Of a stretch of 64,000 nt of DNA, positions 1 through 64,000 are shown one piece after another. The DNA is from Gemmatimonas sp. (lineage in GTDB: Bacteria > Gemmatimonadota > Gemmatimonadetes > Gemmatimonadales > Gemmatimonadaceae): NCBI RefSeq assembly GCF_027531815.1, contig NZ_JAPZSK010000017.1, positions 124,001-188,000 on the forward strand, written 5' to 3'. The first letter of the stretch is position 1. The number at the start of each line of letters is the position of its first letter. The notes below the pieces were generated by a model that saw only the letters and a program-made list of their open reading frames with translations, was not told the origin of the DNA and made no database searches. Both the position numbers and the translations under genes were made by a program.

Positions 1-1382
1 CTACGCAGCAGTATGCGCGCGGACGCATCGTTCACGTAGCGCGCCCAAAAGGCGCCCACGCCCGCGAGCGTTCCGCCGAAGTCCTCACGGTACCATGTGA
101 AGATCGGCGAGCCGTACACCGTGCGTGCCACGACATCCACTCGATTCTTGAATGGTTCCGCGAGAAACCGTCGGGCCTGATCATCGAGTTGCGCATCCAG
201 GCGGCTGCCCACGAACGCTTCGCTCCGCAGCGGTGGACATCCCTTGGCCGCGCACACCAGCGCGACGTGGATTCGTGCGTCCTTGTAGGTCGGGCGAATG
301 ATGCGGTGCTCCACGTCGTCGAGGGTGAGCGTGCGTCCACCCGCCTTCACGATCGGCTCGGCCCATGGACTCTTCAGGGTCACTCCGAACCGCTTGTTGA
401 TGTTGCGGATCGAGCGCCGTTCCCTGCGGCTGTTGATCAGCTGGATGGTGTAGGCATTGTACACATTGATCCAGTAGGCCAACTGGTCGGCGGGCGCCAT
501 GCGCTCCGGGTGTGCTGCTGCAAGCGCGTCGAGATAACGCGCAAAGTCGGCGGATCCCGCAAACGCATCGTAATCCACCGCCCCATTCACCACCCACTGC
601 TGCAGCAGCCGGTCGAACGGTGCGTGATCCACAAGCGCTTGTGGTACATCGGCAGCCGACTGCGCCGGCGCCGCGTTCATGGGGGAGAACGACACGCCCA
701 CGAGGATCGCCGCAGAGAGCCATCCGGCACGTCTGGCGAGCATGGGGAGAAACGACAGGAGCACCAACAACACGCCCGCCACTGCGACGCGCTGCAGGGC
801 CGCTTCGCGCGCGCCATCCACACCGGCGAGGAGTGCATCGGCGAAGTACGTATAAACGACCGTTCCCGGTACGATCCCGAGCGCCGTGGCGAGCACATAA
901 CTGCCAGGCTTCACCCCGGCGAGCCCGGCGCCGAAGTTGAGGCCATTGAACGGGATGAGCGGGAGTAGGCGGAGGCGAAGCAACGCCCCAAACGCCTGTT
1001 CGCCGGTGAGTGCGTCGAGTGCCCCTGCCCGCTTGCCGAGCAAGGCGCGGACCGCATCGCGACCAATGGCGCGGGCCAGCACGAATGCGCCAGTCGCACC
1101 GAGCGTGGCCCCGAGCCAGTTGACGAGACTGCCGACCCACGGGCCGAACAGCGCGCCACCGGCAAGCGTCATGGGCGTGGCGGGGAGGCCAAACGTGGTG
1201 ATGAGCGCGTACCCCACCACGAACGCCGGCGCCGCCCACGCCACCTCGCGCGCCGTACGGATGAGCGTTGGCAGTCGGTCGAGTCGCAACAGGTCCAGCA
1301 GTCCGGTTGCGCGTGCCAGGATCCACGCCGCGAGCAGGACCATCACCAATAGCGCCACGCGGACCCACGGACTATGCCGCAT
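1..1382 (-). CDS. VTT (TVP38/TMEM64) - DUF547 fusion membrane protein, partial
   Basis: The gene reads leftward and runs off the window edge, so about 460 N-terminal residues are visible. The ATG at 1382-1380 overlaps the end of the upstream symporter gene by 11 bases, so the two are probably cotranscribed. The first ~200 residues are hydrophobic and match the VTT/SNARE-associated family, with Gly-rich segments such as TFGLPATPMTLAGGALFGP and a LLPLIPFNGLNFGAG stretch. A second hydrophobic stretch follows. From about residue 240 the protein is soluble and fits DUF547, with the hallmark WINVYNAYTIQLI and a later CAARGCPP. VTT proteins are membrane proteins linked to lipid or metal handling; DUF547 has no firm function. 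A fusion of the two is unusual. Role and substrate are unknown. Confidence 0.8.
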   Translation of the reverse strand, partial: MRHSPWVRVALLVMVLLAAWILARATGLLDLLRLDRLPTLIRTAREVAWAAPAFVVGYALITTFGLPATPMTLAGGALFGPWVGSLVNWLGATLGATGAFVLARAIGRDAVRALLGKRAGALDALTGEQAFGALLRLRLLPLIPFNGLNFGAGLAGVKPGSYVLATALGIVPGTVVYTYFADALLAGVDGAREAALQRVAVAGVLLVLLSFLPMLARRAGWLSAAILVGVSFSPMNAAPAQSAADVPQALVDHAPFDRLLQQWVVNGAVDYDAFAGSADFARYLDALAAAHPERMAPADQLAYWINVYNAYTIQLINSRRERRSIRNINKRFGVTLKSPWAEPIVKAGGRTLTLDDVEHRIIRPTYKDARIHVALVCAAKGCPPLRSEAFVGSRLDAQLDDQARRFLAEPFKNRVDVVARTVYGSPIFTWYREDFGGTLAGVGAFWARYVNDASARILLR

Positions 1383-2784
1383 ACGGTTCTTCGGGTGTAG
1401 GGTGTAACGGACGCGTCGTGAGGAGCGTGACCGCCGCGCCGGTCAGGAACACCAACGGAATGCCATACATCGCCCACGGCCACGTATAGCCACCCGCTTC
1501 CCCGACAACGAGGAAGCATCCCACGCCCCATGCTACCCCCACGGCCATGCTGCACCACGCAGCCGCGGTGGTGGCACGAGGCCAATGGAAACCGGCGAGC
1601 AGTGCAAAAGACAGCGCCGCGATGGGAATGTTGGCGAGGATGAGCCGGTCGAGAATGCGATCGACGAGGAATGTGCCCCCGAGCCAACTCATTGCCGCGA
1701 GCACGACCAGCAACTGCCGCTGGGCCCGCACCGTGCGCCATGCGGGGGAACCAAAGTCGGTGGCGATCATCGTGGCCATCGCACTCCACACGCCCGCCAG
1801 GGTAGTGAGTGCGGCACCGAACAGTACGGCCAGCCCCACACCGCGCAACCCGCCCGGAAGCCAGCGCTGCATCATGGTCGGCACGGCCAGCTGTGGATCG
1901 CTCAGCTGTGGTTGATCGACGCGCAGGTACGCCGCGGCCAGCACGACCACGCCGTAGAGCAGGAACACCAGCACGGCGCTCATCCCCACCGCCTGAAAGG
2001 CGATGCGCGGGTTTCTCGCGGCGAAGATCTTCTGACCATACCACGGTGCGGCGATATACGTGAAGCACGTGAGCACCACCAGCGTGATCACGAAGCGCAG
2101 GGGTAGTACGGGATCGTTCCATTGCCGCACCGGGTCGAACGCGCGCTGCGCCTCCGTGAAGGTGGAGGCCAGCCCACCGCTGGGGGCCGCGACATTCACA
2201 CCACACCACAGCAGCAGCGGCAGCAGTACGAGGGTCACCGCAAAGCCGACCACATCGGCCCGCACGACAGAGCGCAACCCGCCGGGCAACACGGCGCCAA
2301 GCACGACCAGCGTCAGGAGCAGCGCCAGCACCGGCATGGGCACCACACCGGGGATGAAGGGCACGAAGAGCAGTGCAAGCGACTTCACGTACGTGGCGGT
2401 AAACCCCGTCATGGCGAGCAGCAGCAGCGCCGATGCCGTACGACCAACAGCGGGTGAATAGCGTTCAGTGAACAGCTCGGCCACCGACAACCGGTCGAAG
2501 CGCTTCCATGCACGGGCCACGGTAAGGGTGTAGAAGCCAAGCCCCACAAGAAACACGCCCGGCAGCATGAGCGCGACGGGCCCGGCCGCGTATCCGGCCG
2601 CGGCAAAGGCCATGAGCGTGCTGGTGTTGAATTCGGTCATGACCAAGGTCGCCACCAACGGAAAGCGCCCAAGATCGCGCGACGCCACCGTGAAGTCGGA
2701 GGGCGACGAGGCGCGTCGCCAACCGACTACGGCCAGTGTAGCGACCAGCAGGACGAATGCGACCAGATCGAACGTGGTGACCAT
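1372..2784 (-). CDS. Sodium:solute symporter (SSS family)
   Basis: This 470-residue protein is almost entirely hydrophobic, with about 12-13 predicted membrane helices. It starts with a short helix (MVTTFDLVAFVLLVATLAVV) and carries the family's early core segment EFNTSTLMAFAAAGYAAGP, where small and polar residues in TM2 line the Na+ and substrate site. Members of this family import sugars, amino acids, carboxylates or vitamins driven by Na+. Nothing here fixes the substrate. It lies upstream of, and overlaps, the VTT-DUF547 gene, and is divergent from a TonB receptor across a 115-base spacer containing a perfect palindrome. It may be the inner-membrane partner of that receptor, which is inference from position only. 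Confidence 0.85.
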   Translation of the reverse strand: MVTTFDLVAFVLLVATLAVVGWRRASSPSDFTVASRDLGRFPLVATLVMTEFNTSTLMAFAAAGYAAGPVALMLPGVFLVGLGFYTLTVARAWKRFDRLSVAELFTERYSPAVGRTASALLLLAMTGFTATYVKSLALLFVPFIPGVVPMPVLALLLTLVVLGAVLPGGLRSVVRADVVGFAVTLVLLPLLLWCGVNVAAPSGGLASTFTEAQRAFDPVRQWNDPVLPLRFVITLVVLTCFTYIAAPWYGQKIFAARNPRIAFQAVGMSAVLVFLLYGVVVLAAAYLRVDQPQLSDPQLAVPTMMQRWLPGGLRGVGLAVLFGAALTTLAGVWSAMATMIATDFGSPAWRTVRAQRQLLVVLAAMSWLGGTFLVDRILDRLILANIPIAALSFALLAGFHWPRATTAAAWCSMAVGVAWGVGCFLVVGEAGGYTWPWAMYGIPLVFLTGAAVTLLTTRPLHPTPEEPYAA

Positions 2785-2853
2785 GCTTCACGGCTGAAGT
2801 GAGACTTGCTGCGGGAACCTTCCGGTGGAGCGGCGACTTACTGCCGCGGTCCG

Positions 2854-2870
2854 ACGTGTTTCGAACACGT
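2854..2870. promoter_or_regulatory. Perfect 17-bp inverted repeat between divergent genes
   Basis: The sequence ACGTGTTTCGAACACGT has 7-base arms around TCG. It lies 30 bases upstream of the TonB receptor start and 70 bases from the divergent symporter start, so it could be a shared operator. The cognate regulator is not identifiable here. Confidence 0.5.
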
Positions 2871-2899
2871 GCCTCGCCCCCCAGCAAGACGGCGTGTCC

Positions 2900-5659
2900 A
2901 TGAAAGGTTTCCTCGTGCGCAAACATCACCTCGTTCTGCTCGGTTGGTCACTCGCGGGCCTGGCGGCGGCCGGCGACGCCGCCGCGCAGATCCGGCCTGA
3001 CCCCGCCGGGCACGACTCGCTTCGCACCACCCGATCGCTGCTGGATTCGGTCCGGGTAACCGCCAGTCAACCTCGTGCCCTGCTCGACGGGCGATCGAGA
3101 GGACTTGGTGGGGCGATCGAAGCGCGCGAGCTGACGGCGCTTCCCACCGATGCACGTGACCCCATCAGCCTGCTCTACAACATCCCGGGCATCACCCAGG
3201 CGACCGGCTTCTTCGGTGACGCGCCGCGCCTGTCGTTCAACGGCGGCAACGCGCTCTATTCGTCGTATCTGCTCGATGGCCTCGACAACAACGAGGGCTT
3301 CCTCGGCGGGCCCCGCGTGGATCTCCCATTGGGGGCCATTGCCCGGATGGACGCCCTCGTGAACGGGTACAGCGCGGCCTTCGGGCGCAGCCCGGATGGG
3401 GTGGTGAACGTGACCTCCCAGCCCGGTGGTCGGGCGCGCGGTGGTGACCTCTTCGTGTACCAACGTCCGGGACGACCCCTCGATGCACGGCTCCCGGTGA
3501 CATTCGGCGCGGTGCCGCAGGCATTGAATCGCAGGCAAGAAGGCTTCGAACGCCTCCAGGCGGGTGGATCGTATCGTACGGCATCGGCCAGCGGCCGGAC
3601 GCTCGTCGGGTCCGCTCTCGAATACACGAGCGAGCAGGAGGACCGCATCGGGTCCACGGCACAGGCGCAGTTTCTCGGCACCGAACACCGGCAGACTGTG
3701 AAGGGCTACCTCCGGGTGGACCATGGATGGTCGCCCACGCAAACGACCACGCTGCGGTTGGCCGGGAGCGGCGTGGATCGCGCCGGGAACGGCAGCGGGG
3801 TGGTGACCCCCGAGGCGGATATCCGCACGCGACGTATCGGCACGCTCAGCGCGCTCACGCATCGTTCGACAAGCGCCGACGGCCGCGGCACGCACACCCT
3901 GTCGGCGCAGTTCGGCACGTATCACTGGTACTTCCCGCCGGTGCGCAGCGACTTCTCGCAACCGCAGGTCACCATCGTGACTCCCGATCGCGCGGTGCAG
4001 GCCGTCGTGGGCTCCAGCAACTTCGTCTTCGACGAACGCGAGCGGCAGATTCAGCTACGTGATGTGGTCGAGCGCGACCTGTCGCGTACGCAGCGTGTGC
4101 GGGCCGGCGCCGACGTCGTTCATGCCCGATTCGCGCTGGCGGCGGCCAGCACCAATCCGAACGGTGCGTATACCGTGGTGAACGACGGCAACATCGCTGC
4201 AACGGGAGGACGCCCGCTGTCCATTCGCGATGTGCCGGCCGAGGTGCGCGTGCTCTCGTACACCGTGGATGCGCGGCCCCAGCAGGTGAATCTCACGCAG
4301 ACGATGTACGGTGCGTTCGCCGAGCATGAATGGTTACCCACGCCGCGGCTCGCCGTGACCACCGGTATTCGCTGGGACTACGACGATCTGACGTCACGCG
4401 GAGAGAGTGCGCCCGATCTCGACAACATCCAGCCGCGCGTGGCGACCACCTGGCAGCGGAGCCCACGTGACCTCGTCCGGGCGAGTATCGGTCGCCATGC
4501 CGGACGTTTTCCCTACGCCATCTACTCCGACGCGATTCAGCTCGGGGCCAGCGGGAACGCTGTGCTCACGTACGAGGGCGCCTCGGCGCCGGCCTTCCGG
4601 GCGGGGCAGTTGCCGGCGCAGATCAGCGCGTCGGAAATTCAGTCGGTGCCACGCGAGATCTTCCGGACCTTTGCGGTGGGCCTAGAACAGCCGATGAGCT
4701 GGCAATCGGCCGTGGGGTACCAGCGGCAGATCGGCACCCGGTGGTCGATGAGTGCCGACGTCGTATGGAGTGAGACACGCAACCTGCCGTGGCTGGCGGA
4801 CCTCAACCCCATCGCTCGACGGCTCACGGCGGCCGACACGACACCGCGCTTCTGTGCCAGTGCGTTCAGTTGCCCGGGTGATGCGAGTCGGCCGAACGTG
4901 CCGGCGACCAGCGGATACCGCCGCGAAAGCACGGCGCAGTCGGGTGGCTCGGCCCGCTACCAGGCACTGTACGTGGCCGTGCGCCGCGCGCGCTCCGACC
5001 GGTGGACCCTCGATGGCAACTGGGTATGGTCACGCGCCCGGAACAACACCGAGGACTTCAATTTCTCGGCGACGCAAGGCAATTGCTTTGCGCGCAGTGG
5101 CGTGGACGCGATTACCGGCGCCTCGTGCACCAGCGACGAGTGGGCCGACGCCAACAACGACCGTCGCCATCGTCTTACGCTACGGACGACCGCCACCCCG
5201 GTGCGTCGCCTGTCGCTCGGCGCCATCGTGGACGCCCAGACCGGCGTGCCGGTCAACCGACTGGCGGGCCGAGTCGCCGCCGATGGCAGCATCGCACGCT
5301 ACGATCTCTTGGGGAGCGGGCCCATCCGTGGCAACGGATTCATCGGTAACGGGGACCGCTTCTTCGGCGTGGGGCGGAATACCGAGCGCCTCCCGGGGAG
5401 CGTGACCCTGGGCGTGAGTGCCGTGGGGCGTCCGCTGGCTCAGCGCGCGCCGGGGCTTGAGGTGCGGCTGGATGTTTTCAATGCCCTCAACTCGCTCGTG
5501 TGGGGCGGGTACGCCAATGGAATCGGTGGAGGCGGCAGCCGTACGCAGTTCGGTCGTCCCGGCGACCCGATCGAGCTGTTCGCCGCCGGGCCGCCGCGAC
5601 AGTTTCAGCTGTCGCTGCGCTTCGCCTTTGGCAGTGCGACCGTTCCCTCCACGCCCTGA
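2900..5659 (+). CDS. TonB-dependent outer-membrane receptor
   Basis: The ATG at 2900 is chosen because it opens a clear signal peptide (MKGFLVRKHHLVLL then ALAAAGDAAAQ); the frame stays open further upstream to 2825 but without signal-like sequence. About 919 residues. After the signal comes a plug domain (about residues 45-180) with DPISLLYNIPGITQATGFF and the Asp/Asn-rich LLDGLDNNEGF loop, then a long beta-barrel with alternating polar and aromatic strands. There is no N-terminal carboxypeptidase-regulatory or STN domain. The protein ends LRFAFGSATVPSTP rather than in a terminal aromatic residue, slightly unusual for a barrel. The substrate is unknown. Divergent from a symporter; a CDP-alcohol phosphatidyltransferase follows 9 bases downstream. 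Confidence 0.85.
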   Translation: MKGFLVRKHHLVLLGWSLAGLAAAGDAAAQIRPDPAGHDSLRTTRSLLDSVRVTASQPRALLDGRSRGLGGAIEARELTALPTDARDPISLLYNIPGITQATGFFGDAPRLSFNGGNALYSSYLLDGLDNNEGFLGGPRVDLPLGAIARMDALVNGYSAAFGRSPDGVVNVTSQPGGRARGGDLFVYQRPGRPLDARLPVTFGAVPQALNRRQEGFERLQAGGSYRTASASGRTLVGSALEYTSEQEDRIGSTAQAQFLGTEHRQTVKGYLRVDHGWSPTQTTTLRLAGSGVDRAGNGSGVVTPEADIRTRRIGTLSALTHRSTSADGRGTHTLSAQFGTYHWYFPPVRSDFSQPQVTIVTPDRAVQAVVGSSNFVFDERERQIQLRDVVERDLSRTQRVRAGADVVHARFALAAASTNPNGAYTVVNDGNIAATGGRPLSIRDVPAEVRVLSYTVDARPQQVNLTQTMYGAFAEHEWLPTPRLAVTTGIRWDYDDLTSRGESAPDLDNIQPRVATTWQRSPRDLVRASIGRHAGRFPYAIYSDAIQLGASGNAVLTYEGASAPAFRAGQLPAQISASEIQSVPREIFRTFAVGLEQPMSWQSAVGYQRQIGTRWSMSADVVWSETRNLPWLADLNPIARRLTAADTTPRFCASAFSCPGDASRPNVPATSGYRRESTAQSGGSARYQALYVAVRRARSDRWTLDGNWVWSRARNNTEDFNFSATQGNCFARSGVDAITGASCTSDEWADANNDRRHRLTLRTTATPVRRLSLGAIVDAQTGVPVNRLAGRVAADGSIARYDLLGSGPIRGNGFIGNGDRFFGVGRNTERLPGSVTLGVSAVGRPLAQRAPGLEVRLDVFNALNSLVWGGYANGIGGGGSRTQFGRPGDPIELFAAGPPRQFQLSLRFAFGSATVPSTP

Positions 5660-5668
5660 CCTTCGTGC

Positions 5669-6271
5669 ATGATCGACGAGCCCTTCCGCCGCTGGCTGGC
5701 GCGTCATGCAGCCGCGCCGGTACCGGTACTGCATCGCCTCGGTGTCACGCCCAACGCCTTGTCGTGGACGGGACTGCTGCTGGCGCTCGTCGCGACTGCC
5801 CTGGTGGCACGTGGCGCCCTCATGCCGGGAGTCGTCGCGTGGCTGGTGAGTCGCGTGGCCGACGGGTACGATGGGCTTCTGGCGCGCTACGCGAATACGA
5901 ATTCGTTGTTTGGTGGCTACCTCGACCTGACGCTGGACATGCTCGCGTATTCGGCCATGGCGTGCGCCTTCGCGTACGTGATGCCGGCCGACCGCCTGCT
6001 CTGGCTCTTCGTCCTGACCGGGTACGTGCTCGCCGTCACCACGACGCTGGCGCTGTCGTCTCTGGCCGAGCGGGCCAACCGGCAGATAGGTGGCAATCGC
6101 TCGATTCAGTTCACCGCGGGGCTCGCGGAAGCGGGCGAGACAACCATCGTCTACGTCCTGCTCGCCCTGATGCCGTCGTTGAGTCGCTGGATTCTCATGG
6201 TGTGGGTGGGTCTCCTGATCGCCACGACGGTGCAGCGAACCCTACTGGCGCGTCGTATCTTGCGTCCATGA
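5669..6271 (+). CDS. CDP-alcohol phosphatidyltransferase family protein
   Basis: A 200-residue membrane enzyme of about six helices. The family signature D-G-x2-A-R-x8-G-x3-D-x3-D is fully present at DGLLARYANTNSLFGGYLDL and the following TLD (residues ~66-90), so the Mg2+ and CDP-alcohol site looks intact. These enzymes transfer a phosphatidyl group from CDP-diacylglycerol or a related donor to an alcohol, or build inositol-phosphate lipids. The acceptor cannot be told from sequence. It follows the TonB receptor by 9 bases, and its stop overlaps the ATG of the ECF sigma factor (ATGA), so translation is probably coupled. With the later fatty-acid-hydroxylase-family gene it suggests a lipid-remodelling locus. 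Confidence 0.85.
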   Translation: MIDEPFRRWLARHAAAPVPVLHRLGVTPNALSWTGLLLALVATALVARGALMPGVVAWLVSRVADGYDGLLARYANTNSLFGGYLDLTLDMLAYSAMACAFAYVMPADRLLWLFVLTGYVLAVTTTLALSSLAERANRQIGGNRSIQFTAGLAEAGETTIVYVLLALMPSLSRWILMVWVGLLIATTVQRTLLARRILRP

Positions 6272-6849
6272 CCGACGCCAGGGATGTGTCCGGATTGTTC
6301 GAGGAAGAAGCCATGCGTTGGCTTCCCGATGTGATGCGCTTTGCGCTCGCGCTGACGCGTGACCGAAGCGAAGCCGAGGACCTCGTGCAGGACACGTTCG
6401 TGGCCGCGCAGCGAGCGTGGCATCAGTTTCAACGTGGGACCGACGCCAGGGCGTGGCTCTTCACCATCGCGCGGCATCGGTTCTACCGTCTCCACGAACG
6501 GGCGGATCGTCAGGTGGCGACGGATAGCCCGGAGCTCGAGTCGCTCGCCGCCGCCGCGCACACCATGGAGCACGGATCGACGCTGGCAGAGCAGTTCGAA
6601 CGGCAGGAACTGCGCGAAGCGGTGCGCCGCACGATGTACGCGTTGCCGTCGGTCTACCGTGAAGTGGCCATTCTCGTGGACTGGCATGACCAGTCCTACG
6701 AGGCCGTGGCTGGGATTCTCGGTATCCCGGTGGGTACCGTGCGATCCCGACTCTTTCGGGCGCGGCGCCTGTTGCAGCAAGCGCTCACCGCCTACGCCGA
6801 AGACGCGGGCCTCTCACCTCGCGCCACGCGGGGAGGGGCGCAGACATGA
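6268..6849 (+). CDS. ECF-type RNA polymerase sigma factor
   Basis: 193 residues with the two sigma-70 domains of an extracytoplasmic-function sigma factor. Region 2 (about residues 25-95) contains EAEDLVQDTFVAAQRAW, the -10 recognition helix. Region 4 (about 120-175) contains the helix-turn-helix YEAVAGILGIPVGTVRSRLF for the -35 element. The ATG at 6268 overlaps the previous stop, and the 3' end overlaps the anti-sigma gene by 4 bases. A TATCTT hexamer ends 6 bases before the ATG, within the upstream gene, and could be a private promoter. It is expected to direct RNA polymerase to envelope-stress or lipid genes when released by the downstream zinc anti-sigma protein. Confidence 0.92.
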   Translation: MTDARDVSGLFEEEAMRWLPDVMRFALALTRDRSEAEDLVQDTFVAAQRAWHQFQRGTDARAWLFTIARHRFYRLHERADRQVATDSPELESLAAAAHTMEHGSTLAEQFERQELREAVRRTMYALPSVYREVAILVDWHDQSYEAVAGILGIPVGTVRSRLFRARRLLQQALTAYAEDAGLSPRATRGGAQT

Positions 6850-7094
6850 TGTTACCCATGCTCGACTGCGAAGCGGTCATGCGCCAGCTGTGGGACTATC
6901 TCGATCAGCAGCTCACGCCGGACACCATGCGGGCAATTCACGCGCATCTCGATGATTGCCAGCAGTGCCGTCCGCACGCCGAGTTCCGTCGGGCGTTCGA
7001 GCGGGTGGTGGCGGGAGCACGCGAGGACGCCGGCGATACCGATGCTCTGCGCGAGCGCATCCGGCAGGCGCTGCGCAAGGCGGACTCGCAATAA
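6846..7094 (+). CDS. Zinc-binding anti-sigma factor (zf-HC2 / ZAS family)
   Basis: An 82-residue soluble protein with the ZAS signature H-x3-C-x2-C (HLDDCQQC, residues ~33-40) and an upstream Cys in MLDCEAV. In ZAS proteins such as RsrA and ChrR these residues bind zinc, and the protein holds the sigma factor until oxidation or another signal releases it. No membrane helix is visible, so it is a cytoplasmic type. The ATG overlaps the sigma factor stop by 4 bases, the usual arrangement for cognate pairs. The inducing signal is unknown; redox sensing is an inference from the Cys/His motif. Confidence 0.88.
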   Translation: MMLPMLDCEAVMRQLWDYLDQQLTPDTMRAIHAHLDDCQQCRPHAEFRRAFERVVAGAREDAGDTDALRERIRQALRKADSQ

Positions 7095-7100
7095 CGGCGC

Positions 7101-7871
7101 ATGATCATGTCACTCGTGGATGCCGTGCTCGGTGCGCGTCTGTCACTGGCGCTCGGTGCCCTCGCGGTGCTGGCGTTGTGGGAGTCGATCGATCCGTTCC
7201 TACCGCTGTTCTCCGGTCGTCACGCGACCGGTTCCCGCGTGGCACATGGTGCGCGCAACGTGGCGATCGGGTTGGTGAATGCGCTGGTGGTCCGCTTCGG
7301 CTTTCTTGGCGCCTGGACCGCGGTTGCGGCGTGGAGCGACGCACATGCGTTCGGGATTCGGGCGTGGATCGGTGGGCCGGCCTGGCTGCAGTGGGCGGTC
7401 GTGCTGCTGTTGCTCGATTGCTGGACGTACGTCTGGCATCGGCTCAACCACACGGTACCGCTGTTGTGGCGCTTCCACCGTTTGCACCACAGCGATCGGG
7501 AAATGGATGTGACCACGGCCAATCGCTTCCACTTGGGCGAGATCGTGCTGTCATCGCTGGCGCGTCTCCCGCTGCTGGCGCTCCTTGGCGCGAGTATGCT
7601 GCAATTGGCCGTGTACGAAACGATCCTGTTTGCCGTGGTGCAGTTCCATCATGCGAATGTGGCCGTTCCCGAGCCGATCGATCGCCTGCTGCGCGCGATC
7701 GTCGTGACGCCACATCTGCACAGGGTGCACCATTCAGTCGTCGTTGCGGAGCAGAACGCCAACTTCAGTTCGGTGCTCACGTGGTGGGATCGGGTGGCCC
7801 GTACGCTGCGGGTGTCGCCGAACCTCGCGGACATCCGCTTCGGCATCGACGACGAACCGGCCGCGAACTGA
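7101..7871 (+). CDS. Fatty acid hydroxylase / sterol desaturase family protein
   Basis: A 256-residue integral membrane protein with the three His clusters of the non-haem di-iron fatty-acid-hydroxylase family: HRLNH (residues 113-117), HRLHH (126-130) and HLHRVHH near residue 205. Hydrophobic helices precede and separate them. The family uses O2 to hydroxylate or desaturate lipid chains, sterols or related molecules; the substrate cannot be predicted. It begins 6 bases after the anti-sigma gene and so likely belongs to the same transcript as the sigma/anti-sigma pair and the phosphatidyltransferase, pointing to membrane-lipid modification under ECF control. Confidence 0.85.
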   Translation: MIMSLVDAVLGARLSLALGALAVLALWESIDPFLPLFSGRHATGSRVAHGARNVAIGLVNALVVRFGFLGAWTAVAAWSDAHAFGIRAWIGGPAWLQWAVVLLLLDCWTYVWHRLNHTVPLLWRFHRLHHSDREMDVTTANRFHLGEIVLSSLARLPLLALLGASMLQLAVYETILFAVVQFHHANVAVPEPIDRLLRAIVVTPHLHRVHHSVVVAEQNANFSSVLTWWDRVARTLRVSPNLADIRFGIDDEPAAN

Positions 7872-7922
7872 ACGCGGCTGGCCAGCGGGAACGAATCCCC
7901 CGGCTCGTGACTCATTGCGGTG

Positions 7923-9509
7923 ATGCATTCACCGATGGTCTTTCGCCCTCTGCTGATGCCCATGCACGACGCTGCGCCATCCGACTGGCCCTCCGACATT
8001 CTGCTGCGCCCGTTCGATGCGGCGAATGCCGATCTCGTGCGTACCGTGGCGCCCAAAGGCTGGCTGGCGCCTGTGGCGAAGGATCGGTACCACCTCGTCG
8101 TGGTCGGCGCAGGGACCGCGGGGCTCGTGACGGCCGCGATTGCGTCGGGGCTCGGGGCGCGAGTGGCACTGGTGGAACGCCATCTGTTCGGTGGGGACTG
8201 TCTCAACTTCGGGTGCGTGCCGAGCAAGGCGGTCATTCGCGCTGCGCGCGCCTGGCACGATGCGCGTCGTGCGGCCGCCGAGTTCGGCGGACCATCGGTC
8301 ACGGCTGACGGGGACTTCGGTGCCGTCATGGCCCGGTTGCGCCGGTTGCGCGCAGATATCAGCCCAGTGGATGGCGTCGAACGATTCCGATCGCTGGGGA
8401 TCGACGTGTTTCGTGGCCATGCGGCGTTCTCCTCGTCGGATACGATCCGGGTTGGCGAGGCCACGTTGCGCTTTCGCCGTGCGGTGATCGCCACTGGCGC
8501 GCGCGCGGCGCTTCCGCCCATTCCCGGGCTCGCCGATACGCCGTACGACACTCACGAGTCGATCTTTTCACTGACCGAGCGCCCCCCCCAGCTGATCGTG
8601 ATCGGCGGCGGTCCGATCGGGAGCGAACTGGCACAGTCGTTCGCGCGGTTCGGCAGTGACGTGACCATCGTCCATTCCGACGGGCACATCCTGCCACGGG
8701 AGGACACCGATGCAGCGGCTATCGTGGCCGAAGCGCTGACGTCCGACGGTGTGCGGCTGGTGAACGGCGCTCGAATCGAGCGGGTCTCGTTCGACGGTGC
8801 GGCGTTCCACCTTCATTTGGTTGGTGACCACGGTCGCCCGGTGTTGCACGCCGATCGGCTGCTGGTGGCCGCGGGTCGTACGCCGAATGTGGAAGGGCTG
8901 GGACTCGAGGCTGCGGGGATCGGATACACGCGCACCGGGGTCACGGTGAACGATCGTCTGCGCACGACCAATCCGCGCGTCTATGCGATCGGTGATGTAT
9001 CGTCGCGACTGCAGTTTACGCATCTCGCCGATGCGCAGGCGCGACTGGTTGTCGCGAATGCACTGTTCTTCGGGTTGGGTGGCGGGCGCGCCAGCGCCTT
9101 GGTCGTGCCCCGGGTGACCTACACGGATCCCGAAGTGGCGCATGTCGGGTTGACCGCCGAAGAGGCGGCGGCAGCGGGGCAGCCGATCGAAACGATCACG
9201 GTGCGCCTCGAGGACAACGATCGGGCGCGATTGGATGGGGAGGCCGAGGGCTTCCTCAAGGTCCATGTCGCCGCTGGCAGCGATCGCATTCTCGGTGCAA
9301 CGCTGGTGGCATCGCACGCCGGTGAGATGATCGGCGAGATGACACTTGCCATCACCGTCGGCGAGGGACTCGGTGCCGTCGGCAAGACCATTCACGCGTA
9401 TCCGACCCAGGCCGAGGTGTTTCGGCGTGCGGCCGATGCGTGGCGACGGCGCAGGTTCACCCCGAGGGCGAAGCGGCTTGTGGGCTGGTGGTTCAGGGCG
9501 TGGCGCTGA
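7923..9509 (+). CDS. FAD-dependent pyridine nucleotide-disulfide oxidoreductase, mercuric-reductase-like
   Basis: About 528 residues. An ATG at 7923 follows an in-frame GTG at 7920; the exact start is uncertain because family similarity only begins near residue 55. Domains: FAD-binding GAGTAGLVTAA (~residue 60), active-site CLNFGC in GGDCLNFGCVPSK (~95), NAD-binding IVIGGGPIGSELAQ (~220), a second FAD motif with AIGDVSS, and the dimerisation domain with HAYPTQAEV. The redox Cys pair and C-terminal His are present. There is no N-terminal HMA domain and no C-terminal Cys pair, so true Hg(II) reduction is doubtful. Homologues of this type are known fused to VTT domains, which links it to the VTT-DUF547 gene at the left edge. 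The ~55-residue N-terminal extension is unexplained. Confidence 0.85.
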   Translation: MHSPMVFRPLLMPMHDAAPSDWPSDILLRPFDAANADLVRTVAPKGWLAPVAKDRYHLVVVGAGTAGLVTAAIASGLGARVALVERHLFGGDCLNFGCVPSKAVIRAARAWHDARRAAAEFGGPSVTADGDFGAVMARLRRLRADISPVDGVERFRSLGIDVFRGHAAFSSSDTIRVGEATLRFRRAVIATGARAALPPIPGLADTPYDTHESIFSLTERPPQLIVIGGGPIGSELAQSFARFGSDVTIVHSDGHILPREDTDAAAIVAEALTSDGVRLVNGARIERVSFDGAAFHLHLVGDHGRPVLHADRLLVAAGRTPNVEGLGLEAAGIGYTRTGVTVNDRLRTTNPRVYAIGDVSSRLQFTHLADAQARLVVANALFFGLGGGRASALVVPRVTYTDPEVAHVGLTAEEAAAAGQPIETITVRLEDNDRARLDGEAEGFLKVHVAAGSDRILGATLVASHAGEMIGEMTLAITVGEGLGAVGKTIHAYPTQAEVFRRAADAWRRRRFTPRAKRLVGWWFRAWR

Positions 9510-9608
9510 CAGGCTCTCGCGGGTCCGGAGGTGCGGTAACGCCTGCCGTTCCCTTTGCGACGCCTTGCCTGCGCCCGGCCCCGGGATACCGCCCCGCGTG
9601 CCGAGCGA

Positions 9609-9923
9609 TCAGGAGACGTCGGTCTGCCCGGATCGCGCGCGACGGCGTGACGACACCAGCCCGATCATCACCAGCGGCCAGGCGAGCGAGCAGGCCGTCA
9701 GGGCGGTGAGCGGTCCTACGGTGCAGACGATCATTCCCATGAAGATGGCGGGTGGTGTCCACTGCGTGTCGCGAAAGAATCGCCCCGCCGCGGGCCCGGT
9801 GCGCACGAGCAGCATCACGAGGGTGAGGGTGGCCCCGGCGCCATACCATAGTCGCCAGCCGGTGGACTGGCGCCAGCCGAGGGTCACGGTGTCGAGGATC
9901 AGGGCAAGCGGAAGGTCGAACAT
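9609..9923 (-). CDS. Small three-helix membrane protein, unknown function
   Basis: A 104-residue protein with three hydrophobic segments: near the start (LPLALILDTVTLG), at WYGAGATLTLVMLLV, and FMGMIVCTVGPLTALTACSL onward. It ends in a basic, polar tail. I recognise no family. It stands alone, convergent with the oxidoreductase gene 99 bases away. The clear membrane pattern and absence of a better frame support it as a real gene. Confidence 0.5.
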   Translation of the reverse strand: MFDLPLALILDTVTLGWRQSTGWRLWYGAGATLTLVMLLVRTGPAAGRFFRDTQWTPPAIFMGMIVCTVGPLTALTACSLAWPLVMIGLVSSRRRARSGQTDVS

Positions 9924-10254
9924 GGGGGCGGTTGAGGAGGTGACGGTCGGTGAACCCGCTTCCCCGTCGATCGGTGCCCAACACGGTCCCCCACGCTGCC
10001 GTGCTGTCGAGCGTGGGGCTCAGCGACATCCTGCCGGAGACGACGGTGGCGCGCACGCTGGCTTTTCGCGGGTCGCTCTGCGTCCATGTCCGTTGCGTGC
10101 CCATGGCACTTTCGGCGCGCATCCGACCCTTGCCCCAGGGCGCGTGCCGCCGCCGTGTGACCGGCCGTAACTTCAGAAGGGGAGCCTGCGTATCGACTGC
10201 GGTGAACGCGCCAGCCATGTGGCGCCGACAATGTCTGCCCCTGTGTAACTCCGC
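9924..10254. other. 331-base stretch with no supported gene
   Basis: This separates the leftward small membrane protein from the rightward ECF sigma factor. Open frames exist on both strands but none shows a signal peptide, motif or plausible start. A hairpin of CCCCACGCT and AGCGTGGGG lies near 9988-10018. The promoter of the sigma operon should be in the right part; a weak TGTAAC lies just before the GTG start. I see no riboswitch or repeat. Confidence 0.4.
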
Positions 10255-10836
10255 GTGCCCACCGATTCCCCTACACTGACTCCGGATTCGCTCGAGGACC
10301 CCGCACTCGCCGCGCGCCTTCGTGGTGGCGACCCCGCGGCGTTGGAGTCGGTGTTTCGCCAGATGCACGAGCCGCTCGTGGCCTTCGGGAGCCGCTATCT
10401 TGGCGACCGGGCGCGGGCGGAAGAGCAGGTGCAGGAGCTGTTTTTCACCTTGTGGAACACCCGCGAGCGTCTGGCCTTCAGCGGCAGCCTGCGCAGCTAT
10501 CTCTTTGCGGCCATGCGCAACCGAGCGCTGAACGTGCGCCGTCGCGACGCGGTGGAGCAGGACTGGGCCGACGACGAGGCGCAGGAGTCGGTACGCCTGC
10601 TGCACCGCCAACCGGAAACGCCGGCGTCCCTGCTCGAGGCGGACGCGCTGCATCAGGCCGTGAACGACGCCTTCGAGCGCCTCCCCGAGCGGTGTCGCCT
10701 GGCCATGCACCTGCGTTGGCGCGAGGGGATGTCATACGCCGAGATCGCCGAGGTGCTGGGCATTGGGGTGAAAGGGGTGGAGAACCAGCTGGCGCGTGGG
10801 CTGAAAGCGGTGCGCGCGATGGTGGGGGCGACATGA
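10255..10836 (+). CDS. ECF sigma factor, FecI-like
   Basis: 193 residues starting at GTG (10255). Region 2 includes ALESVFRQMHEPLVAFGSRY and RAEEQVQELFFTLWNTRERL. Region 4 includes LPERCRLAMHLRWREGMSYA followed by EIAEVLGIGVKGVENQLARG. The motif pattern is that of FecI-like ECF factors of Bacteroidota type, which work with a FecR regulator and an STN-bearing TonB receptor. The next genes are such a set: FecR at 10919 and the receptor at 11990. Its stop overlaps a tiny open frame by ATGA. It is expected to drive the receptor/DUF4249 genes once a ligand binds the receptor. Confidence 0.92.
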   Translation: MPTDSPTLTPDSLEDPALAARLRGGDPAALESVFRQMHEPLVAFGSRYLGDRARAEEQVQELFFTLWNTRERLAFSGSLRSYLFAAMRNRALNVRRRDAVEQDWADDEAQESVRLLHRQPETPASLLEADALHQAVNDAFERLPERCRLAMHLRWREGMSYAEIAEVLGIGVKGVENQLARGLKAVRAMVGAT

Positions 10837-10922
10837 GCGTCAGCGGGCGGAGTTGGCGATCCGTGGGGGGATTTGTGGATCTCGCGTGTGATGGGGGTAT
10901 GCCCCCCGTGGAGCTGTCATGA
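10833..10922 (+). CDS. Possible 29-residue bridging small ORF
   Basis: The frame starts with an ATG that overlaps the sigma stop (ATGA, 10833-10836) and ends with a TGA that overlaps the FecR ATG (ATGA, 10919-10922). The peptide begins MSVSGRSWRSVGGFV and ends MPPVELS; no family is recognised. Overlaps at both ends would let ribosomes run from sigma to FecR without release, so it may act as a translational bridge. It could equally be chance. Confidence 0.35.
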   Translation: MSVSGRSWRSVGGFVDLACDGGMPPVELS

Positions 10923-11875
10923 CCCCGACCGACGGTCCGGTGGATCGTTCACCGTATCCTCCTGATGAGGACGCGGCGTTCGAGCGCGCCTTGGCGGGGG
11001 CGGCGCGTGGCCCGGTGGTCGTCACGACCGCGGAGACCGATGCCGCCTGGCAGGCGCTCGCGGCGCGCGTGGCGCAGACGGCGGTGACGGCCGATGCGAC
11101 CATCGTGCCCATCACCTCGGCGGCGTCTGTGCGTCGCGGGCGACCGTGGCGTCGCGTCGCGTCGCTGGCGGCGGCGGCCTTGGTGGCGGTGAGTGCCGGA
11201 CTGTCGTGGCAGTATCGGCAGAACGCCTTCCGTGAGGTCACCGCACCCGCGGGGCAACGGGTGGCCGTACAACTCCCCGATGGCAGTCACCTCACCCTCG
11301 CCGCCGGCAGTCATGCCCGCTGGCGCAAGGATTTCGGTGATCGGGCGCGCGACGTGTATCTGACCGGTGAAGCGGTGCTCGAGGTGGTGCATGACACCAC
11401 GCGCGCGTTCCGGATCTACACCGGCAACGCCGTGGTGGAGGACATCGGGACGCGCTTCCTGGTGCGCGCGTGGCCCGAGCAGGCAGGGGTGGACGTTCTG
11501 GTAACGGAGGGCATCGTGGCGCTCGCCGACACGACGACCGCACGGCGCACGGCGCCCCTGCAGCGCACGACCATTGTGGCCGGACAGCGCGGCGTGCTGC
11601 GCGCAGACGGCACCGTGCAGGTCACGCCAGCCGATACCTCGGCGCTGGCGTGGATGAATGGCGCCCTGCATTTCGACAATGCCCCGTTGCGCGAAGCATT
11701 GCCCATCATCTCGCGGTGGTACGCCGTGGACATCGATGCCGATCCGGCACTCCTGGAGCGACGACTGACCGGACATTTCGTGCAGCAGTCGCTGCCGCAA
11801 CTGCTGGACGCGCTCGGGTTGGCACTCGACGTGCGCGTGCGGCGTGACAGCGATGGTGTGCACCTGCAGCCCTGA
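10919..11875 (+). CDS. FecR-family anti-sigma / sigma regulator
   Basis: 318 residues. The N-terminal ~75 residues are cytoplasmic, followed by one membrane helix (VASLAAAALVAVSAGLSWQY, ~residues 78-98) and a periplasmic FecR domain. The domain shows the typical start APAGQRVAVQLPDGSHLTLAAG, a DVYLTGEAVLEV segment, and a C-terminal LTGHFVQQSLPQLLDALGLA that resembles the secretin/TonB short (STN) fold. FecR proteins relay ligand binding from the receptor's signalling domain to the sigma factor. Here the receptor gene carries an internal stop codon, so the circuit may be open. Confidence 0.9.
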   Translation: MTPTDGPVDRSPYPPDEDAAFERALAGAARGPVVVTTAETDAAWQALAARVAQTAVTADATIVPITSAASVRRGRPWRRVASLAAAALVAVSAGLSWQYRQNAFREVTAPAGQRVAVQLPDGSHLTLAAGSHARWRKDFGDRARDVYLTGEAVLEVVHDTTRAFRIYTGNAVVEDIGTRFLVRAWPEQAGVDVLVTEGIVALADTTTARRTAPLQRTTIVAGQRGVLRADGTVQVTPADTSALAWMNGALHFDNAPLREALPIISRWYAVDIDADPALLERRLTGHFVQQSLPQLLDALGLALDVRVRRDSDGVHLQP

Positions 11876-11989
11876 CCACTGAGGGGTTTTCCGCGTGACG
11901 CGTGTCTTGGGATCGAACGACCGCGCCACGCCCTGCTCGCACCAACGCGAACGGCACCGGCGCGCAGCGTCCTGTCATCCATACCGTTC

Positions 11990-14746
11990 ATGACTTCGAC
12001 TGTCCTCGGCGCGCGCCGACATGCCTGGTGGCGCGCCGTGCCTCTGACCGCGGTGCTGCTCTGCGCACTGGCGCGACCAGTGCACGCGCAGAACCGCGTG
12101 ACTCCACCACGCGACTACGTCTCACTGGACAGCGCCAGCACGGCTCGCGGCGGCCTGCTGCGTCCCGTGTCCCTGCGTTTGCAGCAGGTGCCGCTCGTGC
12201 GCGCACTCGAGGAGATCGCCATGCAGGCGCGCCTGTCGTTCGTGGCCGACCGGGCATTGCCCGGACTCGATCGTCTGGTCACGGTGAACCTGGCCGCGAC
12301 GCCGGTGCGCGACGCCATGCGCACGGTGCTGCGTGATGCGTCGTTGGAACTGCTCGTGGGCCCCAACGATCAGTTGGTGCTGCGCGTGCGCGCGCCGCGG
12401 GCAGCCGCTCCCCGCTCCCGTGATGCGCTGCGGCTCTCCGGTTACGTGCGAAACGTCTCGAGTGGCGAGGTGGTGCGGCGCGCCCAGCTCGTGGTGAACG
12501 GGACCACCAACCGGGAAGCCAACGAGGAGGGCTTCTACGTGCTGCTGCTGCCCGAGGGTGAACACCAGCTGCAAGTGCGGGCGCTGGGGTTTGCGCCCCT
12601 CGACACCGTGATCAAGTTGACGGAATCGCGCACGCTCGACTTGTCGCTGCGCCCACGCACCGTCGTACTCACGGCCATGAAGGTGGAGGCGAGCAAGAAC
12701 GAACGTGGGGATCTGGACCCCAAGCTGCCCGACATGAGCGTGGCGCGGCTCGATATGAACATCGTGCGCAAGGCGCCGCCGCTGCTGGGTGAAGTGGATC
12801 CGCTGCGCAGTCTCACGTTGCTGCCCGGTGTTTCAGCCGCGAGCGATGCCAGCAGCGCCTTCAACGTGCGTGGCGGCAGCGTGGACCAGAACCTCGTGCT
12901 GCTGGACGAAGCCACGCTGTACAACCCGTCGCACGTGCTCGGCTTTCTGTCCACGTTCAACGCCGACGCGGTGGACGACGTGACCCTCTACAAGGGCGCC
13001 ATTCCAGCCAAGTTCGGTGGACGTCTCTCCAGCGTGGTGGACGTGCGGCAGCGCGAGGGGAACATACGCGAGTTTGCCGGGAGCGCGTCGATTGGCCTGC
13101 TGGCCAGTCGCGTGATTGTCGAAGGTCCACTGCCCGGCAATCGCGGCAGCTTCATGGTGGCGGGGCGTCGCTCGTACGCCGACGCCTTTCTGCGCCTTGC
13201 GAGCGACTCGAGCATTCGGCAGAACGAAGCGTTCTTCTACGACATCAACGCCAAGGCCAACCTGCGCCTTGGCCAGAACGGCGCCCTGCTCTTTTCCACC
13301 TTCGTGGGGCGCGACCGCTTTGCCCAGCCCACCGAACAAATCGGCGTGGGGTGGGGCAACCGTTCCTCGACGCTGCGCTAGAACCAGGCCTACAAGCGAC
13401 TCTTCTCGAAGGTCACCACCACGACCAGCACGTACGACTATCGGTTGGACTTTCGTCTCGAGCCACGCGACTCGGCACGGTGGAGCGCCAGTATCGCCAG
13501 TGCCAGCGTGAAGGTGGATGAGACCTTTCGGCTGACCGATCGGCAGTCACTGGAGTTCGGTGGCGAGTATATCGATCATGAATTCCGCCCGGGCGCCATC
13601 GCGCCCCGTGGTGATACGACGTTGCTGCGCCCTCGTACCATACCCACGCGGTACGGCACGTCGATCGCGGGGTACCTGGGGCACGAGGTAGAGGTGGGCA
13701 GTCGCATTGGCGTACGGTATGGCCTGCGCTATGCAGCCTTCTCCCGCAACGGGCCGTACACGCGCTACCGCTACGCCAACGACGCGCCGGTGGTGTACAA
13801 CGCCAGACTCTCCCGCTACGAGCCCGGCCGGTTGCTCGATAGCACGCGAATCACGGACGACCGGCAGATCATCCGGTACGACGGCTGGGAGCCGCGGGCG
13901 TCCATGCGCTTCTCGCTGACTGAGCAGTCGAGCCTCAAGGCCAGTTACGCCCGCACGCAGCAGTTCCTGCAACTGGTGTCCAACACCAACTCGCCCACGC
14001 CGCTGGATGTGTGGGAGCCGGTGGGCGAGTTCATCCGGCCCCAGCAGGCGGATCAGGTGGCGCTGGGGTACAGCACCCGTCGCGGCGCGTACGAGTTCAC
14101 GGCCGAAGTGTACGGCAAGCGCGCGCAGAACGTGGTGGATTACATCGACGGTGCAGACGTGGTGCTGAACCCGCGCCTCGAAACGCTGCTGGTACAGGGA
14201 GAAGGGCGCGCGTATGGCCTCGAGCTGTTCCTGCGCCGCAGCACCGGTCGCCTGAGTGGGTGGGCCAGCTACACACTGGCACGTGCCGAACAGCGCTTTC
14301 CGGTGCCGCCGCGTGCCGGTGCGGTGAGTGGCGGCGGGGTGAACGGTGGCCGGTGGTATCGCTCGCCCTTCGACAAGACGCACAACCTGTCGCTGGTGGG
14401 CGTGTGGGAGTGGAAGCCCAAGTGGACGGTGAGCTCCACCTTCCTGTTCGCGACGGGGCTGCCGGCCACGCTGCCGGAGTCGCGGTACATGCTGGACGGC
14501 TTCCTGGTGGCCGAGTACGGCGCGCGCAACGGCGCCCGCCTGCCGGCCTATCATCGTCTGGATCTGAACTTCGCCCGCACCATGGGCCGTGGGGAGCTGC
14601 AGTTCGGTTTTCTGAACCTCTACAACCGGTTCAACGCGCAGGCGCTGCGCGTACGGCAGCGCACGAACGACCCGCTGGTCACCGAAGCGGTACAGACCTC
14701 GATCTTCGGTCTGGTGCCCAGCATCAACTACGTCTTCCGCTTCTGA
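11990..14746 (+). pseudogene. STN-domain TonB-dependent receptor interrupted by an in-frame amber codon
   Basis: Reading frame and homology continue over 919 codons, but TAG at 13379-13381 splits the gene. Upstream part: signal peptide ending PVHAQ, STN signalling domain (about residues 50-130, VPLVRALEEIAMQARLSFVA), carboxypeptidase-regulatory fold (~140-225), plug and first barrel strands. Downstream part begins NQAYKRLFSK and ends in the expected barrel C-terminus LVPSINYVFRF. Barrel strands of this family often read LRWNxxF here, so a TGG (Trp) to TAG change is the simplest explanation; frame and sequence quality on both sides are intact. The signalling domain matches the FecI/FecR genes just upstream. 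Sequencing error or amber suppression are alternatives. Confidence 0.85.
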
Positions 14747-14751
14747 GCGCC

Positions 14752-15642
14752 ATGATCAATCGACTCCTGCAACGGGCCACGTACGCGCACCGCGTTTCGC
14801 TGGTTGTTCTGATGGCCGGTGTGCAGCTGCTGGCCACGGGTTGTGAACGTGTCGTCGGCATCGAAGTGGACACCGGTCCGGAGCGCCTGGTCGTCGAGGC
14901 GCGCCTCGAGGCCGTCAACGGGGCGCCCAGCGGTCGTCAGTCCATTCGGCTCACCACCACGGCGCCGTACTTTTCGAATGCACCGACGCCAGGGGCGCGC
15001 GGGGCGGTCGTGCAGGTGCGTGACGACCTGGGGCGCGCGGTGCGGTTCGCCGAATCGTCCACGTCGGGTACCTACGTCACCGACAGTCTCGTGGCCGCCG
15101 TGGGGCGCACCTACACCCTGCGCATCGAGTGGCGCGGGGACGTTTACGAGTCCACCGACCGGTTGGATGCGGTAGCGAACATCGACTCGCTGTACTTCAT
15201 CGCGCGCCCGCGCCGTGATGCCGCCAAGGAGGGGGTGCGGGCTACCATCGACCTGCGCGACCCGCCGGTGGTGGCGAACTACTACCTCTGGGATCAGTTC
15301 GTGGACGGCGTGCGACAGATCGCGCCGGACAGCCTGTTCAGGGCTCGCATTGTCGTGAATGACGAGTTCTTCCAGGGGCGCCGACTCCGCCAGTTCCAGC
15401 CGTTCGATGGGGTACCGGTGCGGAGCGGGCAGGAGGTCCTCATTCGTCAGTATTCCATCTCGGAAACGGTGTGGCGCTACTACGATGCGCTCAATCAACA
15501 GACCAATGGGGACGGCTCCCCGTTCTCCATTCCGCCGTCGAGTGTGCGCGGCAACGTGGCCAACGTGACGCGGCCCAACGTGATGGCGTTGGGCTACTTC
15601 TCGGCCAGCGCCGTAGCGGAGCGCCGCGCGCGGGTGCCGTAG
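14752..15642 (+). CDS. DUF4249 lipoprotein, receptor partner
   Basis: 296 residues, starting 5 bases after the receptor stop. A signal peptide ends in a lipobox (QLLATGC, Cys at ~29), so it is probably an outer-membrane lipoprotein. The mature part fits DUF4249: GPERLVVEARLE, a repeated beta pattern, and VANYYLWDQF. In Bacteroidota, DUF4249 genes sit directly after STN-type TonB receptors and are thought to act as surface-exposed ligand-binding partners, like SusD. The ligand is not known. Because the receptor is interrupted, this protein may have lost its partner. Confidence 0.8.
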   Translation: MINRLLQRATYAHRVSLVVLMAGVQLLATGCERVVGIEVDTGPERLVVEARLEAVNGAPSGRQSIRLTTTAPYFSNAPTPGARGAVVQVRDDLGRAVRFAESSTSGTYVTDSLVAAVGRTYTLRIEWRGDVYESTDRLDAVANIDSLYFIARPRRDAAKEGVRATIDLRDPPVVANYYLWDQFVDGVRQIAPDSLFRARIVVNDEFFQGRRLRQFQPFDGVPVRSGQEVLIRQYSISETVWRYYDALNQQTNGDGSPFSIPPSSVRGNVANVTRPNVMALGYFSASAVAERRARVP

Positions 15643-15722
15643 CAGGGGTACGGGGCGCGCGTCCGGAGTCTTCCCCTCGGCCCGCGCGCACGCCCCGGGG
15701 GTTCCCGGCGTAGAATGCAGGT

Positions 15723-16832
15723 ATGCCCACTTCCCTCGTGGTCGCACTCGCACTCGCTCTGGCGCTGGTCGTTTGGCCGCCAGCGCCGACCTTTGCACAA
15801 GGCACACCGTCGGCGGTCGGCCCGACGATTCCGCGCGACTCGCTGGTGGCCCGGCTGGCCGACCTGCGGCGCATTCACACCCCCGACGGCATCGAGCTGC
15901 TGGAGCCGGTGCGCGTCGATGGCACCATGCAGTGGGTAAACGTGCGCGGCAAGCACCGCGACAACCCGGTGATCGTGATGATCCACGGCGGCCCCGGTAC
16001 GCCCACGCTCTCCTCGGCGTGGGCGTACCAGGCCCCCTGGGAAGACTTCTTCACGGTGGTGCACTACGACCAGCGCGGCGTGGGCAAGAATGCCGTGAGC
16101 GCCGATCGGGACGCCCTCGCCCCGACGCTGACCTTTGACCGGCTCGTGCTTGATGCCGAGGCCATGGTGGCCTGGGTGCGTGAGCGGCTGGGAGTGGAGA
16201 AGGTGATCGTGATGGGCTACTCGTACGGCACCATGCTGGGGATGGCGCTCGTGCAGCGGCGCCCCGAGTGGGTGCACGCGTACGTGGGGGTGGGGCAGGT
16301 GAGCGGCAGCGGCGACGACTACCTGTACCGGAAGTTGCGGGCGCTGGCGACGGAAAGCGGCAACCGTGACGCGCTGCGCGAACTCGACTCCATTGCCCCC
16401 TATCCGCGGCCGGGCGCGCCGGTGAGCAGCGTGCTGCTCACCCGGAAATGGGCGCGCCACTTCAACGGCGGCTGGTACGGCAAGCCCACCTTCGACCTGC
16501 TGTTCAGCCTTCCCGAGTGGGCACCGGAATACACGGCCGCCGAGGTGGCGGAGCAGCGCGCCGCCACGCAGTGGACCACGCGCACCCTCGTGGGGCGGGG
16601 GGCCGCCCCGCTGCCGACGACGTTTGCCGTGCCGGTGGTGATCGTGCAGGGGAAGCACGATCTGCACACCCCGTACGAACCGGCGCGCGATTACGTCGAC
16701 CGCATCACGGCACCACGCAAGCGGTTCGTGACGCTCGACTGGTCGGCGCACGTGCCGTTTCTCGAGGAGCCGGGACGTTTCCTGCAGGTGTTGCTGGACG
16801 AGGTCCGGCCACTGGCGTTCGTGCCGCGGTGA
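15723..16832 (+). CDS. Secreted alpha/beta hydrolase, proline iminopeptidase-like (S33)
   Basis: 369 residues with a signal peptide ([22 protein letters not shown]). The alpha/beta-hydrolase core shows the oxyanion segment IHGGPGTPT and YDQRGVGKN, both typical of S33 aminopeptidases, the nucleophile elbow GYSYGTM (Ser), a late Asp in HDLHTPYEP and a His in [11 protein letters not shown]33 enzymes release N-terminal proline or other residues, or hydrolyse esters. A TAGAAT hexamer ends 6 bases before the ATG, suggesting a leaderless message. The stop overlaps the GTG start of the EamA gene. Confidence 0.85.
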
Positions 16833-17734
16833 GCGACCAGCAGTCACTCGCGGGGGAATCGCGGCGGCACGCTGCGTGGGCCGCGGCGCTGGCGAGCGTC
16901 CTGTTCGGGGCCTCGGTGGTGGTCACGCGCTACGTGGTATTGGAAATCCCCCCGGTGGGGCTTGCCTTTCTGCGGTACGTCCTGGCCACGGCGTGTTTGC
17001 TGCTGTTGTTGCGGGGCGCCGCCTTTCCCGCCATGCCCTGGCGCGACCGGGTGCAGGTGACACTGCTCGGCGTGCTCTTCTTTGGCGTGTTCCCGTGGAG
17101 CTTCAGCGCGGCGCTCACCCACCTGCCGTCGGCGCCCGTGGCGCTGGTGGTCGCCACCATGCCACTGGTGACGCTGGGGCTCTCGGTGTGGCGCGGGGAG
17201 GAACCCTGGCGGGCACGCGCGGCCCTGGGGCAGGGGATCGCGCTGGCAGGTCTGCTGCTGGCGCTGTGGCCCGGCGCGGGGGCCGGCGCGCCGCCGGCGG
17301 CGGCCGATGCCTGGGTGGGGTATGTGGAGATCAGCCTCACGGTGCTCTGCGGGGCCACGTACAACGTGTGGTCACGTCCACTGCTGCGTCGCTACGACGC
17401 CATGGCCATCTCGGCGCAGAGCATGCTCGCCGGCGCGGTGGCACTGACACCGCTGGCCATGGCCAGCGGCCTGCTCGCCCAGGTGCCGCAGGTGACGCCG
17501 CTGGGGTGGGCGGCCGTGCTGTTCCTCGGTGTCTGCGGTGGGGCGTTGGCGTTCGGGTTGTGGATCTGGGCCCTGCGACACTCCACGCCGTCGCGCGTGG
17601 CCGTGTTCCTGGCGCTCAACCCCATCACGGCCATCATGCTGGGCGTGGTGCTGCTGGGTGAACCGGTCACGCTGCGGCTCGCCCTGGCGCTGGTGATGGT
17701 GCTGGCGGGCATTCAGCTGGCCTCACGCCGCTAG
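16829..17734 (+). CDS. EamA/DMT-family transporter
   Basis: 301 residues starting at GTG that overlaps the previous TGA (GTGA). Ten hydrophobic helices form two EamA repeats. The first contains [12 protein letters not shown] and [14 protein letters not shown]; the second contains [32 protein letters not shown] and [20 protein letters not shown], the usual closing segment of drug/metabolite transporters. Members export amino acids, nucleosides or small metabolites. Coupling to a secreted peptidase gene is suggestive but does not define the substrate. Confidence 0.88.
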
Positions 17735-17846
17735 ATTGCGTGGTACTGTGCTCATCCCTCCCCTGCCCCGCGCCATTTTCGGCCCCACGCGCGCCATCGT
17801 TCCCCTCACGCTGACGGCCGCTCGCCACCCCACGGAGTGCCGCTGA

Positions 17847-18458
17847 GTGCGGGTCGCCATCGTGGGAGGGCCGGGGATCGGCAAGAGCACGCTCGTGCGT
17901 CAGCTGGGTGATCTGTATCGCTACGGCTCGTACGGCGAGGGAGAGCAGGGGGTATGGGACCCGCGCGTGCTGGCCGACATCGAGGCCGGGCGCAATCCGG
18001 TCGGGGTGACCGCGTACTTTGCGCGGCTGTACGACGCGAACTATCGCCATGCGGCCACGCACGACGAACCCGGGGCCGTGGTGCTGGTGGAGGGGGCGCA
18101 GATCACGCTGGAAGCGCACATCGCCGAGTATCCGCCGGAGACGCACGCCGCGTTGCAGGAGGTGGTGGGCATGGGCGCCCACTGGTGTCCCGACCGCACC
18201 ATCGTGCTGACGTCGGGGACCGACACGATCGAGAAGCACATCCGGCTGCGCCGTCGTCCGCACGAGGAAGTGCAACGGATGATCGAGCGGTTCCGGCTCA
18301 TCGACGCGGAATTCCGGCGACTGGCGCCGCAGCACGCCGGTGCGGTGCTGGTGGATCGCGACGGCATGGAGTTTCATACGCGCGAAGGGCTGCAGGCGGT
18401 CGCCGCGGCGGCGGGGCTGCCGCCGTTTCCCGAGATCCCGTACGAGCAGCTCGACTGA
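17847..18458 (+). CDS. P-loop NTPase, nucleoside/nucleotide-kinase-like ATPase
   Basis: 203 residues from a GTG start. A Walker A motif GGPGIGKST lies at residues 7-15. A Walker-B-like VVLVEGAQITLE occurs near residue 85, and an Arg-rich lid IRLRRRPHEEVQRMIERFRL near 130. The layout resembles AAA_28/kinase-like P-loop proteins such as deoxynucleoside or adenylyl kinases. No specific family could be assigned. It stands alone between the EamA gene and a convergent lipoprotein gene. A possible 32-codon frame (GTG at 17748) ends directly before its start codon but has no support. Confidence 0.65.
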   Translation: MRVAIVGGPGIGKSTLVRQLGDLYRYGSYGEGEQGVWDPRVLADIEAGRNPVGVTAYFARLYDANYRHAATHDEPGAVVLVEGAQITLEAHIAEYPPETHAALQEVVGMGAHWCPDRTIVLTSGTDTIEKHIRLRRRPHEEVQRMIERFRLIDAEFRRLAPQHAGAVLVDRDGMEFHTREGLQAVAAAAGLPPFPEIPYEQLD

Positions 18459-18471
18459 CGACCGCCGCCGC

Positions 18472-18487
18472 GCTCCCGGTTGGGAGC
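18472..18487. terminator. Short hairpin between convergent genes
   Basis: GCTCCC-GGTT-GGGAGC forms a 6-bp stem between the ends of the P-loop gene and the leftward lipoprotein gene. There is no T-run on either side, so termination is only plausible. Confidence 0.35.
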
Positions 18488-18504
18488 CGCGTGATCAGGC
18501 CACG

Positions 18505-19395
18505 TTAGCGCACGGGTACGCGGCTGTGCTGCCACACGAAGCGGGACCCCGTGGCGGGATCGAGCCCCGGGACGAGCGTGCTCACGACGAGTGGGGTGCT
18601 TACGGTCACGGCCCGTCCGAGCTCGGTGTGGAAGCGTGCAGAGACGAGATCGCTCACGGCCGCCACGTCGCGTACACTGCTGTACAGGCGCAGCGGCCCG
18701 GTGGGAGGGAGATTGAGCTGCGTCCAGGTGGTGGTACGGTCGGCAAGCAGCTGCAGTGCACCGGCGGCGTCACGCGTGTACCCCGCATCGCCGCCGGTCA
18801 CGATGCTGCGGGCCTTGGTTGCCCGGGGGATCACCCAGGCCTCGAGAGCGCCGTCGGCGACCGTGACCGGTACCACCGAGAAGGGGCGAGCACGCTTGCT
18901 CCAGGTGGGGCGCACGAGGACCGTGACGTCGCGGGCGAGCTTGGCGGCGCGCGCCAGGCGCGCGGTGTCGACCGGGTCGGTGTAGCGCGGCCGTGCCCCA
19001 TCGAGACGCACGAGCTGCAAGCGGCGCACGGTGGTGTACGCGCTGTCGATGTCGTACACGCCCCCCACCGGTACGCCATCGGCCGTCCGCTCACACACGA
19101 TGGCCCGCGGCGCCCGCGCTGCCGGCCCGTAGGTGCCTTCGGCGCGCAGCCGGGCGACGGTGGCCGTGCACTGCAGCCAGAAGCTGACCGCCCGGGCGCG
19201 CAGGTCGGCCGCGGCGAACTGCTCGGCAAAGCCGGACGGCAGCCCCGAGGCGTCGGGGACGGGGGTGGGCTCGGCGGGCGCGGCGCGCACCGGCACGGCA
19301 TCGGGCGCTGCCGCCGGTGTTCGGCCGGCGCAGGCGCCTGCCACAAGCAGGGAGAGAACCGGCGAGACAAGGCGACGGGCGCGACGCAGCGGCAT
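18505..19395 (-). CDS. Putative lipoprotein, unknown function
   Basis: The ATG at 19395 is chosen because it opens a lipoprotein signal (MPLRRARRLVSPVLSLLVAG then AC); the frame is open further upstream only through a simple repeat. 296 residues. The mature protein has a Pro/Ala-rich linker and then a mixed domain with FWLQCTATVARLRAEGTYG and VPVGGVYDIDSAY; no family is recognised. Two Cys (in FWLQC and IVCER) could pair. It is divergent from queD across a spacer that holds a (GACG)7 tract. Confidence 0.65.
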   Translation of the reverse strand: MPLRRARRLVSPVLSLLVAGACAGRTPAAAPDAVPVRAAPAEPTPVPDASGLPSGFAEQFAAADLRARAVSFWLQCTATVARLRAEGTYGPAARAPRAIVCERTADGVPVGGVYDIDSAYTTVRRLQLVRLDGARPRYTDPVDTARLARAAKLARDVTVLVRPTWSKRARPFSVVPVTVADGALEAWVIPRATKARSIVTGGDAGYTRDAAGALQLLADRTTTWTQLNLPPTGPLRLYSSVRDVAAVSDLVSARFHTELGRAVTVSTPLVVSTLVPGLDPATGSRFVWQHSRVPVR

Positions 19396-19433
19396 GACAA
19401 GCGGGTAAGGAGGAGGCGATCGCGAGCGCAACA

Positions 19434-19461
19434 GACGGACGGACGGACGGACGGACGGACG
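19434..19461. repeat. Tetranucleotide microsatellite (GACG)7
   Basis: Seven perfect copies of GACG lie between the divergent lipoprotein and queD starts, 38 bases upstream of the lipoprotein ATG. Copy-number change by slippage could shift promoter spacing without altering a protein. Confidence 0.9.
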
Positions 19462-19507
19462 ACACAAGGTAGCCGCAGGGGTCGCGAGGCGCGTGCTACA
19501 TTCACGC

Positions 19508-19891
19508 ATGTCTGCGTCCCGCCCCGTCTCCGTCGAGCTATACAAGCAGTTCACGGTGGAAGCTGCCCACCGCCTGCCGAACGTCCCGCCCGGTCACAAG
19601 TGCGCTCGACTGCACGGGCACTCGTTTGGCATCGAACTGCGGGTGAGTGGTCCACTGGATCCCGCGCTGGGGTGGGTCATGGACTTCGCGGAGATCAAGA
19701 CGGCGTTTCAGCCGCTCTACGACCAGCTCGACCATCATTATCTGAACGACATCCCCGGCCTGGAGAATCCCACGAGTGAGGTGCTGGCCGTGTGGATCTG
19801 GGAACGTCTCAAGCCGGTGCTGCCGCTGCTGAGCGCCGTGGTGGTGCGCGAGACGTGTACGTCGGGGTGCGAGTACCGGGGTCCGGCGTAG
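19508..19891 (+). CDS. queD: 6-carboxytetrahydropterin synthase / 6-pyruvoyl tetrahydropterin synthase family
   Basis: 127 residues from the ATG at 19508 (a GTG at 19493 is also in frame). Catalytic Cys32 and zinc ligands His21, His36 and His38 (AAHRLP and CARLHGHSF) have the same spacing as in E. coli QueD (His16, Cys27, His31, His33). [10 protein letters not shown] segment and the C-terminal [13 protein letters not shown] complete the family pattern. The enzyme makes 6-carboxy-5,6,7,8-tetrahydropterin for queuosine-type tRNA modification. No other queuosine gene is nearby. The next gene is a ZnuD-like receptor; zinc-repressed QueD paralogues are known elsewhere, so this copy may be a zinc-starvation form (inference). 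A TACATT hexamer ends 5 bases before the ATG. Confidence 0.9.
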
Positions 19892-19939
19892 ATCGATCGG
19901 CGCGCCGTGCAACGCGCGGCACTTACATGATTGACCGTT

Positions 19940-19965
19940 CTCATTATGCTTCAATGTGTAATGAG
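19940..19965. promoter_or_regulatory. Inverted repeat CTCATTA-N12-TAATGAG at receptor start
   Basis: Seven-base arms flank a 12-base spacer, and the right arm covers the ATG at 19961. It is one of the few A+T-rich stretches here. It could be a repressor site or an mRNA hairpin that hides the start codon. It contains a half-site resembling Fur/Zur boxes (TTCTCATTAT) but no complete match. Confidence 0.4.
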
Positions 19966-22381
19966 CGCCTCCTTCCGCCTTCGCGTTCGCTTCAGGTTTC
20001 GGCACGTCGCACGTGGGTGTGCGTTGCTGACCGGAGCGGCGGTGGCCACCGTGATGACCTTCGCGGTGCCGCTCCGGGCGCAGGAGACGCACGGCGCGCT
20101 GCGGCACCTGCACGGGGTGGTGGAAGCGGGGGAGAGCGGCCGTCCCATTCGCGACGCAGACGTGGTGGTGAGCTGGAGCCTGCGCACCGGTGACCGCGTG
20201 GCCGAGCAGTCGGCGCGTGAGCGCACCGATGGCAACGGGCGCTTCGATCTTCGTGATCTGCCGCCGCAGGTGGTGAGTCTGCGCGTGCGGGCGCTGGGCT
20301 ACGCGCCGTTTGTCCGCGATGTGGATCTGCGTGACGCCGACCGCCTGCTCACGGTGCATCTCGACGTGGCGACGACGGTGCTGCAGGAGGTGGCGGTACG
20401 GGCCGACACGGCTCCGGAACGGTTGTCGCGGGTTGCGGCGACGAGCACGCTCGACGCGCGCACGCTGGCGGCCACGCGGGGCCAGACGTTGGGCGAGACC
20501 ATCAAGAACCTGCCCGGTGTCACGGTCATCCAGTTCGGCCCCAGCATTGCCAAACCGGTGATTCGCGGGCTCAACTCGCAGCGGGTGCTGGTCATGAACG
20601 GCGGCCTGCGCCAGGAAGATCAGCAGTGGGGCACCGAGCATGCCCCCAACATCGACAGCTTCGAAGCCGATGCGGTCACGGTGGTGCGCGGCGCGGCCAC
20701 GGTGCTGTACGGTCCCGATGCCCTGGGGGGCGTCGTGCGTGTGGATCACGCGGCATTGCCCGACACGGGGGGGCTGCGTGGCACCGTGGCGCTCAATGCC
20801 TTCTCCAACAGTCGGCAAGGTGCCGTGTCGGTTGGCGTGCAGGGGGCGGATCTGTCGCTGCCGGGCATTGGCACGACCGGCTACCGCGTGCGTCTGACCT
20901 CACGGCTGGCCGGCAACGGCGGGGCGCCCGACTACTATCTCACCAACACCGGGTTCCGGGAGCTCAACGGGAGCGTGGCGCTGGGGGTCGCGCGCGACTG
21001 GGGACGCGCCGAGGTTTCGCTGACGCGCTTCAGCACCGAGCTGGGCGTGCTGCGGCAGGCGCATGTGGGCAATGCCAACGACCTGGCGCGGGCGATGAGC
21101 GGCGCGCCCCCCGATTCGGCGTTCAGCTACGCCATCGGGCGCCCCAACCAGCGTGTGGCGCACACCACCTTTCGTGTGCGCACCGTGCGCACGTTCGAAC
21201 AGGCCGGCGACCTCGAGGTGGTGTACGGGCTGCAGTACAACCACCGTCGCGAATACGACAACCACGGTCCCCTGCGCTTCCGCAACGAACCAGCGTTCAA
21301 TCTCAAGCTGTTCAGCAACGCGCTGGATGTGCGGTGGACGCACCCGCGCTGGAAGGGATGGCGCGGCACGGTGGGCACCAGTGCCATTGCGCAGGGCAAC
21401 CAGACGCTGGGCAAGGCGTTCCTGATTCCCGGTTACGACCTGTGGCAGGGGGCCGTGTACGCGCAGGAAGAGCTGGCGATCGGGCGTCTGTCGATCAACA
21501 CCGGGTTGCGCGGCGATGCCATTTCGCAGACCACGATTGCCTTTGCCGACGCGGGCATTCGCAGTCCGGCCGGTACGAAGTCGTGGCGCAACATGGCCGG
21601 TTCGCTGGGTGCCGCATATCTGGTGCGCGACGGGCTCGACGTGGGGGTGCGCCTGGCGCGGGCGTGGCGGCCACCCACCGTCAACGAGCGCTACGCGCAG
21701 GGGGTGCACCATGGCACGGCGCAGTACGAGCTGGGCGATGCGGATCTCTCGAGTGAGCAGTCGGTGGGCGTGGAGGGTACGCTGCGCTTCCGCCGTCGCT
21801 CGCTGCAGGTGGATGCGGCCACGTACTCCAACCGCGTGAACGGCTTCATCTATCTGCAGCCCACGCAGCCGATTCAGACGATTCGCGGCGCCTTCCCGGG
21901 CTTCCGGTATGCCCAGGCCGATGCCCGCCTGCGTGGCGTGGAGCTGGCCACGTCGTACACCCCGCACACGCGGGTGCAGTTCACCGCCAACGGCACCGTG
22001 GTGCGCGGCACGAACCGGCGTACCGACGAACCGCTGTTCGATATGCCAGCCGATCGCCTCTCGCTCAACGCACGCCTGCTGGGCTCGCGGGGGGGCGGTC
22101 AGGATCCGTCATCGTGGCACCTGGGGATGGGCACGTTGCTGGTGCGCCAGCAGGACGGCGTGCCCAATGGCACGGTCTATACGCTTCCCACGGCCGGCTA
22201 TGCCCTGCTGCAGCTCGAGGCGGGGATCCAGCGTTGGAATCTCCTGGGGCGACGTGCGGATATGTCACTGTCGGTGAACAACGCCCTCGACACACGCTAT
22301 CGCGACTACCTGAGTCGCTACCGGCTGTTCGTGAACGACGCCGGGCGGGATGTAGTACTGCGGCTGACCATGCCGTTCTGA
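19961..22381 (+). CDS. TonB-dependent receptor, ZnuD-like
   Basis: 806 residues from the ATG at 19961, which opens a signal peptide ending PLRAQ; a TTG at 19931 is in frame but unlikely. Domains: carboxypeptidase-regulatory fold (~40-125), plug (~140-250) with IRGLNSQRVLVMNGGLRQED, then QQWGTEHAPNIDSFEADAVT and VVRGAATVLYGPDALGG, and a 22-strand barrel ending RDVVLRLTMPF. The plug wording is that of the ZnuD/heme-like subgroup, where WGxEHAP is common. The lipoprotein that follows 61 bases downstream belongs to a family that accompanies this receptor type. Zinc or another metal complex is the favoured substrate, by analogy only. Confidence 0.82.
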   Translation: MSASFRLRVRFRFRHVARGCALLTGAAVATVMTFAVPLRAQETHGALRHLHGVVEAGESGRPIRDADVVVSWSLRTGDRVAEQSARERTDGNGRFDLRDLPPQVVSLRVRALGYAPFVRDVDLRDADRLLTVHLDVATTVLQEVAVRADTAPERLSRVAATSTLDARTLAATRGQTLGETIKNLPGVTVIQFGPSIAKPVIRGLNSQRVLVMNGGLRQEDQQWGTEHAPNIDSFEADAVTVVRGAATVLYGPDALGGVVRVDHAALPDTGGLRGTVALNAFSNSRQGAVSVGVQGADLSLPGIGTTGYRVRLTSRLAGNGGAPDYYLTNTGFRELNGSVALGVARDWGRAEVSLTRFSTELGVLRQAHVGNANDLARAMSGAPPDSAFSYAIGRPNQRVAHTTFRVRTVRTFEQAGDLEVVYGLQYNHRREYDNHGPLRFRNEPAFNLKLFSNALDVRWTHPRWKGWRGTVGTSAIAQGNQTLGKAFLIPGYDLWQGAVYAQEELAIGRLSINTGLRGDAISQTTIAFADAGIRSPAGTKSWRNMAGSLGAAYLVRDGLDVGVRLARAWRPPTVNERYAQGVHHGTAQYELGDADLSSEQSVGVEGTLRFRRRSLQVDAATYSNRVNGFIYLQPTQPIQTIRGAFPGFRYAQADARLRGVELATSYTPHTRVQFTANGTVVRGTNRRTDEPLFDMPADRLSLNARLLGSRGGGQDPSSWHLGMGTLLVRQQDGVPNGTVYTLPTAGYALLQLEAGIQRWNLLGRRADMSLSVNNALDTRYRDYLSRYRLFVNDAGRDVVLRLTMPF

Positions 22382-22442
22382 CCGGCGCGCCGGGGCGCGC
22401 CACCTGTGGGACTCTTCACCCTTCACACTCATGGAGCATCCG

Positions 22443-23006
22443 ATGTCGAAGTTCTCGTCGCGCCGCTGGATGGCGCTTGGTTCCGGTCTGCTGGTTTCGC
22501 TCGCCGCCTGCGGTGACTCGTCCACGGCCCCCGGCGGTGAGTCGGAAGTGATCTCGCGCGTGACGCTCACGCTCACGCCGCCCACCGGCGCGGCGCTCAC
22601 CACGTACATCGACGACGCCGACGGCAGCGGCCCCACGGCACCGTCGGCGCAGGTGGCCATTCCGGCACTGGTGCGCGGGGTGACGTACACGGGCAGCGTG
22701 CGTTTCGAAAACCGCCTGGTGAACCCGGTCGAGGACATCACGGCCGAAGTGCAGAAGGAATCGAATGAGCATCGCGTCTTCTTCACCGTCACGGGCACCG
22801 GCGTGACCGTCACGACGACCGACAACGACGGTCAGGGTCGCCCGCTCGGTCTGCGCTTCACCAAGGCCGTGGCTGGTACGGCCACGGCGGGTACGACGCG
22901 TGTCGTGCTGTGCCACTACGACGATTCGCCGAAGGCGGCGTCGGCCACGTCGTGCACCGGGGACACCGACATCGACGTGACGTTCGCGCACACGATCGCG
23001 CCGTAA
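22443..23006 (+). CDS. Receptor-associated lipoprotein (so-called type 1 periplasmic-binding-fold family)
   Basis: 187 residues. A signal peptide with lipobox LAAC puts the lipidated Cys near residue 23. The body shows VISRVTLTLTPPTGA, DADGSGPTAP, LVRGVTYTGSVRF, NPVEDITAEVQKES and NEHRVFFTV, matching a ~180-residue lipoprotein family found next to TonB receptors in Bacteroidota. Its C-terminal third has two Cys (VVLCHYDD and TSCTGDTD) and several acidic residues that could bind metal. It follows the receptor with the same orientation and probably forms an outer-membrane uptake pair. Confidence 0.7.
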   Translation: MSKFSSRRWMALGSGLLVSLAACGDSSTAPGGESEVISRVTLTLTPPTGAALTTYIDDADGSGPTAPSAQVAIPALVRGVTYTGSVRFENRLVNPVEDITAEVQKESNEHRVFFTVTGTGVTVTTTDNDGQGRPLGLRFTKAVAGTATAGTTRVVLCHYDDSPKAASATSCTGDTDIDVTFAHTIAP

Positions 23007-23026
23007 CGATTGCGTCGGCCAGGGAT

Positions 23027-23056
23027 CGCCTCCGGTGCGAAACGGCACCGGGGGCG
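23027..23056 (+). terminator. 12-bp hairpin downstream of receptor-lipoprotein pair
   Basis: CGCCTCCGGTGC pairs with GCACCGGGGGCG (one G-T wobble) around a 6-base loop, 20 bases after the lipoprotein stop. No T-run follows, so it may stabilise mRNA ends or act with Rho. Confidence 0.4.
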
Positions 23057-23087
23057 CAGGCGGATGGATCATCCTCCGGAGACTGCC

Positions 23088-24533
23088 ATGCAACGTGCCC
23101 GCCGTCTCGCGCGGTGGATGCCGGTCGTCAGCCTGATGCTGACGACCAGCGCCTGCGCCACCAATCCCGTGACGGGACGGCGCGAGCTGTCGCTGGTGTC
23201 GGAGGCGCAGGAGGTGCAAATGGGGCGCGATGCCTCCCGTGGCGATCTGCAGCGGGTCGGTACGGTGGCCAATCCGGCAGCGCAGGCGCTGGTGCGGCGC
23301 ATCGGGGCCCAGATGGCGGCCACGTCGGAACGGCCGGGGCTGCCGTGGGAATTTCACGTGCTCGACGACGCGGCGGTGAACGCCTTTGCGTATCCCGGGG
23401 GATTCATCTTCGTGACGCGGGGGCTCCTGACGCACCTGAACAGCGAAGCCGAGTTGGCGGAGGTGATCGGTCACGAGATCGGTCACGTGACGGCGCGACA
23501 CAGCGCCGCGCAGATGAGTCAGGCCACGCTGGCCCAACTGGGGTTGGCGGGGGCAAGTATCTTCTCGCCCCAGATTGCCCGCTACGGCGACCTGCTTGGC
23601 ACCGGAGCGTCGCTGCTTTTCCTCAAGTTTGGCCGTGACGACGAGCTGCAGGCCGATGCGCTCGGCTTCCGGTACTCGCTGGCGCAGGGATACGACGTGC
23701 GCGAGTCGCCGAAAGTGTTCACTACACTCGGACGCCTGAGTGGCGGGGCAGGCCGCGTTCCCGAATGGCAGAGCACCCACCCCGACCCGGGGAACCGCGT
23801 GCAGCGGGCAGAGCAGCGTATCGCCGAAACGCCGGCCACCGCGTTTGCCAACGCGCGGGTGAATCGGCCGGAGTACCTGCGGTTGCTCGACGGCATGGTC
23901 TTCGGTGAGAACCCGCGAAACGGTTTCTTCGACCGCTCGCGCTTTCTGCACCCCGATTTGCGCTTCCAGCTCGATTTCCCCGGTGGCTGGAAGACCTCGA
24001 ACCAGCCCGACGCGGTGATTGCCGTGAGCGCCGACCACGGCGCGCAGATTCAGCTGGTCCCGGGACAGGGGACGCCGATGCAGGCGTTGCAGGGGCTGCT
24101 GCAGCGTCCGGGCGTCACGGTCAGGCAGTCGGCGCAAACGACGGTGAACGGGATTCCCGCCGTGATGGCGGCGTTCGACGCACAGCTCGAGCGGGGGGTA
24201 CTGAACGGCCTGGCCATGGCGGTGCGCTACGGCGAGGTGACCTACGTCCTGCTGGGGCTCACCGTGCCGCAGGTGGCGGCCCAGCACGGTCCCTCCATCG
24301 ACGCCGCGTTGCGTTCGTTCCGCCCACTCACCGACCCGGCAGCCCTCAATGTGCAGCCCGCACGCGTGCAGCTGGTGACGCTGGACGAGGCGATGACCGG
24401 GCAGCAGTTCGTGCAGCGGTTTCCCAGCACCGTGTCCGCCGAGCAGGTGTACGTGATCAACGGCATCGAGGCCGGGACGTCGCTGCCGCGCGGGATGCTG
24501 CTGAAGCGGGTGGTGGGGGGCGTGGGGCGGTAG
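23088..24533 (+). CDS. M48-family metalloprotease lipoprotein (Oma1/BepA-like)
   Basis: 481 residues from the ATG at 23088, which has a GGAG ribosome site and begins a lipoprotein signal (MQRARRLARWMP then TTSAC). The Zn protease motif HEIGHVTARH is present, with the third ligand Glu in DDELQADALGF. The region ATNPVTGRRELSLVSEAQE is typical of the BepA/YfgC group that clears misassembled outer-membrane proteins. The last ~200 residues are a separate domain following LRFQLDFPGGW. Such proteases act in the periplasm; lipidation would anchor this one. Confidence 0.88.
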   Translation: MQRARRLARWMPVVSLMLTTSACATNPVTGRRELSLVSEAQEVQMGRDASRGDLQRVGTVANPAAQALVRRIGAQMAATSERPGLPWEFHVLDDAAVNAFAYPGGFIFVTRGLLTHLNSEAELAEVIGHEIGHVTARHSAAQMSQATLAQLGLAGASIFSPQIARYGDLLGTGASLLFLKFGRDDELQADALGFRYSLAQGYDVRESPKVFTTLGRLSGGAGRVPEWQSTHPDPGNRVQRAEQRIAETPATAFANARVNRPEYLRLLDGMVFGENPRNGFFDRSRFLHPDLRFQLDFPGGWKTSNQPDAVIAVSADHGAQIQLVPGQGTPMQALQGLLQRPGVTVRQSAQTTVNGIPAVMAAFDAQLERGVLNGLAMAVRYGEVTYVLLGLTVPQVAAQHGPSIDAALRSFRPLTDPAALNVQPARVQLVTLDEAMTGQQFVQRFPSTVSAEQVYVINGIEAGTSLPRGMLLKRVVGGVGR

Positions 24534-24639
24534 CCGGGTTTTCCGCGTTCGGGGTTGATGACCCGCGCGCCGATCTGCACACTCATGGGCGAGCGCGTGG
24601 CGAGCCGAGCCGCGCCGGTGGTCCCTCTCCTCCCCGCCC

Positions 24640-27057
24640 ATGTCCGTACCCTTCCGCTCCGCCCTGGCCAGCGCCCTGCTGCTGGCTCCCACGCTCGTCG
24701 GCGCGCAGCACGCCCGCGTGACGGCCGATGATTATGCGCGCGCCGAACAGCTGCTCCCCTGGAACGCCAGCCGTCTGGTGACGGGAGACGAAGTCGCCCC
24801 CACGTTTCTCAAGGACGGCAACCGCTTCTGGTACCGCAACAAGACGCGCAGCGGCGCCGAGTACGTGCTGGTGGATCCCGTGAGCAACACGCGCAGCCTG
24901 CTCTTCGACCACGCGCGTCTCGCGGCCACGATGAGCCTGGCCGCCGACACCACGTACGACCCCGACCGGCTGCCGTTCCGCGCCTTCCGGTTCGGTGCCG
25001 ATGGCGACGACGAACGCACCATCGAGTTCCGCACGGGGAAGCGGCAGTTCGCCTGCGATATCGTGACGTACAACTGCGTGGCGAAGGACACGACGTACAA
25101 CGAAGCGCCGTTCGTGCTCTCCCCCGACAAGAAGCTCGAAGTGTTCGTGCAGGGCCACGATCTGTACGTGCGTCCGCGCGGCGGCAAGGGTGACACGGTT
25201 CGGCTCACCACCGATGGCGTGGAGTACTTCGCCTACGGCGTCACCGCGATCACGCCGCAGCAGCAGTTGCGCGGCAACCGCACGCGGCGCCCCAACGTGC
25301 GCTGGAGCCCCGACTCGAAGAAGCTGCTGGTGGTGCGCACCGACCAGCGCAACGTGGGCCTCATGCCGTACGTGAGCTACACGTCGCAGCGGCCGCGGCT
25401 GTTCACGCAGCCGTACGCCCTGCCGGGCGACAGCATCGTGCCCACGCCGCACTACTACGTGATCGATGTGCCGACGAAGCGCAGCACCAAGGTTGAGCTG
25501 CCGGTGCGCTTCAACATCGCCAGCATCGGCGGGTCGTTGCGCGACTCCACGTGGACGCCGACCTCGGACAAGGCGTACATCAGCGGGTTGGCGCGCGCCT
25601 CCAAGGCGGCCTATCTGGTGGAAGTGGACGCGACCACCGGCAAGGGCACACTCATCGCGAAGGACACCGGCAAGACGTACGTGGAGCTGGCGAGCCCGCG
25701 CGATCCGGAAAGCTGGTACGTGCTCAAGTCGGGCGAGGTGATCTGGTGGTCGGAGCGTGATGGCTACGGTCATCTGTGGCTGCTGGGCAAGGACGGCAGC
25801 GTGAAGCGCCAGATCACGAGCGGCACGTGGCAGGTGGGCGCGGTGCAGCACGTGGATGAAGGCACACGCTCGGTGTGGTTCACGGCCCGGGGCCGCGAAA
25901 CCGATCAGCTCGTGTACAACACGCACCTTTATCGGACAGGCCTCGATGGTGGCGCGATCCAGCGGCTCACCCCGGACACGCTCAACCACGACATCACCGT
26001 GAGCCCGAGCGGGCGCTTCGTGGTGGATCGGGCGAGCGCCATTCACGTGGCGCCGGTCACGGTGCTGCGCGACGCGGCCACCGGGCGCGTGCTGCGCACG
26101 CTGGAGAAGGCCGATGTGTCACAGCTCGTGGCGCAGGGGTGGAAGCGGGCGGTGCCGTTCACCGTGAAGGCGCGCGACGGCCTGACGGACATTCACGGCG
26201 TGATGTACCTGCCGGCCAAGCTCGACAGCGCGCGGCGGTACCCCATCATCTCGCACATCTACCCGGGGCCGCAGGTGGGGTCGGTGGGCGCGTGGAGCTT
26301 CAAGAGCAGCGGGGAGCCGTTCGCACTCGCGGAGCTGGGCTTCGTGGTAGTCCAGATCGACCACCTCGGCACGCCGGGGCGCTCGAAGGCCTTCCACGAC
26401 AACTACTACGGCAACTTCACCGACAACGGCCTCCCCGACCATATCGCGGCCATCAAGCAGCTGGGCGCGCGCCACGCCTTCATCGACCTGTCGCGTGTGG
26501 GCATCTTCGGCCACTCCGGTGGCGGCTTCGCCAGCACCGACGCGCTGCTGCGCTACCCGGAGTTCTTCTCGGTGGCGGTGTCGGGAGCGGGCAACCACGA
26601 CAATCGCTCCTACAACATCTACTGGGCCGAGAAGTACCAGGGGCTCCTGCGCCGCGACAGCACCCGTCGGGGCGAGGACAACTTCACGGCGTCTGCCAAC
26701 AAGACGTATGCGGCCAACCTGCGTGGCAAGCTGCTGCTCATGCACGGCGATATGGATGACAACGTGCACCCCGCCATGACCATCCAGGTGGTGGACGAGC
26801 TGATCAAGGCGAACCGTGATTTCGACCTGATCATGGCCCCCAACCGGGCGCACGGGCTCAACGAGGCCTATTTCATTCGCCGTCGCTGGGATTACTTCGT
26901 GCAGCACCTGGCCATGGCCATTCCGCCGGACAGCTACAAGATGACGCCGGCGGCCGGGCAGGGCGGCTTCAGTACCGACGATGGTCCCGACGCGAACGAG
27001 CTGTGGAATCGCGGCGCCTTCGACGAACTGCTCGTGCCGGTGATCACGCCGTACTGA
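24640..27057 (+). CDS. S9 family peptidase (dipeptidyl peptidase IV-type)
   Basis: 805 residues with a signal peptide (LASALLLAPTLVGAQ). The N-terminal two-thirds forms a DPP-IV beta-propeller (RWSPDSKKLLVVRTDQRNVG, IWWSERDGYGHLWLLGKDG). The C-terminal catalytic domain (~residues 540-780) has the nucleophile GHSGGGFA, the Asp in HGDMDDNVHP and the His in NRAHGLNE, so the triad is complete. These periplasmic or secreted serine peptidases cleave X-Pro or X-Ala dipeptides from peptides. The gene is followed by a repeat-filled convergent spacer. No ribosome site stands out before the ATG. Confidence 0.92.
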   Translation: MSVPFRSALASALLLAPTLVGAQHARVTADDYARAEQLLPWNASRLVTGDEVAPTFLKDGNRFWYRNKTRSGAEYVLVDPVSNTRSLLFDHARLAATMSLAADTTYDPDRLPFRAFRFGADGDDERTIEFRTGKRQFACDIVTYNCVAKDTTYNEAPFVLSPDKKLEVFVQGHDLYVRPRGGKGDTVRLTTDGVEYFAYGVTAITPQQQLRGNRTRRPNVRWSPDSKKLLVVRTDQRNVGLMPYVSYTSQRPRLFTQPYALPGDSIVPTPHYYVIDVPTKRSTKVELPVRFNIASIGGSLRDSTWTPTSDKAYISGLARASKAAYLVEVDATTGKGTLIAKDTGKTYVELASPRDPESWYVLKSGEVIWWSERDGYGHLWLLGKDGSVKRQITSGTWQVGAVQHVDEGTRSVWFTARGRETDQLVYNTHLYRTGLDGGAIQRLTPDTLNHDITVSPSGRFVVDRASAIHVAPVTVLRDAATGRVLRTLEKADVSQLVAQGWKRAVPFTVKARDGLTDIHGVMYLPAKLDSARRYPIISHIYPGPQVGSVGAWSFKSSGEPFALAELGFVVVQIDHLGTPGRSKAFHDNYYGNFTDNGLPDHIAAIKQLGARHAFIDLSRVGIFGHSGGGFASTDALLRYPEFFSVAVSGAGNHDNRSYNIYWAEKYQGLLRRDSTRRGEDNFTASANKTYAANLRGKLLLMHGDMDDNVHPAMTIQVVDELIKANRDFDLIMAPNRAHGLNEAYFIRRRWDYFVQHLAMAIPPDSYKMTPAAGQGGFSTDDGPDANELWNRGAFDELLVPVITPY

Positions 27058-27328
27058 TGCCCGAGGTCCGACGTCGGATTCGTCGGACGTCGGACGTCGG
27101 ACGTCGGACCACCGATTCGTCGGATGTCCGAGGTCGGATGAATGCCCGAGATCGGAGCCGGGAAACGGCTTTCGGAGGTCGGAAGTCGGAGTGGGGCGGC
27201 ACCAGCCACCGAGCCATCCGGCCTCCGATGTCCGAACGCCGTTTCCGGCCTCGGACATCCGGCATGCCTCCGATTTCCGATGTCCGACTTCCGACGATCG
27301 GACCATCCGACCTCCGCCCCCGCAGCGA
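27058..27328. repeat. Degenerate TCGGAxx heptamer repeat forming a large imperfect inverted repeat
   Basis: Between convergent genes, TCGGA recurs on the left half with starts at 27083, 27090, 27097 and 27104, then 27120, 27134, 27172, 27179 and 27186, mostly multiples of seven apart. The right half carries the reverse complement (TCCGA). Arms 27152-27189 and 27218-27255 pair at 30 of 38 positions by eye. No gene is supported here. It may terminate transcription from both sides. Confidence 0.75.
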
Positions 27329-28507
27329 TCAGGATCCCGCTGCGGTTTCGGATTTCGCCTGTCGCGTGTCTCGGGCCACAAAGATCAAGCCACCCAGACA
27401 GATGGCGGCGCCGAGCACGAAGGGCGCCCCCAGTCCGGCCAGGCTGGCGACCCCGCTGCCAAGCACCGGCCCCACCACGCGACCGAGCGACGAGGCGGCC
27501 TGATAGGCACCCAGCACCCCGCCCCGCTCGTGCGGCTGGGCGGCGGCGGCCACCAGGCCACCGACGCTGGGGTTGAAGAGCGCCGACCCGATACTGAACA
27601 CCGCCAGCGAGACAAGCAGGAAGGGAATGCTGGTGGCCGGCGGGATGCCAGCCATGCCGATGGCCACCAGCACCACACCCGCGACGGCCAGGCGACGCGC
27701 CCCGAAGCGGGTGGTGAGCCGGCCAATGACCCCCGCCTGAACGGCCACGGAAATGGCACCGCTGAAGGCGTAGATCCACCCCAGCATGCGCGGACCCACG
27801 CCCAGCCGCTCGGCGGAGAAGAGGGCCAACGCACTCTGCATGAGCGCCACGGCCGAGATGACGACGAAGGTGGCGGTCAGCAGCCCGCGCAGCGCCGGTC
27901 GCGACAGGAAGACGGCCGGGCTTTGCCGGGCCGCGTGAGGCTGGCGGCGTTTCTCCGGCGGCAGCGACTCGGGCAGGCGCAGCGCCGTCAGCACCAGCGC
28001 CGCGAGTGAGAGGATGGCGGCGGCGTGGGCCACCCGCGCCAGCGACCCGGCGTTCTCGTCGGTACCGCCCGCGAGCAGCCCTCCCAGTGCCGGTCCCAGA
28101 ATGAAGCCCATGCCGAACGCGGCGCCGAGCAATCCCAGCGCCTTGGGCCGGGTGGCGTCGGTGGTGATGTCGGTGGTGTAGGCGTAGGCGGTGGAGATGT
28201 TGCCGGCGGCCAGGCCGGCGACCACGCGCGACAGGGCAAGCGTGAGCCCGGTGTCCGCGTAGGCGAGGAGCCAGGTGGACACCGCATTGGCCAACAGCGT
28301 GAACAGCAGCACCGGACGCCGGCCGATGCGGTCGGACAGGCTGCCCCAGAGAGGCGCGCCCAGCAGCTGCCCCGCCGAGTAGAGGCCAATGAAGAAGATG
28401 ACCGCCGAGGGCGACACCCCGATCCGTTCGGCATAGAACGGAAAGACGGGAATGATCATCCCGAAGCCGACCAGATCGAGAAAGACGACGAGAAAGAGCG
28501 TGAACAC
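27329..28507 (-). CDS. MFS drug-efflux transporter, TetA/Bcr-like
   Basis: 392 residues from a GTG start (28507), with 12 hydrophobic helices. The loop 2-3 motif GSLSDRIGRRPVLLF is intact, and the motif-C-like GMGFILGPALGGLLAG marks an antiporter. The N-terminus VFLDLVGFGMIIPVFPFYA is close to tetracycline/multidrug exporters. It likely expels hydrophobic drugs or metabolites in exchange for protons. It is divergent from a hypothetical gene 44 bases away and convergent with the S9 peptidase through the heptamer repeat. No adjacent TetR-type regulator is present. Confidence 0.88.
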   Translation of the reverse strand: MFTLFLVVFLDLVGFGMIIPVFPFYAERIGVSPSAVIFFIGLYSAGQLLGAPLWGSLSDRIGRRPVLLFTLLANAVSTWLLAYADTGLTLALSRVVAGLAAGNISTAYAYTTDITTDATRPKALGLLGAAFGMGFILGPALGGLLAGGTDENAGSLARVAHAAAILSLAALVLTALRLPESLPPEKRRQPHAARQSPAVFLSRPALRGLLTATFVVISAVALMQSALALFSAERLGVGPRMLGWIYAFSGAISVAVQAGVIGRLTTRFGARRLAVAGVVLVAIGMAGIPPATSIPFLLVSLAVFSIGSALFNPSVGGLVAAAAQPHERGGVLGAYQAASSLGRVVGPVLGSGVASLAGLGAPFVLGAAICLGGLIFVARDTRQAKSETAAGS

Positions 28508-28551
28508 GATCGTGGGGTGGCTGCGGGGCGAACGGTGACGAAGATTGCAGC

Positions 28552-29010
28552 ATGAACGAACCCACCGGCACTCCCGATACCGGCGACCGTCAGGCGCGCA
28601 TTCTCGACGACCTGCAGGATGCGGTAGAACGCATGCACGTGCTCTCCCGTTCGCCGCGAATCGTCGTGGCGTCCGGAACGCGGCATGAAGGGGCCCGTCC
28701 CATGGCGTGGCAGGTCCTGTTCGAGCGCAGCCTGGGAGCGCACCCGGCGCTGCAGTACCGCGGCACCACGGCCATGCGGCTGCAGGCGGTCCTGGTCAAC
28801 GGGTACGACAGCGAGCCCACGCTCACGCCGGGGTGGGCGTGCGGCCGGCTGGGCGATGCCCTGAGTGCGGGACCGGTCGTGCAGGTCTTTCGTGCCGACC
28901 GTCTCCCGGATGATGTGAGCCGTGCGCTCGTTGGCGTGATCGTGTTCGAAGAGGACGGCCTGTCGCTCGCGGGGGTACGCGCGATCGTGCAGGAGCTGGG
29001 GCTGCGCTGA
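28552..29010 (+). CDS. Hypothetical protein
   Basis: 152 residues, no signal peptide or membrane helix. It has a helical N-terminus (ARILDDLQDAVERMHVLSRS) followed by an alpha/beta part (AMRLQAVLVNGYDSEPTL, LVGVIVFEEDGLSLAGVRAI). I recognise no family. The frame is well kept and starts 44 bases from the divergent MFS gene. Confidence 0.5.
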   Translation: MNEPTGTPDTGDRQARILDDLQDAVERMHVLSRSPRIVVASGTRHEGARPMAWQVLFERSLGAHPALQYRGTTAMRLQAVLVNGYDSEPTLTPGWACGRLGDALSAGPVVQVFRADRLPDDVSRALVGVIVFEEDGLSLAGVRAIVQELGLR

Positions 29011-29126
29011 CCGGGGCCGGCGCTGTCGGCATTGAAGATGCACAGGGAGCGGGGCATGGGCGCGGACCACGCCGTGCTCAACACTCCCTTGGCCGAATCC
29101 GAACGCGGATTCAACAGGACGGACTC

Positions 29127-29423
29127 ATGCCCCTCGCCCTTCGCCCGCACTTTGGCGCGCTCGCCGGCGGACTCGAGCACGCGCTGGCCCTGGCCACCCT
29201 CGCGCACGCGGTGCACCCCGCCGGCGGCAGCCTCGCGGCCGCTGCCGAGCCCGAGTCCTGGGGGCGCCCGAGCAACGACTTCGATCAGTTCTCCCGCCTG
29301 GTGACGCTGCTGCAGGATGTGGTGCGGTACCCCGGCTATACCATCGAGGACCTGCGACGGGAAGGCTTCGCCGAGCCGGTGCTGGCGACGCTGGCGGCGC
29401 TGGCCGCCCGCCGGCCGATGTGA
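29127..29423 (+). CDS. Hypothetical small protein
   Basis: 98 residues; Ala- and Leu-rich first half, then a polar helix-rich part (NDFDQFSRLVTLLQDVVRYP, EDLRREGFAEPVLATLAALA). No family is recognised. A GAATCC-N6-GGATTC palindrome lies just upstream near 29096-29113. It reads in the same direction as the malonyl-CoA synthetase gene 63 bases later. Confidence 0.4.
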   Translation: MPLALRPHFGALAGGLEHALALATLAHAVHPAGGSLAAAAEPESWGRPSNDFDQFSRLVTLLQDVVRYPGYTIEDLRREGFAEPVLATLAALAARRPM

Positions 29424-29486
29424 GACGCCCCCGCTGGTAGCGGCTCGACATGGCGCGGTTGGTACCCCACCGGTACCTTCCGCGCC

Positions 29487-30977
29487 ATGTCATTGCTGGG
29501 ACTCCTTGACCGTGCGCTGATCGGGCGCGCCGAGTCGTCGGCGCTCGAATTCGAAGACGCCGCGGGGCGCATCACGACGTACACGTTCGGCGATCTCGAG
29601 GGTCGCAGCAATGCCCTGGCGCAGCAGCTCATCGCGCGTGGCGTGGGGCGCGGGAATCGGCTGGCGTTCTATCTCACGAACCAGCCATTCATCATCGAGC
29701 TGTGGCTGGCCTGCATCAAGCTGGGCGTCATCGTGGTGCCGATCAATGTGCTGTACCGCGAGCGCGAGATCGCCCACATCGTGCACGACGCGGCGCCACG
29801 TGCCGTGATCAGCGACGCCGCGCACGCCTCGCTGCTGCCGACCGCGGCGGCGTGGTGGGACGTGGCGGAGCTCATGCGGGACGCGGCCGGCGCCGCGACC
29901 GGGCGCACGCCGGCGTTGTGTGCGATGGGTCTCGATGCCGAGACCCCCATGGCGCTGGTGTACACCTCGGGGACCACCGGTGCCTCGAAAGGCGCGGTGC
30001 TCACGCACGGCAACTTCGCGGCCAATGGTCTGGCGCTGGTGCACGCGTGGGAAATCACGCACGCCGATCGTTACCTGGCGGTGCTGCCGCTGTTTCATGT
30101 GCACGGTCTCGGAAACGGGGTGCACGCCTGGCTGCTGAGCGGCTGCCACATGAAGCTCGTGGAGCGTTTCGAGCACGACACGGCGGCCTCCTGGTTCGCG
30201 TCCTACCGCCCCACGCTCTTCTTCGGCGTGCCCACCATGTACGTGCGCCTGCTCGAGCAGCCGGTCTCGGTGGCGCGCACCATTGGTGAATCCATGCGCC
30301 TGTTCGTGTCCGGGTCGGCACCGCTGCCGGCGCCGGTGCTGACCGCGTTCGCGGAACGATTCGGGCATGTGATTCTCGAACGGTACGGCATGACCGAAAC
30401 GCTCATGAACGTGAGCAACCCGTACCGGGGCGAGCGCCGACCCGGCACGGTCGGGCTGCCGCTGGGGCTCACCGCCGTGCGCATCGTGGATGATGCGCTG
30501 CAGGATGTGCCCAACGGCACGAGCGGTGAACTGCTGGTGCGCGGCCCGAACGTGTGCCGTGGCTACTGGAACCGCCCCGATGCCGATGCTGCCGCCTTTG
30601 TGCACGGATGGTTTCGCACGGGCGATGTGGGGGTGCGCAGCGCCGACGGGTACATCACGCTGGAAGGTCGTCGCAGTGATCTCATCATTTCCGGCGGCTT
30701 CAACATCTATCCGCGGGAAATCGAGGAGCTGCTGGCGGAACTGCCGGGCATTGCCGAAGCCGCCGTGGTGGGCGTGCCGGATGCCGTACGCGGGGAGGTG
30801 CCGGTGGCGTATGTCGTGTGTGGTGATGATGTGCAGCTGGAGGTGATCGCCGGCGAGGTGCGCCGTCAGCTGGCGTCGTTCAAGGTGCCGCGCGGCTTCG
30901 TGCGCGTGGACGCGCTGCCACGCACGGCGTTGGGCAAGGTGCAGCGGCATCTGCTGCCTCCGTGGCGCCCCCACTGA
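29487..30977 (+). CDS. AMP-forming acyl-CoA synthetase, MatB-like (malonyl-CoA synthetase)
   Basis: 496 residues. The adenylation motifs are complete: P-loop YTSGTTGASKGAVLTHGN, LPLFHVHGLGNG, A5 core ERYGMTETLMN followed by SNPYRGERRPGTVGLPL, the TGD motif in FRTGDVGV, the hinge GRRSDLIISGGFNIYPREIE, and the C-terminal catalytic Lys in PRTALGKVQRH. The A5 region and SGSAPLPAP closely follow Rhizobium MatB, which makes malonyl-CoA from malonate, CoA and ATP. The next gene is a MatC-type carrier, which supports malonate. Other dicarboxylates or short acids remain possible. TACCTT ends 7 bases before the ATG. Confidence 0.8.
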   Translation: MSLLGLLDRALIGRAESSALEFEDAAGRITTYTFGDLEGRSNALAQQLIARGVGRGNRLAFYLTNQPFIIELWLACIKLGVIVVPINVLYREREIAHIVHDAAPRAVISDAAHASLLPTAAAWWDVAELMRDAAGAATGRTPALCAMGLDAETPMALVYTSGTTGASKGAVLTHGNFAANGLALVHAWEITHADRYLAVLPLFHVHGLGNGVHAWLLSGCHMKLVERFEHDTAASWFASYRPTLFFGVPTMYVRLLEQPVSVARTIGESMRLFVSGSAPLPAPVLTAFAERFGHVILERYGMTETLMNVSNPYRGERRPGTVGLPLGLTAVRIVDDALQDVPNGTSGELLVRGPNVCRGYWNRPDADAAAFVHGWFRTGDVGVRSADGYITLEGRRSDLIISGGFNIYPREIEELLAELPGIAEAAVVGVPDAVRGEVPVAYVVCGDDVQLEVIAGEVRRQLASFKVPRGFVRVDALPRTALGKVQRHLLPPWRPH

Positions 30978-30999
30978 TGGTACGCCGCGCAGGCCCACG

Positions 31000-32247
31000 G
31001 TGAGCGCGGCCGCGCTCTCGCTGTTCGCGCTGCTGCTGGTGGTGGCCGTGAGCCTCACCTCGCGGCTGAACGTGGGCGTGCTGGCCGTGGCGCTGGCCTG
31101 GGGCGTGGGCGTGTTCGCGGCCGGCATGAAGGTGGAACAGGTCATGACGCTGTTCCCTTCGTCGCTCTTTCTCACGCTGCTTGGGGTCACGCTGCTCTTC
31201 GGCGTGGCGCAGGCCAACGGCAGCATGGCGGCCATCACGCACGCCGGGTTGCGGCTGCTGCACGGCCATGCGGCATGGTTGCCGCTGCTGCTGTTCGTGC
31301 TGGCCGGAGTGATCAGCACGTCGGGGCCCGGGGCCATTGCCACGGTGGCGTTGCTTGCGCCGCTGGGGATGGGGATGGCGCACCGCGCGCGCGTGCCGAT
31401 GCTGCTGGCCGTGCTCATGATCGGCAACGGCGCCAACGCCGGCAATCTCTCGCCGATCAGTGCCATCGGTGTGCTCGTGCTGTCGCTCATGGAGCAGACG
31501 GGGCTCGGCGGTCATGCGGCCGCGGTCTTCCTGGCCAACTTCACCGCCCACGCGCTCGTCGCGCTGGTCGCGTGGGCGCTCTTTGGCGGGCCGGCGCTGC
31601 GTCACGCGCCGGTGATGGACGATGGGCTCATGACGCCCATGCCCTTTGCGCGGCAGCATGTGATCACCCTGGCCGTCGGTGCGACGTGGGTGGCGGCCGT
31701 GCTGCTGCTCAAGTTGCCCCCCGGGCTCACCGCCTTTGCTGCCGCGGCGCTGCTCGTGCTGCTGGGGGTCGGCGACGACAGCGCCATGCTCAGGCAGGTC
31801 CCGTGGGCGGTGATCACCATGGTGTGCGGGGTGAGCGTGCTCATTGGCGTGCTGGAGAAGACGGGGGGCATGGATCTCTTCACGACCCTGCTGTCGCAGC
31901 TGGCCACTCCGGGGACGGTGAACGGGGTCATTGGCGGAGTGACGGGGCTCATCTCCACGTACAGCTCCACCTCGGGGGTGGTGTACCCGGCCTTCATTCC
32001 TGCCATTCCAGGGCTCGTGGCAAAACTTGGCGGTGGCAATCCCCTCGAGATCGCTCTCAGTGTGAACGTGGGCGCCGCGCTGGTGGATGTCTCCCCGCTC
32101 TCCACGATTGGCGGGTTGTGCATCGCCGCCGCGCCCGAGGGGTGCGATGTCCGGCGGCTGTTTCGGCAGCTCCTGCTCTGGGGCTTCGCCATGAGCGTGG
32201 TGGGAGCGCTCTTCTGTCAGACCGTGGTTCCACTGTTCGTGCCGTAA
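31000..32247 (+). CDS. Dicarboxylate carrier MatC-like transporter
   Basis: 415 residues from a GTG start, with about 11-12 helices. The N-terminus (LFALLLVVAVSLTSRLNVGV) and the paired re-entrant, Gly/Asn/Ser-rich segments (SGPGAIATVALLAPLGMG, NGANAGNLSPISAIG; STYSSTSGVVYPAFIP, LVDVSPLSTIGGL) fit the ion-transporter superfamily and the MatC N-terminal family of malonate carriers. It starts 22 bases after the synthetase, so the two form a malonate uptake-and-activation pair. Substrate assignment rests on the pairing. Confidence 0.78.
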   Translation: MSAAALSLFALLLVVAVSLTSRLNVGVLAVALAWGVGVFAAGMKVEQVMTLFPSSLFLTLLGVTLLFGVAQANGSMAAITHAGLRLLHGHAAWLPLLLFVLAGVISTSGPGAIATVALLAPLGMGMAHRARVPMLLAVLMIGNGANAGNLSPISAIGVLVLSLMEQTGLGGHAAAVFLANFTAHALVALVAWALFGGPALRHAPVMDDGLMTPMPFARQHVITLAVGATWVAAVLLLKLPPGLTAFAAAALLVLLGVGDDSAMLRQVPWAVITMVCGVSVLIGVLEKTGGMDLFTTLLSQLATPGTVNGVIGGVTGLISTYSSTSGVVYPAFIPAIPGLVAKLGGGNPLEIALSVNVGAALVDVSPLSTIGGLCIAAAPEGCDVRRLFRQLLLWGFAMSVVGALFCQTVVPLFVP

Positions 32248-32295
32248 CGCGGCTTCACCTCCGCCCTCGTCTTCCCGCTTCACCGGTTTCGCGAC

Positions 32296-33447
32296 ATGTC
32301 CGCCTCCGACAAAGTGCACCGCTGGCTCGACCTGCTGGCGTCGCTGCTTTCACGCCATTATCCCGTGGCCATTGCCGACTTGCGCCGGGATGTGCCGGGG
32401 TACGCCGACGACTCCGTGCAGGAGGAGAGCCTGCTGCGCACCTTCGAGCGCGACAAGGGGGAGCTGCGCGAGCTCGGCGTGGTGATCGATACCATCCTCG
32501 ATGAGCACGGCGTGGGGCGTTACCAGCTGCGCAAGCAGGACTTCTACCTGCCGTTGCTGCTGGTGTGCGAAGCGCTGCTTCCCGCTGAAACCGAGGTGCG
32601 GGAGCAGCCGCGACGGGGGCGGGCTCCCGGCACGACCGGCTTGCCAACACTCGTCCTCACCCCCGACGAGTGTCATGCGCTGCGGCGGGCGGCGGCGCGC
32701 ATCGTGGCACTGGGTCACCCCGAGCTGGCCACCGACGCCACGCGCGCCATGCGCAAGCTGCAGTTCGACCTCGAGGACTTCGTGGCCGAGCTGCCGGCGG
32801 CGACGGTGTTGCGCGTGGATGGCGACGTCTTCGACGTGCTCACGGAGTCGGTGGCCCTGCGCAAGCGGCTCACGTTTCAATACCACAGCATGGAGCGCAA
32901 CGAAACGTCCACGCGCACAGTGGAGCCGTACGGGCTCGTCTTCCTCACCGGCCATTGGTATCTCGTGGCGTTCGATCCGACCGCCAACGGCATGCGGCAG
33001 TTTCGCGTGAGCCGCATACGTCAGGCGGTCATGGCGTCACGACCACAGCACCCCGACTTCGCCGTGCCCGCCACCTTCGACCTGTCCACGTACGCCGCCT
33101 CGCGGCGCGCGTGGGAGTTGGGCAGTGGCGAGCAGGAACGCATCATCGTGGCGTTCCGGGGCGACTCGGGGCTGGTGGCGCAGGGGAGTCAGTTGGGTGA
33201 CGACGCCCCCGAGTGGCCGGGCCAGATGCCGGGTGCCCTGCCCTCGGCCGACACGCTGTGGCGTGCCTTCAGCGTGCGGCGCCGTGATCCGTTCCTGCGG
33301 TGGCTGCTGTCCTTTGCCGGCGAGGCTCGACCCGTGGCACCGCCCACCGTGGTGGCCGCGTGGCGCGAGCTCCTGGCCGCCACGCGCGCGGCCCAGCTGG
33401 ACGCACCGCGCATCGCGCCGCCGCACACGGCCACGGAGGTCGCGTGA
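32296..33447 (+). CDS. WYL-domain transcriptional regulator, PafB-like
   Basis: 383 residues. An N-terminal winged-helix region (DKVHRWLDLLASLLSRHYPV, VQEESLLRTFERDKGELREL) is followed by a WYL domain (~residues 190-265: LRKRLTFQYHSMERNETSTR, VEPYGLVFLTGHWYLVAFDP) and a C-terminal extension. WYL proteins sense single-stranded nucleic acid or other ligands; the PafB/PafC pair activates RecA-independent DNA-damage genes in actinobacteria. The stop overlaps the GTG of the second WYL gene, which is the PafBC layout. Confidence 0.85.
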   Translation: MSASDKVHRWLDLLASLLSRHYPVAIADLRRDVPGYADDSVQEESLLRTFERDKGELRELGVVIDTILDEHGVGRYQLRKQDFYLPLLLVCEALLPAETEVREQPRRGRAPGTTGLPTLVLTPDECHALRRAAARIVALGHPELATDATRAMRKLQFDLEDFVAELPAATVLRVDGDVFDVLTESVALRKRLTFQYHSMERNETSTRTVEPYGLVFLTGHWYLVAFDPTANGMRQFRVSRIRQAVMASRPQHPDFAVPATFDLSTYAASRRAWELGSGEQERIIVAFRGDSGLVAQGSQLGDDAPEWPGQMPGALPSADTLWRAFSVRRRDPFLRWLLSFAGEARPVAPPTVVAAWRELLAATRAAQLDAPRIAPPHTATEVA

Positions 33448-34409
33448 TTCGCGCCGACGAACGGTTGCAGCGGTTGCTCATGGCCTTTCCGCTCATGGCC
33501 GACGAACCTCGGCTCACGCTGGAGGAGCTGGCCCAGCGGGTGGGTACCGAGGCCAAGGTGCTTACCAGGGACTTCGCGTCGCTCGAACGGTGGGATACGC
33601 CCGCCGGCTGGGTGGACACCGTGCAGGTGTTCATCCAGGGGAGCCAGGCGTCCATGCACTCGTCGCATTTTCGCCGTCCGCAAAAGCTCAACCGCCCCGA
33701 GATGCTCGCCCTCGACCTCGGGCTGAGCATGCTGCAGCGCGAGCTGCCGGTGGATGAGCAGGCGGTCATCACGCAGGCGCGCGCGCATCTGCAGGCGCTG
33801 ACGGTGCGTCGCGCTACCAGCGGTGCCGAAGGACAGCGGCGCGAGGGGACCGTGCAGGCAGAGGGGGCGCCGGAGCCGCAGCTCGCGATGCTGGCCATCC
33901 TGCAGACGGCGTTCGAAGCACGCCGCGTGGTGCAGCTGGAGTACCAGCGCCCCACCGATGCCCAACCGGGCACGCGGCGTGTGCGCCCGTATGCGCTTGT
34001 GCGCGCCGACGCCAATGTGTACATGGTTGCGTGGTGCGAGCGCGCCGAGGGGTTGCGGGTGTTCCGCCTCGATCGCGTCACCGGCGCGGTGGCTACGCCC
34101 GACGTGTACCCTGTGCCCGACGATTTCTCGCTCGCGCAGGTGCTGCAGCAGGGGCATGTCTTCGCGCGCGATGAGCGGCCGGAGGAAACGCTCGTGGTAC
34201 GCTACTCGCCGCAGGTCGCGCGGTGGGTAGCCGAGCGCACCGCACTCACCGTGGCTGCCGACGGGACACTCGACGTCTCGTATCCGCTTGCCGACGACGC
34301 GTGGGCGGTGCGGCACGTGCTGCAGTACGGGCCGGACGCCATCGTCCTGTCGCCGGCGAGTCTTCGCGACCGGGTGGTGGCGGTCCTCGACGAGCTGCTC
34401 GGCACGTAA
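33444..34409 (+). CDS. WYL-domain transcriptional regulator, PafC-like
   Basis: 321 residues from a GTG that overlaps the upstream TGA. The first ~60 residues look like a DNA-binding head (RLLMAFPLMADEPRLTLEEL and LTRDFASLERW). The WYL domain spans about 155-225 (RRVVQLEYQRPTDAQ, VRPYALVRADANVYMVAWCE), followed by the WCX extension ETLVVRYSPQVARWVAERTA. It is likely to act as a heteromer with the preceding gene. Target genes are not visible here. Confidence 0.85.
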   Translation: MIRADERLQRLLMAFPLMADEPRLTLEELAQRVGTEAKVLTRDFASLERWDTPAGWVDTVQVFIQGSQASMHSSHFRRPQKLNRPEMLALDLGLSMLQRELPVDEQAVITQARAHLQALTVRRATSGAEGQRREGTVQAEGAPEPQLAMLAILQTAFEARRVVQLEYQRPTDAQPGTRRVRPYALVRADANVYMVAWCERAEGLRVFRLDRVTGAVATPDVYPVPDDFSLAQVLQQGHVFARDERPEETLVVRYSPQVARWVAERTALTVAADGTLDVSYPLADDAWAVRHVLQYGPDAIVLSPASLRDRVVAVLDELLGT

Positions 34410-34424
34410 GCGCGCCGGGCGCGG

Positions 34425-34796
34425 TCAGTCGTCGTCGCGCTCGCTGGGAATGAGCACCCACCCAAGCACCGTGGCCACGATGCTCACCAGCAGCGCGCCA
34501 ACGAGCGCGGGGCCAAAGCCGTCCACGTGGAAGGGAATGTCAAGGCGGGTGGCCACGGCGCTGGTGATGAGCAGCATGGTGGCATTGAGCACCAGCGCGA
34601 ACAGGCCGAGCGTGAGGATGAGCACCGGGAGGGAGAAGAACTGGAGCACCGGCCGGATGAAGGCGTTCATGAGACCGAACACGAGCGACAGCCCCAGCAG
34701 TCCGGTCGTGTTGCCGGTGTAGCGAATTCCGTCCACGAACTTCGCCGCGCACCAGAGGGCAACGGCGTTGATGAGGAGGCGCAGCAGCAAATGCAT
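34425..34796 (-). CDS. Phage-holin-4_2 / YvlD-family small membrane protein
   Basis: 123 residues from the ATG at 34796 (a GTG at 34811 is also in frame). Four hydrophobic helices fit the DUF/Phage_holin_4 family: LLLRLLINAVALWCAA, GLLGLSLVFGLMNAFIRPVL with the conserved N-A-x-I-R-P, LILTLGLFALVLNATMLLIT, and LVGALLVSIVATVLGWVLI. Despite the family name these are ordinary chromosomal membrane proteins, and nothing phage-like is nearby. Convergent with the WYL pair and divergent from the phospholipase D gene. Confidence 0.8.
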   Translation of the reverse strand: MHLLLRLLINAVALWCAAKFVDGIRYTGNTTGLLGLSLVFGLMNAFIRPVLQFFSLPVLILTLGLFALVLNATMLLITSAVATRLDIPFHVDGFGPALVGALLVSIVATVLGWVLIPSERDDD

Positions 34797-34857
34797 GGCA
34801 TCACGATGCACGCGCGGCGGCGCTGGCGGAAGTGTGGGGTAGCGCGCATCGTGCGGG

Positions 34858-36279
34858 GTGACCTCCAGTACCGACCTTCACGTGTCGTCGCGGCCGAGCG
34901 ACGCGCCATCGCGGGCCGTGCGCGCCTGGCGCGCCTATGGCGTGGCGCGCGGGCTCCCCGACGGGGTACGCGACCCCGGCTTTCGCGCGCTGGTGCAGCA
35001 GATCGATGGCAGTCCCGTGCATGTGTCCCCTCCGGTGCGCCTGCTGCCCGACGGCGAGGAGGCCTTCGCGCGCATGCGGCAGGCCATAGCCGGCGCTCGC
35101 GAGGAAGTGCTGGTGGAGACATACATTCTGCGCGACGATCGTCTGGGGGTGAGCGTGCAGCAGGCGCTCATCGACGCGGTCGGCCGTGGTGTGCGCGTGT
35201 GCGTGCTGGCCGACGCCATGGGGTCACTGGCCACGCGTGACGACTTCTGGTCGACACTCGAAGGTGGCGGGGTGGTCGTGCGCCAGTTCCATCGCTTCTG
35301 GCATCATCCGTTCGACGCGTTGCGGCGTGATCATCGCAAGCTGCTGGTGATCGACCGCACGGTGGGGTTCACCGGGGGCATGAACATCGGCGAGGAATAC
35401 GGCTCGAGCATCAGGCGGCGGCACGACGCGTGGCGTGACACGTTCGTGGAGTTGCGCGGGTCGGTGGTGGGGGAGCTGGCGGCGGTCTTTGCCGAGGGGT
35501 GGGATCGCGCGCGGGGGCCGGTGCTGCCTGGCCTTGAGTATGTGAGCTGGAGCGAGGGCGCAGCCCATACGCCGGCGTACGCGCAGCGGGTGCGGCATTC
35601 GTCGCCATCGGCGGTGCGGGCGCTGCAGGCGCGGTTGCAGTCGGAATGGCAGCAGCGGCTGGGCAAGCGACGGGACCGGCGTCGCGGCCGTCGTGTACGC
35701 CGCAACGCCGAGGCGGCAGCCAGTGACATGCCCGGTGTGGTGGTGCTCGACCCGCGGCCGGGGCGGGGCCAACAGGAGATGCTGACGGTCCTCGTGGCAC
35801 TGGCGGGGGCGGCACGCGAGCGCCTGTGGATTACCACGCCGTACTTCGCGCCCCCTGCCCGCGCGCTCACGCTGCTCGCCTCGGCGGCGCAGCGCGGCGT
35901 GGATGTGCGCCTGTTGCTGCCCAGCGAGCGTACCGACGTGGCGCTCGTGCGGCACGCCGCGCACGGCGCGTATCAGATGCTGCTGGACCGCGGCGTGCGG
36001 ATCTTCGAGTACCAGCGGGCCACCCTGCATGCCAAGACACTGGTGGTCGATGGCTACGCGAGTCTGGTCGGCTCCTCGAACCTCGACTTCCGCTCTTTCT
36101 GGCTGAACGCCGAATGCAACGTCCTGCTGTTCGACGACGTCTGCGGCGCCGCCATGGAACGCATCTTCGGTGCGGACCTCGAGGGGAGCGTGGAGATCAC
36201 CTCGGCGGCGTGGCGCACGCGGAGCTGGCAGCATCGGGTGCTGGACCGCGTGGCGCGGGCGCTGCGCTGGGCGCTGTAG
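34858..36279 (+). CDS. Phospholipase D / cardiolipin synthase family protein
   Basis: 473 residues from a GTG start. Both HKD motifs are intact: HRKLLVIDRTVGFTGGMN (~residue 160) and HAKTLVVDGYASLVGSSNLD (~390). There is no N-terminal transmembrane pair, so it resembles ClsB or another soluble member rather than ClsA. A basic linker (KRRDRRRGRRVRR) lies between the two domains and may bind membranes or nucleic acid. The expected reaction is transfer of a phosphatidyl group to make cardiolipin or related lipids. Confidence 0.85.
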   Translation: MTSSTDLHVSSRPSDAPSRAVRAWRAYGVARGLPDGVRDPGFRALVQQIDGSPVHVSPPVRLLPDGEEAFARMRQAIAGAREEVLVETYILRDDRLGVSVQQALIDAVGRGVRVCVLADAMGSLATRDDFWSTLEGGGVVVRQFHRFWHHPFDALRRDHRKLLVIDRTVGFTGGMNIGEEYGSSIRRRHDAWRDTFVELRGSVVGELAAVFAEGWDRARGPVLPGLEYVSWSEGAAHTPAYAQRVRHSSPSAVRALQARLQSEWQQRLGKRRDRRRGRRVRRNAEAAASDMPGVVVLDPRPGRGQQEMLTVLVALAGAARERLWITTPYFAPPARALTLLASAAQRGVDVRLLLPSERTDVALVRHAAHGAYQMLLDRGVRIFEYQRATLHAKTLVVDGYASLVGSSNLDFRSFWLNAECNVLLFDDVCGAAMERIFGADLEGSVEITSAAWRTRSWQHRVLDRVARALRWAL

Positions 36280-36509
36280 CGGTCGGTGCTCCAGCGTCCG
36301 TAGCGCGTCATGACAATGGCGACAAGGAAACGGTTGCTCATGTCCATGTGCGGGATTCCCTGACTCCATGCGCTGTCAACCCCGATAGAGTACACGGCCA
36401 TTCTGTGCGACCCTCTGTCCTGTGTCGCGTGAGGTGCCGAATCGGAGCCATTGGTGGCGTCCGGTAGCGTCGGCATCTGCCAACGGCGCGGTCGCGCCGG
36501 AGGGTTTCC

Positions 36510-37442
36510 ATGTCCGCTATCGCTCACATCCCCTTGAGTTCCCCAAGCCGAGTCCCGTCGGTAATGGGCGGCCTGGTGCTGGTCGCCACCGACGGCAACA
36601 CGGTATCACACGAAGCCGTGTTCAACGCCGCGCGCCTGGCTGCGTCGGGATTCGGCGGCTCGATCGAGGTGATCGGTGTCTGTGAGCCGATGCCGGGTGT
36701 GGCGGCGGGCATGGACGTGCTGCCGGTGCCGGCGGAGCTCGACGAAGCGCGGCGCGGCACGATGCTCGACGACCTGCGTCGGTCGGTGAACATCGCGGCG
36801 GCCGGTGACCCGTCGTGGCCCATTCATGTGCTGGTCGGTTCGCCCGCCCGCACGCTGGCGTCGGAAGCCGAGCGGCGAGCTGCGGCGCTCCTCGTCATGG
36901 GCATTGGGCGACACAACCCGCTCGATCGCCTGTTCGGCACCGAAACCACGCTGGCCACGTTGCGGGAATCGCGCGTGCCCATTCTGGCGGTCGGTCCCAA
37001 CTTCCCGGCGGCTCCCGCGCATGCGGTGGTGGGACTCGACTTCAGCACCGCCAGTGTCCAGGCCGCGCATCTGGCGCTGCGCCTGCTGGCGCCGGGCGGA
37101 CGACTCACTCTGGTGCATGTGCGCCCCCGCTTCGAACACCCGAGCGCGGATTGGCAAGCCTGGGACGCGGAGTACGGCCGTACGCTGCCTCCGCTGTTCG
37201 AGCAGGTCAGCGCGCAGCTCGAGGTGCCGGCGGGGATCACGGTGGACACGGTGGCGGTGCGCGGCGACCCGGCGCCGGCGCTGCTGGCCTTCGCCCAGCA
37301 GGCGAACGCCGATCTCGTGGCCGTGGGCACACAGCGCCACTCGTTCTTCGAACGCCTCGTGGTGGGATCGGTGGCGACCCGCGTGTTGCGGACCTCGCGC
37401 GTGGGTGTGCTGGCGGTGCCGGCGAAAGCGCCGGAAAACTAG
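36510..37442 (+). CDS. Universal stress protein with two Usp domains
   Basis: 310 residues made of two tandem UspA domains (about 15-155 and 165-305). The first has GGLVLVATDGNTVSHEAVFN and LLVMGIGRHNPLDRLFGTET; the second has AVVGLDFSTASVQAAHLALR and LVAVGTQRHSFFERLVVGSV with the G-x2-G-x9-G(S/T)-like nucleotide loop. A clear GGAGG ribosome site precedes the ATG, and a short GC-rich palindrome (CGGCGCG-GT-CGCGCCG) abuts it. The 230 bases upstream hold no gene. Its stop overlaps that of the convergent mlaD gene. Confidence 0.88.
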   Translation: MSAIAHIPLSSPSRVPSVMGGLVLVATDGNTVSHEAVFNAARLAASGFGGSIEVIGVCEPMPGVAAGMDVLPVPAELDEARRGTMLDDLRRSVNIAAAGDPSWPIHVLVGSPARTLASEAERRAAALLVMGIGRHNPLDRLFGTETTLATLRESRVPILAVGPNFPAAPAHAVVGLDFSTASVQAAHLALRLLAPGGRLTLVHVRPRFEHPSADWQAWDAEYGRTLPPLFEQVSAQLEVPAGITVDTVAVRGDPAPALLAFAQQANADLVAVGTQRHSFFERLVVGSVATRVLRTSRVGVLAVPAKAPEN

Positions 37443-38452
37443 AAGACCCGCACGTTCACGTATCGCCGCGGGTTCTTCTTCACGTCGGCCACCAGCGCCC
37501 GCAGCTCCCGCACCAGCGAATCGCTCTGCTGATAGAGCGACGGATCGTTGATGAGCAGTCCCATGCTGCCGCTGGGACTGTTGGCCTTGGCGAACACCGA
37601 ATCGGCGCGCGCCACGGCCCGTGAGAGACTGGCTTCGGTGCGGTCGAGACGGTCGGTGAGGTGCTTGAGGTTCTGCGCCGCCTGCACCAGCTCCCGCGCT
37701 GCACTCTGCGAGTTGGCGACGATGGTTTGCAGTTCACCGCGGCTGGTTGCGGAGTCCACGCGCCCGGCAAAGGCTTCAAGACGGTTGGCCGCTTCGTTGA
37801 TGGTGCCGAGGCCGGTCTGCACGTTGGTGCTGATCCGGTCGAGGTTCTTGGACTGGGCGTTCACCGTGCGCGCGAGTTCGGCCGACAGCGCGGCGAAGTT
37901 GCGAATGCTTTCGCGCAGCTCGCGCGCGGCGGCGTCGTCGAACGCCACCTGCACCCGTTCGGCCACCTTGGCCACGTCGCCGCTGATGCGGCCGGCGACG
38001 GCGGTGAGTTGGGCGATGTCGGGGAGCACGGCGCCCGCGAGGGTGTCGCGACCGGTGCGGGCCTCGTCGATGGCGGCGCGCAGGTTGCGGTCGGGGGGCA
38101 CCGCGTCGCGGCTGGTCACGGTTGCCTGCCATTCGCCGAACAGACTCGAGGCGGTGAGCAGCACGACGGGGTCCTTGGGCAGCTCGACGTCGCGATCGAG
38201 CCCGAGCTTGAGGACCACCCAATCGTTGTCGCCGAGGGCGATCTGCTCCACGCGCCCCGACCGCACCCCGCGAATGACCACGGGATTGCCCAGCGCCACG
38301 CCCCCCACGTCGCGGGACCGCACGATGAGATGTTTGGTGCGCCCGCCGAGGTCAGCCTGCTTGAGCCACAACGTAGCGCCGATGAGCACCACCACCGTGA
38401 CGAGTACGGTGAGCCCGACGACGAAATCGCTGGTGCGTTTGCTGGTCGTCAT
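37439..38452 (-). CDS. MlaD-family (MCE domain) lipid-transport protein
   Basis: 337 residues: one N-terminal membrane helix (FVVGLTVLVTVVVLIGATLW), then an MCE domain (~38-115) with FRSRDVGGVALG-like and VVIRGVRSGRVEQIALGD segments, then a long helical, coiled-coil-like tail (SKNLDRISTNVQTGLGTINE, AARELVQAAQNLKHLTDRLD). MCE proteins form hexameric rings that pass lipids between membranes. The ATG overlaps the end of the permease gene (ATGA). No ABC ATPase (MlaF) is adjacent, so it must be encoded elsewhere. Confidence 0.88.
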   Translation of the reverse strand: MTTSKRTSDFVVGLTVLVTVVVLIGATLWLKQADLGGRTKHLIVRSRDVGGVALGNPVVIRGVRSGRVEQIALGDNDWVVLKLGLDRDVELPKDPVVLLTASSLFGEWQATVTSRDAVPPDRNLRAAIDEARTGRDTLAGAVLPDIAQLTAVAGRISGDVAKVAERVQVAFDDAAARELRESIRNFAALSAELARTVNAQSKNLDRISTNVQTGLGTINEAANRLEAFAGRVDSATSRGELQTIVANSQSAARELVQAAQNLKHLTDRLDRTEASLSRAVARADSVFAKANSPSGSMGLLINDPSLYQQSDSLVRELRALVADVKKNPRRYVNVRVF

Positions 38453-39237
38453 TTGAGTGTTCGGTTGGTGAGCCAGACCACGGCCCAGAAGGCATCGAGC
38501 ACGAGGATCATCACGGCGGAAATCACCACGGCGCGCGTGGCGCTGCGGCCGACCCCCTGCGCCCCACCTTGCGTGGTGAGCCCGGCCCGGCAGCCGATGA
38601 GCGCCACCGCGGCGCCGAAGCTGGCGGACTTCACGAGGCCGTAGCGCACATCGAAGCTGGTGAAGAAGACGCGCACGCCCTTGAGGAATTGCGGGGTGGT
38701 GATGTCGAGCAGCAGGAGCGAGGCGCCCCACCCCGACACCATGCCCACCAGCATGGCCACGCCCACCACGATGGGAAACATGGCCGCCGACGCCAGCACG
38801 CGCGGCACCACGAGATGGCTCATGGGGTCGAAGGTGAGCGTCTCGAGCGCATCGATCTGCTCGGTGACGCGCATGGTGCCCAGTTCGGCGGCGATGTTGG
38901 CGCCCACGCGACCGGCGAGAGCGAGGCCCGTGAGCACCGGCGCCAGTTCGAGGGTAACGGTCTTCTGCACCAGCGTGCCCACGAAATACGGCGGCACGAG
39001 GTCGCCAACGCTGTAGCTGGCGAGCAGCGCGAGCACGATACCGGTGAAGAGCGCGATGAAGATGCCGATGGGGAGCGATTCCACCCCCAGCACGCGCGCG
39101 TGCGTGGAGAATTCGGGGCCCCAGCTGCGAACGTCGCGCCCGGCGCGGACCACGTCGAGGACGAAACGCGTGCCGGTGCCGATCGGCTCGACGAGGGCGC
39201 GCGTGGTGCGCCCGACGGCGCTCACCTGCGTCTTCAT
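38449..39237 (-). CDS. MlaE-family ABC transporter permease
   Basis: 262 residues from the ATG at 39237 that overlaps the upstream stop. The helices and the family's coupling segment EQIDALETLTFDPMSHLVVP are present, with SLPIGIFIALFTGIVLALLA near the start and LVKSASFGAAVALIGCRAGL near the end. MlaE permeases work with MlaD and an ATPase to move phospholipids, normally retrograde, to keep outer-membrane asymmetry. Operon order here is MgtC-DUF4010, mlaE, mlaD, all with 4-base overlaps. Confidence 0.9.
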   Translation of the reverse strand: MKTQVSAVGRTTRALVEPIGTGTRFVLDVVRAGRDVRSWGPEFSTHARVLGVESLPIGIFIALFTGIVLALLASYSVGDLVPPYFVGTLVQKTVTLELAPVLTGLALAGRVGANIAAELGTMRVTEQIDALETLTFDPMSHLVVPRVLASAAMFPIVVGVAMLVGMVSGWGASLLLLDITTPQFLKGVRVFFTSFDVRYGLVKSASFGAAVALIGCRAGLTTQGGAQGVGRSATRAVVISAVMILVLDAFWAVVWLTNRTLK

Positions 39238-40580
39238 CGCGGCCACCCCAGGGCGAGGCCGGCGGCGCTCCCCACGGCGAGCATCGCCAGACCGCCGGCG
39301 GCATGTCGCCGATAGCGCGCCTCACCAATGGCGAGCACGAGCCCGCACTTGAGCGCCGTGTTGGAGAGCACCCCTACCCCCACGGCCACCGCCGCCATGG
39401 GCACCGCGTTGGGGGACGCGGCATAGCGGGTCATGGACAGTGTGAGGGCATCCATGTCGGTGAGGCCGAGCACGGTGGCGGACGCGATCAGGCCGGACGC
39501 GCCGGCGTTCTGCTGAATCCACGCCAGCGCGAACAGGACCAGCTGAAACGCCACGGCCATTTGCAGCGACGAGGTGAGCCCCAGGGGGTTGTGCCCCAGC
39601 CCGTTGGCGGGGCGTGGGTCGCTGGCGGTGGGGGTGGCCAGGTGCGGTGCGGCGTGCGGTTCGGCGTGCGGTTCGGTGGCTGGCGTTCCCGCGGGGCGCG
39701 TATCGCGCTCGCGCCAGAGCACGAAGCCGATGAGGAGGAGCCCGGCGAGGAAGACCGGGCTCAGCACCGGGAGGAGCGCGAGCGCCAGCGGCGGGCGGAG
39801 CATGGTGGTGACCACGAGCAAGCGCGGGATGAGTACCGTGCAGGCGGCGACCACGCCGAGGGCGAGCGGCAGGGCGAGCGCCGGCTCCTCCCGACTGCGC
39901 CGGCTGAAGTTGAGGGTGACGGCGGTGCTGGAGACGAAGCCACCGATGAGCCCCGTGACCGCGAGGCCGCGCGTTTCGCCGATGAGCCGGCGCGTGATGT
40001 AGCCGGCAAAGTTGAGGGCGGAGAAGATGAGGACGACCATCCACAGCTGCCGCGGACGAAAGGCCTCGTAGGGGCCGTAGCCCGTGTCGGGGAGGACCGG
40101 AAGCACGACGAGCGCCAGCACGGCGAAGAGCAGGGCGGCGCGCATCTCGGCGGCATCCACCCGTTGGAGCGCCTGCTGGAGACGGGTCTTTTCGGCGAGC
40201 AGGACCACGGTGATGACCCCGACGGCGGCGGCGGGGGTGCGAACACCGAGCCCGGCCGTGAGTCCGAGGGCGACGACCAGGACGGCGACCACTTCGGTGG
40301 TGCCGTCGGTGGTGGTGCCGGGGCGGCGCATGGTGGCCCAGTAGGCGACGATAGGCATGAGCACCCCACCGGCGGCGATGACGGTGGCGAGCGCCGGATA
40401 CCCGAGCCGCACCAGCCACCCGGCGAAGCCGCCGATGATGCCGAGCAGGGCAAACGTCCGCGCCCCGGCGAAGCGGCCGTCCGGCCCGTCGGTGTGCCCC
40501 GTCCACTCGCGCTGCACCCCCACGGCGAGGCCCACGAGTGCGGCCACGAGGAGGTCGAACGCCAAGGAGAGATCAAGCAT
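39234..40580 (-). CDS. MgtC/SapB - DUF4010 membrane protein
   Basis: 448 residues starting at the ATG of MLDLSLAFDLLVAALVGLAV; the N-terminal four helices are the MgtC/SapB domain (GVQREWTGHTDGPDGRFAGA, RTFALLGIIGG) and the rest is DUF4010 (AEKTRLQQALQRVDAAEMRA, FVSSTAVTLNFSRRSREEPA). A polar insert near residue 305 has repeated PHAEPHAAPH units. The role of such fusions is unknown; MgtC proteins affect Mg2+ homeostasis and ATP synthase. Its stop overlaps the mlaE start, tying it to lipid transport. Confidence 0.85.
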   Translation of the reverse strand: MLDLSLAFDLLVAALVGLAVGVQREWTGHTDGPDGRFAGARTFALLGIIGGFAGWLVRLGYPALATVIAAGGVLMPIVAYWATMRRPGTTTDGTTEVVAVLVVALGLTAGLGVRTPAAAVGVITVVLLAEKTRLQQALQRVDAAEMRAALLFAVLALVVLPVLPDTGYGPYEAFRPRQLWMVVLIFSALNFAGYITRRLIGETRGLAVTGLIGGFVSSTAVTLNFSRRSREEPALALPLALGVVAACTVLIPRLLVVTTMLRPPLALALLPVLSPVFLAGLLLIGFVLWRERDTRPAGTPATEPHAEPHAAPHLATPTASDPRPANGLGHNPLGLTSSLQMAVAFQLVLFALAWIQQNAGASGLIASATVLGLTDMDALTLSMTRYAASPNAVPMAAVAVGVGVLSNTALKCGLVLAIGEARYRRHAAGGLAMLAVGSAAGLALGWPR

Positions 40581-40705
40581 CTGGATGAATGGTACAGCGC
40601 GGGGGGAGGGGGTGCGGAGAGGGAAAACCGCACAAGGGAAGGGGATACGGTGCGGGAAGTGGGTGGGGGGCGAGCGCCGGGAGTTGGGGGATGTACTATC
40701 CAATC

Positions 40706-40726
40706 ATCCGGATGTCCGGATATATT
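40706..40726 (+). promoter_or_regulatory. Palindromic operator overlapping a -10 box
   Basis: ATCCGGA-TG-TCCGGAT (40706-40721) is a perfect 7-base inverted repeat that runs into TATATT (40721-40726), a strong -10 hexamer placed 6 bases before the ATG at 40733. This is the geometry of an ArsR-type autoregulatory operator; the next gene encodes an ArsR-family fusion. Confidence 0.65.
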
Positions 40727-40732
40727 GCTCGG

Positions 40733-41698
40733 ATGACTGCCCCGCGCCTGGCAATTCACGACCGAATGGTCGAGCTCGCCGACACCACCCGGTGTCGGCT
40801 GCTGGTAGCGCTCGAGCGGCAGGAGCTCACCGTGGGGGAGTTGGCGCTGGCGCTGCAGCTGCCGCAGAGCACGGTGAGCCGCCACCTGCGCATTCTGGCC
40901 GATCAGGCGTGGGTGTCGTCGCGGGCGGAAGGGGCGAGTCGGTGGTACCGCCGCAATCCCACGCTCGATCCCGCCATGCTGGGACTGTGGGAGCTGGTGC
41001 GCGGCGCGATGGCCGACACCCCCGCTGCGGTGCAGGATGCGGCCCGCATCGACGCGGTGCTCGCGTCGCGCCGCGCCGTGACGCAAGCGTTCTTCGCGAC
41101 CGCCAGCGCCGAATGGGACGCGCTGCGCACCCAGATGTTCGGCGCGCGCGCCGACCTCACAGCGGCATTCGCGCTGCTGTCGCCCGACCTGGTGGTGGGC
41201 GATCTGGGGTGTGGCACGGGCGCGCTCAGCGCCGCCCTCGCGCCCCATGTGCAGCACGTGCACGCGGTGGACGCGTCGCCGGCGATGCTCGCGAGCGCGC
41301 GCACGCGCCTGGTGGCGTTTCCCAACGTGCAGGTGGACGAGGGCGCCCTCGAGGCGTTGCCGCTGTACGACGGCGTGCTCGACGTGGCCGTGCTCATGCT
41401 CGTGCTGCACCACGTGAGCGATCCGGTGCGCGCGCTGCGCGAGGTGCACCGCGTGCTGCGTCCGGGCGGGCGCGTGCTCATTGGCGACATGCGCCCGCAT
41501 ACGCACGAGCGCTATCGCGAACAGATGGGACACGTGTGGTTGGGCTTCGATGATCACACGCTGCAGGACTGGTTGCACGAGGCGGGCTTCGTGCAGCCGC
41601 GATACGTGCCGCTCCCCGTGGACACGGATGCGAGCGGTCCGGCGTTGTTCAGCTGTACGGCGGTGGCGATGCCGCGGCCGATGATGGTGTTGTCGTAA
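40733..41698 (+). CDS. ArsR-family regulator fused to a SAM-dependent methyltransferase
   Basis: 321 residues. The first ~95 are an ArsR winged helix (VELADTTRCRLLVALERQEL, LALQLPQSTVSRHLRILADQ). The rest is a class I methyltransferase (~120-300) with motif I VVGDLGCGTGALSAAL, LDVAVLMLVLHHVSDPVRAL and LRPGGRVLIGDM. Such fusions commonly lie beside methionine-cycle genes and may sense SAM or SAH; here the next gene is adenosylhomocysteinase. The ATG is 6 bases after a -10 box that overlaps a palindrome, so a leaderless, self-controlled message is likely. Confidence 0.85.
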   Translation: MTAPRLAIHDRMVELADTTRCRLLVALERQELTVGELALALQLPQSTVSRHLRILADQAWVSSRAEGASRWYRRNPTLDPAMLGLWELVRGAMADTPAAVQDAARIDAVLASRRAVTQAFFATASAEWDALRTQMFGARADLTAAFALLSPDLVVGDLGCGTGALSAALAPHVQHVHAVDASPAMLASARTRLVAFPNVQVDEGALEALPLYDGVLDVAVLMLVLHHVSDPVRALREVHRVLRPGGRVLIGDMRPHTHERYREQMGHVWLGFDDHTLQDWLHEAGFVQPRYVPLPVDTDASGPALFSCTAVAMPRPMMVLS

Positions 41699-41724
41699 CG
41701 AAGATCGCGCAGGGCGGGCGAGTA

Positions 41725-41800
41725 TGCAGTTCTCAGTTGTAGTTGTCAGTCATCAGTTCACTGAAAACCGACAACTATCACTACCAACTACACACTCGTC
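41725..41800. repeat. AGTTxxx heptamer repeat in inverted orientation
   Basis: Left part: CAGTT-like units at 41727, 41734, 41741, 41747 and 41754, near-perfect seven-base spacing. Right part: the complement AACT/CACT at 41773, 41779 and 41786. It is markedly A+T-richer than its surroundings and would fold into a hairpin in the ahcY leader. No SAH riboswitch is evident. Confidence 0.65.
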
Positions 41801-41838
41801 CGACGCCACAGAAACCAATCCCAATTCGAACCGAATCC

Positions 41839-43329
<1,491 letters not shown>

Positions 43330-43330
43330 G

Positions 43331-43361
43331 AGACAGGGAGCAGGAGGCAGGGAGCAGGAAG
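43331..43361. repeat. GCAGGRR heptamer repeat, short array
   Basis: Directly after ahcY, ACA/GCA units start at 43333, 43340, 43347 and 43354, exactly seven bases apart, giving GGGAGCA and GGAGGCA units. Same unit as the array at 61018. Confidence 0.7.
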
Positions 43362-43427
43362 TGGTGTCGAGGCGCCGTCACGATGCTCGTGGCGGCGCCT
43401 CGGTAGTTTCGGTGTTATGCTCAAGCC

Positions 43428-44891
43428 ATGAGGAAATCACTGACATTGGGCGCGAGTGTGCTTTCACTGATTCCGCTGCTGCTGGGGGCGCAGTCCACCC
43501 GGCCGGCGCGTATCAGCGGCACGGTATTCGACAGCACGCTCAGTGCGCCGCTCGGGCAGGCCACGGTGGACGTCGTGGACGCGAATGATCCGCTTCGGCT
43601 GTGGACCACCACCACCGATGCCAAGGGCGAGTTCACCTTCGAGGCGTTGCCACCGGGCCGCTACGCCGTGGCGGTGTCGCATCCGCGGCTCGACGCCCTC
43701 GGCATTCGGCAACTGTCCCGTGGCGTCGCGGTACGGGCCGGCGAACGCGAACGTGTGCGCCTGGGCGTGCCGTCAGCGCCCACGCTCATTGGCCAGGTGT
43801 GCGGTGACAGCATCGTGGGGCAGCGTCTCGGTTATGTGCGCGGCGTGTTGCGCGATGCCGACCGCGCCCCGTTGGCGGTGTCCGGCACCGTGCGGCTGCA
43901 TTGGCTCGAGCTGTCCATTGCCGAAGGGGGCATCGGGCGGCAGATCGCCTCGGTCGAGGCGCGCGCCGACGACAGCGGCCGTTTCACCGCCTGCGGCGTG
44001 CCAGCCGAAGGGGTGCTGCAACTGCGTGCCTGGAGTGGCGGCGATTCCACCGGGGTACTGGAGCTGAGTGTACCGTACAACGGCATCCTGCTGCGCGACC
44101 TGTACGTGGGGCGCGGCCGTACGGCCACCGTGGCGTGGCGTGACTCCGTTCCGCTCACGACCGCGGAGGCTATCGCCGACACCGGGGCCGTGGAAGTGCG
44201 CGTGCGCCGCGGCGATGGCATCCTGCGGGGCACGACACGTGCCGGCGAAGGCACGGCGGTCTCTGATGTGCGCGTGTCGGTGTGGGGAACGGGCCTCGGC
44301 GTGCGCACCACGGCCGAGGGGCAGTTCTTTCTCAACGACTTGCCACTGGGCTCACATACGGTGGACGTGCGCGCGATCGGGTATCTGCCCACCCGCCAGA
44401 TCGTGGATGTGCTGCCCGGCGACAGCGGACGGATCGAGTTCAACCTCGATCGCATGGCACGGCTCGACACGATCCGCATCATGGCCACGCGCGAGCAGAT
44501 CCTCGAGCGGCGCCTCGCCGAGTTCGAGCTCAATCGCAAGACGCGCGGCATGGGCCGCTTCATTGCGCCCGAGGCCCTCGAGCGGCATCCGCCGCTGCGT
44601 GTGGCCGACATGTTTCGCACCATCCCGGGGCTGCGTGTGGTACCGGCGGCCGGGGGCGACGTGGTGGTCATGCGCGGGCAGTCATTCGGCCAGTGGTGTG
44701 CGCCCGAGTTGTGGATCGATGGCGTTCGCACGGTGACCAACATGGGGCTCGACGTGCTGGTGAATGCGCAGGATGTGCTGGCCGCGGAGGTGTACAACAG
44801 TGGCGCCGCCGTGCCGGCGCAGCTGGCAGGGTTCACCGGGTGCGGGGCCATCGTGCTGCATACGGGCATGCGGGAGCGCGCCAAACGCTGA
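43428..44891 (+). CDS. Carboxypeptidase-regulatory and TonB-plug domain protein without barrel
   Basis: 487 residues with a signal peptide (LGASVLSLIPLLLGAQ). It has an N-terminal CarboxypepD_reg fold (~25-105, RISGTVFDSTLSAPLGQATV), a middle beta domain, a second regulatory fold (~275-345, VSDVRVSVWGTGLGVRTTAE), and a plug-like end with VADMFRTIPGLRVVP and VVMRGQSFGQWCAPELWIDG. The chain stops there, so no outer-membrane barrel exists. Two Cys (QWCAP, TGCGA) may pair. Proteins of this make-up are common in Gemmatimonadota-like genomes; function unknown. TATGCT ends 6 bases before the ATG. Confidence 0.75.
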   Translation: MRKSLTLGASVLSLIPLLLGAQSTRPARISGTVFDSTLSAPLGQATVDVVDANDPLRLWTTTTDAKGEFTFEALPPGRYAVAVSHPRLDALGIRQLSRGVAVRAGERERVRLGVPSAPTLIGQVCGDSIVGQRLGYVRGVLRDADRAPLAVSGTVRLHWLELSIAEGGIGRQIASVEARADDSGRFTACGVPAEGVLQLRAWSGGDSTGVLELSVPYNGILLRDLYVGRGRTATVAWRDSVPLTTAEAIADTGAVEVRVRRGDGILRGTTRAGEGTAVSDVRVSVWGTGLGVRTTAEGQFFLNDLPLGSHTVDVRAIGYLPTRQIVDVLPGDSGRIEFNLDRMARLDTIRIMATREQILERRLAEFELNRKTRGMGRFIAPEALERHPPLRVADMFRTIPGLRVVPAAGGDVVVMRGQSFGQWCAPELWIDGVRTVTNMGLDVLVNAQDVLAAEVYNSGAAVPAQLAGFTGCGAIVLHTGMRERAKR

Positions 44892-44899
44892 CATTGGAG

Positions 44900-45694
44900 A
44901 TGGACGTTTCCGGTACCTCTCCCCGTCGGGCTCGGTCGTGGCGCGTCGCGATGCCATCGACCGTGTGGCTGCTGGCGCTGAGCCTGGCGCCGTGCGCCGT
45001 GCACGCGCAGGTGCCGGCGGCACCGCCGCCGCAGGTGTTGCCGCGGCGAGTGCTGCCGGGTGATTCGTCGCTGCGCCCACTGCCGGCGCTGCATGACTCG
45101 GTGCGCTACACGCTCACCATGTACCGGGATGCCGACGAGATTCCGGTGGGGCGCCTCACGGAGCTGTGGCGCACCGACAGTGCGAGCGGCACGGCGCTGG
45201 TGTTGCGCGTGCAGCGCCTGCAGCGCGCCACGATGCAGCTCATCGACTCCACGTGGACCGATGCGCGCACGCTGGCGCCGCGCGCCCGTCGCTCGCTGCA
45301 GCAGACCCGTCGCGTGCTGCTGGAGTTCAGCGGCGCGCGGGTGAAGGGCTCGCTCGCGCCGCTCGACGCACCGCCGGTACCGCTCGATACGACACTGCGC
45401 CTCGCGCCCTTCGACGCCGGCAACTGGGAGATCGTGCTGCGCGCGCTGCCGCTGGCAATCGGGTACGCCGCGCGCTTGCCGGTATACGACCTCGATGGCG
45501 GCCTGCGCGAGTATTTGGTGCAGGTGACCGGCCAGACCACCATCCAGGGGGAAGCCGCGCACGTGGTGGTGCTCACCCTCGCCCGCAATCGTGAGTCGGT
45601 GGTGTGGGTGAGTGCGGAAACCGGCCAGGTGCTGCAGATCGAAACGATGCTGGGGGAGACGACCCTGCTGCGGCAGGTGCGGGTGCGTCCCTGA
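44900..45694 (+). CDS. Periplasmic beta protein, DUF3108-like
   Basis: 264 residues if started at 44900, or 247 if the ATG at 44951 is used; the second gives a cleaner signal peptide (MPSTVWLLALSLAPCAVHAQ). The mature part is beta-rich (HDSVRYTLTMYRDADEIPVG, VVWVSAETGQVLQIETMLG), resembling DUF3108 or lipoprotein-carrier folds, but I cannot place it firmly. It follows the plug-domain gene by 8 bases and is convergent with the outer-membrane protein gene at 45707. A joint envelope role is possible. Confidence 0.6.
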   Translation: MDVSGTSPRRARSWRVAMPSTVWLLALSLAPCAVHAQVPAAPPPQVLPRRVLPGDSSLRPLPALHDSVRYTLTMYRDADEIPVGRLTELWRTDSASGTALVLRVQRLQRATMQLIDSTWTDARTLAPRARRSLQQTRRVLLEFSGARVKGSLAPLDAPPVPLDTTLRLAPFDAGNWEIVLRALPLAIGYAARLPVYDLDGGLREYLVQVTGQTTIQGEAAHVVVLTLARNRESVVWVSAETGQVLQIETMLGETTLLRQVRVRP

Positions 45695-45706
45695 CGTGCT
45701 CCGGCC

Positions 45707-46471
45707 TCAGAAGGTTCGCCCGATTTCGAATACCAGACCGTCGCCGCGTGTCCCCGGCGTGTTGGTCAGCTTGTAGCCGAGGATGACGACCGTGCGGCCA
45801 CGGTGGTAGTTGAAGCCCGGCACGAAATCGGCGAATTCGTGCTGCCCGGCCCACCACTCTCCCAGCAGCGTGATGTCGTGCAGCGTGTGCCCCAGCGCCC
45901 CCGGCAACGCGGCGAGCGGCTGTTCGAAGCTGCCCATGAAGTGGGTGGTGGACTTGCCGAACATGGCCTTGGGGCCGTCGCTCACCCCCGCCATGAGGCG
46001 GGTGCGCAGCACGGGCAGCCGCACGCTCGACTGCAGGTAGCTCCACACCCCCAGTCGTTCGCCTCGCAGCGGAATGGCGACCATCTGTCCTGCGCCCACC
46101 TTGGCTTCCCACTGGGGGGCGCGGGTGGCCAACCCAGGGATGTCGGCGGCCCCCTTCCACCCTACCCCAAGGGTGGCGAGGCGTTTGAGCGGGGTGCCGA
46201 CGTTGTAGGCGGTCACGGCGAGCTCGACATGTCTCGTCACGCCGTAGGTGACGAAGTGGGTCGTCTGCCAGAAGCTGGTGTCACCCCAGGAACGGATTTG
46301 GGACTCGTGCAGGGCGAACACCCGACCCTTGGGTGTCTGATCTATTGATGGCGCGTTGATGACGGTTTGCTGTGCGAAAGCAGGTCGAATCGAGGCCAAG
46401 GATACCAGGGCGAGACCGAGCGCGCGCAGCAGGCGAGACGTCCTGCGGCGGGAGACCGAACCAGGCAACAT
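45707..46471 (-). CDS. Outer-membrane beta-barrel-like protein under a candidate Mn2+ riboswitch
   Basis: 254 residues from the ATG at 46471, which starts a signal peptide (TSRLLRALGLALVSLASIRP, then AFAQ). The mature chain shows alternating strands (TTHFVTYGVTRHVELAVTAY, WSYLQSSVRLPVLRTRLMAG, GRTVVILGYKLTN) and ends in Phe (VFEIGRTF), the usual outer-membrane insertion signal. It loosely resembles the phenol-degradation MetA-type/transporter barrel group. No family member I know is manganese-linked. A 200-base leader with a yybP-ykoY-type RNA and its own promoter precedes it, so its expression should respond to Mn2+. Confidence 0.7.
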   Translation of the reverse strand: MLPGSVSRRRTSRLLRALGLALVSLASIRPAFAQQTVINAPSIDQTPKGRVFALHESQIRSWGDTSFWQTTHFVTYGVTRHVELAVTAYNVGTPLKRLATLGVGWKGAADIPGLATRAPQWEAKVGAGQMVAIPLRGERLGVWSYLQSSVRLPVLRTRLMAGVSDGPKAMFGKSTTHFMGSFEQPLAALPGALGHTLHDITLLGEWWAGQHEFADFVPGFNYHRGRTVVILGYKLTNTPGTRGDGLVFEIGRTF

Positions 46472-46522
46472 GGGGCAAACGGCGAGGCGTGAGCGAACGA
46501 CGCCATGGACGCCACCAGGGGG

Positions 46523-46567
46523 CGCGCGACAGACCACGGCACGAAGGACGTGCGGTGGTCTCGCGCG
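46523..46567 (-). terminator. Alternative hairpin of the riboswitch expression platform
   Basis: On the minus strand CGCGCG-AGACCAC-C-GCACG pairs with CGTGC-C-GTGGTCT-GT-CGCGCG around TCCTT. Its left arm contains AGACC, the 3' strand of riboswitch stem P1, so the two structures exclude each other. No T-run follows, so it may be a Rho-linked or atypical terminator. Confidence 0.6.
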
Positions 46568-46679
46568 CTGCGGTGCTCTGTCGAGTCACTCCGCAGGCGG
46601 GCAACCGGAGGCCAGTGGCCTCGTATTGACGATTGCCCGCTCCGCCGGCGCTGCCGGCGGATGGCTACTCCCCAGCCAA
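46553..46679 (-). ncRNA. yybP-ykoY-type (manganese) riboswitch
   Basis: On the minus strand the conserved core of this class is present in order: GGGGAGTAGC; a P2 hairpin CCGCCGGC/GCCGGCGG; GCGGGCAATCGTCAATACG with ATCGTCAATACG as the binding loop; a GAGGCC/GGCCTC hairpin; CCGGTTGCCCGC closing P3; a P4 stem CTGCGG/CCGCAG; and GCGAGACC closing P1. The Lactococcus reference has GGGGAGUAGC, GUCGUCAAUUCG, CCGG and GCAAGACC at the same places. These RNAs bind Mn2+ and switch on export genes. Here the next gene is an outer-membrane-type protein at 46471. Confidence 0.85.
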
Positions 46680-46687
46680 CGGCGGGG

Positions 46688-46716
46688 AACCTAGAACGTC
46701 CTGTCCCGTCAGTCAA
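46688..46716 (-). promoter_or_regulatory. Sigma-70-type promoter for the riboswitch leader
   Basis: Minus strand TTGACT, 17-base spacer, TAGGTT. Transcription would start near 46681, just before stem P1 of the riboswitch. Confidence 0.75.
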
Positions 46717-46743
46717 CGGGCCCGTTCCGTCACGCGGCGGCCG

Positions 46744-47181
46744 CTACATGGGCTTCCGCACGATCACGCCGATCACGATGAAGAAGAGCAGGACGGTCGG
46801 GACTTCGTTGATCCAGCGGCACGCGGTCTCGCTGAGGAAGTAGTCCTTGGCGAGGAAGCGCTTGCGGGTGTGCGAGGCGAAGCCGTGGTAGCCGAGCAGG
46901 AAGACGATGGCCCCCAGCTTCATGTGCATCCACGGCATGCGGAGCAGCTCCGGCTGCAGCACCAGCATGGTGGTGCCGAGGGCCAGCGAGACGATCATGG
47001 CCGGCATCATGATGCCGCGCAGCAGCCGGCGCTCCATGACCTCGAGCGTAGCGGTGACCGCCGGCTCGTCACGCTTTTGCACGTGGTAGACGTAGAGGCG
47101 GAAGATGTAGAAGAGCCCCGCGTACCACGCGATGACCGCGATGACGTGAAACGCCTTGATCCAGAGATAGTGGGCAGCCAT
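46744..47181 (-). CDS. hemJ: HemJ-type protoporphyrinogen IX oxidase
   Basis: 145 residues with four hydrophobic helices. It fits the HemJ family (CopD-like): KAFHVIAVIAWYAGLFYIFR, LYVYHVQKRD, LRGIMMPAMIVSLALGTTML, MPWMHMKLGAIVFLLGYHGF, and the basic HTRKRFLAKDYF. Conserved His and Arg residues that bind haem are in place, so the gene looks functional. HemJ oxidises protoporphyrinogen IX to protoporphyrin IX, a step shared by haem and chlorophyll synthesis. The ATG lies 5 bases after the end of the bchJ relic, suggesting an original bchE-bchJ-hemJ operon. Confidence 0.88.
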   Translation of the reverse strand: MAAHYLWIKAFHVIAVIAWYAGLFYIFRLYVYHVQKRDEPAVTATLEVMERRLLRGIMMPAMIVSLALGTTMLVLQPELLRMPWMHMKLGAIVFLLGYHGFASHTRKRFLAKDYFLSETACRWINEVPTVLLFFIVIGVIVRKPM

Positions 47182-47186
47182 GCCGC

Positions 47187-47582
47187 CTAAGATATCCCGG
47201 TGACCTCGAAGCGGCAGCAGCGGCCGCCCAACGCCTGGCACTCCACTTCCCGCACGGTGGCGTGCGGTGTGACCAGGGTGCGAATGAGGCGGGCGAAGGT
47301 CCACGCGTTGGCGCGCATGGCCTCCAGCAGGAGCCGGAGTCCGGCGCGCCGGGGCAGCCACCGCATGAGCCACTGCGCCGGCCGCGGGATGCGATGCGCC
47401 ATGAGGTAGTCGGCGGTGCGCCCGCCGGCTTCGTGCAGCAACCGGGTGCCCGGCTGCTCGCCCAGCTCGCGCATCACGGCGCGTACGAACGCCTGGGCCT
47501 CACGTTCGTCCACCATGGCTCCCGGCAGCGCCCCCAGCGCATAGCCGGTGCTGGACACGAGCAGGCGCGCCGCCACCGACTC
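47187..47582 (-). pseudogene. bchJ remnant (4-vinyl reductase/V4R-type), internally deleted
   Basis: The frame continues from the bchE fragment into a BchJ-like sequence: [40 protein letters not shown], then [14 protein letters not shown]. BchJ proteins normally have ~40 more residues here, including the Cys-containing core, before the segment [20 protein letters not shown] that follows directly. The likely deletion point is near 47292, where TTCGC-like short repeats could have recombined. Start and N-terminal part are missing. The 3' end is intact and 5 bases from hemJ. Not expected to be active. Confidence 0.8.
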
Positions 47583-48192
47583 GCCGTGGTGGTCGCGCAC
47601 GAGCGTTTCGATCTCGTCCACAAAGCTCTTCGGATCACGCGTGCGGTACTTGCGCCAGAACTTCCACTGCCTGCAGAAGCGGCAGGTGAACGGGCGGCCG
47701 CGCGGGGGTGGCCACCACCGGCCCGTCCTCCACGAACGCGATACCCTTGATGTCGCGGCGGGTGGCGAGTGCCGTGCCATCACGCAGATGCTGCATCAGC
47801 TCCGCGATGATCTCCTCCCCTTCGCCGCGCACGATGTAATCGATCCACGGCGCTTCGTGAAACACCTGCTGGTACATGAAGGTGGGGTGAATGCCGCCCA
47901 GGATGGTGTGGGCGCGGGGATTCACCTCCTTCGCGATCTCCAGCGTCTTCTGCGCCTGGTAGATCATGGGCGTGATGGCGGTGGCCAGCACGGCGTCGGG
48001 CTTGAGCTCGACGAGCCGACGACGCAGCGCAGCGTCGTCGATGTGGTTGGTCATGGCGTCCACGCAGGTGATGTCCGTGAAGCCCGCGTGCTTGAGGGCG
48101 CCGCCGATGTACGCCACCCACCCGGGGGGCCAGTTGCCGGCGATTTCGGCGCCGCCGGCGTGATAATTGGGCTGAACGAACACCAGCTTCAT
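47583..48192 (-). pseudogene. bchE remnant (anaerobic Mg-protoporphyrin ester cyclase), frameshifted and deleted
   Basis: Residues 1-167 are an excellent BchE cobalamin-binding domain (NYHAGGAEIAGNWPPGWVAY, ATAITPMIYQAQKTLEIAKE, GGIHPTFMYQQV, VRGEGEEI). At 47693 the sequence jumps, in another frame, to [20 protein letters not shown], the end of the radical-SAM cysteine motif, skipping about 40 residues and the first Cys. After [18 protein letters not shown] the remaining ~330 residues are gone and bchJ sequence begins. The intact enzyme is ~550 residues. The ribosome site GGGGAG and a PpsR-type operator upstream survive. It cannot make a working cyclase. Confidence 0.85.
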
Positions 48193-48203
48193 CGTGGCTC
48201 CCC

Positions 48204-48221
48204 TGTGCGTGTGAAAAGACA
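48204..48221. promoter_or_regulatory. PpsR/CrtJ-type operator TGT-N12-ACA
   Basis: TGTGCGTGTGAAAAGACA lies 12 bases before the bchE start codon on the opposite strand. TGTN12ACA is the binding pattern of PpsR/CrtJ, the repressor of photosynthesis genes in purple bacteria. Six fixed bases can occur by chance in about 4% of such spacers, so the position matters more than the match. Confidence 0.5.
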
Positions 48222-48363
48222 GCTACGGGGTGCCGAGGACGGGCGGGGCCTACAGTCGGCGGTTTTGCCGTGGGGCGGTCGGGGAATCGCCTACAGGCGC
48301 AAGCGCACGCGGATGTGGGATTGGGGGCGACGTGGGACGCGGCTGCCGTCTGTTGTTCGCCGT

Positions 48364-50133
48364 TCAGCGCCCTGCCACCCGCACCTGGTCTGCCACGCGC
48401 GCAACTCGCCGCTTGGCCATATCGATAGCCGCCGCAAGGTTGGCCGGCCCCACCACCATCTCCGGCACACGCCCGATGGCGCCCAGGTAGTAGTCGCGCC
48501 ACACATTCAGGATGTGCTGTTCGCGCTCGCGGCTACCGCCGCGGGCCAGCGTATCACGCGACAGCGCCGCCTGGGTGCGGAGGGTACGCTCGGCGGTGGT
48601 GGCCAGTTCGGCCAGCGCGGCGCGCGCCACGGCCGGCGTGCCCTCAGTGAGCAGCAGCCCGGTCGTGAGCGCGCAGGCGCCCACGTGGCCCAGCGTAGTG
48701 GCACTCACATTCTCGATGCGATCGAGATCGGTATGGTAGAACACATCGGTGAAGTGCCAGAGCAGCACCGCCGGGATCTTCGCATTGAGGAAGGGCGTGT
48801 GGTCGCTGCCCCCCTCGAACGGATTGGCCTTCACCACCCATCCGGTACGGCGGGCGCGGTCGAGACAGCGCTGCCGCACGAAGTCGTTGAACCAGTGGTG
48901 TACGATGGCCGACTCGGCGATGGGCCGTCCGCCCCACTCGCTGTGCTGGTCGTCGCCGCGCACCCACACCGCCGAGGGGTCGGGCATCTTCTCGATGAGG
49001 AAGGTGCCGCCGGTGCGTGCCGTGTTTTCGCCCACCATGTCGAGCGACATGCCCCACTTGACGCCGGCGCGCCGCACGCTGTCCTCCTTGAGGAAGCGGT
49101 CGGTGCTGCGAATCTCGTCGCCCCACAGAAACGTGAGCGTACGCTGCGGGCGGGCGGTGCCGTTGCGCACCAGCATGGCCGCCACGCGCGCCATCTCGGC
49201 GAGCGCGCCCACGCCGGAGGCGTTGTCGTTGGCGCCCGGTTCCTGCACATGCGCCGAGTACACGAACCGTTCGTGCGGTGCCGAACGGCCACGCACTTCG
49301 GCCACGAGCGTGCGCTCGGGGCGGCGCGCGAACGCCGTGCGCACGAGGGCGTGTACCTGCACCGGCCCCGCCCGCAATGCCGCCTGCAGCGTGTCGTACG
49401 AGGTACGCGAGACGAAGAGCACCCACCCCTGGTTCACGGTGTCACGCGCAATGCCAGTGAACTGGATGGCGCTTGGGTGCTTGGTTTGCTGGTTGTATGC
49501 GGGGAGCGTTTGCGACGCGAGTACCCCGAGCGCGCCGGCACGCTGGGCGCGCGGCAGGACGTTGCGCGCGTTACCGGTGGTGAGCACCACGGCCCCCCGC
49601 ACGTTGAGGGCGCGGAACGCCGAGTCGCTGCCGGTGCCCACGTCCACGAGCGGGGCGGTGATGCCGCTGTCGGCGGTGGACGCCGAGTTGATGGCAATCA
49701 TGTTGAGATTGCCGGCGAGCGTCTGCAGCGGGCCAGTGCGTCCCGCGATGGTCAGGCGCGCGTCGTGCGGTGTCCATGCGTCGCCGGCCATGGGGCGCGA
49801 CTCGATGCGATACACCAGCCGCGTGCCCGGCGCGGCCGTGGCTTCGTCAACGTAGCCGGCGGCGCGCAGCAGCGACGCCACCGAATCGATGGCCAAGTCG
49901 AAGCCCTCGTTCCCCGGGAGGCGGAAACGGCGCTGCACGTAGTCCACGGTGGTGTAGGCGCGCGACCCACTGATGCCGCGGTGCACCGCCTCGGTGATGC
50001 GCGCAAAGGCGGCCGGTATGGCACCCTTCTGCGCCCGGAGTGCCGCGTGCGGCACGCCGAGCAGGGTGCCCAGCACGGGAACAACGAGCCGGAGCGGGAC
50101 CACGGACCGTACGCCGCGCAGACGCGGCGTCAC
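48364..50133 (-). CDS. M28-family zinc aminopeptidase with PA domain
   Basis: 589 residues with a signal peptide ending AALRAQ. A PA-like insert (LVDVGTGSDSAFRALNVRGA, RAGALGVLAS) precedes the peptidase domain. Zinc ligands of M28 are recognisable: His in SAHVQEPG and Asp in ANDNASGVGA, Glu in LWGDEI, Asp in SLDMVGEN, His in GGSDHTPF. Such enzymes are secreted aminopeptidases. The ATG overlaps the stop of the cytochrome b gene by 4 bases, an odd pairing for a peptidase, but the coupling is clear. Confidence 0.85.
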   Translation of the reverse strand: MTPRLRGVRSVVPLRLVVPVLGTLLGVPHAALRAQKGAIPAAFARITEAVHRGISGSRAYTTVDYVQRRFRLPGNEGFDLAIDSVASLLRAAGYVDEATAAPGTRLVYRIESRPMAGDAWTPHDARLTIAGRTGPLQTLAGNLNMIAINSASTADSGITAPLVDVGTGSDSAFRALNVRGAVVLTTGNARNVLPRAQRAGALGVLASQTLPAYNQQTKHPSAIQFTGIARDTVNQGWVLFVSRTSYDTLQAALRAGPVQVHALVRTAFARRPERTLVAEVRGRSAPHERFVYSAHVQEPGANDNASGVGALAEMARVAAMLVRNGTARPQRTLTFLWGDEIRSTDRFLKEDSVRRAGVKWGMSLDMVGENTARTGGTFLIEKMPDPSAVWVRGDDQHSEWGGRPIAESAIVHHWFNDFVRQRCLDRARRTGWVVKANPFEGGSDHTPFLNAKIPAVLLWHFTDVFYHTDLDRIENVSATTLGHVGACALTTGLLLTEGTPAVARAALAELATTAERTLRTQAALSRDTLARGGSREREQHILNVWRDYYLGAIGRVPEMVVGPANLAAAIDMAKRRVARVADQVRVAGR

Positions 50134-51920
50134 GGCTTGGGCGCGGAGGCGGGCTTGGCGGGCATGCGCCAGTCGTTGCGCAACCAGTCCACGACCATGG
50201 CGATCTCCCGGTCGGAGAGACTCTTCTCCTTGCCGAACGACGGCATGCGGTCGTTGTCGCGACCGAAGAAGCGCGGGTGCTCCGGGTCGTTGATGAAGGC
50301 GATCATGTACTCGCGTGACCCCCAGCCGGTGAGCTCGGGGCTGTCAGTCCCGACGTCCTCGAACCGGTGGCAGGAGGCGCAGCCGTAATCGGTGTTGCGC
50401 AGGAACTCCCGGCCGGCGGCAATGCGCGCGCTGTCGCGCTGGTCGATGGCGCGCTGCCCGGGGAGTTGGGCCTGCGCCGAGAGCGCAAACACCACGTTCT
50501 GGCGGGTCAGCTTCTCCTCGGCGGTCTCGGGTTGGTGATCACCCAGCCATCCCACCATGTCCCCTTCGGCGTGGTAGGTGCCGCCCCAGTACTTCTTCGA
50601 GAGGATGGTGTCAGCGTGCAGGAAGCCGCTCAGCCAGCGGCGTGAGGCGAAGTCCTTGAGGTCGGAGGCGGAGATGGAGTCGGCCGGCAGCGGGTAGCCC
50701 ATGCCGTCGTGCCCGTCGAAGCGATGACAGGAGGCACAGTTGCGGGAGAAGATGCGCGGACCCTGCGTGTACGGATCATCGCGCATGACCGAGAGCGCGC
50801 CGGTGATGGGGATGCCGGCACTCGCGAGTTGCACGGCGCGTTCCGCATCGCGTGTCGCCACACGGCGCGACACCTGGTAGTCGCTGTCGGCGCGGTCGGC
50901 GGTGATGGCCTGCACGGTGAGTAGGCCGGCGCCGGCGAGCAGTACGCCCAGCACCCCCACGTTGAAGCGATGCCCCAGGCGCCACCGTCCGAGGAAGGGC
51001 ATGGCCACGATGAGCAGCAGCACCAACGTGGGGAGGATGATGGCGCCGATGATTTCCGTCTTCCCCGGGAAGTACTTGAGAAACTGGAAGAGGAAGAGGA
51101 AGTACCACTCGGGGCGTGCTGCCGCGAACTGCTCGGCCGGGTCGGCGGGGGCGCCCAGCGGGGCGCCATGTTCGCGCACCGCAAACCACAGCACGGCGGC
51201 GAACACGGCGAGACAGGCAACGGCATCGCGCAGCACCTGCTCGGGCCAGAAGCCTTCGTCGGGCTTGCGAATGGGTTGCTTGGGGGTGAGGCCGTGGCGC
51301 CGGAAGAGATAGACGTGCCCCACGATGAGCAGTCCGATCGTGAGCGGCACGAGGCCGGCGTGCAACGCGAAGAAGCGCGTGAGCGTGTGATGCCCATAGC
51401 TGGCGCCGCCCACCAGTACGGTTTGCAGCGCGGGGCCAATACCGGGACTCATCCCGACGAGGTTGGTGGAGACGGCGGTGGACCAGTAGCCGTTCTGGTC
51501 CCACGGCAGCAGGTAGCCGGTGAGCGACAGCGCCAGCACGAGCAGCAGCAGCGCCACGCCGAACCAGAAGTTCACCTCGCGCGGGGCCTTGTAGGCGCCG
51601 TCGATGACCACCTGCATGAGGTGCAGCACCAGCAGGGCGGTCATCGCCTGCGCGGCAAAGTGATGGATGCCGCGCAGCAGCCAGCCGCCCCACATCTGGT
51701 GCTGAATCCAGTACACGCTTTCCCACGCCGTCTGCGAACTGGGACTGTAGGACATCCACAGGATCAACCCGGTGATGACCTGCACCGCGAAGAAGAAGGT
51801 GAGGGTGCTCCCCCAGACGTAGCGCCAGCGGGCGCCGCCGGGGACGTTCTCGAAGAGCGCCTCGTGCAGCAGTCCCTTGTAGCCGGTCCGGTGATCGAGC
51901 CAGTCGCGGAGTCCGCTCAT
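50130..51920 (-). CDS. Fused cytochrome b / diheme cytochrome c subunit of a bc-type quinol oxidoreductase
   Basis: 596 residues. The first ~345 are cytochrome b with b6- and subunit-IV-like parts fused: haem b ligands His86, His100, His187 and His202, and the quinol-site motif PEWY at 270-273 (RPEWYFLFLFQFLKYF). The His187-His202 gap of 14 residues is of b6f type. After a linker, residues ~380-596 carry two haem c sites, CASCH at 395-399 and 514-518, with likely Met ligands in GMGYP and DRMPSFG. Together with the Rieske gene upstream it forms a full quinol:acceptor complex with its own c haems. TGATG joins it to the Rieske gene. Confidence 0.93.
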   Translation of the reverse strand: MSGLRDWLDHRTGYKGLLHEALFENVPGGARWRYVWGSTLTFFFAVQVITGLILWMSYSPSSQTAWESVYWIQHQMWGGWLLRGIHHFAAQAMTALLVLHLMQVVIDGAYKAPREVNFWFGVALLLLVLALSLTGYLLPWDQNGYWSTAVSTNLVGMSPGIGPALQTVLVGGASYGHHTLTRFFALHAGLVPLTIGLLIVGHVYLFRRHGLTPKQPIRKPDEGFWPEQVLRDAVACLAVFAAVLWFAVREHGAPLGAPADPAEQFAAARPEWYFLFLFQFLKYFPGKTEIIGAIILPTLVLLLIVAMPFLGRWRLGHRFNVGVLGVLLAGAGLLTVQAITADRADSDYQVSRRVATRDAERAVQLASAGIPITGALSVMRDDPYTQGPRIFSRNCASCHRFDGHDGMGYPLPADSISASDLKDFASRRWLSGFLHADTILSKKYWGGTYHAEGDMVGWLGDHQPETAEEKLTRQNVVFALSAQAQLPGQRAIDQRDSARIAAGREFLRNTDYGCASCHRFEDVGTDSPELTGWGSREYMIAFINDPEHPRFFGRDNDRMPSFGKEKSLSDREIAMVVDWLRNDWRMPAKPASAPKP

Positions 51921-52462
51921 CAGACGGCAACCCGTTCGGGCGAACCCTTCCGGAAGTTCTGGAACTTCACCCAGACTTCACCGTTCCGGACCACCGCTTC
52001 CAAGGGGTCCATGCCGCGCGGGCTCGGGCTCTTGGGGTCGGCGATGCTGCCGTCGAGCGCGAAGCTGCTCTTGTGGCAGGGGCAGAAGTAGCCGCGCCCC
52101 GCGGCGTTGTAGCCCACGCTGCAGCCGAGGTGCGGGCACACGGAATGCAGCGCCCGCACGGCGTTCTCCCCGGTGCGCTGCAAGTAGACGCTGCCCACGG
52201 GCACATTCTCGGTGCGGTTCCACGCATCGACGAGCGTATCGAGCACGGGGAACTTGCGGGGCACACCGTCCTCGGGAAGCGCGGCGAACGAGGTGACCCG
52301 CACCATGCCGCGCGTGTCGCTGCGGCGGCGGAGCGGGTCGAGGATGGGAAAGAGCCCGGCGATGGGCGCGGCCAGGGTAATGATGCCGCCCACGATCGCG
52401 GCGGAGACCTTGGCGACGAAGGTCCGCCGATCGGAAGGGGGGACGGGGGCGTGTTCGGACAT
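51920..52462 (-). CDS. Rieske [2Fe-2S] protein of a cytochrome bc complex
   Basis: 180 residues. The N-terminus (RRTFVAKVSAAIVGGIITLA) has a twin-Arg start and a membrane anchor. Cluster ligands are Cys109 and His111 (CPHLGC) and Cys127 and His130 (CPCH), with the disulfide pair Cys114/Cys129. The anchor region is followed by the usual hinge and a beta fold. It passes electrons from quinol to the c haems of the next gene. The gene is the first of the Rieske, cytochrome b/c, M28 operon. Confidence 0.93.
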   Translation of the reverse strand: MSEHAPVPPSDRRTFVAKVSAAIVGGIITLAAPIAGLFPILDPLRRRSDTRGMVRVTSFAALPEDGVPRKFPVLDTLVDAWNRTENVPVGSVYLQRTGENAVRALHSVCPHLGCSVGYNAAGRGYFCPCHKSSFALDGSIADPKSPSPRGMDPLEAVVRNGEVWVKFQNFRKGSPERVAV

Positions 52463-52690
52463 GATGGTCGTGCACTCCGGGACGAACGGGGGCCGCAGCC
52501 GGGGAAGGACGCGCGGCAAACGGCGCGGGGGCTGGGGAGATGATACGTGACGGTACCGCGATTCGCTGGCCGCCAGCGAATCGCCCCGTTTGCGCGTACT
52601 GCCAACGGGTTCCCGCCGGTGCATCGGACGGGTCCGCACCATGTGGCCACTGCACGACGCGGTGGTCGTTCCTTTCATCCCTGCCTGTAC

Positions 52691-53146
52691 ATGACCACTC
52701 GCATCCGGCAGCTCGGTACGGCGCTGGTCCTCGCCCTGTCGATGGCGAGCACCGCTCAGGCCCAGCAGGAAGAGCCGAAGACCCCGCTGGGCAAGAAGAT
52801 GGCCGCCATGAATACGGCGTTCAAAGCCGTGGGGCGGCAAGTCGAGGATCCCGCCAAGAACGCGAGCACGCTTGAGCAGATCGCGATCATCGAGACCAAC
52901 GCCAAGGCCTCGCTCACGCTGGAGCCGGAGAAGAAGGCCAAGGTGCCCACCGGCGAGCAGGCGAAGTTCTTGAGTGACTATCAGGCGGAGATGAAGCAGT
53001 TGCTCGCCACGGTGGAGAAGCTCAAGGCTGCCGTGAAGGCCGGCAACAACGCCGAGGCCGTGAAGATCGTGGATGACATGAAAGCGGCACAGCGCGAAGG
53101 GCATCGCGAGTTCCGGCTGCGCAAGGCGGGCGCCCCGCCCGTGTAA
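52691..53146 (+). CDS. Cytochrome b562-like four-helix protein
   Basis: 151 residues with a signal peptide (ALVLALSMASTAQAQ). The mature part is all-helical and fits the cytochrome b562 family: Met37 in KMAAMNTAFKAVG aligns with the axial Met of METLNDNLKVI, and His138 in EGHREFR aligns with the axial His of AYHQKYR. There is no CxxCH, so haem would be non-covalent. It lies next to, and divergent from, a Rieske/cytochrome b/c operon, suggesting a periplasmic electron carrier. A strong terminator follows. Confidence 0.75.
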   Translation: MTTRIRQLGTALVLALSMASTAQAQQEEPKTPLGKKMAAMNTAFKAVGRQVEDPAKNASTLEQIAIIETNAKASLTLEPEKKAKVPTGEQAKFLSDYQAEMKQLLATVEKLKAAVKAGNNAEAVKIVDDMKAAQREGHREFRLRKAGAPPV

Positions 53147-53186
53147 CACCGCGCGAAACGCCGCGTGTTTCATGACGTGGCAGTGG

Positions 53187-53219
53187 CCGGCGTCCGGTCA
53201 ACGGACGCCGGTTTTTCTT
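53187..53219 (+). terminator. Intrinsic terminator after the b562-like gene
   Basis: CCGGCGTCCG-GTCAA-CGGACGCCGG is a perfect 10-bp stem followed by TTTTTCTT, 40 bases after the stop codon. Confidence 0.9.
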
Positions 53220-53325
53220 GCGTGTGCCAATTGCTTGCTCACGCCGCGTGGCGGCTGCATTGTCGTGCGGGGACGCACCGTTTCCTGCTCTCTCTTCCCC
53301 TCCTCCCCCTCCGGAGACCCACCCC

Positions 53326-56295
53326 ATGCTTGGCGTACTCGCGCGACCAGGGCTGCTGCTCGCGGCCCTCGCGCTCACTGCTGCTCCCCTCGCAGCACAA
53401 ACCCGCACGATCACCGGCAAGGTGCTCGAAGAAGGATCGCGCGCCCCGATTGCCGCGGCACAGCTCCAGGTGCAAGGCACCAGCGTCGGCGCGCTCACCC
53501 GTGACGACGGCGCCTTTTCCATTGTGGGGGCACCGGCGCGGGAGGTCATTCTCGTGGTGCGCCGCATTGGCTATCCGCTCACGCGCATCACCGTGGCGGC
53601 CACGAGCGGCCCGCTCGAGATCGTGCTCAAGCGTGACGTGCTCAACCTCGATCAGGTGGTCGTGACCGGTCAGGCCAGCGGTATCTCACGCCGCAATCTG
53701 GCCAACGACGTGGCCAGCGTGAGTGGTGCCGACATGAACAAGGTGTCGGCGCAGTCGATCGAAAACGCCATGCAGGGCAAGATTGCCGGCGCGCAGATCT
53801 CGCAGTCCACCGGCGCGCCCGGTGGTGGCAATCGCATTCGCATTCGCGGCATCTCGTCCATTCTCGGATCGGCGCAGCCGCTCTACGTCATCGACGGCGT
53901 GATCGTGACCGACGTGGCGATCGGCGCCGGCACCAACAAGGTCACGCGTGCCGCCGGTTCCGCCATTTCGGTGGGCAATCAGGAAGCGCCGGTGAATCGC
54001 ATTGCCGACCTCAATCCCAACGACATCGAGAACGTCGACATCCTCAAGGGATCAGCCGCCGCCGCCATTTACGGCTCGAAGGCCTCGGGTGGTGTCATCA
54101 TCATCACCACCAAGCGCGGCCAGGCGGGGAAGCCGCGCTTTGCGCTGCGTACGGGCATGGGCACGGCCGAGCTGGCGTACCGCAACGGGTCCCGCCGCTT
54201 CCAGACGCTCGATGACGCGGTGCGCGTCTTCGGCCCCGGTATCACCCCCTTCTTCGACCCCAATCAGTATCTCGACTACGAGACGCTGGCGTACGGCAAC
54301 CGTCCGGTGAACTCCGACCTCTCGCTCAGCGTGAGCGGCGGCACCGATGCCACGCGCTATTTCGTGTCGGCGAGCCGCCGCAACGAAGAGGGGATCGTGG
54401 AGAACACCTTCGCGCGCAAGACCAATGTGCGCGTGAACCTCGACCAGCGCATCTCCTCGCGGCTCAACCTGCAGGTGGGCAACGAGATCCTCAACAACGC
54501 CAGCGATCGCGGCCTGTTCGGCAACGACAACGCGGGCAACTCGATCGCGTATACGCTCACCAAGATTCCCGGGTTCCTCGACCTGCGTCGCCGTCCCGAC
54601 GGCACGTGGCCGGTGAACCAGTTCTACCCGTCCAACCCGCTCCAGACCATCGACCAGTTCGAGAACGACGAGAACGTGTGGCGCAACATCACCACCGCGC
54701 GTCTCACGGCCGACCTGCTCACCGGCGACAAGCACACGCTGCAGTTCATCGCCTTCGGCGGGGTGGATCTGCTCAATCAGACCAATCTGATCTACTCGCC
54801 GCCCACGCTGCAGTTCGAGCCGGTGGATGGGCTCCCTGGCACGAGCGGCAACTCCAAGACCACCAACCTGCAGCGCAACCTCAACCTGAACGCGGTGCAT
54901 GGCTGGCAGCCGACCAGCTCCCTCAAGATCACCTCGCAGGTGGGGACGCAGTACGAAGAGCGCGATTTCAACCAGACGCGCGCCTCGGCGCAGAATCTGC
55001 TGGGCGGCCTCGAAGTCGTGACCTCGGGCACGGTGCGTGATATCGATGAATCGCGCCTGCGCGTGCAGGACTTCGGTGTATTCGTGCAGAGCGAAGCGTT
55101 GTGGAACGAGAAGCTGCTGTTCACGGTGGGCGCGCGCGCCGACCGCAGCAGCAACAACGGCGACCCGGAGAAGTTCTTCCTCTTCCCCAAGGCCGCCAGC
55201 TCGTACCGTTTCCAGAACGTCCTCGATGGCTGGATCGACGAGGCCAAGTTGCGTGTGGCGTACGGCGAAACGGGCAACCAGCCACTGTACGGCCAGAAGT
55301 TCACCAATCTCGACCTGTCGAGTGTAGGTGGCCTGGGCGCCTTCCGTGTGGGTTCGGTGCGCGCCGCGTCGGACTTGCGCCCCGAGCGGCAGCGCGAGTT
55401 CGAGGCCGGTGTGGACCTCAATCTGCTGCGCAACCGCGCCTCCATGTCGGTGACCGGCTTCCGCCGCAACATCTCCGACCTGCTCATCACGCGCACGCTG
55501 GCCCCCACCACGGGCTTCAGCAGCGAGACGTCGAATGGCGCCGAGATGCAGGTGACGGGCGCGGAAGTGTCCATCAACGCGTTCCCGGTGCAAACCACCA
55601 ACGTGACGTGGACGACGCGCCTCAACTGGGGCACGAACCGCTCCAAGGTGACGCGCCTGCCGGTGCCCACCTTCCTCCTGGGCGCGCCGCAGGTGGGCGG
55701 CGTGCGTATCGAACAGGGCAAGTCGGCCACACAGATCATCGGCAACGACACGCTGCCGCAGCCCGGCGGGCGCGTGGTGGTGCCGGTGGTGATGGGCGAC
55801 GGCAACCCGCTCTGGACGGCCGGCCTGAGCAACGAGGTGCGCTACAAGCGCTTCTCGCTGTACGCCCTCGTGGACCAGCAGAAGGGCGGCATGCTGGCCA
55901 ACGGCACGTGGCGTCACTACGACCTGGGGCAGAACTCGCGTGACTACGACGAGCTCGACGAGCTCGGCCGCAAGAAGGGCGATGTGCGCCGTACCAGCTA
56001 CCTGCAGGTCACGCGCATCTTCTACCAGAACACGTCGTTCATCAAGCTGCGCGAAGTGACGTTCACGTGGGACATGCCGCAGGCGTGGACGCAGTCGGTG
56101 TGGAAGGGCGCGAGCAATGCCCGGCTGTCGCTGAGCGGCCGCAACCTGATCTGGTGGACCAAGTTCCGCGGTGGGGACCCGGAGGCGCAGAACTTCGGCG
56201 GTGGTGGTGCCCCCGATGCGGTCCAGCGCAATCGCGAACTGGCCGCCTATCCCGCCAGCCGCAATTTCTGGCTCAACTTCAGCGTGGACTTCTGA
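53326..56295 (+). CDS. SusC/RagA-type TonB-linked outer-membrane protein
   Basis: 989 residues from the ATG at 53326, with a signal peptide (LLLAALALTAAPLAAQ). The CarboxypepD_reg fold (~25-105, TRTITGKVLEEGSRAPIAAA) and the SusC plug (~115-235) are clear: NLDQVVVTGQASGISRRNLA, then MQGKIAGAQISQSTGAPGGG, then IRIRGISSI and PLYVIDGVIV. A GSAAAAIYGSKASGGVIIIT segment precedes the long barrel. The C-terminus ends WLNFSVDF, aromatic as expected. It imports an oligosaccharide, peptide or other large ligand with the SusD partner that follows 2 bases later. Confidence 0.93.
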   Translation: MLGVLARPGLLLAALALTAAPLAAQTRTITGKVLEEGSRAPIAAAQLQVQGTSVGALTRDDGAFSIVGAPAREVILVVRRIGYPLTRITVAATSGPLEIVLKRDVLNLDQVVVTGQASGISRRNLANDVASVSGADMNKVSAQSIENAMQGKIAGAQISQSTGAPGGGNRIRIRGISSILGSAQPLYVIDGVIVTDVAIGAGTNKVTRAAGSAISVGNQEAPVNRIADLNPNDIENVDILKGSAAAAIYGSKASGGVIIITTKRGQAGKPRFALRTGMGTAELAYRNGSRRFQTLDDAVRVFGPGITPFFDPNQYLDYETLAYGNRPVNSDLSLSVSGGTDATRYFVSASRRNEEGIVENTFARKTNVRVNLDQRISSRLNLQVGNEILNNASDRGLFGNDNAGNSIAYTLTKIPGFLDLRRRPDGTWPVNQFYPSNPLQTIDQFENDENVWRNITTARLTADLLTGDKHTLQFIAFGGVDLLNQTNLIYSPPTLQFEPVDGLPGTSGNSKTTNLQRNLNLNAVHGWQPTSSLKITSQVGTQYEERDFNQTRASAQNLLGGLEVVTSGTVRDIDESRLRVQDFGVFVQSEALWNEKLLFTVGARADRSSNNGDPEKFFLFPKAASSYRFQNVLDGWIDEAKLRVAYGETGNQPLYGQKFTNLDLSSVGGLGAFRVGSVRAASDLRPERQREFEAGVDLNLLRNRASMSVTGFRRNISDLLITRTLAPTTGFSSETSNGAEMQVTGAEVSINAFPVQTTNVTWTTRLNWGTNRSKVTRLPVPTFLLGAPQVGGVRIEQGKSATQIIGNDTLPQPGGRVVVPVVMGDGNPLWTAGLSNEVRYKRFSLYALVDQQKGGMLANGTWRHYDLGQNSRDYDELDELGRKKGDVRRTSYLQVTRIFYQNTSFIKLREVTFTWDMPQAWTQSVWKGASNARLSLSGRNLIWWTKFRGGDPEAQNFGGGGAPDAVQRNRELAAYPASRNFWLNFSVDF

Positions 56296-56297
56296 CC

Positions 56298-57686
56298 ATG
56301 ACCGCGAATCGCAAGTCCTGGGGTCGCGCGTTCGCACTCCTGGCCGGCTGCGCCACCGCCGTGGCCTGCAACGCCGCCGACATCGGCAACTTCAACAGTC
56401 CCAACACCTCGCAGCTCGAGGACAGCCCCAACGCGTCCACGGTCAACACCACTGTGGCCGGCGTTCTCGGGGGGGCTCGCGGTGGCGCCGGTACCTGGGC
56501 CAGCACGCTCGGCATCTTCGGGCGCGAAATCATGAACCTCGACGGCGCTGAGCCGCGCAACGTGCTGGCGCTGCTCATCGGCCCGCTCGAGCCTGGCGGC
56601 TTTGGCGTGGATGTGGGGTGGACGAACAGCTACCGCAACCTGCGCACCGCCTACACGATCCTCGACGTGATCGACAAGGTGCCCGACTACACGCCGGCGC
56701 AGCGCAGCGCGGTAAAGGGGTTCGTGAAGACGTTCATCGCCAACGAATACCTGAACCAGCTGCGCGTGCGTGACACCTTCGGCATCGTCTTCGAGGTGCC
56801 GAAGAACCCTACCGAGCAGGGGGCGTTCGTGACCCGCGAGGAAGGGTACACGCGCACGGCGGCGCTGTTCGACGAGGCGCGCACCGATCTTGCGGCCGGT
56901 GGTACAGCGTTCCCGTTCACCCTCACCACGGGCTTCGCCGGCTTCAACACCCCGGCCACGTTCCTGCGCTTCAACCGCGCGCTCAAGGCGCGTCTCGAGC
57001 TCTATCGTGGGCGCTGGAGCGATGTGCTCACGGCGCTCAACGAGTCGTTCCTCAGCACGGCGTCGGGCACGGCGGCGTCGCTCAATACCGGGGTGTACCA
57101 TGTGTACAGCACGGCGTCGGGCGATGCGGTGAATCCGCTCTTCGATCCGGCGCCGCGCGCCATCGTGGCGGTGCCCGAGTTCCTCACCGAGGCGCGTAAC
57201 CGTCCCGACGGGTCGCGCGACCTCCGGGCGTCGAGCAAGGCGGTGGTGGGCACGGTGCTGCTGGCCACGCAGGGGATCAGCTCCAACGTGCGGCCCACGG
57301 TGTACTCCACCAACGTCACGCCGCTCCCGATCATCCGCAACGAGGAGCTCATTCTCATGCGCGCCGAAGCCAACATCGGACTGGGCAACCGCAGTGCGGC
57401 CATTGCCGATCTCAACTTCGTGCGCACCAACTCCGGTGGGCTCGCGCCGCTGGCGACGGACTTCAGTGGGGATCTCATCACCGAGCTGCTGTACGATCGC
57501 CGCTACTCCCTGTTCTTCGAATACGGCCACCGGTGGGTGGACTCGCGCCGCTACAACCGCCTCGGCGAACTGCGCAAGCAGCTGCCGTCGCACCGGGTCT
57601 TCCCGCTCGTGCCCATTCCGGTGGACGAGTGCAATCAGCGCACTGCGGCGCTGCCGCGCGGCTGCGTGAACGTGCTGGGGAACTGA
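56298..57686 (+). CDS. SusD/RagB-type outer-membrane lipoprotein
   Basis: 462 residues starting 2 bases after susC. A signal peptide carries possible lipobox Cys at LLAGC or TAVAC. The TPR-like helical fold shows ILDVIDKVPDYTPAQRSAVK, FLRFNRALKARLELYRGRW, and the conserved C-terminal PLPIIRNEELILMRAEANIG with DLNFVRTNSGG and DRRYSLFFEYGHRW. SusD binds ligand over the SusC barrel. No glycoside hydrolase or peptidase is in the operon, so the substrate is open. Confidence 0.92.
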   Translation: MTANRKSWGRAFALLAGCATAVACNAADIGNFNSPNTSQLEDSPNASTVNTTVAGVLGGARGGAGTWASTLGIFGREIMNLDGAEPRNVLALLIGPLEPGGFGVDVGWTNSYRNLRTAYTILDVIDKVPDYTPAQRSAVKGFVKTFIANEYLNQLRVRDTFGIVFEVPKNPTEQGAFVTREEGYTRTAALFDEARTDLAAGGTAFPFTLTTGFAGFNTPATFLRFNRALKARLELYRGRWSDVLTALNESFLSTASGTAASLNTGVYHVYSTASGDAVNPLFDPAPRAIVAVPEFLTEARNRPDGSRDLRASSKAVVGTVLLATQGISSNVRPTVYSTNVTPLPIIRNEELILMRAEANIGLGNRSAAIADLNFVRTNSGGLAPLATDFSGDLITELLYDRRYSLFFEYGHRWVDSRRYNRLGELRKQLPSHRVFPLVPIPVDECNQRTAALPRGCVNVLGN

Positions 57687-57691
57687 TCGGA

Positions 57692-57722
57692 GCCGTCCCC
57701 CGGCGGTCGTCGGGGGAACGGC
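57692..57722 (+). terminator. Hairpin after susD
   Basis: GCCGT-CCCCCG pairs with CGGGGG-(A)-ACGGC across an 8-base loop, 6 bases after the stop codon. No T-run. Confidence 0.45.
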
Positions 57723-57763
57723 ACGGCGGTCGTGGTCTGAGGAACAGCACCACGGAAAACGCG

Positions 57764-57822
57764 GAATCCCACGGAGTGCGCACGGATGAGCCGATCGGCT
57801 CCGTGTGCACTCCGTGGGATTC
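57764..57822. repeat. 59-base near-perfect inverted repeat between convergent genes
   Basis: Left arm begins GAATCCCACGGAGTGC, right arm ends GCACTCCGTGGGATTC; the inner parts also pair with few mismatches and only a 2-base centre. It probably folds as a long cruciform or bidirectional terminator between susD and the LVIVD gene. Confidence 0.7.
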
Positions 57823-57869
57823 GTCGTTCGCGGGTGGTTCCCGGTGGGGCTGGTCCGGTGAGGTGCCGC

Positions 57870-59639
57870 TTACTGCGCCAGTTTCTTCACCACGTCGCTG
57901 AGGGCGCGCACACGTGCCGCTTCGGCGTTGCCGGCCGCATCACGATCGAGCTGCGCGGCCAGGGTGGTCAGTGCAGTCAAACGTGCGCTCCCCTTGGCCT
58001 TCTCGGCGGCGCCGAGCTGTGCGACCACGCCATCGAGCCATGCCCTGGGCACGGCGCTGTTGCGTGCCAGCTGGTCGGTGTACGCGCGAGCCACCACGAA
58101 GGCGGCGGGCCACACCAGCTGGGGCTGCTCCTGCGGATTGAAGTACGCGAACCTCACCAGCTTGGCGGCGTCGAGTTCGTTCTGCGACAGGAACTCGCTG
58201 GGGGTGAGTTCGAGCACGTCGAGCCCGCGCGCAATCTCGGAGCCGTAGATGTAGCCGTTGTACCAGTAGGCCGACCAGTGGCCGGCGCTCGTGAGGCGCG
58301 TGGCGTCCACGGGGCCGCGATCGAAGTAGGCGATTTCGAACGCCTTGTCGGGATTGGTCCAGTCGAAGACGTTGATGCCGCCCTGGTACCACGACTGCAC
58401 CATGATCTCGCGTCCCGGCACCGGAATGAGCGACCCGTTGTGTGCGACGCAGTTCTCCTGGCTGGTTTGCGGGGCGGGCAACTTGAAGTAGCTGCGGAAG
58501 TCGAGCGAATCGCCCTTGCGCACGAAGATGGCGTCGGCGCCCCACTCCAGCTTGTCGGTGGCCCGGCAGCGCGGCGAGCTGCCGCCGCCCCACTCGTCGG
58601 AGAAGAGCACCTTGCTGCCGTCGTTGCTGAAGGTGGCCGAGTGCCACGCGGACATGTTGGTGTCGGCGGCCGCGTAGAGGCGCTTGGGGTTCTTGATGTC
58701 CTTGATGTCGAGCAGGATGCCGTAGCCGCTGCACGCGCCGCCGGCGAGACCGAGCGCCGGATACGTGGTGATGTCGTGGCACTGCGTGGGCCCGCGCCCC
58801 GCCACCGACGGGCGCATGGGTGCGCCTTCGGGGCGTTCGCGACGGTCACCCGGGGCATCCCCGTGGCGCTTGGCTTCCCCCAGCCCCTCGAAGATGCGCG
58901 GCGAGCTCACGATGGCCGCGGCCTGCGGGTTCTTCACCGGAACCTTGATGACTTCAATACGGAACAGCGCGGTATTGGGATCGGCATCAGGAGCACCGGC
59001 CGAGCACCCTTCGAGCTCCTGGTTGGAGCGGACACCCGCCGAGCCGGACACGTAGATGTAAACGTTCTCGGGATCGTTGGGGTCGGTAACGAGCGTATTG
59101 GTGTGTGAGCCGCGGCAGGTTTGCACCACCTTGATCGACTTGGGCTTCTCGATGTTGCTGATGTCGAAGATGCGAATGCCGCGCGCGCGGTCCTTGCTCA
59201 CCTCGGCTTCCACCCCCTCGAGTCCGCAGTCCACGCGGCCGGCCACCGCTTCGGCCGAGACGAAGAGCAGATTGCCGTAGACGGTCACGTCGCTCTGCGA
59301 GCCGGGGCACACCACGGCTGCACGCAGCTTGGGCTTGCGCGGGTCGGCGATGTCCCACACCTGCCAGCCGCTGTAGTTGCCCTGGAAGACGCGTGTGCCG
59401 CTGAACGCGAGGTCGGAGTTCTTGAGGCGCGCGTCGGGGGCGTTCTTGCTGAGGAACGCATCGGACGGCGGTGTGGCCGAGACGAGCTTCATGTTCCACG
59501 TGGCCTCCCCGGCGTCGAACCAGCCGGCCTTGAGACCGACACGCGTGTCGGGAACGGGCTGGGCGTGCGCCACGGCGGCGGAGAGGCCAAGCAAGGCGAG
59601 AGCGCCACGGGCCGGGAGCGAGTGCGACAGGATGCGCAT
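57870..59639 (-). CDS. Secreted LVIVD-repeat-type beta-propeller protein
   Basis: 589 residues from the ATG at 59639, with a signal peptide ending AAVAHAQ. Repeats with the LVIVD pattern recur: NYSGWQVWDIADPRKPKLRA, ARGIRIFDISNIEKPKSIKV, YGILLDIKDIKNPKRLYAAA, GGINVFDWTNPDKAFEIAYF and EIARGLDVLEL. These form a propeller. Several Cys pairs (VVCPGS, VDCGLE, QTCRGS, TQCHDI) suggest an exported, disulfide-bonded protein. It lies 28 bases downstream of the DUF305 gene in the same direction. The role is unknown; metal storage or surface binding has been proposed for the pairing. Confidence 0.75.
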   Translation of the reverse strand: MRILSHSLPARGALALLGLSAAVAHAQPVPDTRVGLKAGWFDAGEATWNMKLVSATPPSDAFLSKNAPDARLKNSDLAFSGTRVFQGNYSGWQVWDIADPRKPKLRAAVVCPGSQSDVTVYGNLLFVSAEAVAGRVDCGLEGVEAEVSKDRARGIRIFDISNIEKPKSIKVVQTCRGSHTNTLVTDPNDPENVYIYVSGSAGVRSNQELEGCSAGAPDADPNTALFRIEVIKVPVKNPQAAAIVSSPRIFEGLGEAKRHGDAPGDRRERPEGAPMRPSVAGRGPTQCHDITTYPALGLAGGACSGYGILLDIKDIKNPKRLYAAADTNMSAWHSATFSNDGSKVLFSDEWGGGSSPRCRATDKLEWGADAIFVRKGDSLDFRSYFKLPAPQTSQENCVAHNGSLIPVPGREIMVQSWYQGGINVFDWTNPDKAFEIAYFDRGPVDATRLTSAGHWSAYWYNGYIYGSEIARGLDVLELTPSEFLSQNELDAAKLVRFAYFNPQEQPQLVWPAAFVVARAYTDQLARNSAVPRAWLDGVVAQLGAAEKAKGSARLTALTTLAAQLDRDAAGNAEAARVRALSDVVKKLAQ

Positions 59640-59667
59640 GGGGACGGGTGGTGGAGGGGAGGGAGAT

Positions 59668-60369
59668 TCAGGGGCGGGAGCGCTTGCGCAACATGAGCTC
59701 CATGCGATCGATCTCGGTGCTCTGATCGGCCACGACGTCGGAGACGAACTTGAACACGTCATCATCGTGCGCGGCGTTCTTCGTGGCCATGAGCTCGTCC
59801 ACCATGGCGATGGCCCCGCGATGGTGCTGGATCATGTACGTGAGAAAGTACCAGTCGAACGCGGGGCCCTTGGCACTGCGCAGGGTGTCGAGCTGCGCCG
59901 GGGAGAGCATGCCGGGCATCGCGGCGCTGCCGCCGCTGCCACCCATGCCGGCATGACCGGCATGCTGCATGTGCGCGGCGTGATCGTCGGTGGCGGTGGG
60001 CACGGTCTGCTTGCGCATGCGCAGCCAATCCTGCATGAACGCGATCTCGTCGTTCTGCGCAACGGCGATGCGACCGGCCAGCACCTTCACTTCACCACTG
60101 GCGCCGTTCGGTTCGGCCATGGCGGACATGACCACGGCCTGTGCGTGATGGCCGATCATGCCCTGCATGAAGGCGACATCGGCGGCGGTGTAGGGAGCAA
60201 TGCCGCCGTCGCGATCGACGAGCTGGGCGGGGGTGAGAGGGCGCGAAGCCTTGCCCGCGGGAGCGCAGGCGGTGGTGGCGCAGAGGCTCGCGGCGGCCAG
60301 CGCAGCGCTGGCGAGCAGACGCAGGGAGGAGGGAGACACGGGAACGCGGCGGTTCGGGGAAAACGGCAC
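59668..60369 (-). CDS. DUF305 (ferritin-like) lipoprotein
   Basis: 233 residues from a GTG (60369); a later GTG at 60336 is possible. A lipoprotein-like signal ends CATTAC. Two DUF305 repeats are seen: DVAFMQGMIGHHAQAVVMSA and FDWYFLTYMIQHHRGAIAMV, each with the His-His pair that marks the family. A Met/His-rich loop (DDHAAHMQHAGHAGMGG) between them could bind copper or other metals. The operon partner downstream is an LVIVD protein. DUF305 proteins are usually periplasmic and of unknown function. Confidence 0.82.
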   Translation of the reverse strand: MPFSPNRRVPVSPSSLRLLASAALAAASLCATTACAPAGKASRPLTPAQLVDRDGGIAPYTAADVAFMQGMIGHHAQAVVMSAMAEPNGASGEVKVLAGRIAVAQNDEIAFMQDWLRMRKQTVPTATDDHAAHMQHAGHAGMGGSGGSAAMPGMLSPAQLDTLRSAKGPAFDWYFLTYMIQHHRGAIAMVDELMATKNAAHDDDVFKFVSDVVADQSTEIDRMELMLRKRSRP

Positions 60370-60427
60370 GGTGCCCCGAGAACATGCGTTCCGCGCGCGG
60401 GAAGCGCCAATGCGCGCGGCACGCTGC

Positions 60428-61003
60428 TCAGTCGCGCTTGCTTACCACCACGAACCGGGTCCAGTTGGCCGAGACATCTTCGATGTGCCGGGCGATGATC
60501 TCGAGGCCGTAGCGTTCGGCGGCCATCGCGCTGGCAACGGCCCCGCGCGTGCGTTCGCCGGCGGCGGCCACGTCGCGCGCGGCTCCGGCAGTGTCGGCGT
60601 GCGGTGTGGAGACCAGCCAGCTGTGGCGCGCAAAGAAGATGCGGCACTGTGCGAGCGCCACAGGATGACTGTGCACATCACGCAGCTCGGCCAGTGTGGC
60701 ACCGCGTGGCGCCAGCAGGCAGAGGTGCACCGGGACGCGCGTTTCGGCGCGCACCTCCACCGCATCACCCACTGCCTCGAGGGCATCGAGCGCAATCTTC
60801 ACGCGCCCCACGATCGCATTCTCCACCGGCACGATGGCGTAATGCGCATCACCCGCCAGCACGCGCGCCAGCGCGTCGGGGAACGTGGCCGAGGGGACGG
60901 GCTCCGCGCCGTCAGGCCACTGCTGGCGAATGGCCATTTCGGAGAAGGCGCCAATCTCGCCCTGGAAGGCGACACGGGGAATGGGAGTGGTGGGGGTGGT
61001 CAC
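60428..61003 (-). CDS. pheA: Prephenate dehydratase, catalytic domain only
   Basis: 191 residues from the GTG at 61003; the frame is open upstream only through a heptamer repeat. The fold starts RVAFQGEIGAFSEMAIRQQW, contains the ENAIVGRVKIALDAL substrate loop, and ends with the catalytic Thr-Arg-Phe in WTRFVVVSKRD. It converts prephenate to phenylpyruvate in phenylalanine synthesis. The ACT domain that gives phenylalanine feedback in most enzymes is absent, and only 58 bases separate the stop from the next gene, so it was not merely missed. Control may come from elsewhere, such as the attenuated DAHP synthase gene next door. Confidence 0.85.
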   Translation of the reverse strand: MTTPTTPIPRVAFQGEIGAFSEMAIRQQWPDGAEPVPSATFPDALARVLAGDAHYAIVPVENAIVGRVKIALDALEAVGDAVEVRAETRVPVHLCLLAPRGATLAELRDVHSHPVALAQCRIFFARHSWLVSTPHADTAGAARDVAAAGERTRGAVASAMAAERYGLEIIARHIEDVSANWTRFVVVSKRD

Positions 61004-61017
61004 GGGGGTGGCGGGGG

Positions 61018-61069
61018 GCAGGGGGCGGGAGGCAGGAGGCAGGGAGCAGGGAGCAGGACGCAGGACGCT
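61018..61069. repeat. GCAGGRR heptamer repeat, eight units
   Basis: GCA (or GCG/GCT) starts at 61018, 61025, 61032, 61039, 61046, 61053, 61060 and 61067, exactly seven bases apart, with purine-rich fill such as GCAGGGA. It lies between divergent pheA and the DAHP synthase leader. Same unit as at 43331. Confidence 0.85.
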
Positions 61070-61090
61070 GCGGGTGAAGCCGGATACATA

Positions 61091-61119
61091 TTGACAGCGA
61101 TATGCGCGAGCCGTAGTGT
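61091..61119 (+). promoter_or_regulatory. Promoter of the DAHP synthase leader
   Basis: TTGACA (61091-61096) is followed after 17 bases by TAGTGT (61114-61119). The predicted start falls at about 61126, at or just before the leader ATG, so the leader may be translated without a ribosome site. Confidence 0.75.
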
Positions 61120-61126
61120 CTCTGGC

Positions 61127-61207
61127 ATGATGCGTCACTTCTATGCCAGCCGATTTTATTACGTGCCGACCCGCATGGGCCTCGGCATGTTTGGCGTGCG
61201 CAGCTAA
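61127..61207 (+). CDS. Phe/Tyr-rich attenuator leader peptide
   Basis: A 26-codon frame, ATG at 61127 and TAA at 61205. Residues 4-12 read HFYASRFYY: five aromatic Phe/Tyr residues plus His. Such clusters let ribosome pausing report low charged tRNA-Phe or tRNA-Tyr. The Tyr-Tyr codons end at 61162, directly before the first attenuator stem (61164), the textbook spacing. It precedes the DAHP synthase gene by 120 bases. Confidence 0.82.
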   Translation: MMRHFYASRFYYVPTRMGLGMFGVRS

Positions 61208-61265
61208 GTCCTGACGCTCCCGACCGACCGAGAGGCCCGTGCAACCGCACGGGCCTCGGTCGTTT
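61164..61265 (+). terminator. Transcription attenuator: mutually exclusive stems
   Basis: Stem 1:2 is TGCCGA (61164-61169) with TCGGCA (61182-61187). Antiterminator 2:3 is GGGCCTCGG (61177-61185) with CCGA-ga-GGCCC (61228-61238). Terminator 3:4 is GAGGCCCGTGC (61232-61242) with GCACGGGCCTC (61247-61257), extended by CGACC/GGTCG, loop AACC, then CGTTTCGGG with a weak T-run. A ribosome paused on the Tyr codons would cover segment 1 and free segment 2 to block the terminator. Confidence 0.8.
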
Positions 61266-61327
61266 CGGGGCTTCGCGCGGTGAAGCGGGCTCCTCGGTGA
61301 CCACTGTCACCACACCCTGAGGACCGC

Positions 61328-62395
61328 ATGATCATCGTCACCACCGCCGGCATCACCGCTGACCAGTTGGACCGCCTCATCGAACACGTGGAGGCGGCCG
61401 GGCTGCGCACGCACGTGTCGCGCGGTGAACAGCGCACCATTGTGGGGTGCATTGGCGAAGAGGGCAAACTCGGCGAACTCGGACTCACGCAGCTCGAGGG
61501 GGTGGAGCGCGTCATTCCCGTACTCAAGCCCTACAAGCTGGCGTCGCGGGAGTTTTCGCTGGGGGATACGGCCATCCGCCTGGGCGACCCGGCCGGCACG
61601 ATCATCGGCGGGCGCGAGGTGGTGGTGATGGCGGGCCCGTGCAGTGTGGAAGGGCGCGACATGATGTTCGACACGGCGCGCGCGGTGCAGGAGAGTGGTG
61701 CGCGCCTGCTGCGTGGCGGCGCCTTCAAGCCGCGATCGAGCCCCTACGCCTTCCAGGGGATGGGCGAAGAGGGGCTGCGCATCATGGCCGAGGTGCGCGC
61801 GGAGACGGGGATGCCCATCGTGACCGAGGTGATGGACCCGCGGCAGGTGGAGCTGGTGGCGAGTTACGCCGACGTGCTGCAGATCGGCGCGCGCAACATG
61901 CAGAACTTTTCGCTGCTCTCGGAGGTGGGCAAAGTGCAGCGGCCGGTGCTGCTCAAGCGCGGGCTGAGCGGCACCATCACCGAGCTGCTCATGGCGGCCG
62001 AGTACATCATGGCGCAGGGAAACGGCGACGTGATGCTGTGCGAGCGTGGTATTCGCACGTACGAAACGGCCATGCGCAACACCATGGATGTGGCGGCCAT
62101 TCCCGTGCTCAAGCGCGAGACGCATCTGCCGGTGATCGTGGACCCCAGCCATGCCGGTGGGCGCGCACATCTGGTGACGCCGCTGGCGCTGGCGGCGGTG
62201 GCCGCAGGGGCGGACGGGCTGATCGTGGAGGTGCATCCCGACCCCGCGTGTGCGAAGAGCGATGGCGAGCAGAGCCTCACGCCGGCCGCGTTTGCGCAGA
62301 TGATGACGCAGGTGCAGGCGGTGGCGCGGGCGGTGGGGCGGGATTGTGCCGTGACGGCGGCAGCCGGCGGTTGGCGCGATGAGGTGACCGCATGA
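61328..62395 (+). CDS. aroF: 3-deoxy-7-phosphoheptulonate (DAHP) synthase with N-terminal regulatory domain
   Basis: 355 residues. The first ~75 form a ferredoxin-like (ACT-like) regulatory domain ([34 protein letters not shown]). The TIM barrel follows with [69 protein letters not shown] and VDPSHAGGR, the family's Cys, Lys, His and Glu/Asp metal and substrate residues. It joins phosphoenolpyruvate and erythrose 4-phosphate, the first step of aromatic amino acid synthesis. It is the Thermotoga/Bacillus type, in which the extra domain binds Phe and/or Tyr. Expression appears set by the Phe/Tyr attenuator upstream. The symbol is for the function class. Confidence 0.92.
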
Positions 62396-62405
62396 GCCCC
62401 GCCGA

Positions 62406-63128
62406 TCAGGCGCAGCTCACGGCGCAGCGCGCGGGGCAGCCGGTGCCGGCCCTCGCGCGTGAGGCGGGGTTGCCGGCGGGGCAACCAAGGGCGGTTCGCT
62501 GCCGCCCCTCCAGCCGCGACACCCGCGCCTTGAGTGCCTGCACGGTGCTGGTGAGCTGCGCCAGTTGGTCGGGGGATGGGGCGGTCGATGCAGGCGCGGG
62601 CTGTGCCGCTGCCGCCGGGGGATGCGCTTCCGCCACGCGGGCAGATCGGGGCGCTCCACGGCGAGCGAGGGAATGGACTCGGTGAGCTGACGAACGAGAA
62701 TGCGCTGCGTGCTGTCACCCGCCATGGCCGTGCGTCCGGTAAGCGCATACCACGCCACGAGTCCCAGCGAGTAGAGATCGGCGCGCCCGTCGACATGGTC
62801 GCCGGTGGCCTGCTCGGGGCTCATGTACTCGGGGGTGCCCACGACCTCGCCCACGCGCGTGAGGCCGGCGTGTTCGCTCACGGGGGTGATTGCACGGGCA
62901 ATGCCGAAATCCATGACGAGCACACGTCCCGTGGCGCGCTCGATCATGATGTTGTCGGGCTTGATGTCGCGGTGTACCACCCCGCGGCCGTGCGCATACG
63001 CCAGCGAGTAGGCGACGTCCTGCACGAGGCGTACGGCGTCTCGCTGTGACAACGGTCCCTCGCGGGTCACGCGCAACGCGATACCGGCTCCGGAGGGCGC
63101 CGGCCACCACGGCGAGGTCGCCGCTCAC
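62406..63128 (-). pseudogene. Serine/threonine protein kinase remnant with several deletions
   Basis: The original start is probably the GTG at 63128 that overlaps the stop of the Vgb-like gene (GTGA); it opens DLAVVAGALRSRYRVARD, the usual entry to a bacterial kinase domain. The Gly loop, catalytic Lys and Glu helix are missing, and a frame change leads straight to SQRDAVRLVQDVAYSLAYAH, then HRDIKPDN, MDFGIA and GTPEYMSPEQ. After RQLTESIPSLAVERPDLPAW a second break removes the end of the kinase. A third frame holds a coiled-coil tail (DQLAQLTSTVQALKARVSRL). Without the ATP-binding lobe it cannot be active. Confidence 0.8.
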
Positions 63129-64000
63129 CCGATGGGCTTGCGGCCGGGCGCCGGCACAACGGCGCGCCCGATGGTGCCGCGATCGCTGCCAAACCAGATG
63201 CTGCGCGTGCTCTTGTCGAACACCATGTGACGCACCGTATTGGGCACGGCGGGGCCGAGGTCGACCTGCGCGATGAAGCTGTTGCTGCGCGGGTCGAAGC
63301 CCACCAGGCGATTGGGCTGCCGCCCCGTCTCCACCAGCCAGAGGCGATCGGCGTCGTCGACGGTCATGGCGTAGGGCATGCTGGTGCCGCCACCGGGGAG
63401 TGCCCACTCCTTCACCACGCCGCTCACCGGGTCGAGACGCCCCACCATGCCGCGCGAGTAGTCGCCGTACCACACCGCGCCGTCGGTGGTGAGCGCAATG
63501 CGGCGGCCGCGCGCGCGCTCGTCGGGAAGCACGTACTCGCGCACGCGCATACTCTGCGGGTCGATGGTGCCCAGCTTGTTGGTGCCGAAGAGATTGAACC
63601 ACGGCCGACCGCCCTTGTCCATGACGATGCCGTAGGGGCGCGCGCGCGGAGTGGCGATGCTGGCCAGCTTCACTTCACCGGTCTTGCGGTTGAGGAACCC
63701 CACCATGTTGCTGTTCTGCAGCGTGAACCACAGATCGCCGACGGTAGTGAAGGTGATGGTGTGCGGGTCCTTCGCGTTGGGGTCGGGCATGGGGTAGCGG
63801 GTGATCTTCCCCGTCTTGCCGTCGATGCGCCCGATCATGCCATTGCGGTTGCCGGCGTACCACGCGTCACCCTGCGCGTCCACGTTCACGGTGTGCGGGT
63901 GGGTGCCGGGATCGATCTCGAAGCGCTCGAACTTTTTCGTCTTGGGGTCGAAGCGCGCCACGTAGTTGCCCTCCTGCCCCACGAACCAGATGCGCCCCTG
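63125..64000 (-). CDS. Virginiamycin B lyase (Vgb)/SMP-30-like beta-propeller protein, partial
   Basis: The gene enters from the right edge, so the N-terminus is missing; 291 residues are visible. Propeller blades recur: GRIWFVGQEGNYVARFDPKT, GDAWYAGNRNGMIGRIDGKT, GDLWFTLQNSNMVGFLNRKT, AVWYGDYSRGMVGRLDPVSG, RLWLVETGRQPNRLVGFDPR and IWFGSDRGTIGRAVVP. This is the streptogramin-lyase/Vgb fold. Chromosomal members are mostly secreted proteins of unknown role, not antibiotic resistance. It ended in a GTGA overlap with a kinase gene that is now ruined. Confidence 0.82.
   Translation of the reverse strand, partial: QGRIWFVGQEGNYVARFDPKTKKFERFEIDPGTHPHTVNVDAQGDAWYAGNRNGMIGRIDGKTGKITRYPMPDPNAKDPHTITFTTVGDLWFTLQNSNMVGFLNRKTGEVKLASIATPRARPYGIVMDKGGRPWFNLFGTNKLGTIDPQSMRVREYVLPDERARGRRIALTTDGAVWYGDYSRGMVGRLDPVSGVVKEWALPGGGTSMPYAMTVDDADRLWLVETGRQPNRLVGFDPRSNSFIAQVDLGPAVPNTVRHMVFDKSTRSIWFGSDRGTIGRAVVPAPGRKPIG

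Follow-up and report, generated by a model that had tools for sequence, protein, structure and literature searches.

The enterobacterial leaders pheL and hisL, which lie ahead of pheA and hisG and are represented by Rfam leader families, are led by Shine-Dalgarno sequences. Their order of elements, in which leader codons are followed by an anti-antiterminator, an antiterminator and a terminator, is also the order that we find ahead of the DAHP synthase gene aroF in Gemmatimonas sp.; the enterobacterial target for Phe is pheA, unlike aroF here, and the present leader has no Rfam match at gathering score. In C. glutamicum, aroR encodes a Phe-Tyr-Phe leader peptide before the DAHP synthase gene aroF that responds to Phe and not to Tyr (PMC4046766), and ribosome stalling under Phe limitation is summarised as raising transcription of the operon (Neshat et al. 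2014, via the review PMC11802643). The same organism is cited as forming its ilvBNC leader peptide without a ribosome-binding site (Morbach 2000, cited in PMC4046766), mycobacteria are cited as carrying poly-Cys attenuator ORFs on leaderless transcripts (Canestrari et al. 2020, cited in PMC13236596), and Table 3 of a Shewanella paper lists a tRNA-Tyr attenuator for aroF, citing E. coli work (PMC2659441; Camakaris 1980).

Compared by its published description, the C. glutamicum aroR-aroF leader resembles the present one in placing a Phe/Tyr leader peptide before a DAHP synthase gene and differs in its phylum and in its response to Phe, whereas Tyr is the invariant codon here (16/16 leaders of the genus). 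The mycobacterial ORFs, likened to this locus through that citation, share a regulatory ORF on a leaderless transcript and differ, as cited, in Cys sensing and in the genes concerned. The Shewanella and E. coli proposal, as given in the table, shares the DAHP synthase gene and the Tyr signal and differs in being gammaproteobacterial and in combining computational prediction with older genetic inference.

The kind of regulator is thus already known, from the aroR-aroF attenuator and the actinobacterial leaderless leader peptides; the phylum, the breadth of occurrence, the invariant Tyr codon and a his counterpart are new here. A preliminary description of this locus knew of no such attenuator in the phylum, and on that point it stands, our literature search, which was thin on subscription journals, having found no report that joins Gemmatimonadota with such leaders; as a type, a Phe/Tyr attenuator on DAHP synthase had already been described in C. 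glutamicum and a tRNA-Tyr attenuator of aroF attributed in the Shewanella paper. We saw the attenuator anatomy in dozens of genera of Gemmatimonadota, apparently as leaderless translation units, in which ribosome loading on a 5'-terminal AUG would have to match the pace of RNA polymerase without a 5' UTR. Together, the aroF and hisG leaders would allow one to ask in a natural setting whether leaderless initiation is quick enough for translation-transcription coupling, and the aroF leaders whether Tyr or Phe is sensed where aromatic synthesis begins.

The aroF locus, its promoter and its leader ORF

The window is the whole 64,000-nt stretch of DNA that was analysed. Its proposed attenuator region (61091-61268) has aroF on one side and, on the other, a divergently oriented ORF that encodes a prephenate dehydratase domain. 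The region contains a leader ORF (...SRFYYVPTRMGLG...), 120 nt 5' of aroF, with a TTGACA box ahead of it and a strong hairpin behind. We searched thirty genomes of the genus and compared 16 orthologues (at least 79% identity) for which upstream sequence was available. The features are as follows.

60428-61138, minus strand: divergent pheA-like ORF (prephenate dehydratase domain PF00800 at residues 56-235)
61091-61096, plus strand: -35 box TTGACA; TTGAC lies 35-39 nt 5' of the leader start in all 16 orthologues of the genus
61114-61119, plus strand: -10-like box TAGTGT, weak, after a 17-nt spacer (from sequence)
61127-61207, plus strand: leader ORF of 26 codons, MMRHFYASRFYYVPTRMGLGMFGVRS and stop, with homologous F/Y leaders in relatives
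61154-61162, plus strand: putative sensing codons TTT TAT TAC (Phe-Tyr-Tyr), adjoining segment 1; aromatic codons kept in 16/16 same-genus leaders
61161-61172, plus strand: segment 1, 5' arm of anti-antiterminator hairpin 1:2 (folding; three covarying pairs)
61173-61190, plus strand: segment 2, antiterminator strand, near-copy of the terminator right arm; 61177-61190 pairs with segment 1 and 61173-61185 with segment 3
61226-61242, plus strand: segment 3, terminator left arm (folding, pairing conservation)
61247-61261, plus strand: segment 4, terminator right arm, GCACGGGCCTCGGTC (folding, pairing conservation)
61260-61266, plus strand: U-containing tail TCGTTTC, weak here (from sequence)
61319-61323, plus strand: Shine-Dalgarno-like GAGGA of aroF (from sequence)
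61328-62395, plus strand: aroF, class I-beta DAHP synthase with N-terminal ferredoxin-like domain (PF00793, PF18152, NF006421 and TIGR01361 above cut-off)

The true start of the pheA-like ORF is probably well inside the frame given here. Because this upstream neighbour lies on the opposite strand, the terminator-like hairpin is not that of the upstream gene. A G-rich stretch 5' of the promoter (61006-61069, ggcaggaggcagggagcagg...) is a dispersed repeat, which matches 29 other places in the window's genome at 76-96% identity. In several relatives a chorismate mutase gene lies directly 3' of aroF; the window retains its first residues only (MSPADQAQL, 62392-62480), this remnant giving no PF01817 match, and another chorismate mutase is present in the window's genome (G000:C6:125497-125733).

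Transcription is predicted to start at about 61126-61127, at or adjoining the A of the leader ATG. A strict consensus scan reported neither a promoter nor a terminator at the leader, where the -10 box and the U-tract match consensus poorly. In nearly all leaders of the genus and phylum samples, TTGAC lay 34-39 nt 5' of the leader start codon, with a peak at 36, and among 68 leaders a TAnnnT-like hexamer was found 17 or 18 nt 3' of TTGACA in 67, the hexamer lying 5-10 nt 5' of the start codon with a peak at 6-7. Shine-Dalgarno-like 4-mers preceded 3 of the 68 leader starts, compared with 62 of 113 aroF starts. This promoter-to-start spacing and the scarcity of Shine-Dalgarno motifs argue that the leader ORF is probably translated leaderless, a guess of the preliminary description to which both measures lend strong support.

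Aromatic codons lie next to segment 1 in every same-genus leader; the penultimate one is Tyr in 16/16, and the last is Tyr in 11 and Phe in 5. Over the 68 leaders, 213 of 1742 residues are Tyr, 122 Phe and 33 Trp, and a short leader ORF rich in end-product codons stands ahead of a pathway gene. The promoter, the 26-codon aromatic leader and the three alternative stems of the preliminary description were each found where it had placed them. Its remark that the aromatic codons end two bases before segment 1 needs amending, as the last Tyr codon (61160-61162) runs two bases into the foot of the segment-1 stem when that stem is drawn in full.

RNA pairing at the aroF leader and its proposed action

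The 200-nt region folded better than 200/200 dinucleotide shuffles (z -4.0). Hairpin 1:2 (61161-61172 with 61177-61190) was evaluated at -17.4 kcal/mol, the terminator hairpin 3:4 (61226-61261, followed by TCGTTTC) at -30.6 to -32.3 kcal/mol and the 2:3 duplex at about -25 kcal/mol. Segment 2 (CGCATGGGCCTCGG) nearly repeats the terminator right arm (CGCACGGGCCTCGG) and forms a duplex with the left arm, as had been claimed from the first reading: GGGCCTCGG in segment 2 (61177-61185) is identical to 61251-61259 of the right arm, and the likeness extends further (CGCAtGGGCCTCGG versus CGCAcGGGCCTCGG). The antiterminator 2:3 is exclusive with both 1:2 and the terminator.

In the nascent RNA of the window, P23 was 0.04 with segment 1 free and 1.00 with segment 1 masked, and hairpin 1:2 formed with probability 0.93 when segment 1 was free. 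With segment 1 masked, the nascent RNA formed 2:3 at P=1.00 in 16/16 same-genus sequences; with segment 1 free, 2:3 was already preferred at equilibrium in 11/16, and in the full-length RNA at equilibrium the terminator was favoured in 14/16 even when segment 1 was masked. Thermodynamically, the two states are thus cleanly told apart in the window's own sequence and not in all relatives. Since the terminator is favoured at equilibrium despite masking and the free nascent RNA mostly prefers 2:3, the switch would have to act kinetically, by order of formation. Described attenuators likewise switch by the order in which their structures form.

We propose that the locus is very probably a ribosome-mediated transcription attenuator, through which aroF answers to the supply of charged tRNA-Tyr and, in second place, of charged tRNA-Phe. 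The first transcribed base would be the A of the leader ATG or one adjoining it, and the ribosome would load on the 5'-terminal AUG with no Shine-Dalgarno sequence to guide it. Under a shortage of Tyr or Phe, the ribosome would stall on the Phe-Tyr-Tyr codons and mask segment 1; 2:3 would then pair before segment 4 is made and be kinetically trapped, the terminator would come too late, and aroF would be transcribed. When Tyr and Phe are plentiful, the ribosome would reach the stop codon, 1:2 would re-form behind it, and the 3:4 terminator would end transcription. In relatives that retain the downstream chorismate mutase gene, the attenuator would control that gene as well.

The terminator hairpin is strong, and its U-tract is weak in the genus Gemmatimonas, where the strict scan missed it. 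As weak-tailed leaders can work otherwise, the same leader might act on aroF translation or RNA decay and not on transcription termination. We consider this very unlikely, because the aroF Shine-Dalgarno sequence lies about 55 nt past the hairpin and outside it, and because orthologues of other genera carry clear, textbook U-tracts at the same place (TTTTTTTGC and others).

Conservation within and beyond the genus

The leader, promoter box, anti-antiterminator, antiterminator and terminator were all present in 16/16 same-genus orthologues, which on sequence comparison is more than chance. In stem 1:2, which starts at the regulatory codons, 95% of cells were paired compared with 23-41% for structures slid by 1-3 columns, and three pairs had changed on both sides. 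For the antiterminator 2:3 the corresponding values were 93% and 21-45%, its pairing being kept without any compensatory change among the 16 sequences. An alignment upstream of aroF had been suggested in the preliminary description, which held that unconserved leader codons or stems would speak against an attenuator; codons and stems were kept throughout the genus, and the architecture recurs across the class. The trp/phe-operon logic that it had placed before DAHP synthase draws its support from this codon and stem conservation and class-wide recurrence.

A covariance model built from the 16 sequences matched the window's genome in full once, at aroF, and a further hit fell on the antisense strand of the terminator there; across the genus, all full matches were at aroF except one weak match. 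One orthologue (L015, genome G012) had lost a base before stem 1:2 and gained one within it, that is, it carries -1/+1 compensating frameshifts, and its peptide over the stem reads RRPAWAP instead of VPTRMGP, with the RNA stem, the stop and the FYY codons unchanged. The RNA constraint is therefore separable from the peptide constraint. The start codon of this leader is GTG.

We also collected upstream regions across the family's other genera and the wider phylum. With the promoter spacing unchanged, F/Y-rich leaders preceded 35/45 orthologues from the family's other genera and 17/52 from the remainder of the phylum sample, both being counts of related genomes and not of independent events; MTRAQSYAYYYYYTTHTTGRSWRTR and MNVGAATYFYYYYRTPVTGRGGRG are examples, and leaders of other genera often have 3-5 Tyr in a row. 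The same definition of a leader returned 0 hits in 2260 dinucleotide shuffles and 0 in reverse complements. A leader preceded 0/7 paralogous DAHP synthases (about 49-52% identity), and directly upstream of many aroF orthologues of family f5 (L107-L146, e.g. genus g63) no F/Y leader was detected. Of the 68 leaders, 67 were followed, usually 20-40 nt past the stop, by a hairpin whose next 9 bases include four or more T, and 2:3 pairing beat shuffles with a median z of -2.4 (z < -1.5 in 48/67).

These data bear on the reading that the leader is a conserved small protein gene, whose 26-residue peptide is functional and whose transcript the hairpin would end as an ordinary terminator. The C-terminal PTRMGPG, kept in most same-genus leaders, would fit such a gene. 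Yet the frameshift pair in L015 rewrites the peptide over the stem and keeps the RNA, the stem pairs covary, the full matches to the RNA model lie at aroF with one weak exception, and what is shared between genera is confined to the aromatic run and the RNA architecture; we judge a small protein even less likely than an effect on translation or decay.

His leaders and other amino-acid operons

His leaders with the same promoter spacing, followed by a predicted terminator and U-tract, preceded hisG in 7/7 genomes of the genus, and leaderless-type His leaders with promoter spacing preceded 18/30 hisG genes in the phylum sample (loci L244-L250 and L267-L294). The hisG leader of the window's own genome (L245; G000:C11) is MQSLRTTHHHAHHSHGPTGRGASCVMG and lies about 196 nt 5' of the hisG match at 31623; the hisG leader terminator is GGCCCGTCC...GGACGGGCC-TTTTTT. 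An Rfam search left the hisG leaders unrecognised, and among the Rfam amino-acid leader families none reached gathering score at the aroF leader (Leu_leader scored 18.7-20.9 bits against a cut-off of 50).

A metabolite- or tRNA-binding leader (riboswitch or T-box) or a protein-controlled terminator, with an incidental ORF, would look alike in terminator/antiterminator switching alone, but is the least likely reading of all, given the aromatic codons adjoining segment 1 throughout the genus, the His-codon leader of the same layout before hisG, which fits codon sensing, and an Rfam search in which no family scored above its gathering threshold and the sub-threshold matches are neither riboswitches nor T-boxes.

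At trpE, 0 Trp leaders were found in 12 genomes. Of 17 ilvB upstream regions, one held an Ile/Val/Leu leader with promoter spacing, which was judged a chance occurrence because the ORF ends 303 nt from the gene. In the seven genomes of the genus, leuA (TIGR00973) was found in none and ilvB (TIGR00118) was above cut-off in only 2, and the genus may have partly lost branched-chain amino-acid synthesis.

Beyond the attenuator reading of aroF itself, we regard it as an evenly balanced proposition that Gemmatimonadota hold an ancient, common repertoire of leader-peptide attenuators, leaderless and of a single RNA design, including at least those of aroF (Tyr/Phe) and hisG (His), with Tyr as the primary signal for shikimate entry, unlike C. 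glutamicum, for which a Phe-only response is reported.

Aromatic-rich short ORFs also occur before aroF-like genes in other phyla (L185, L196 and L210), where the leaderless promoter spacing is absent. Examples in other phyla are MLGSANWYYYFRCGMKELR, in a record labelled Proteobacteria, and MSFYYFACWLY in Desulforamulus putei. The ORFs at L185, L196 and L210 are possibly independent leaders.
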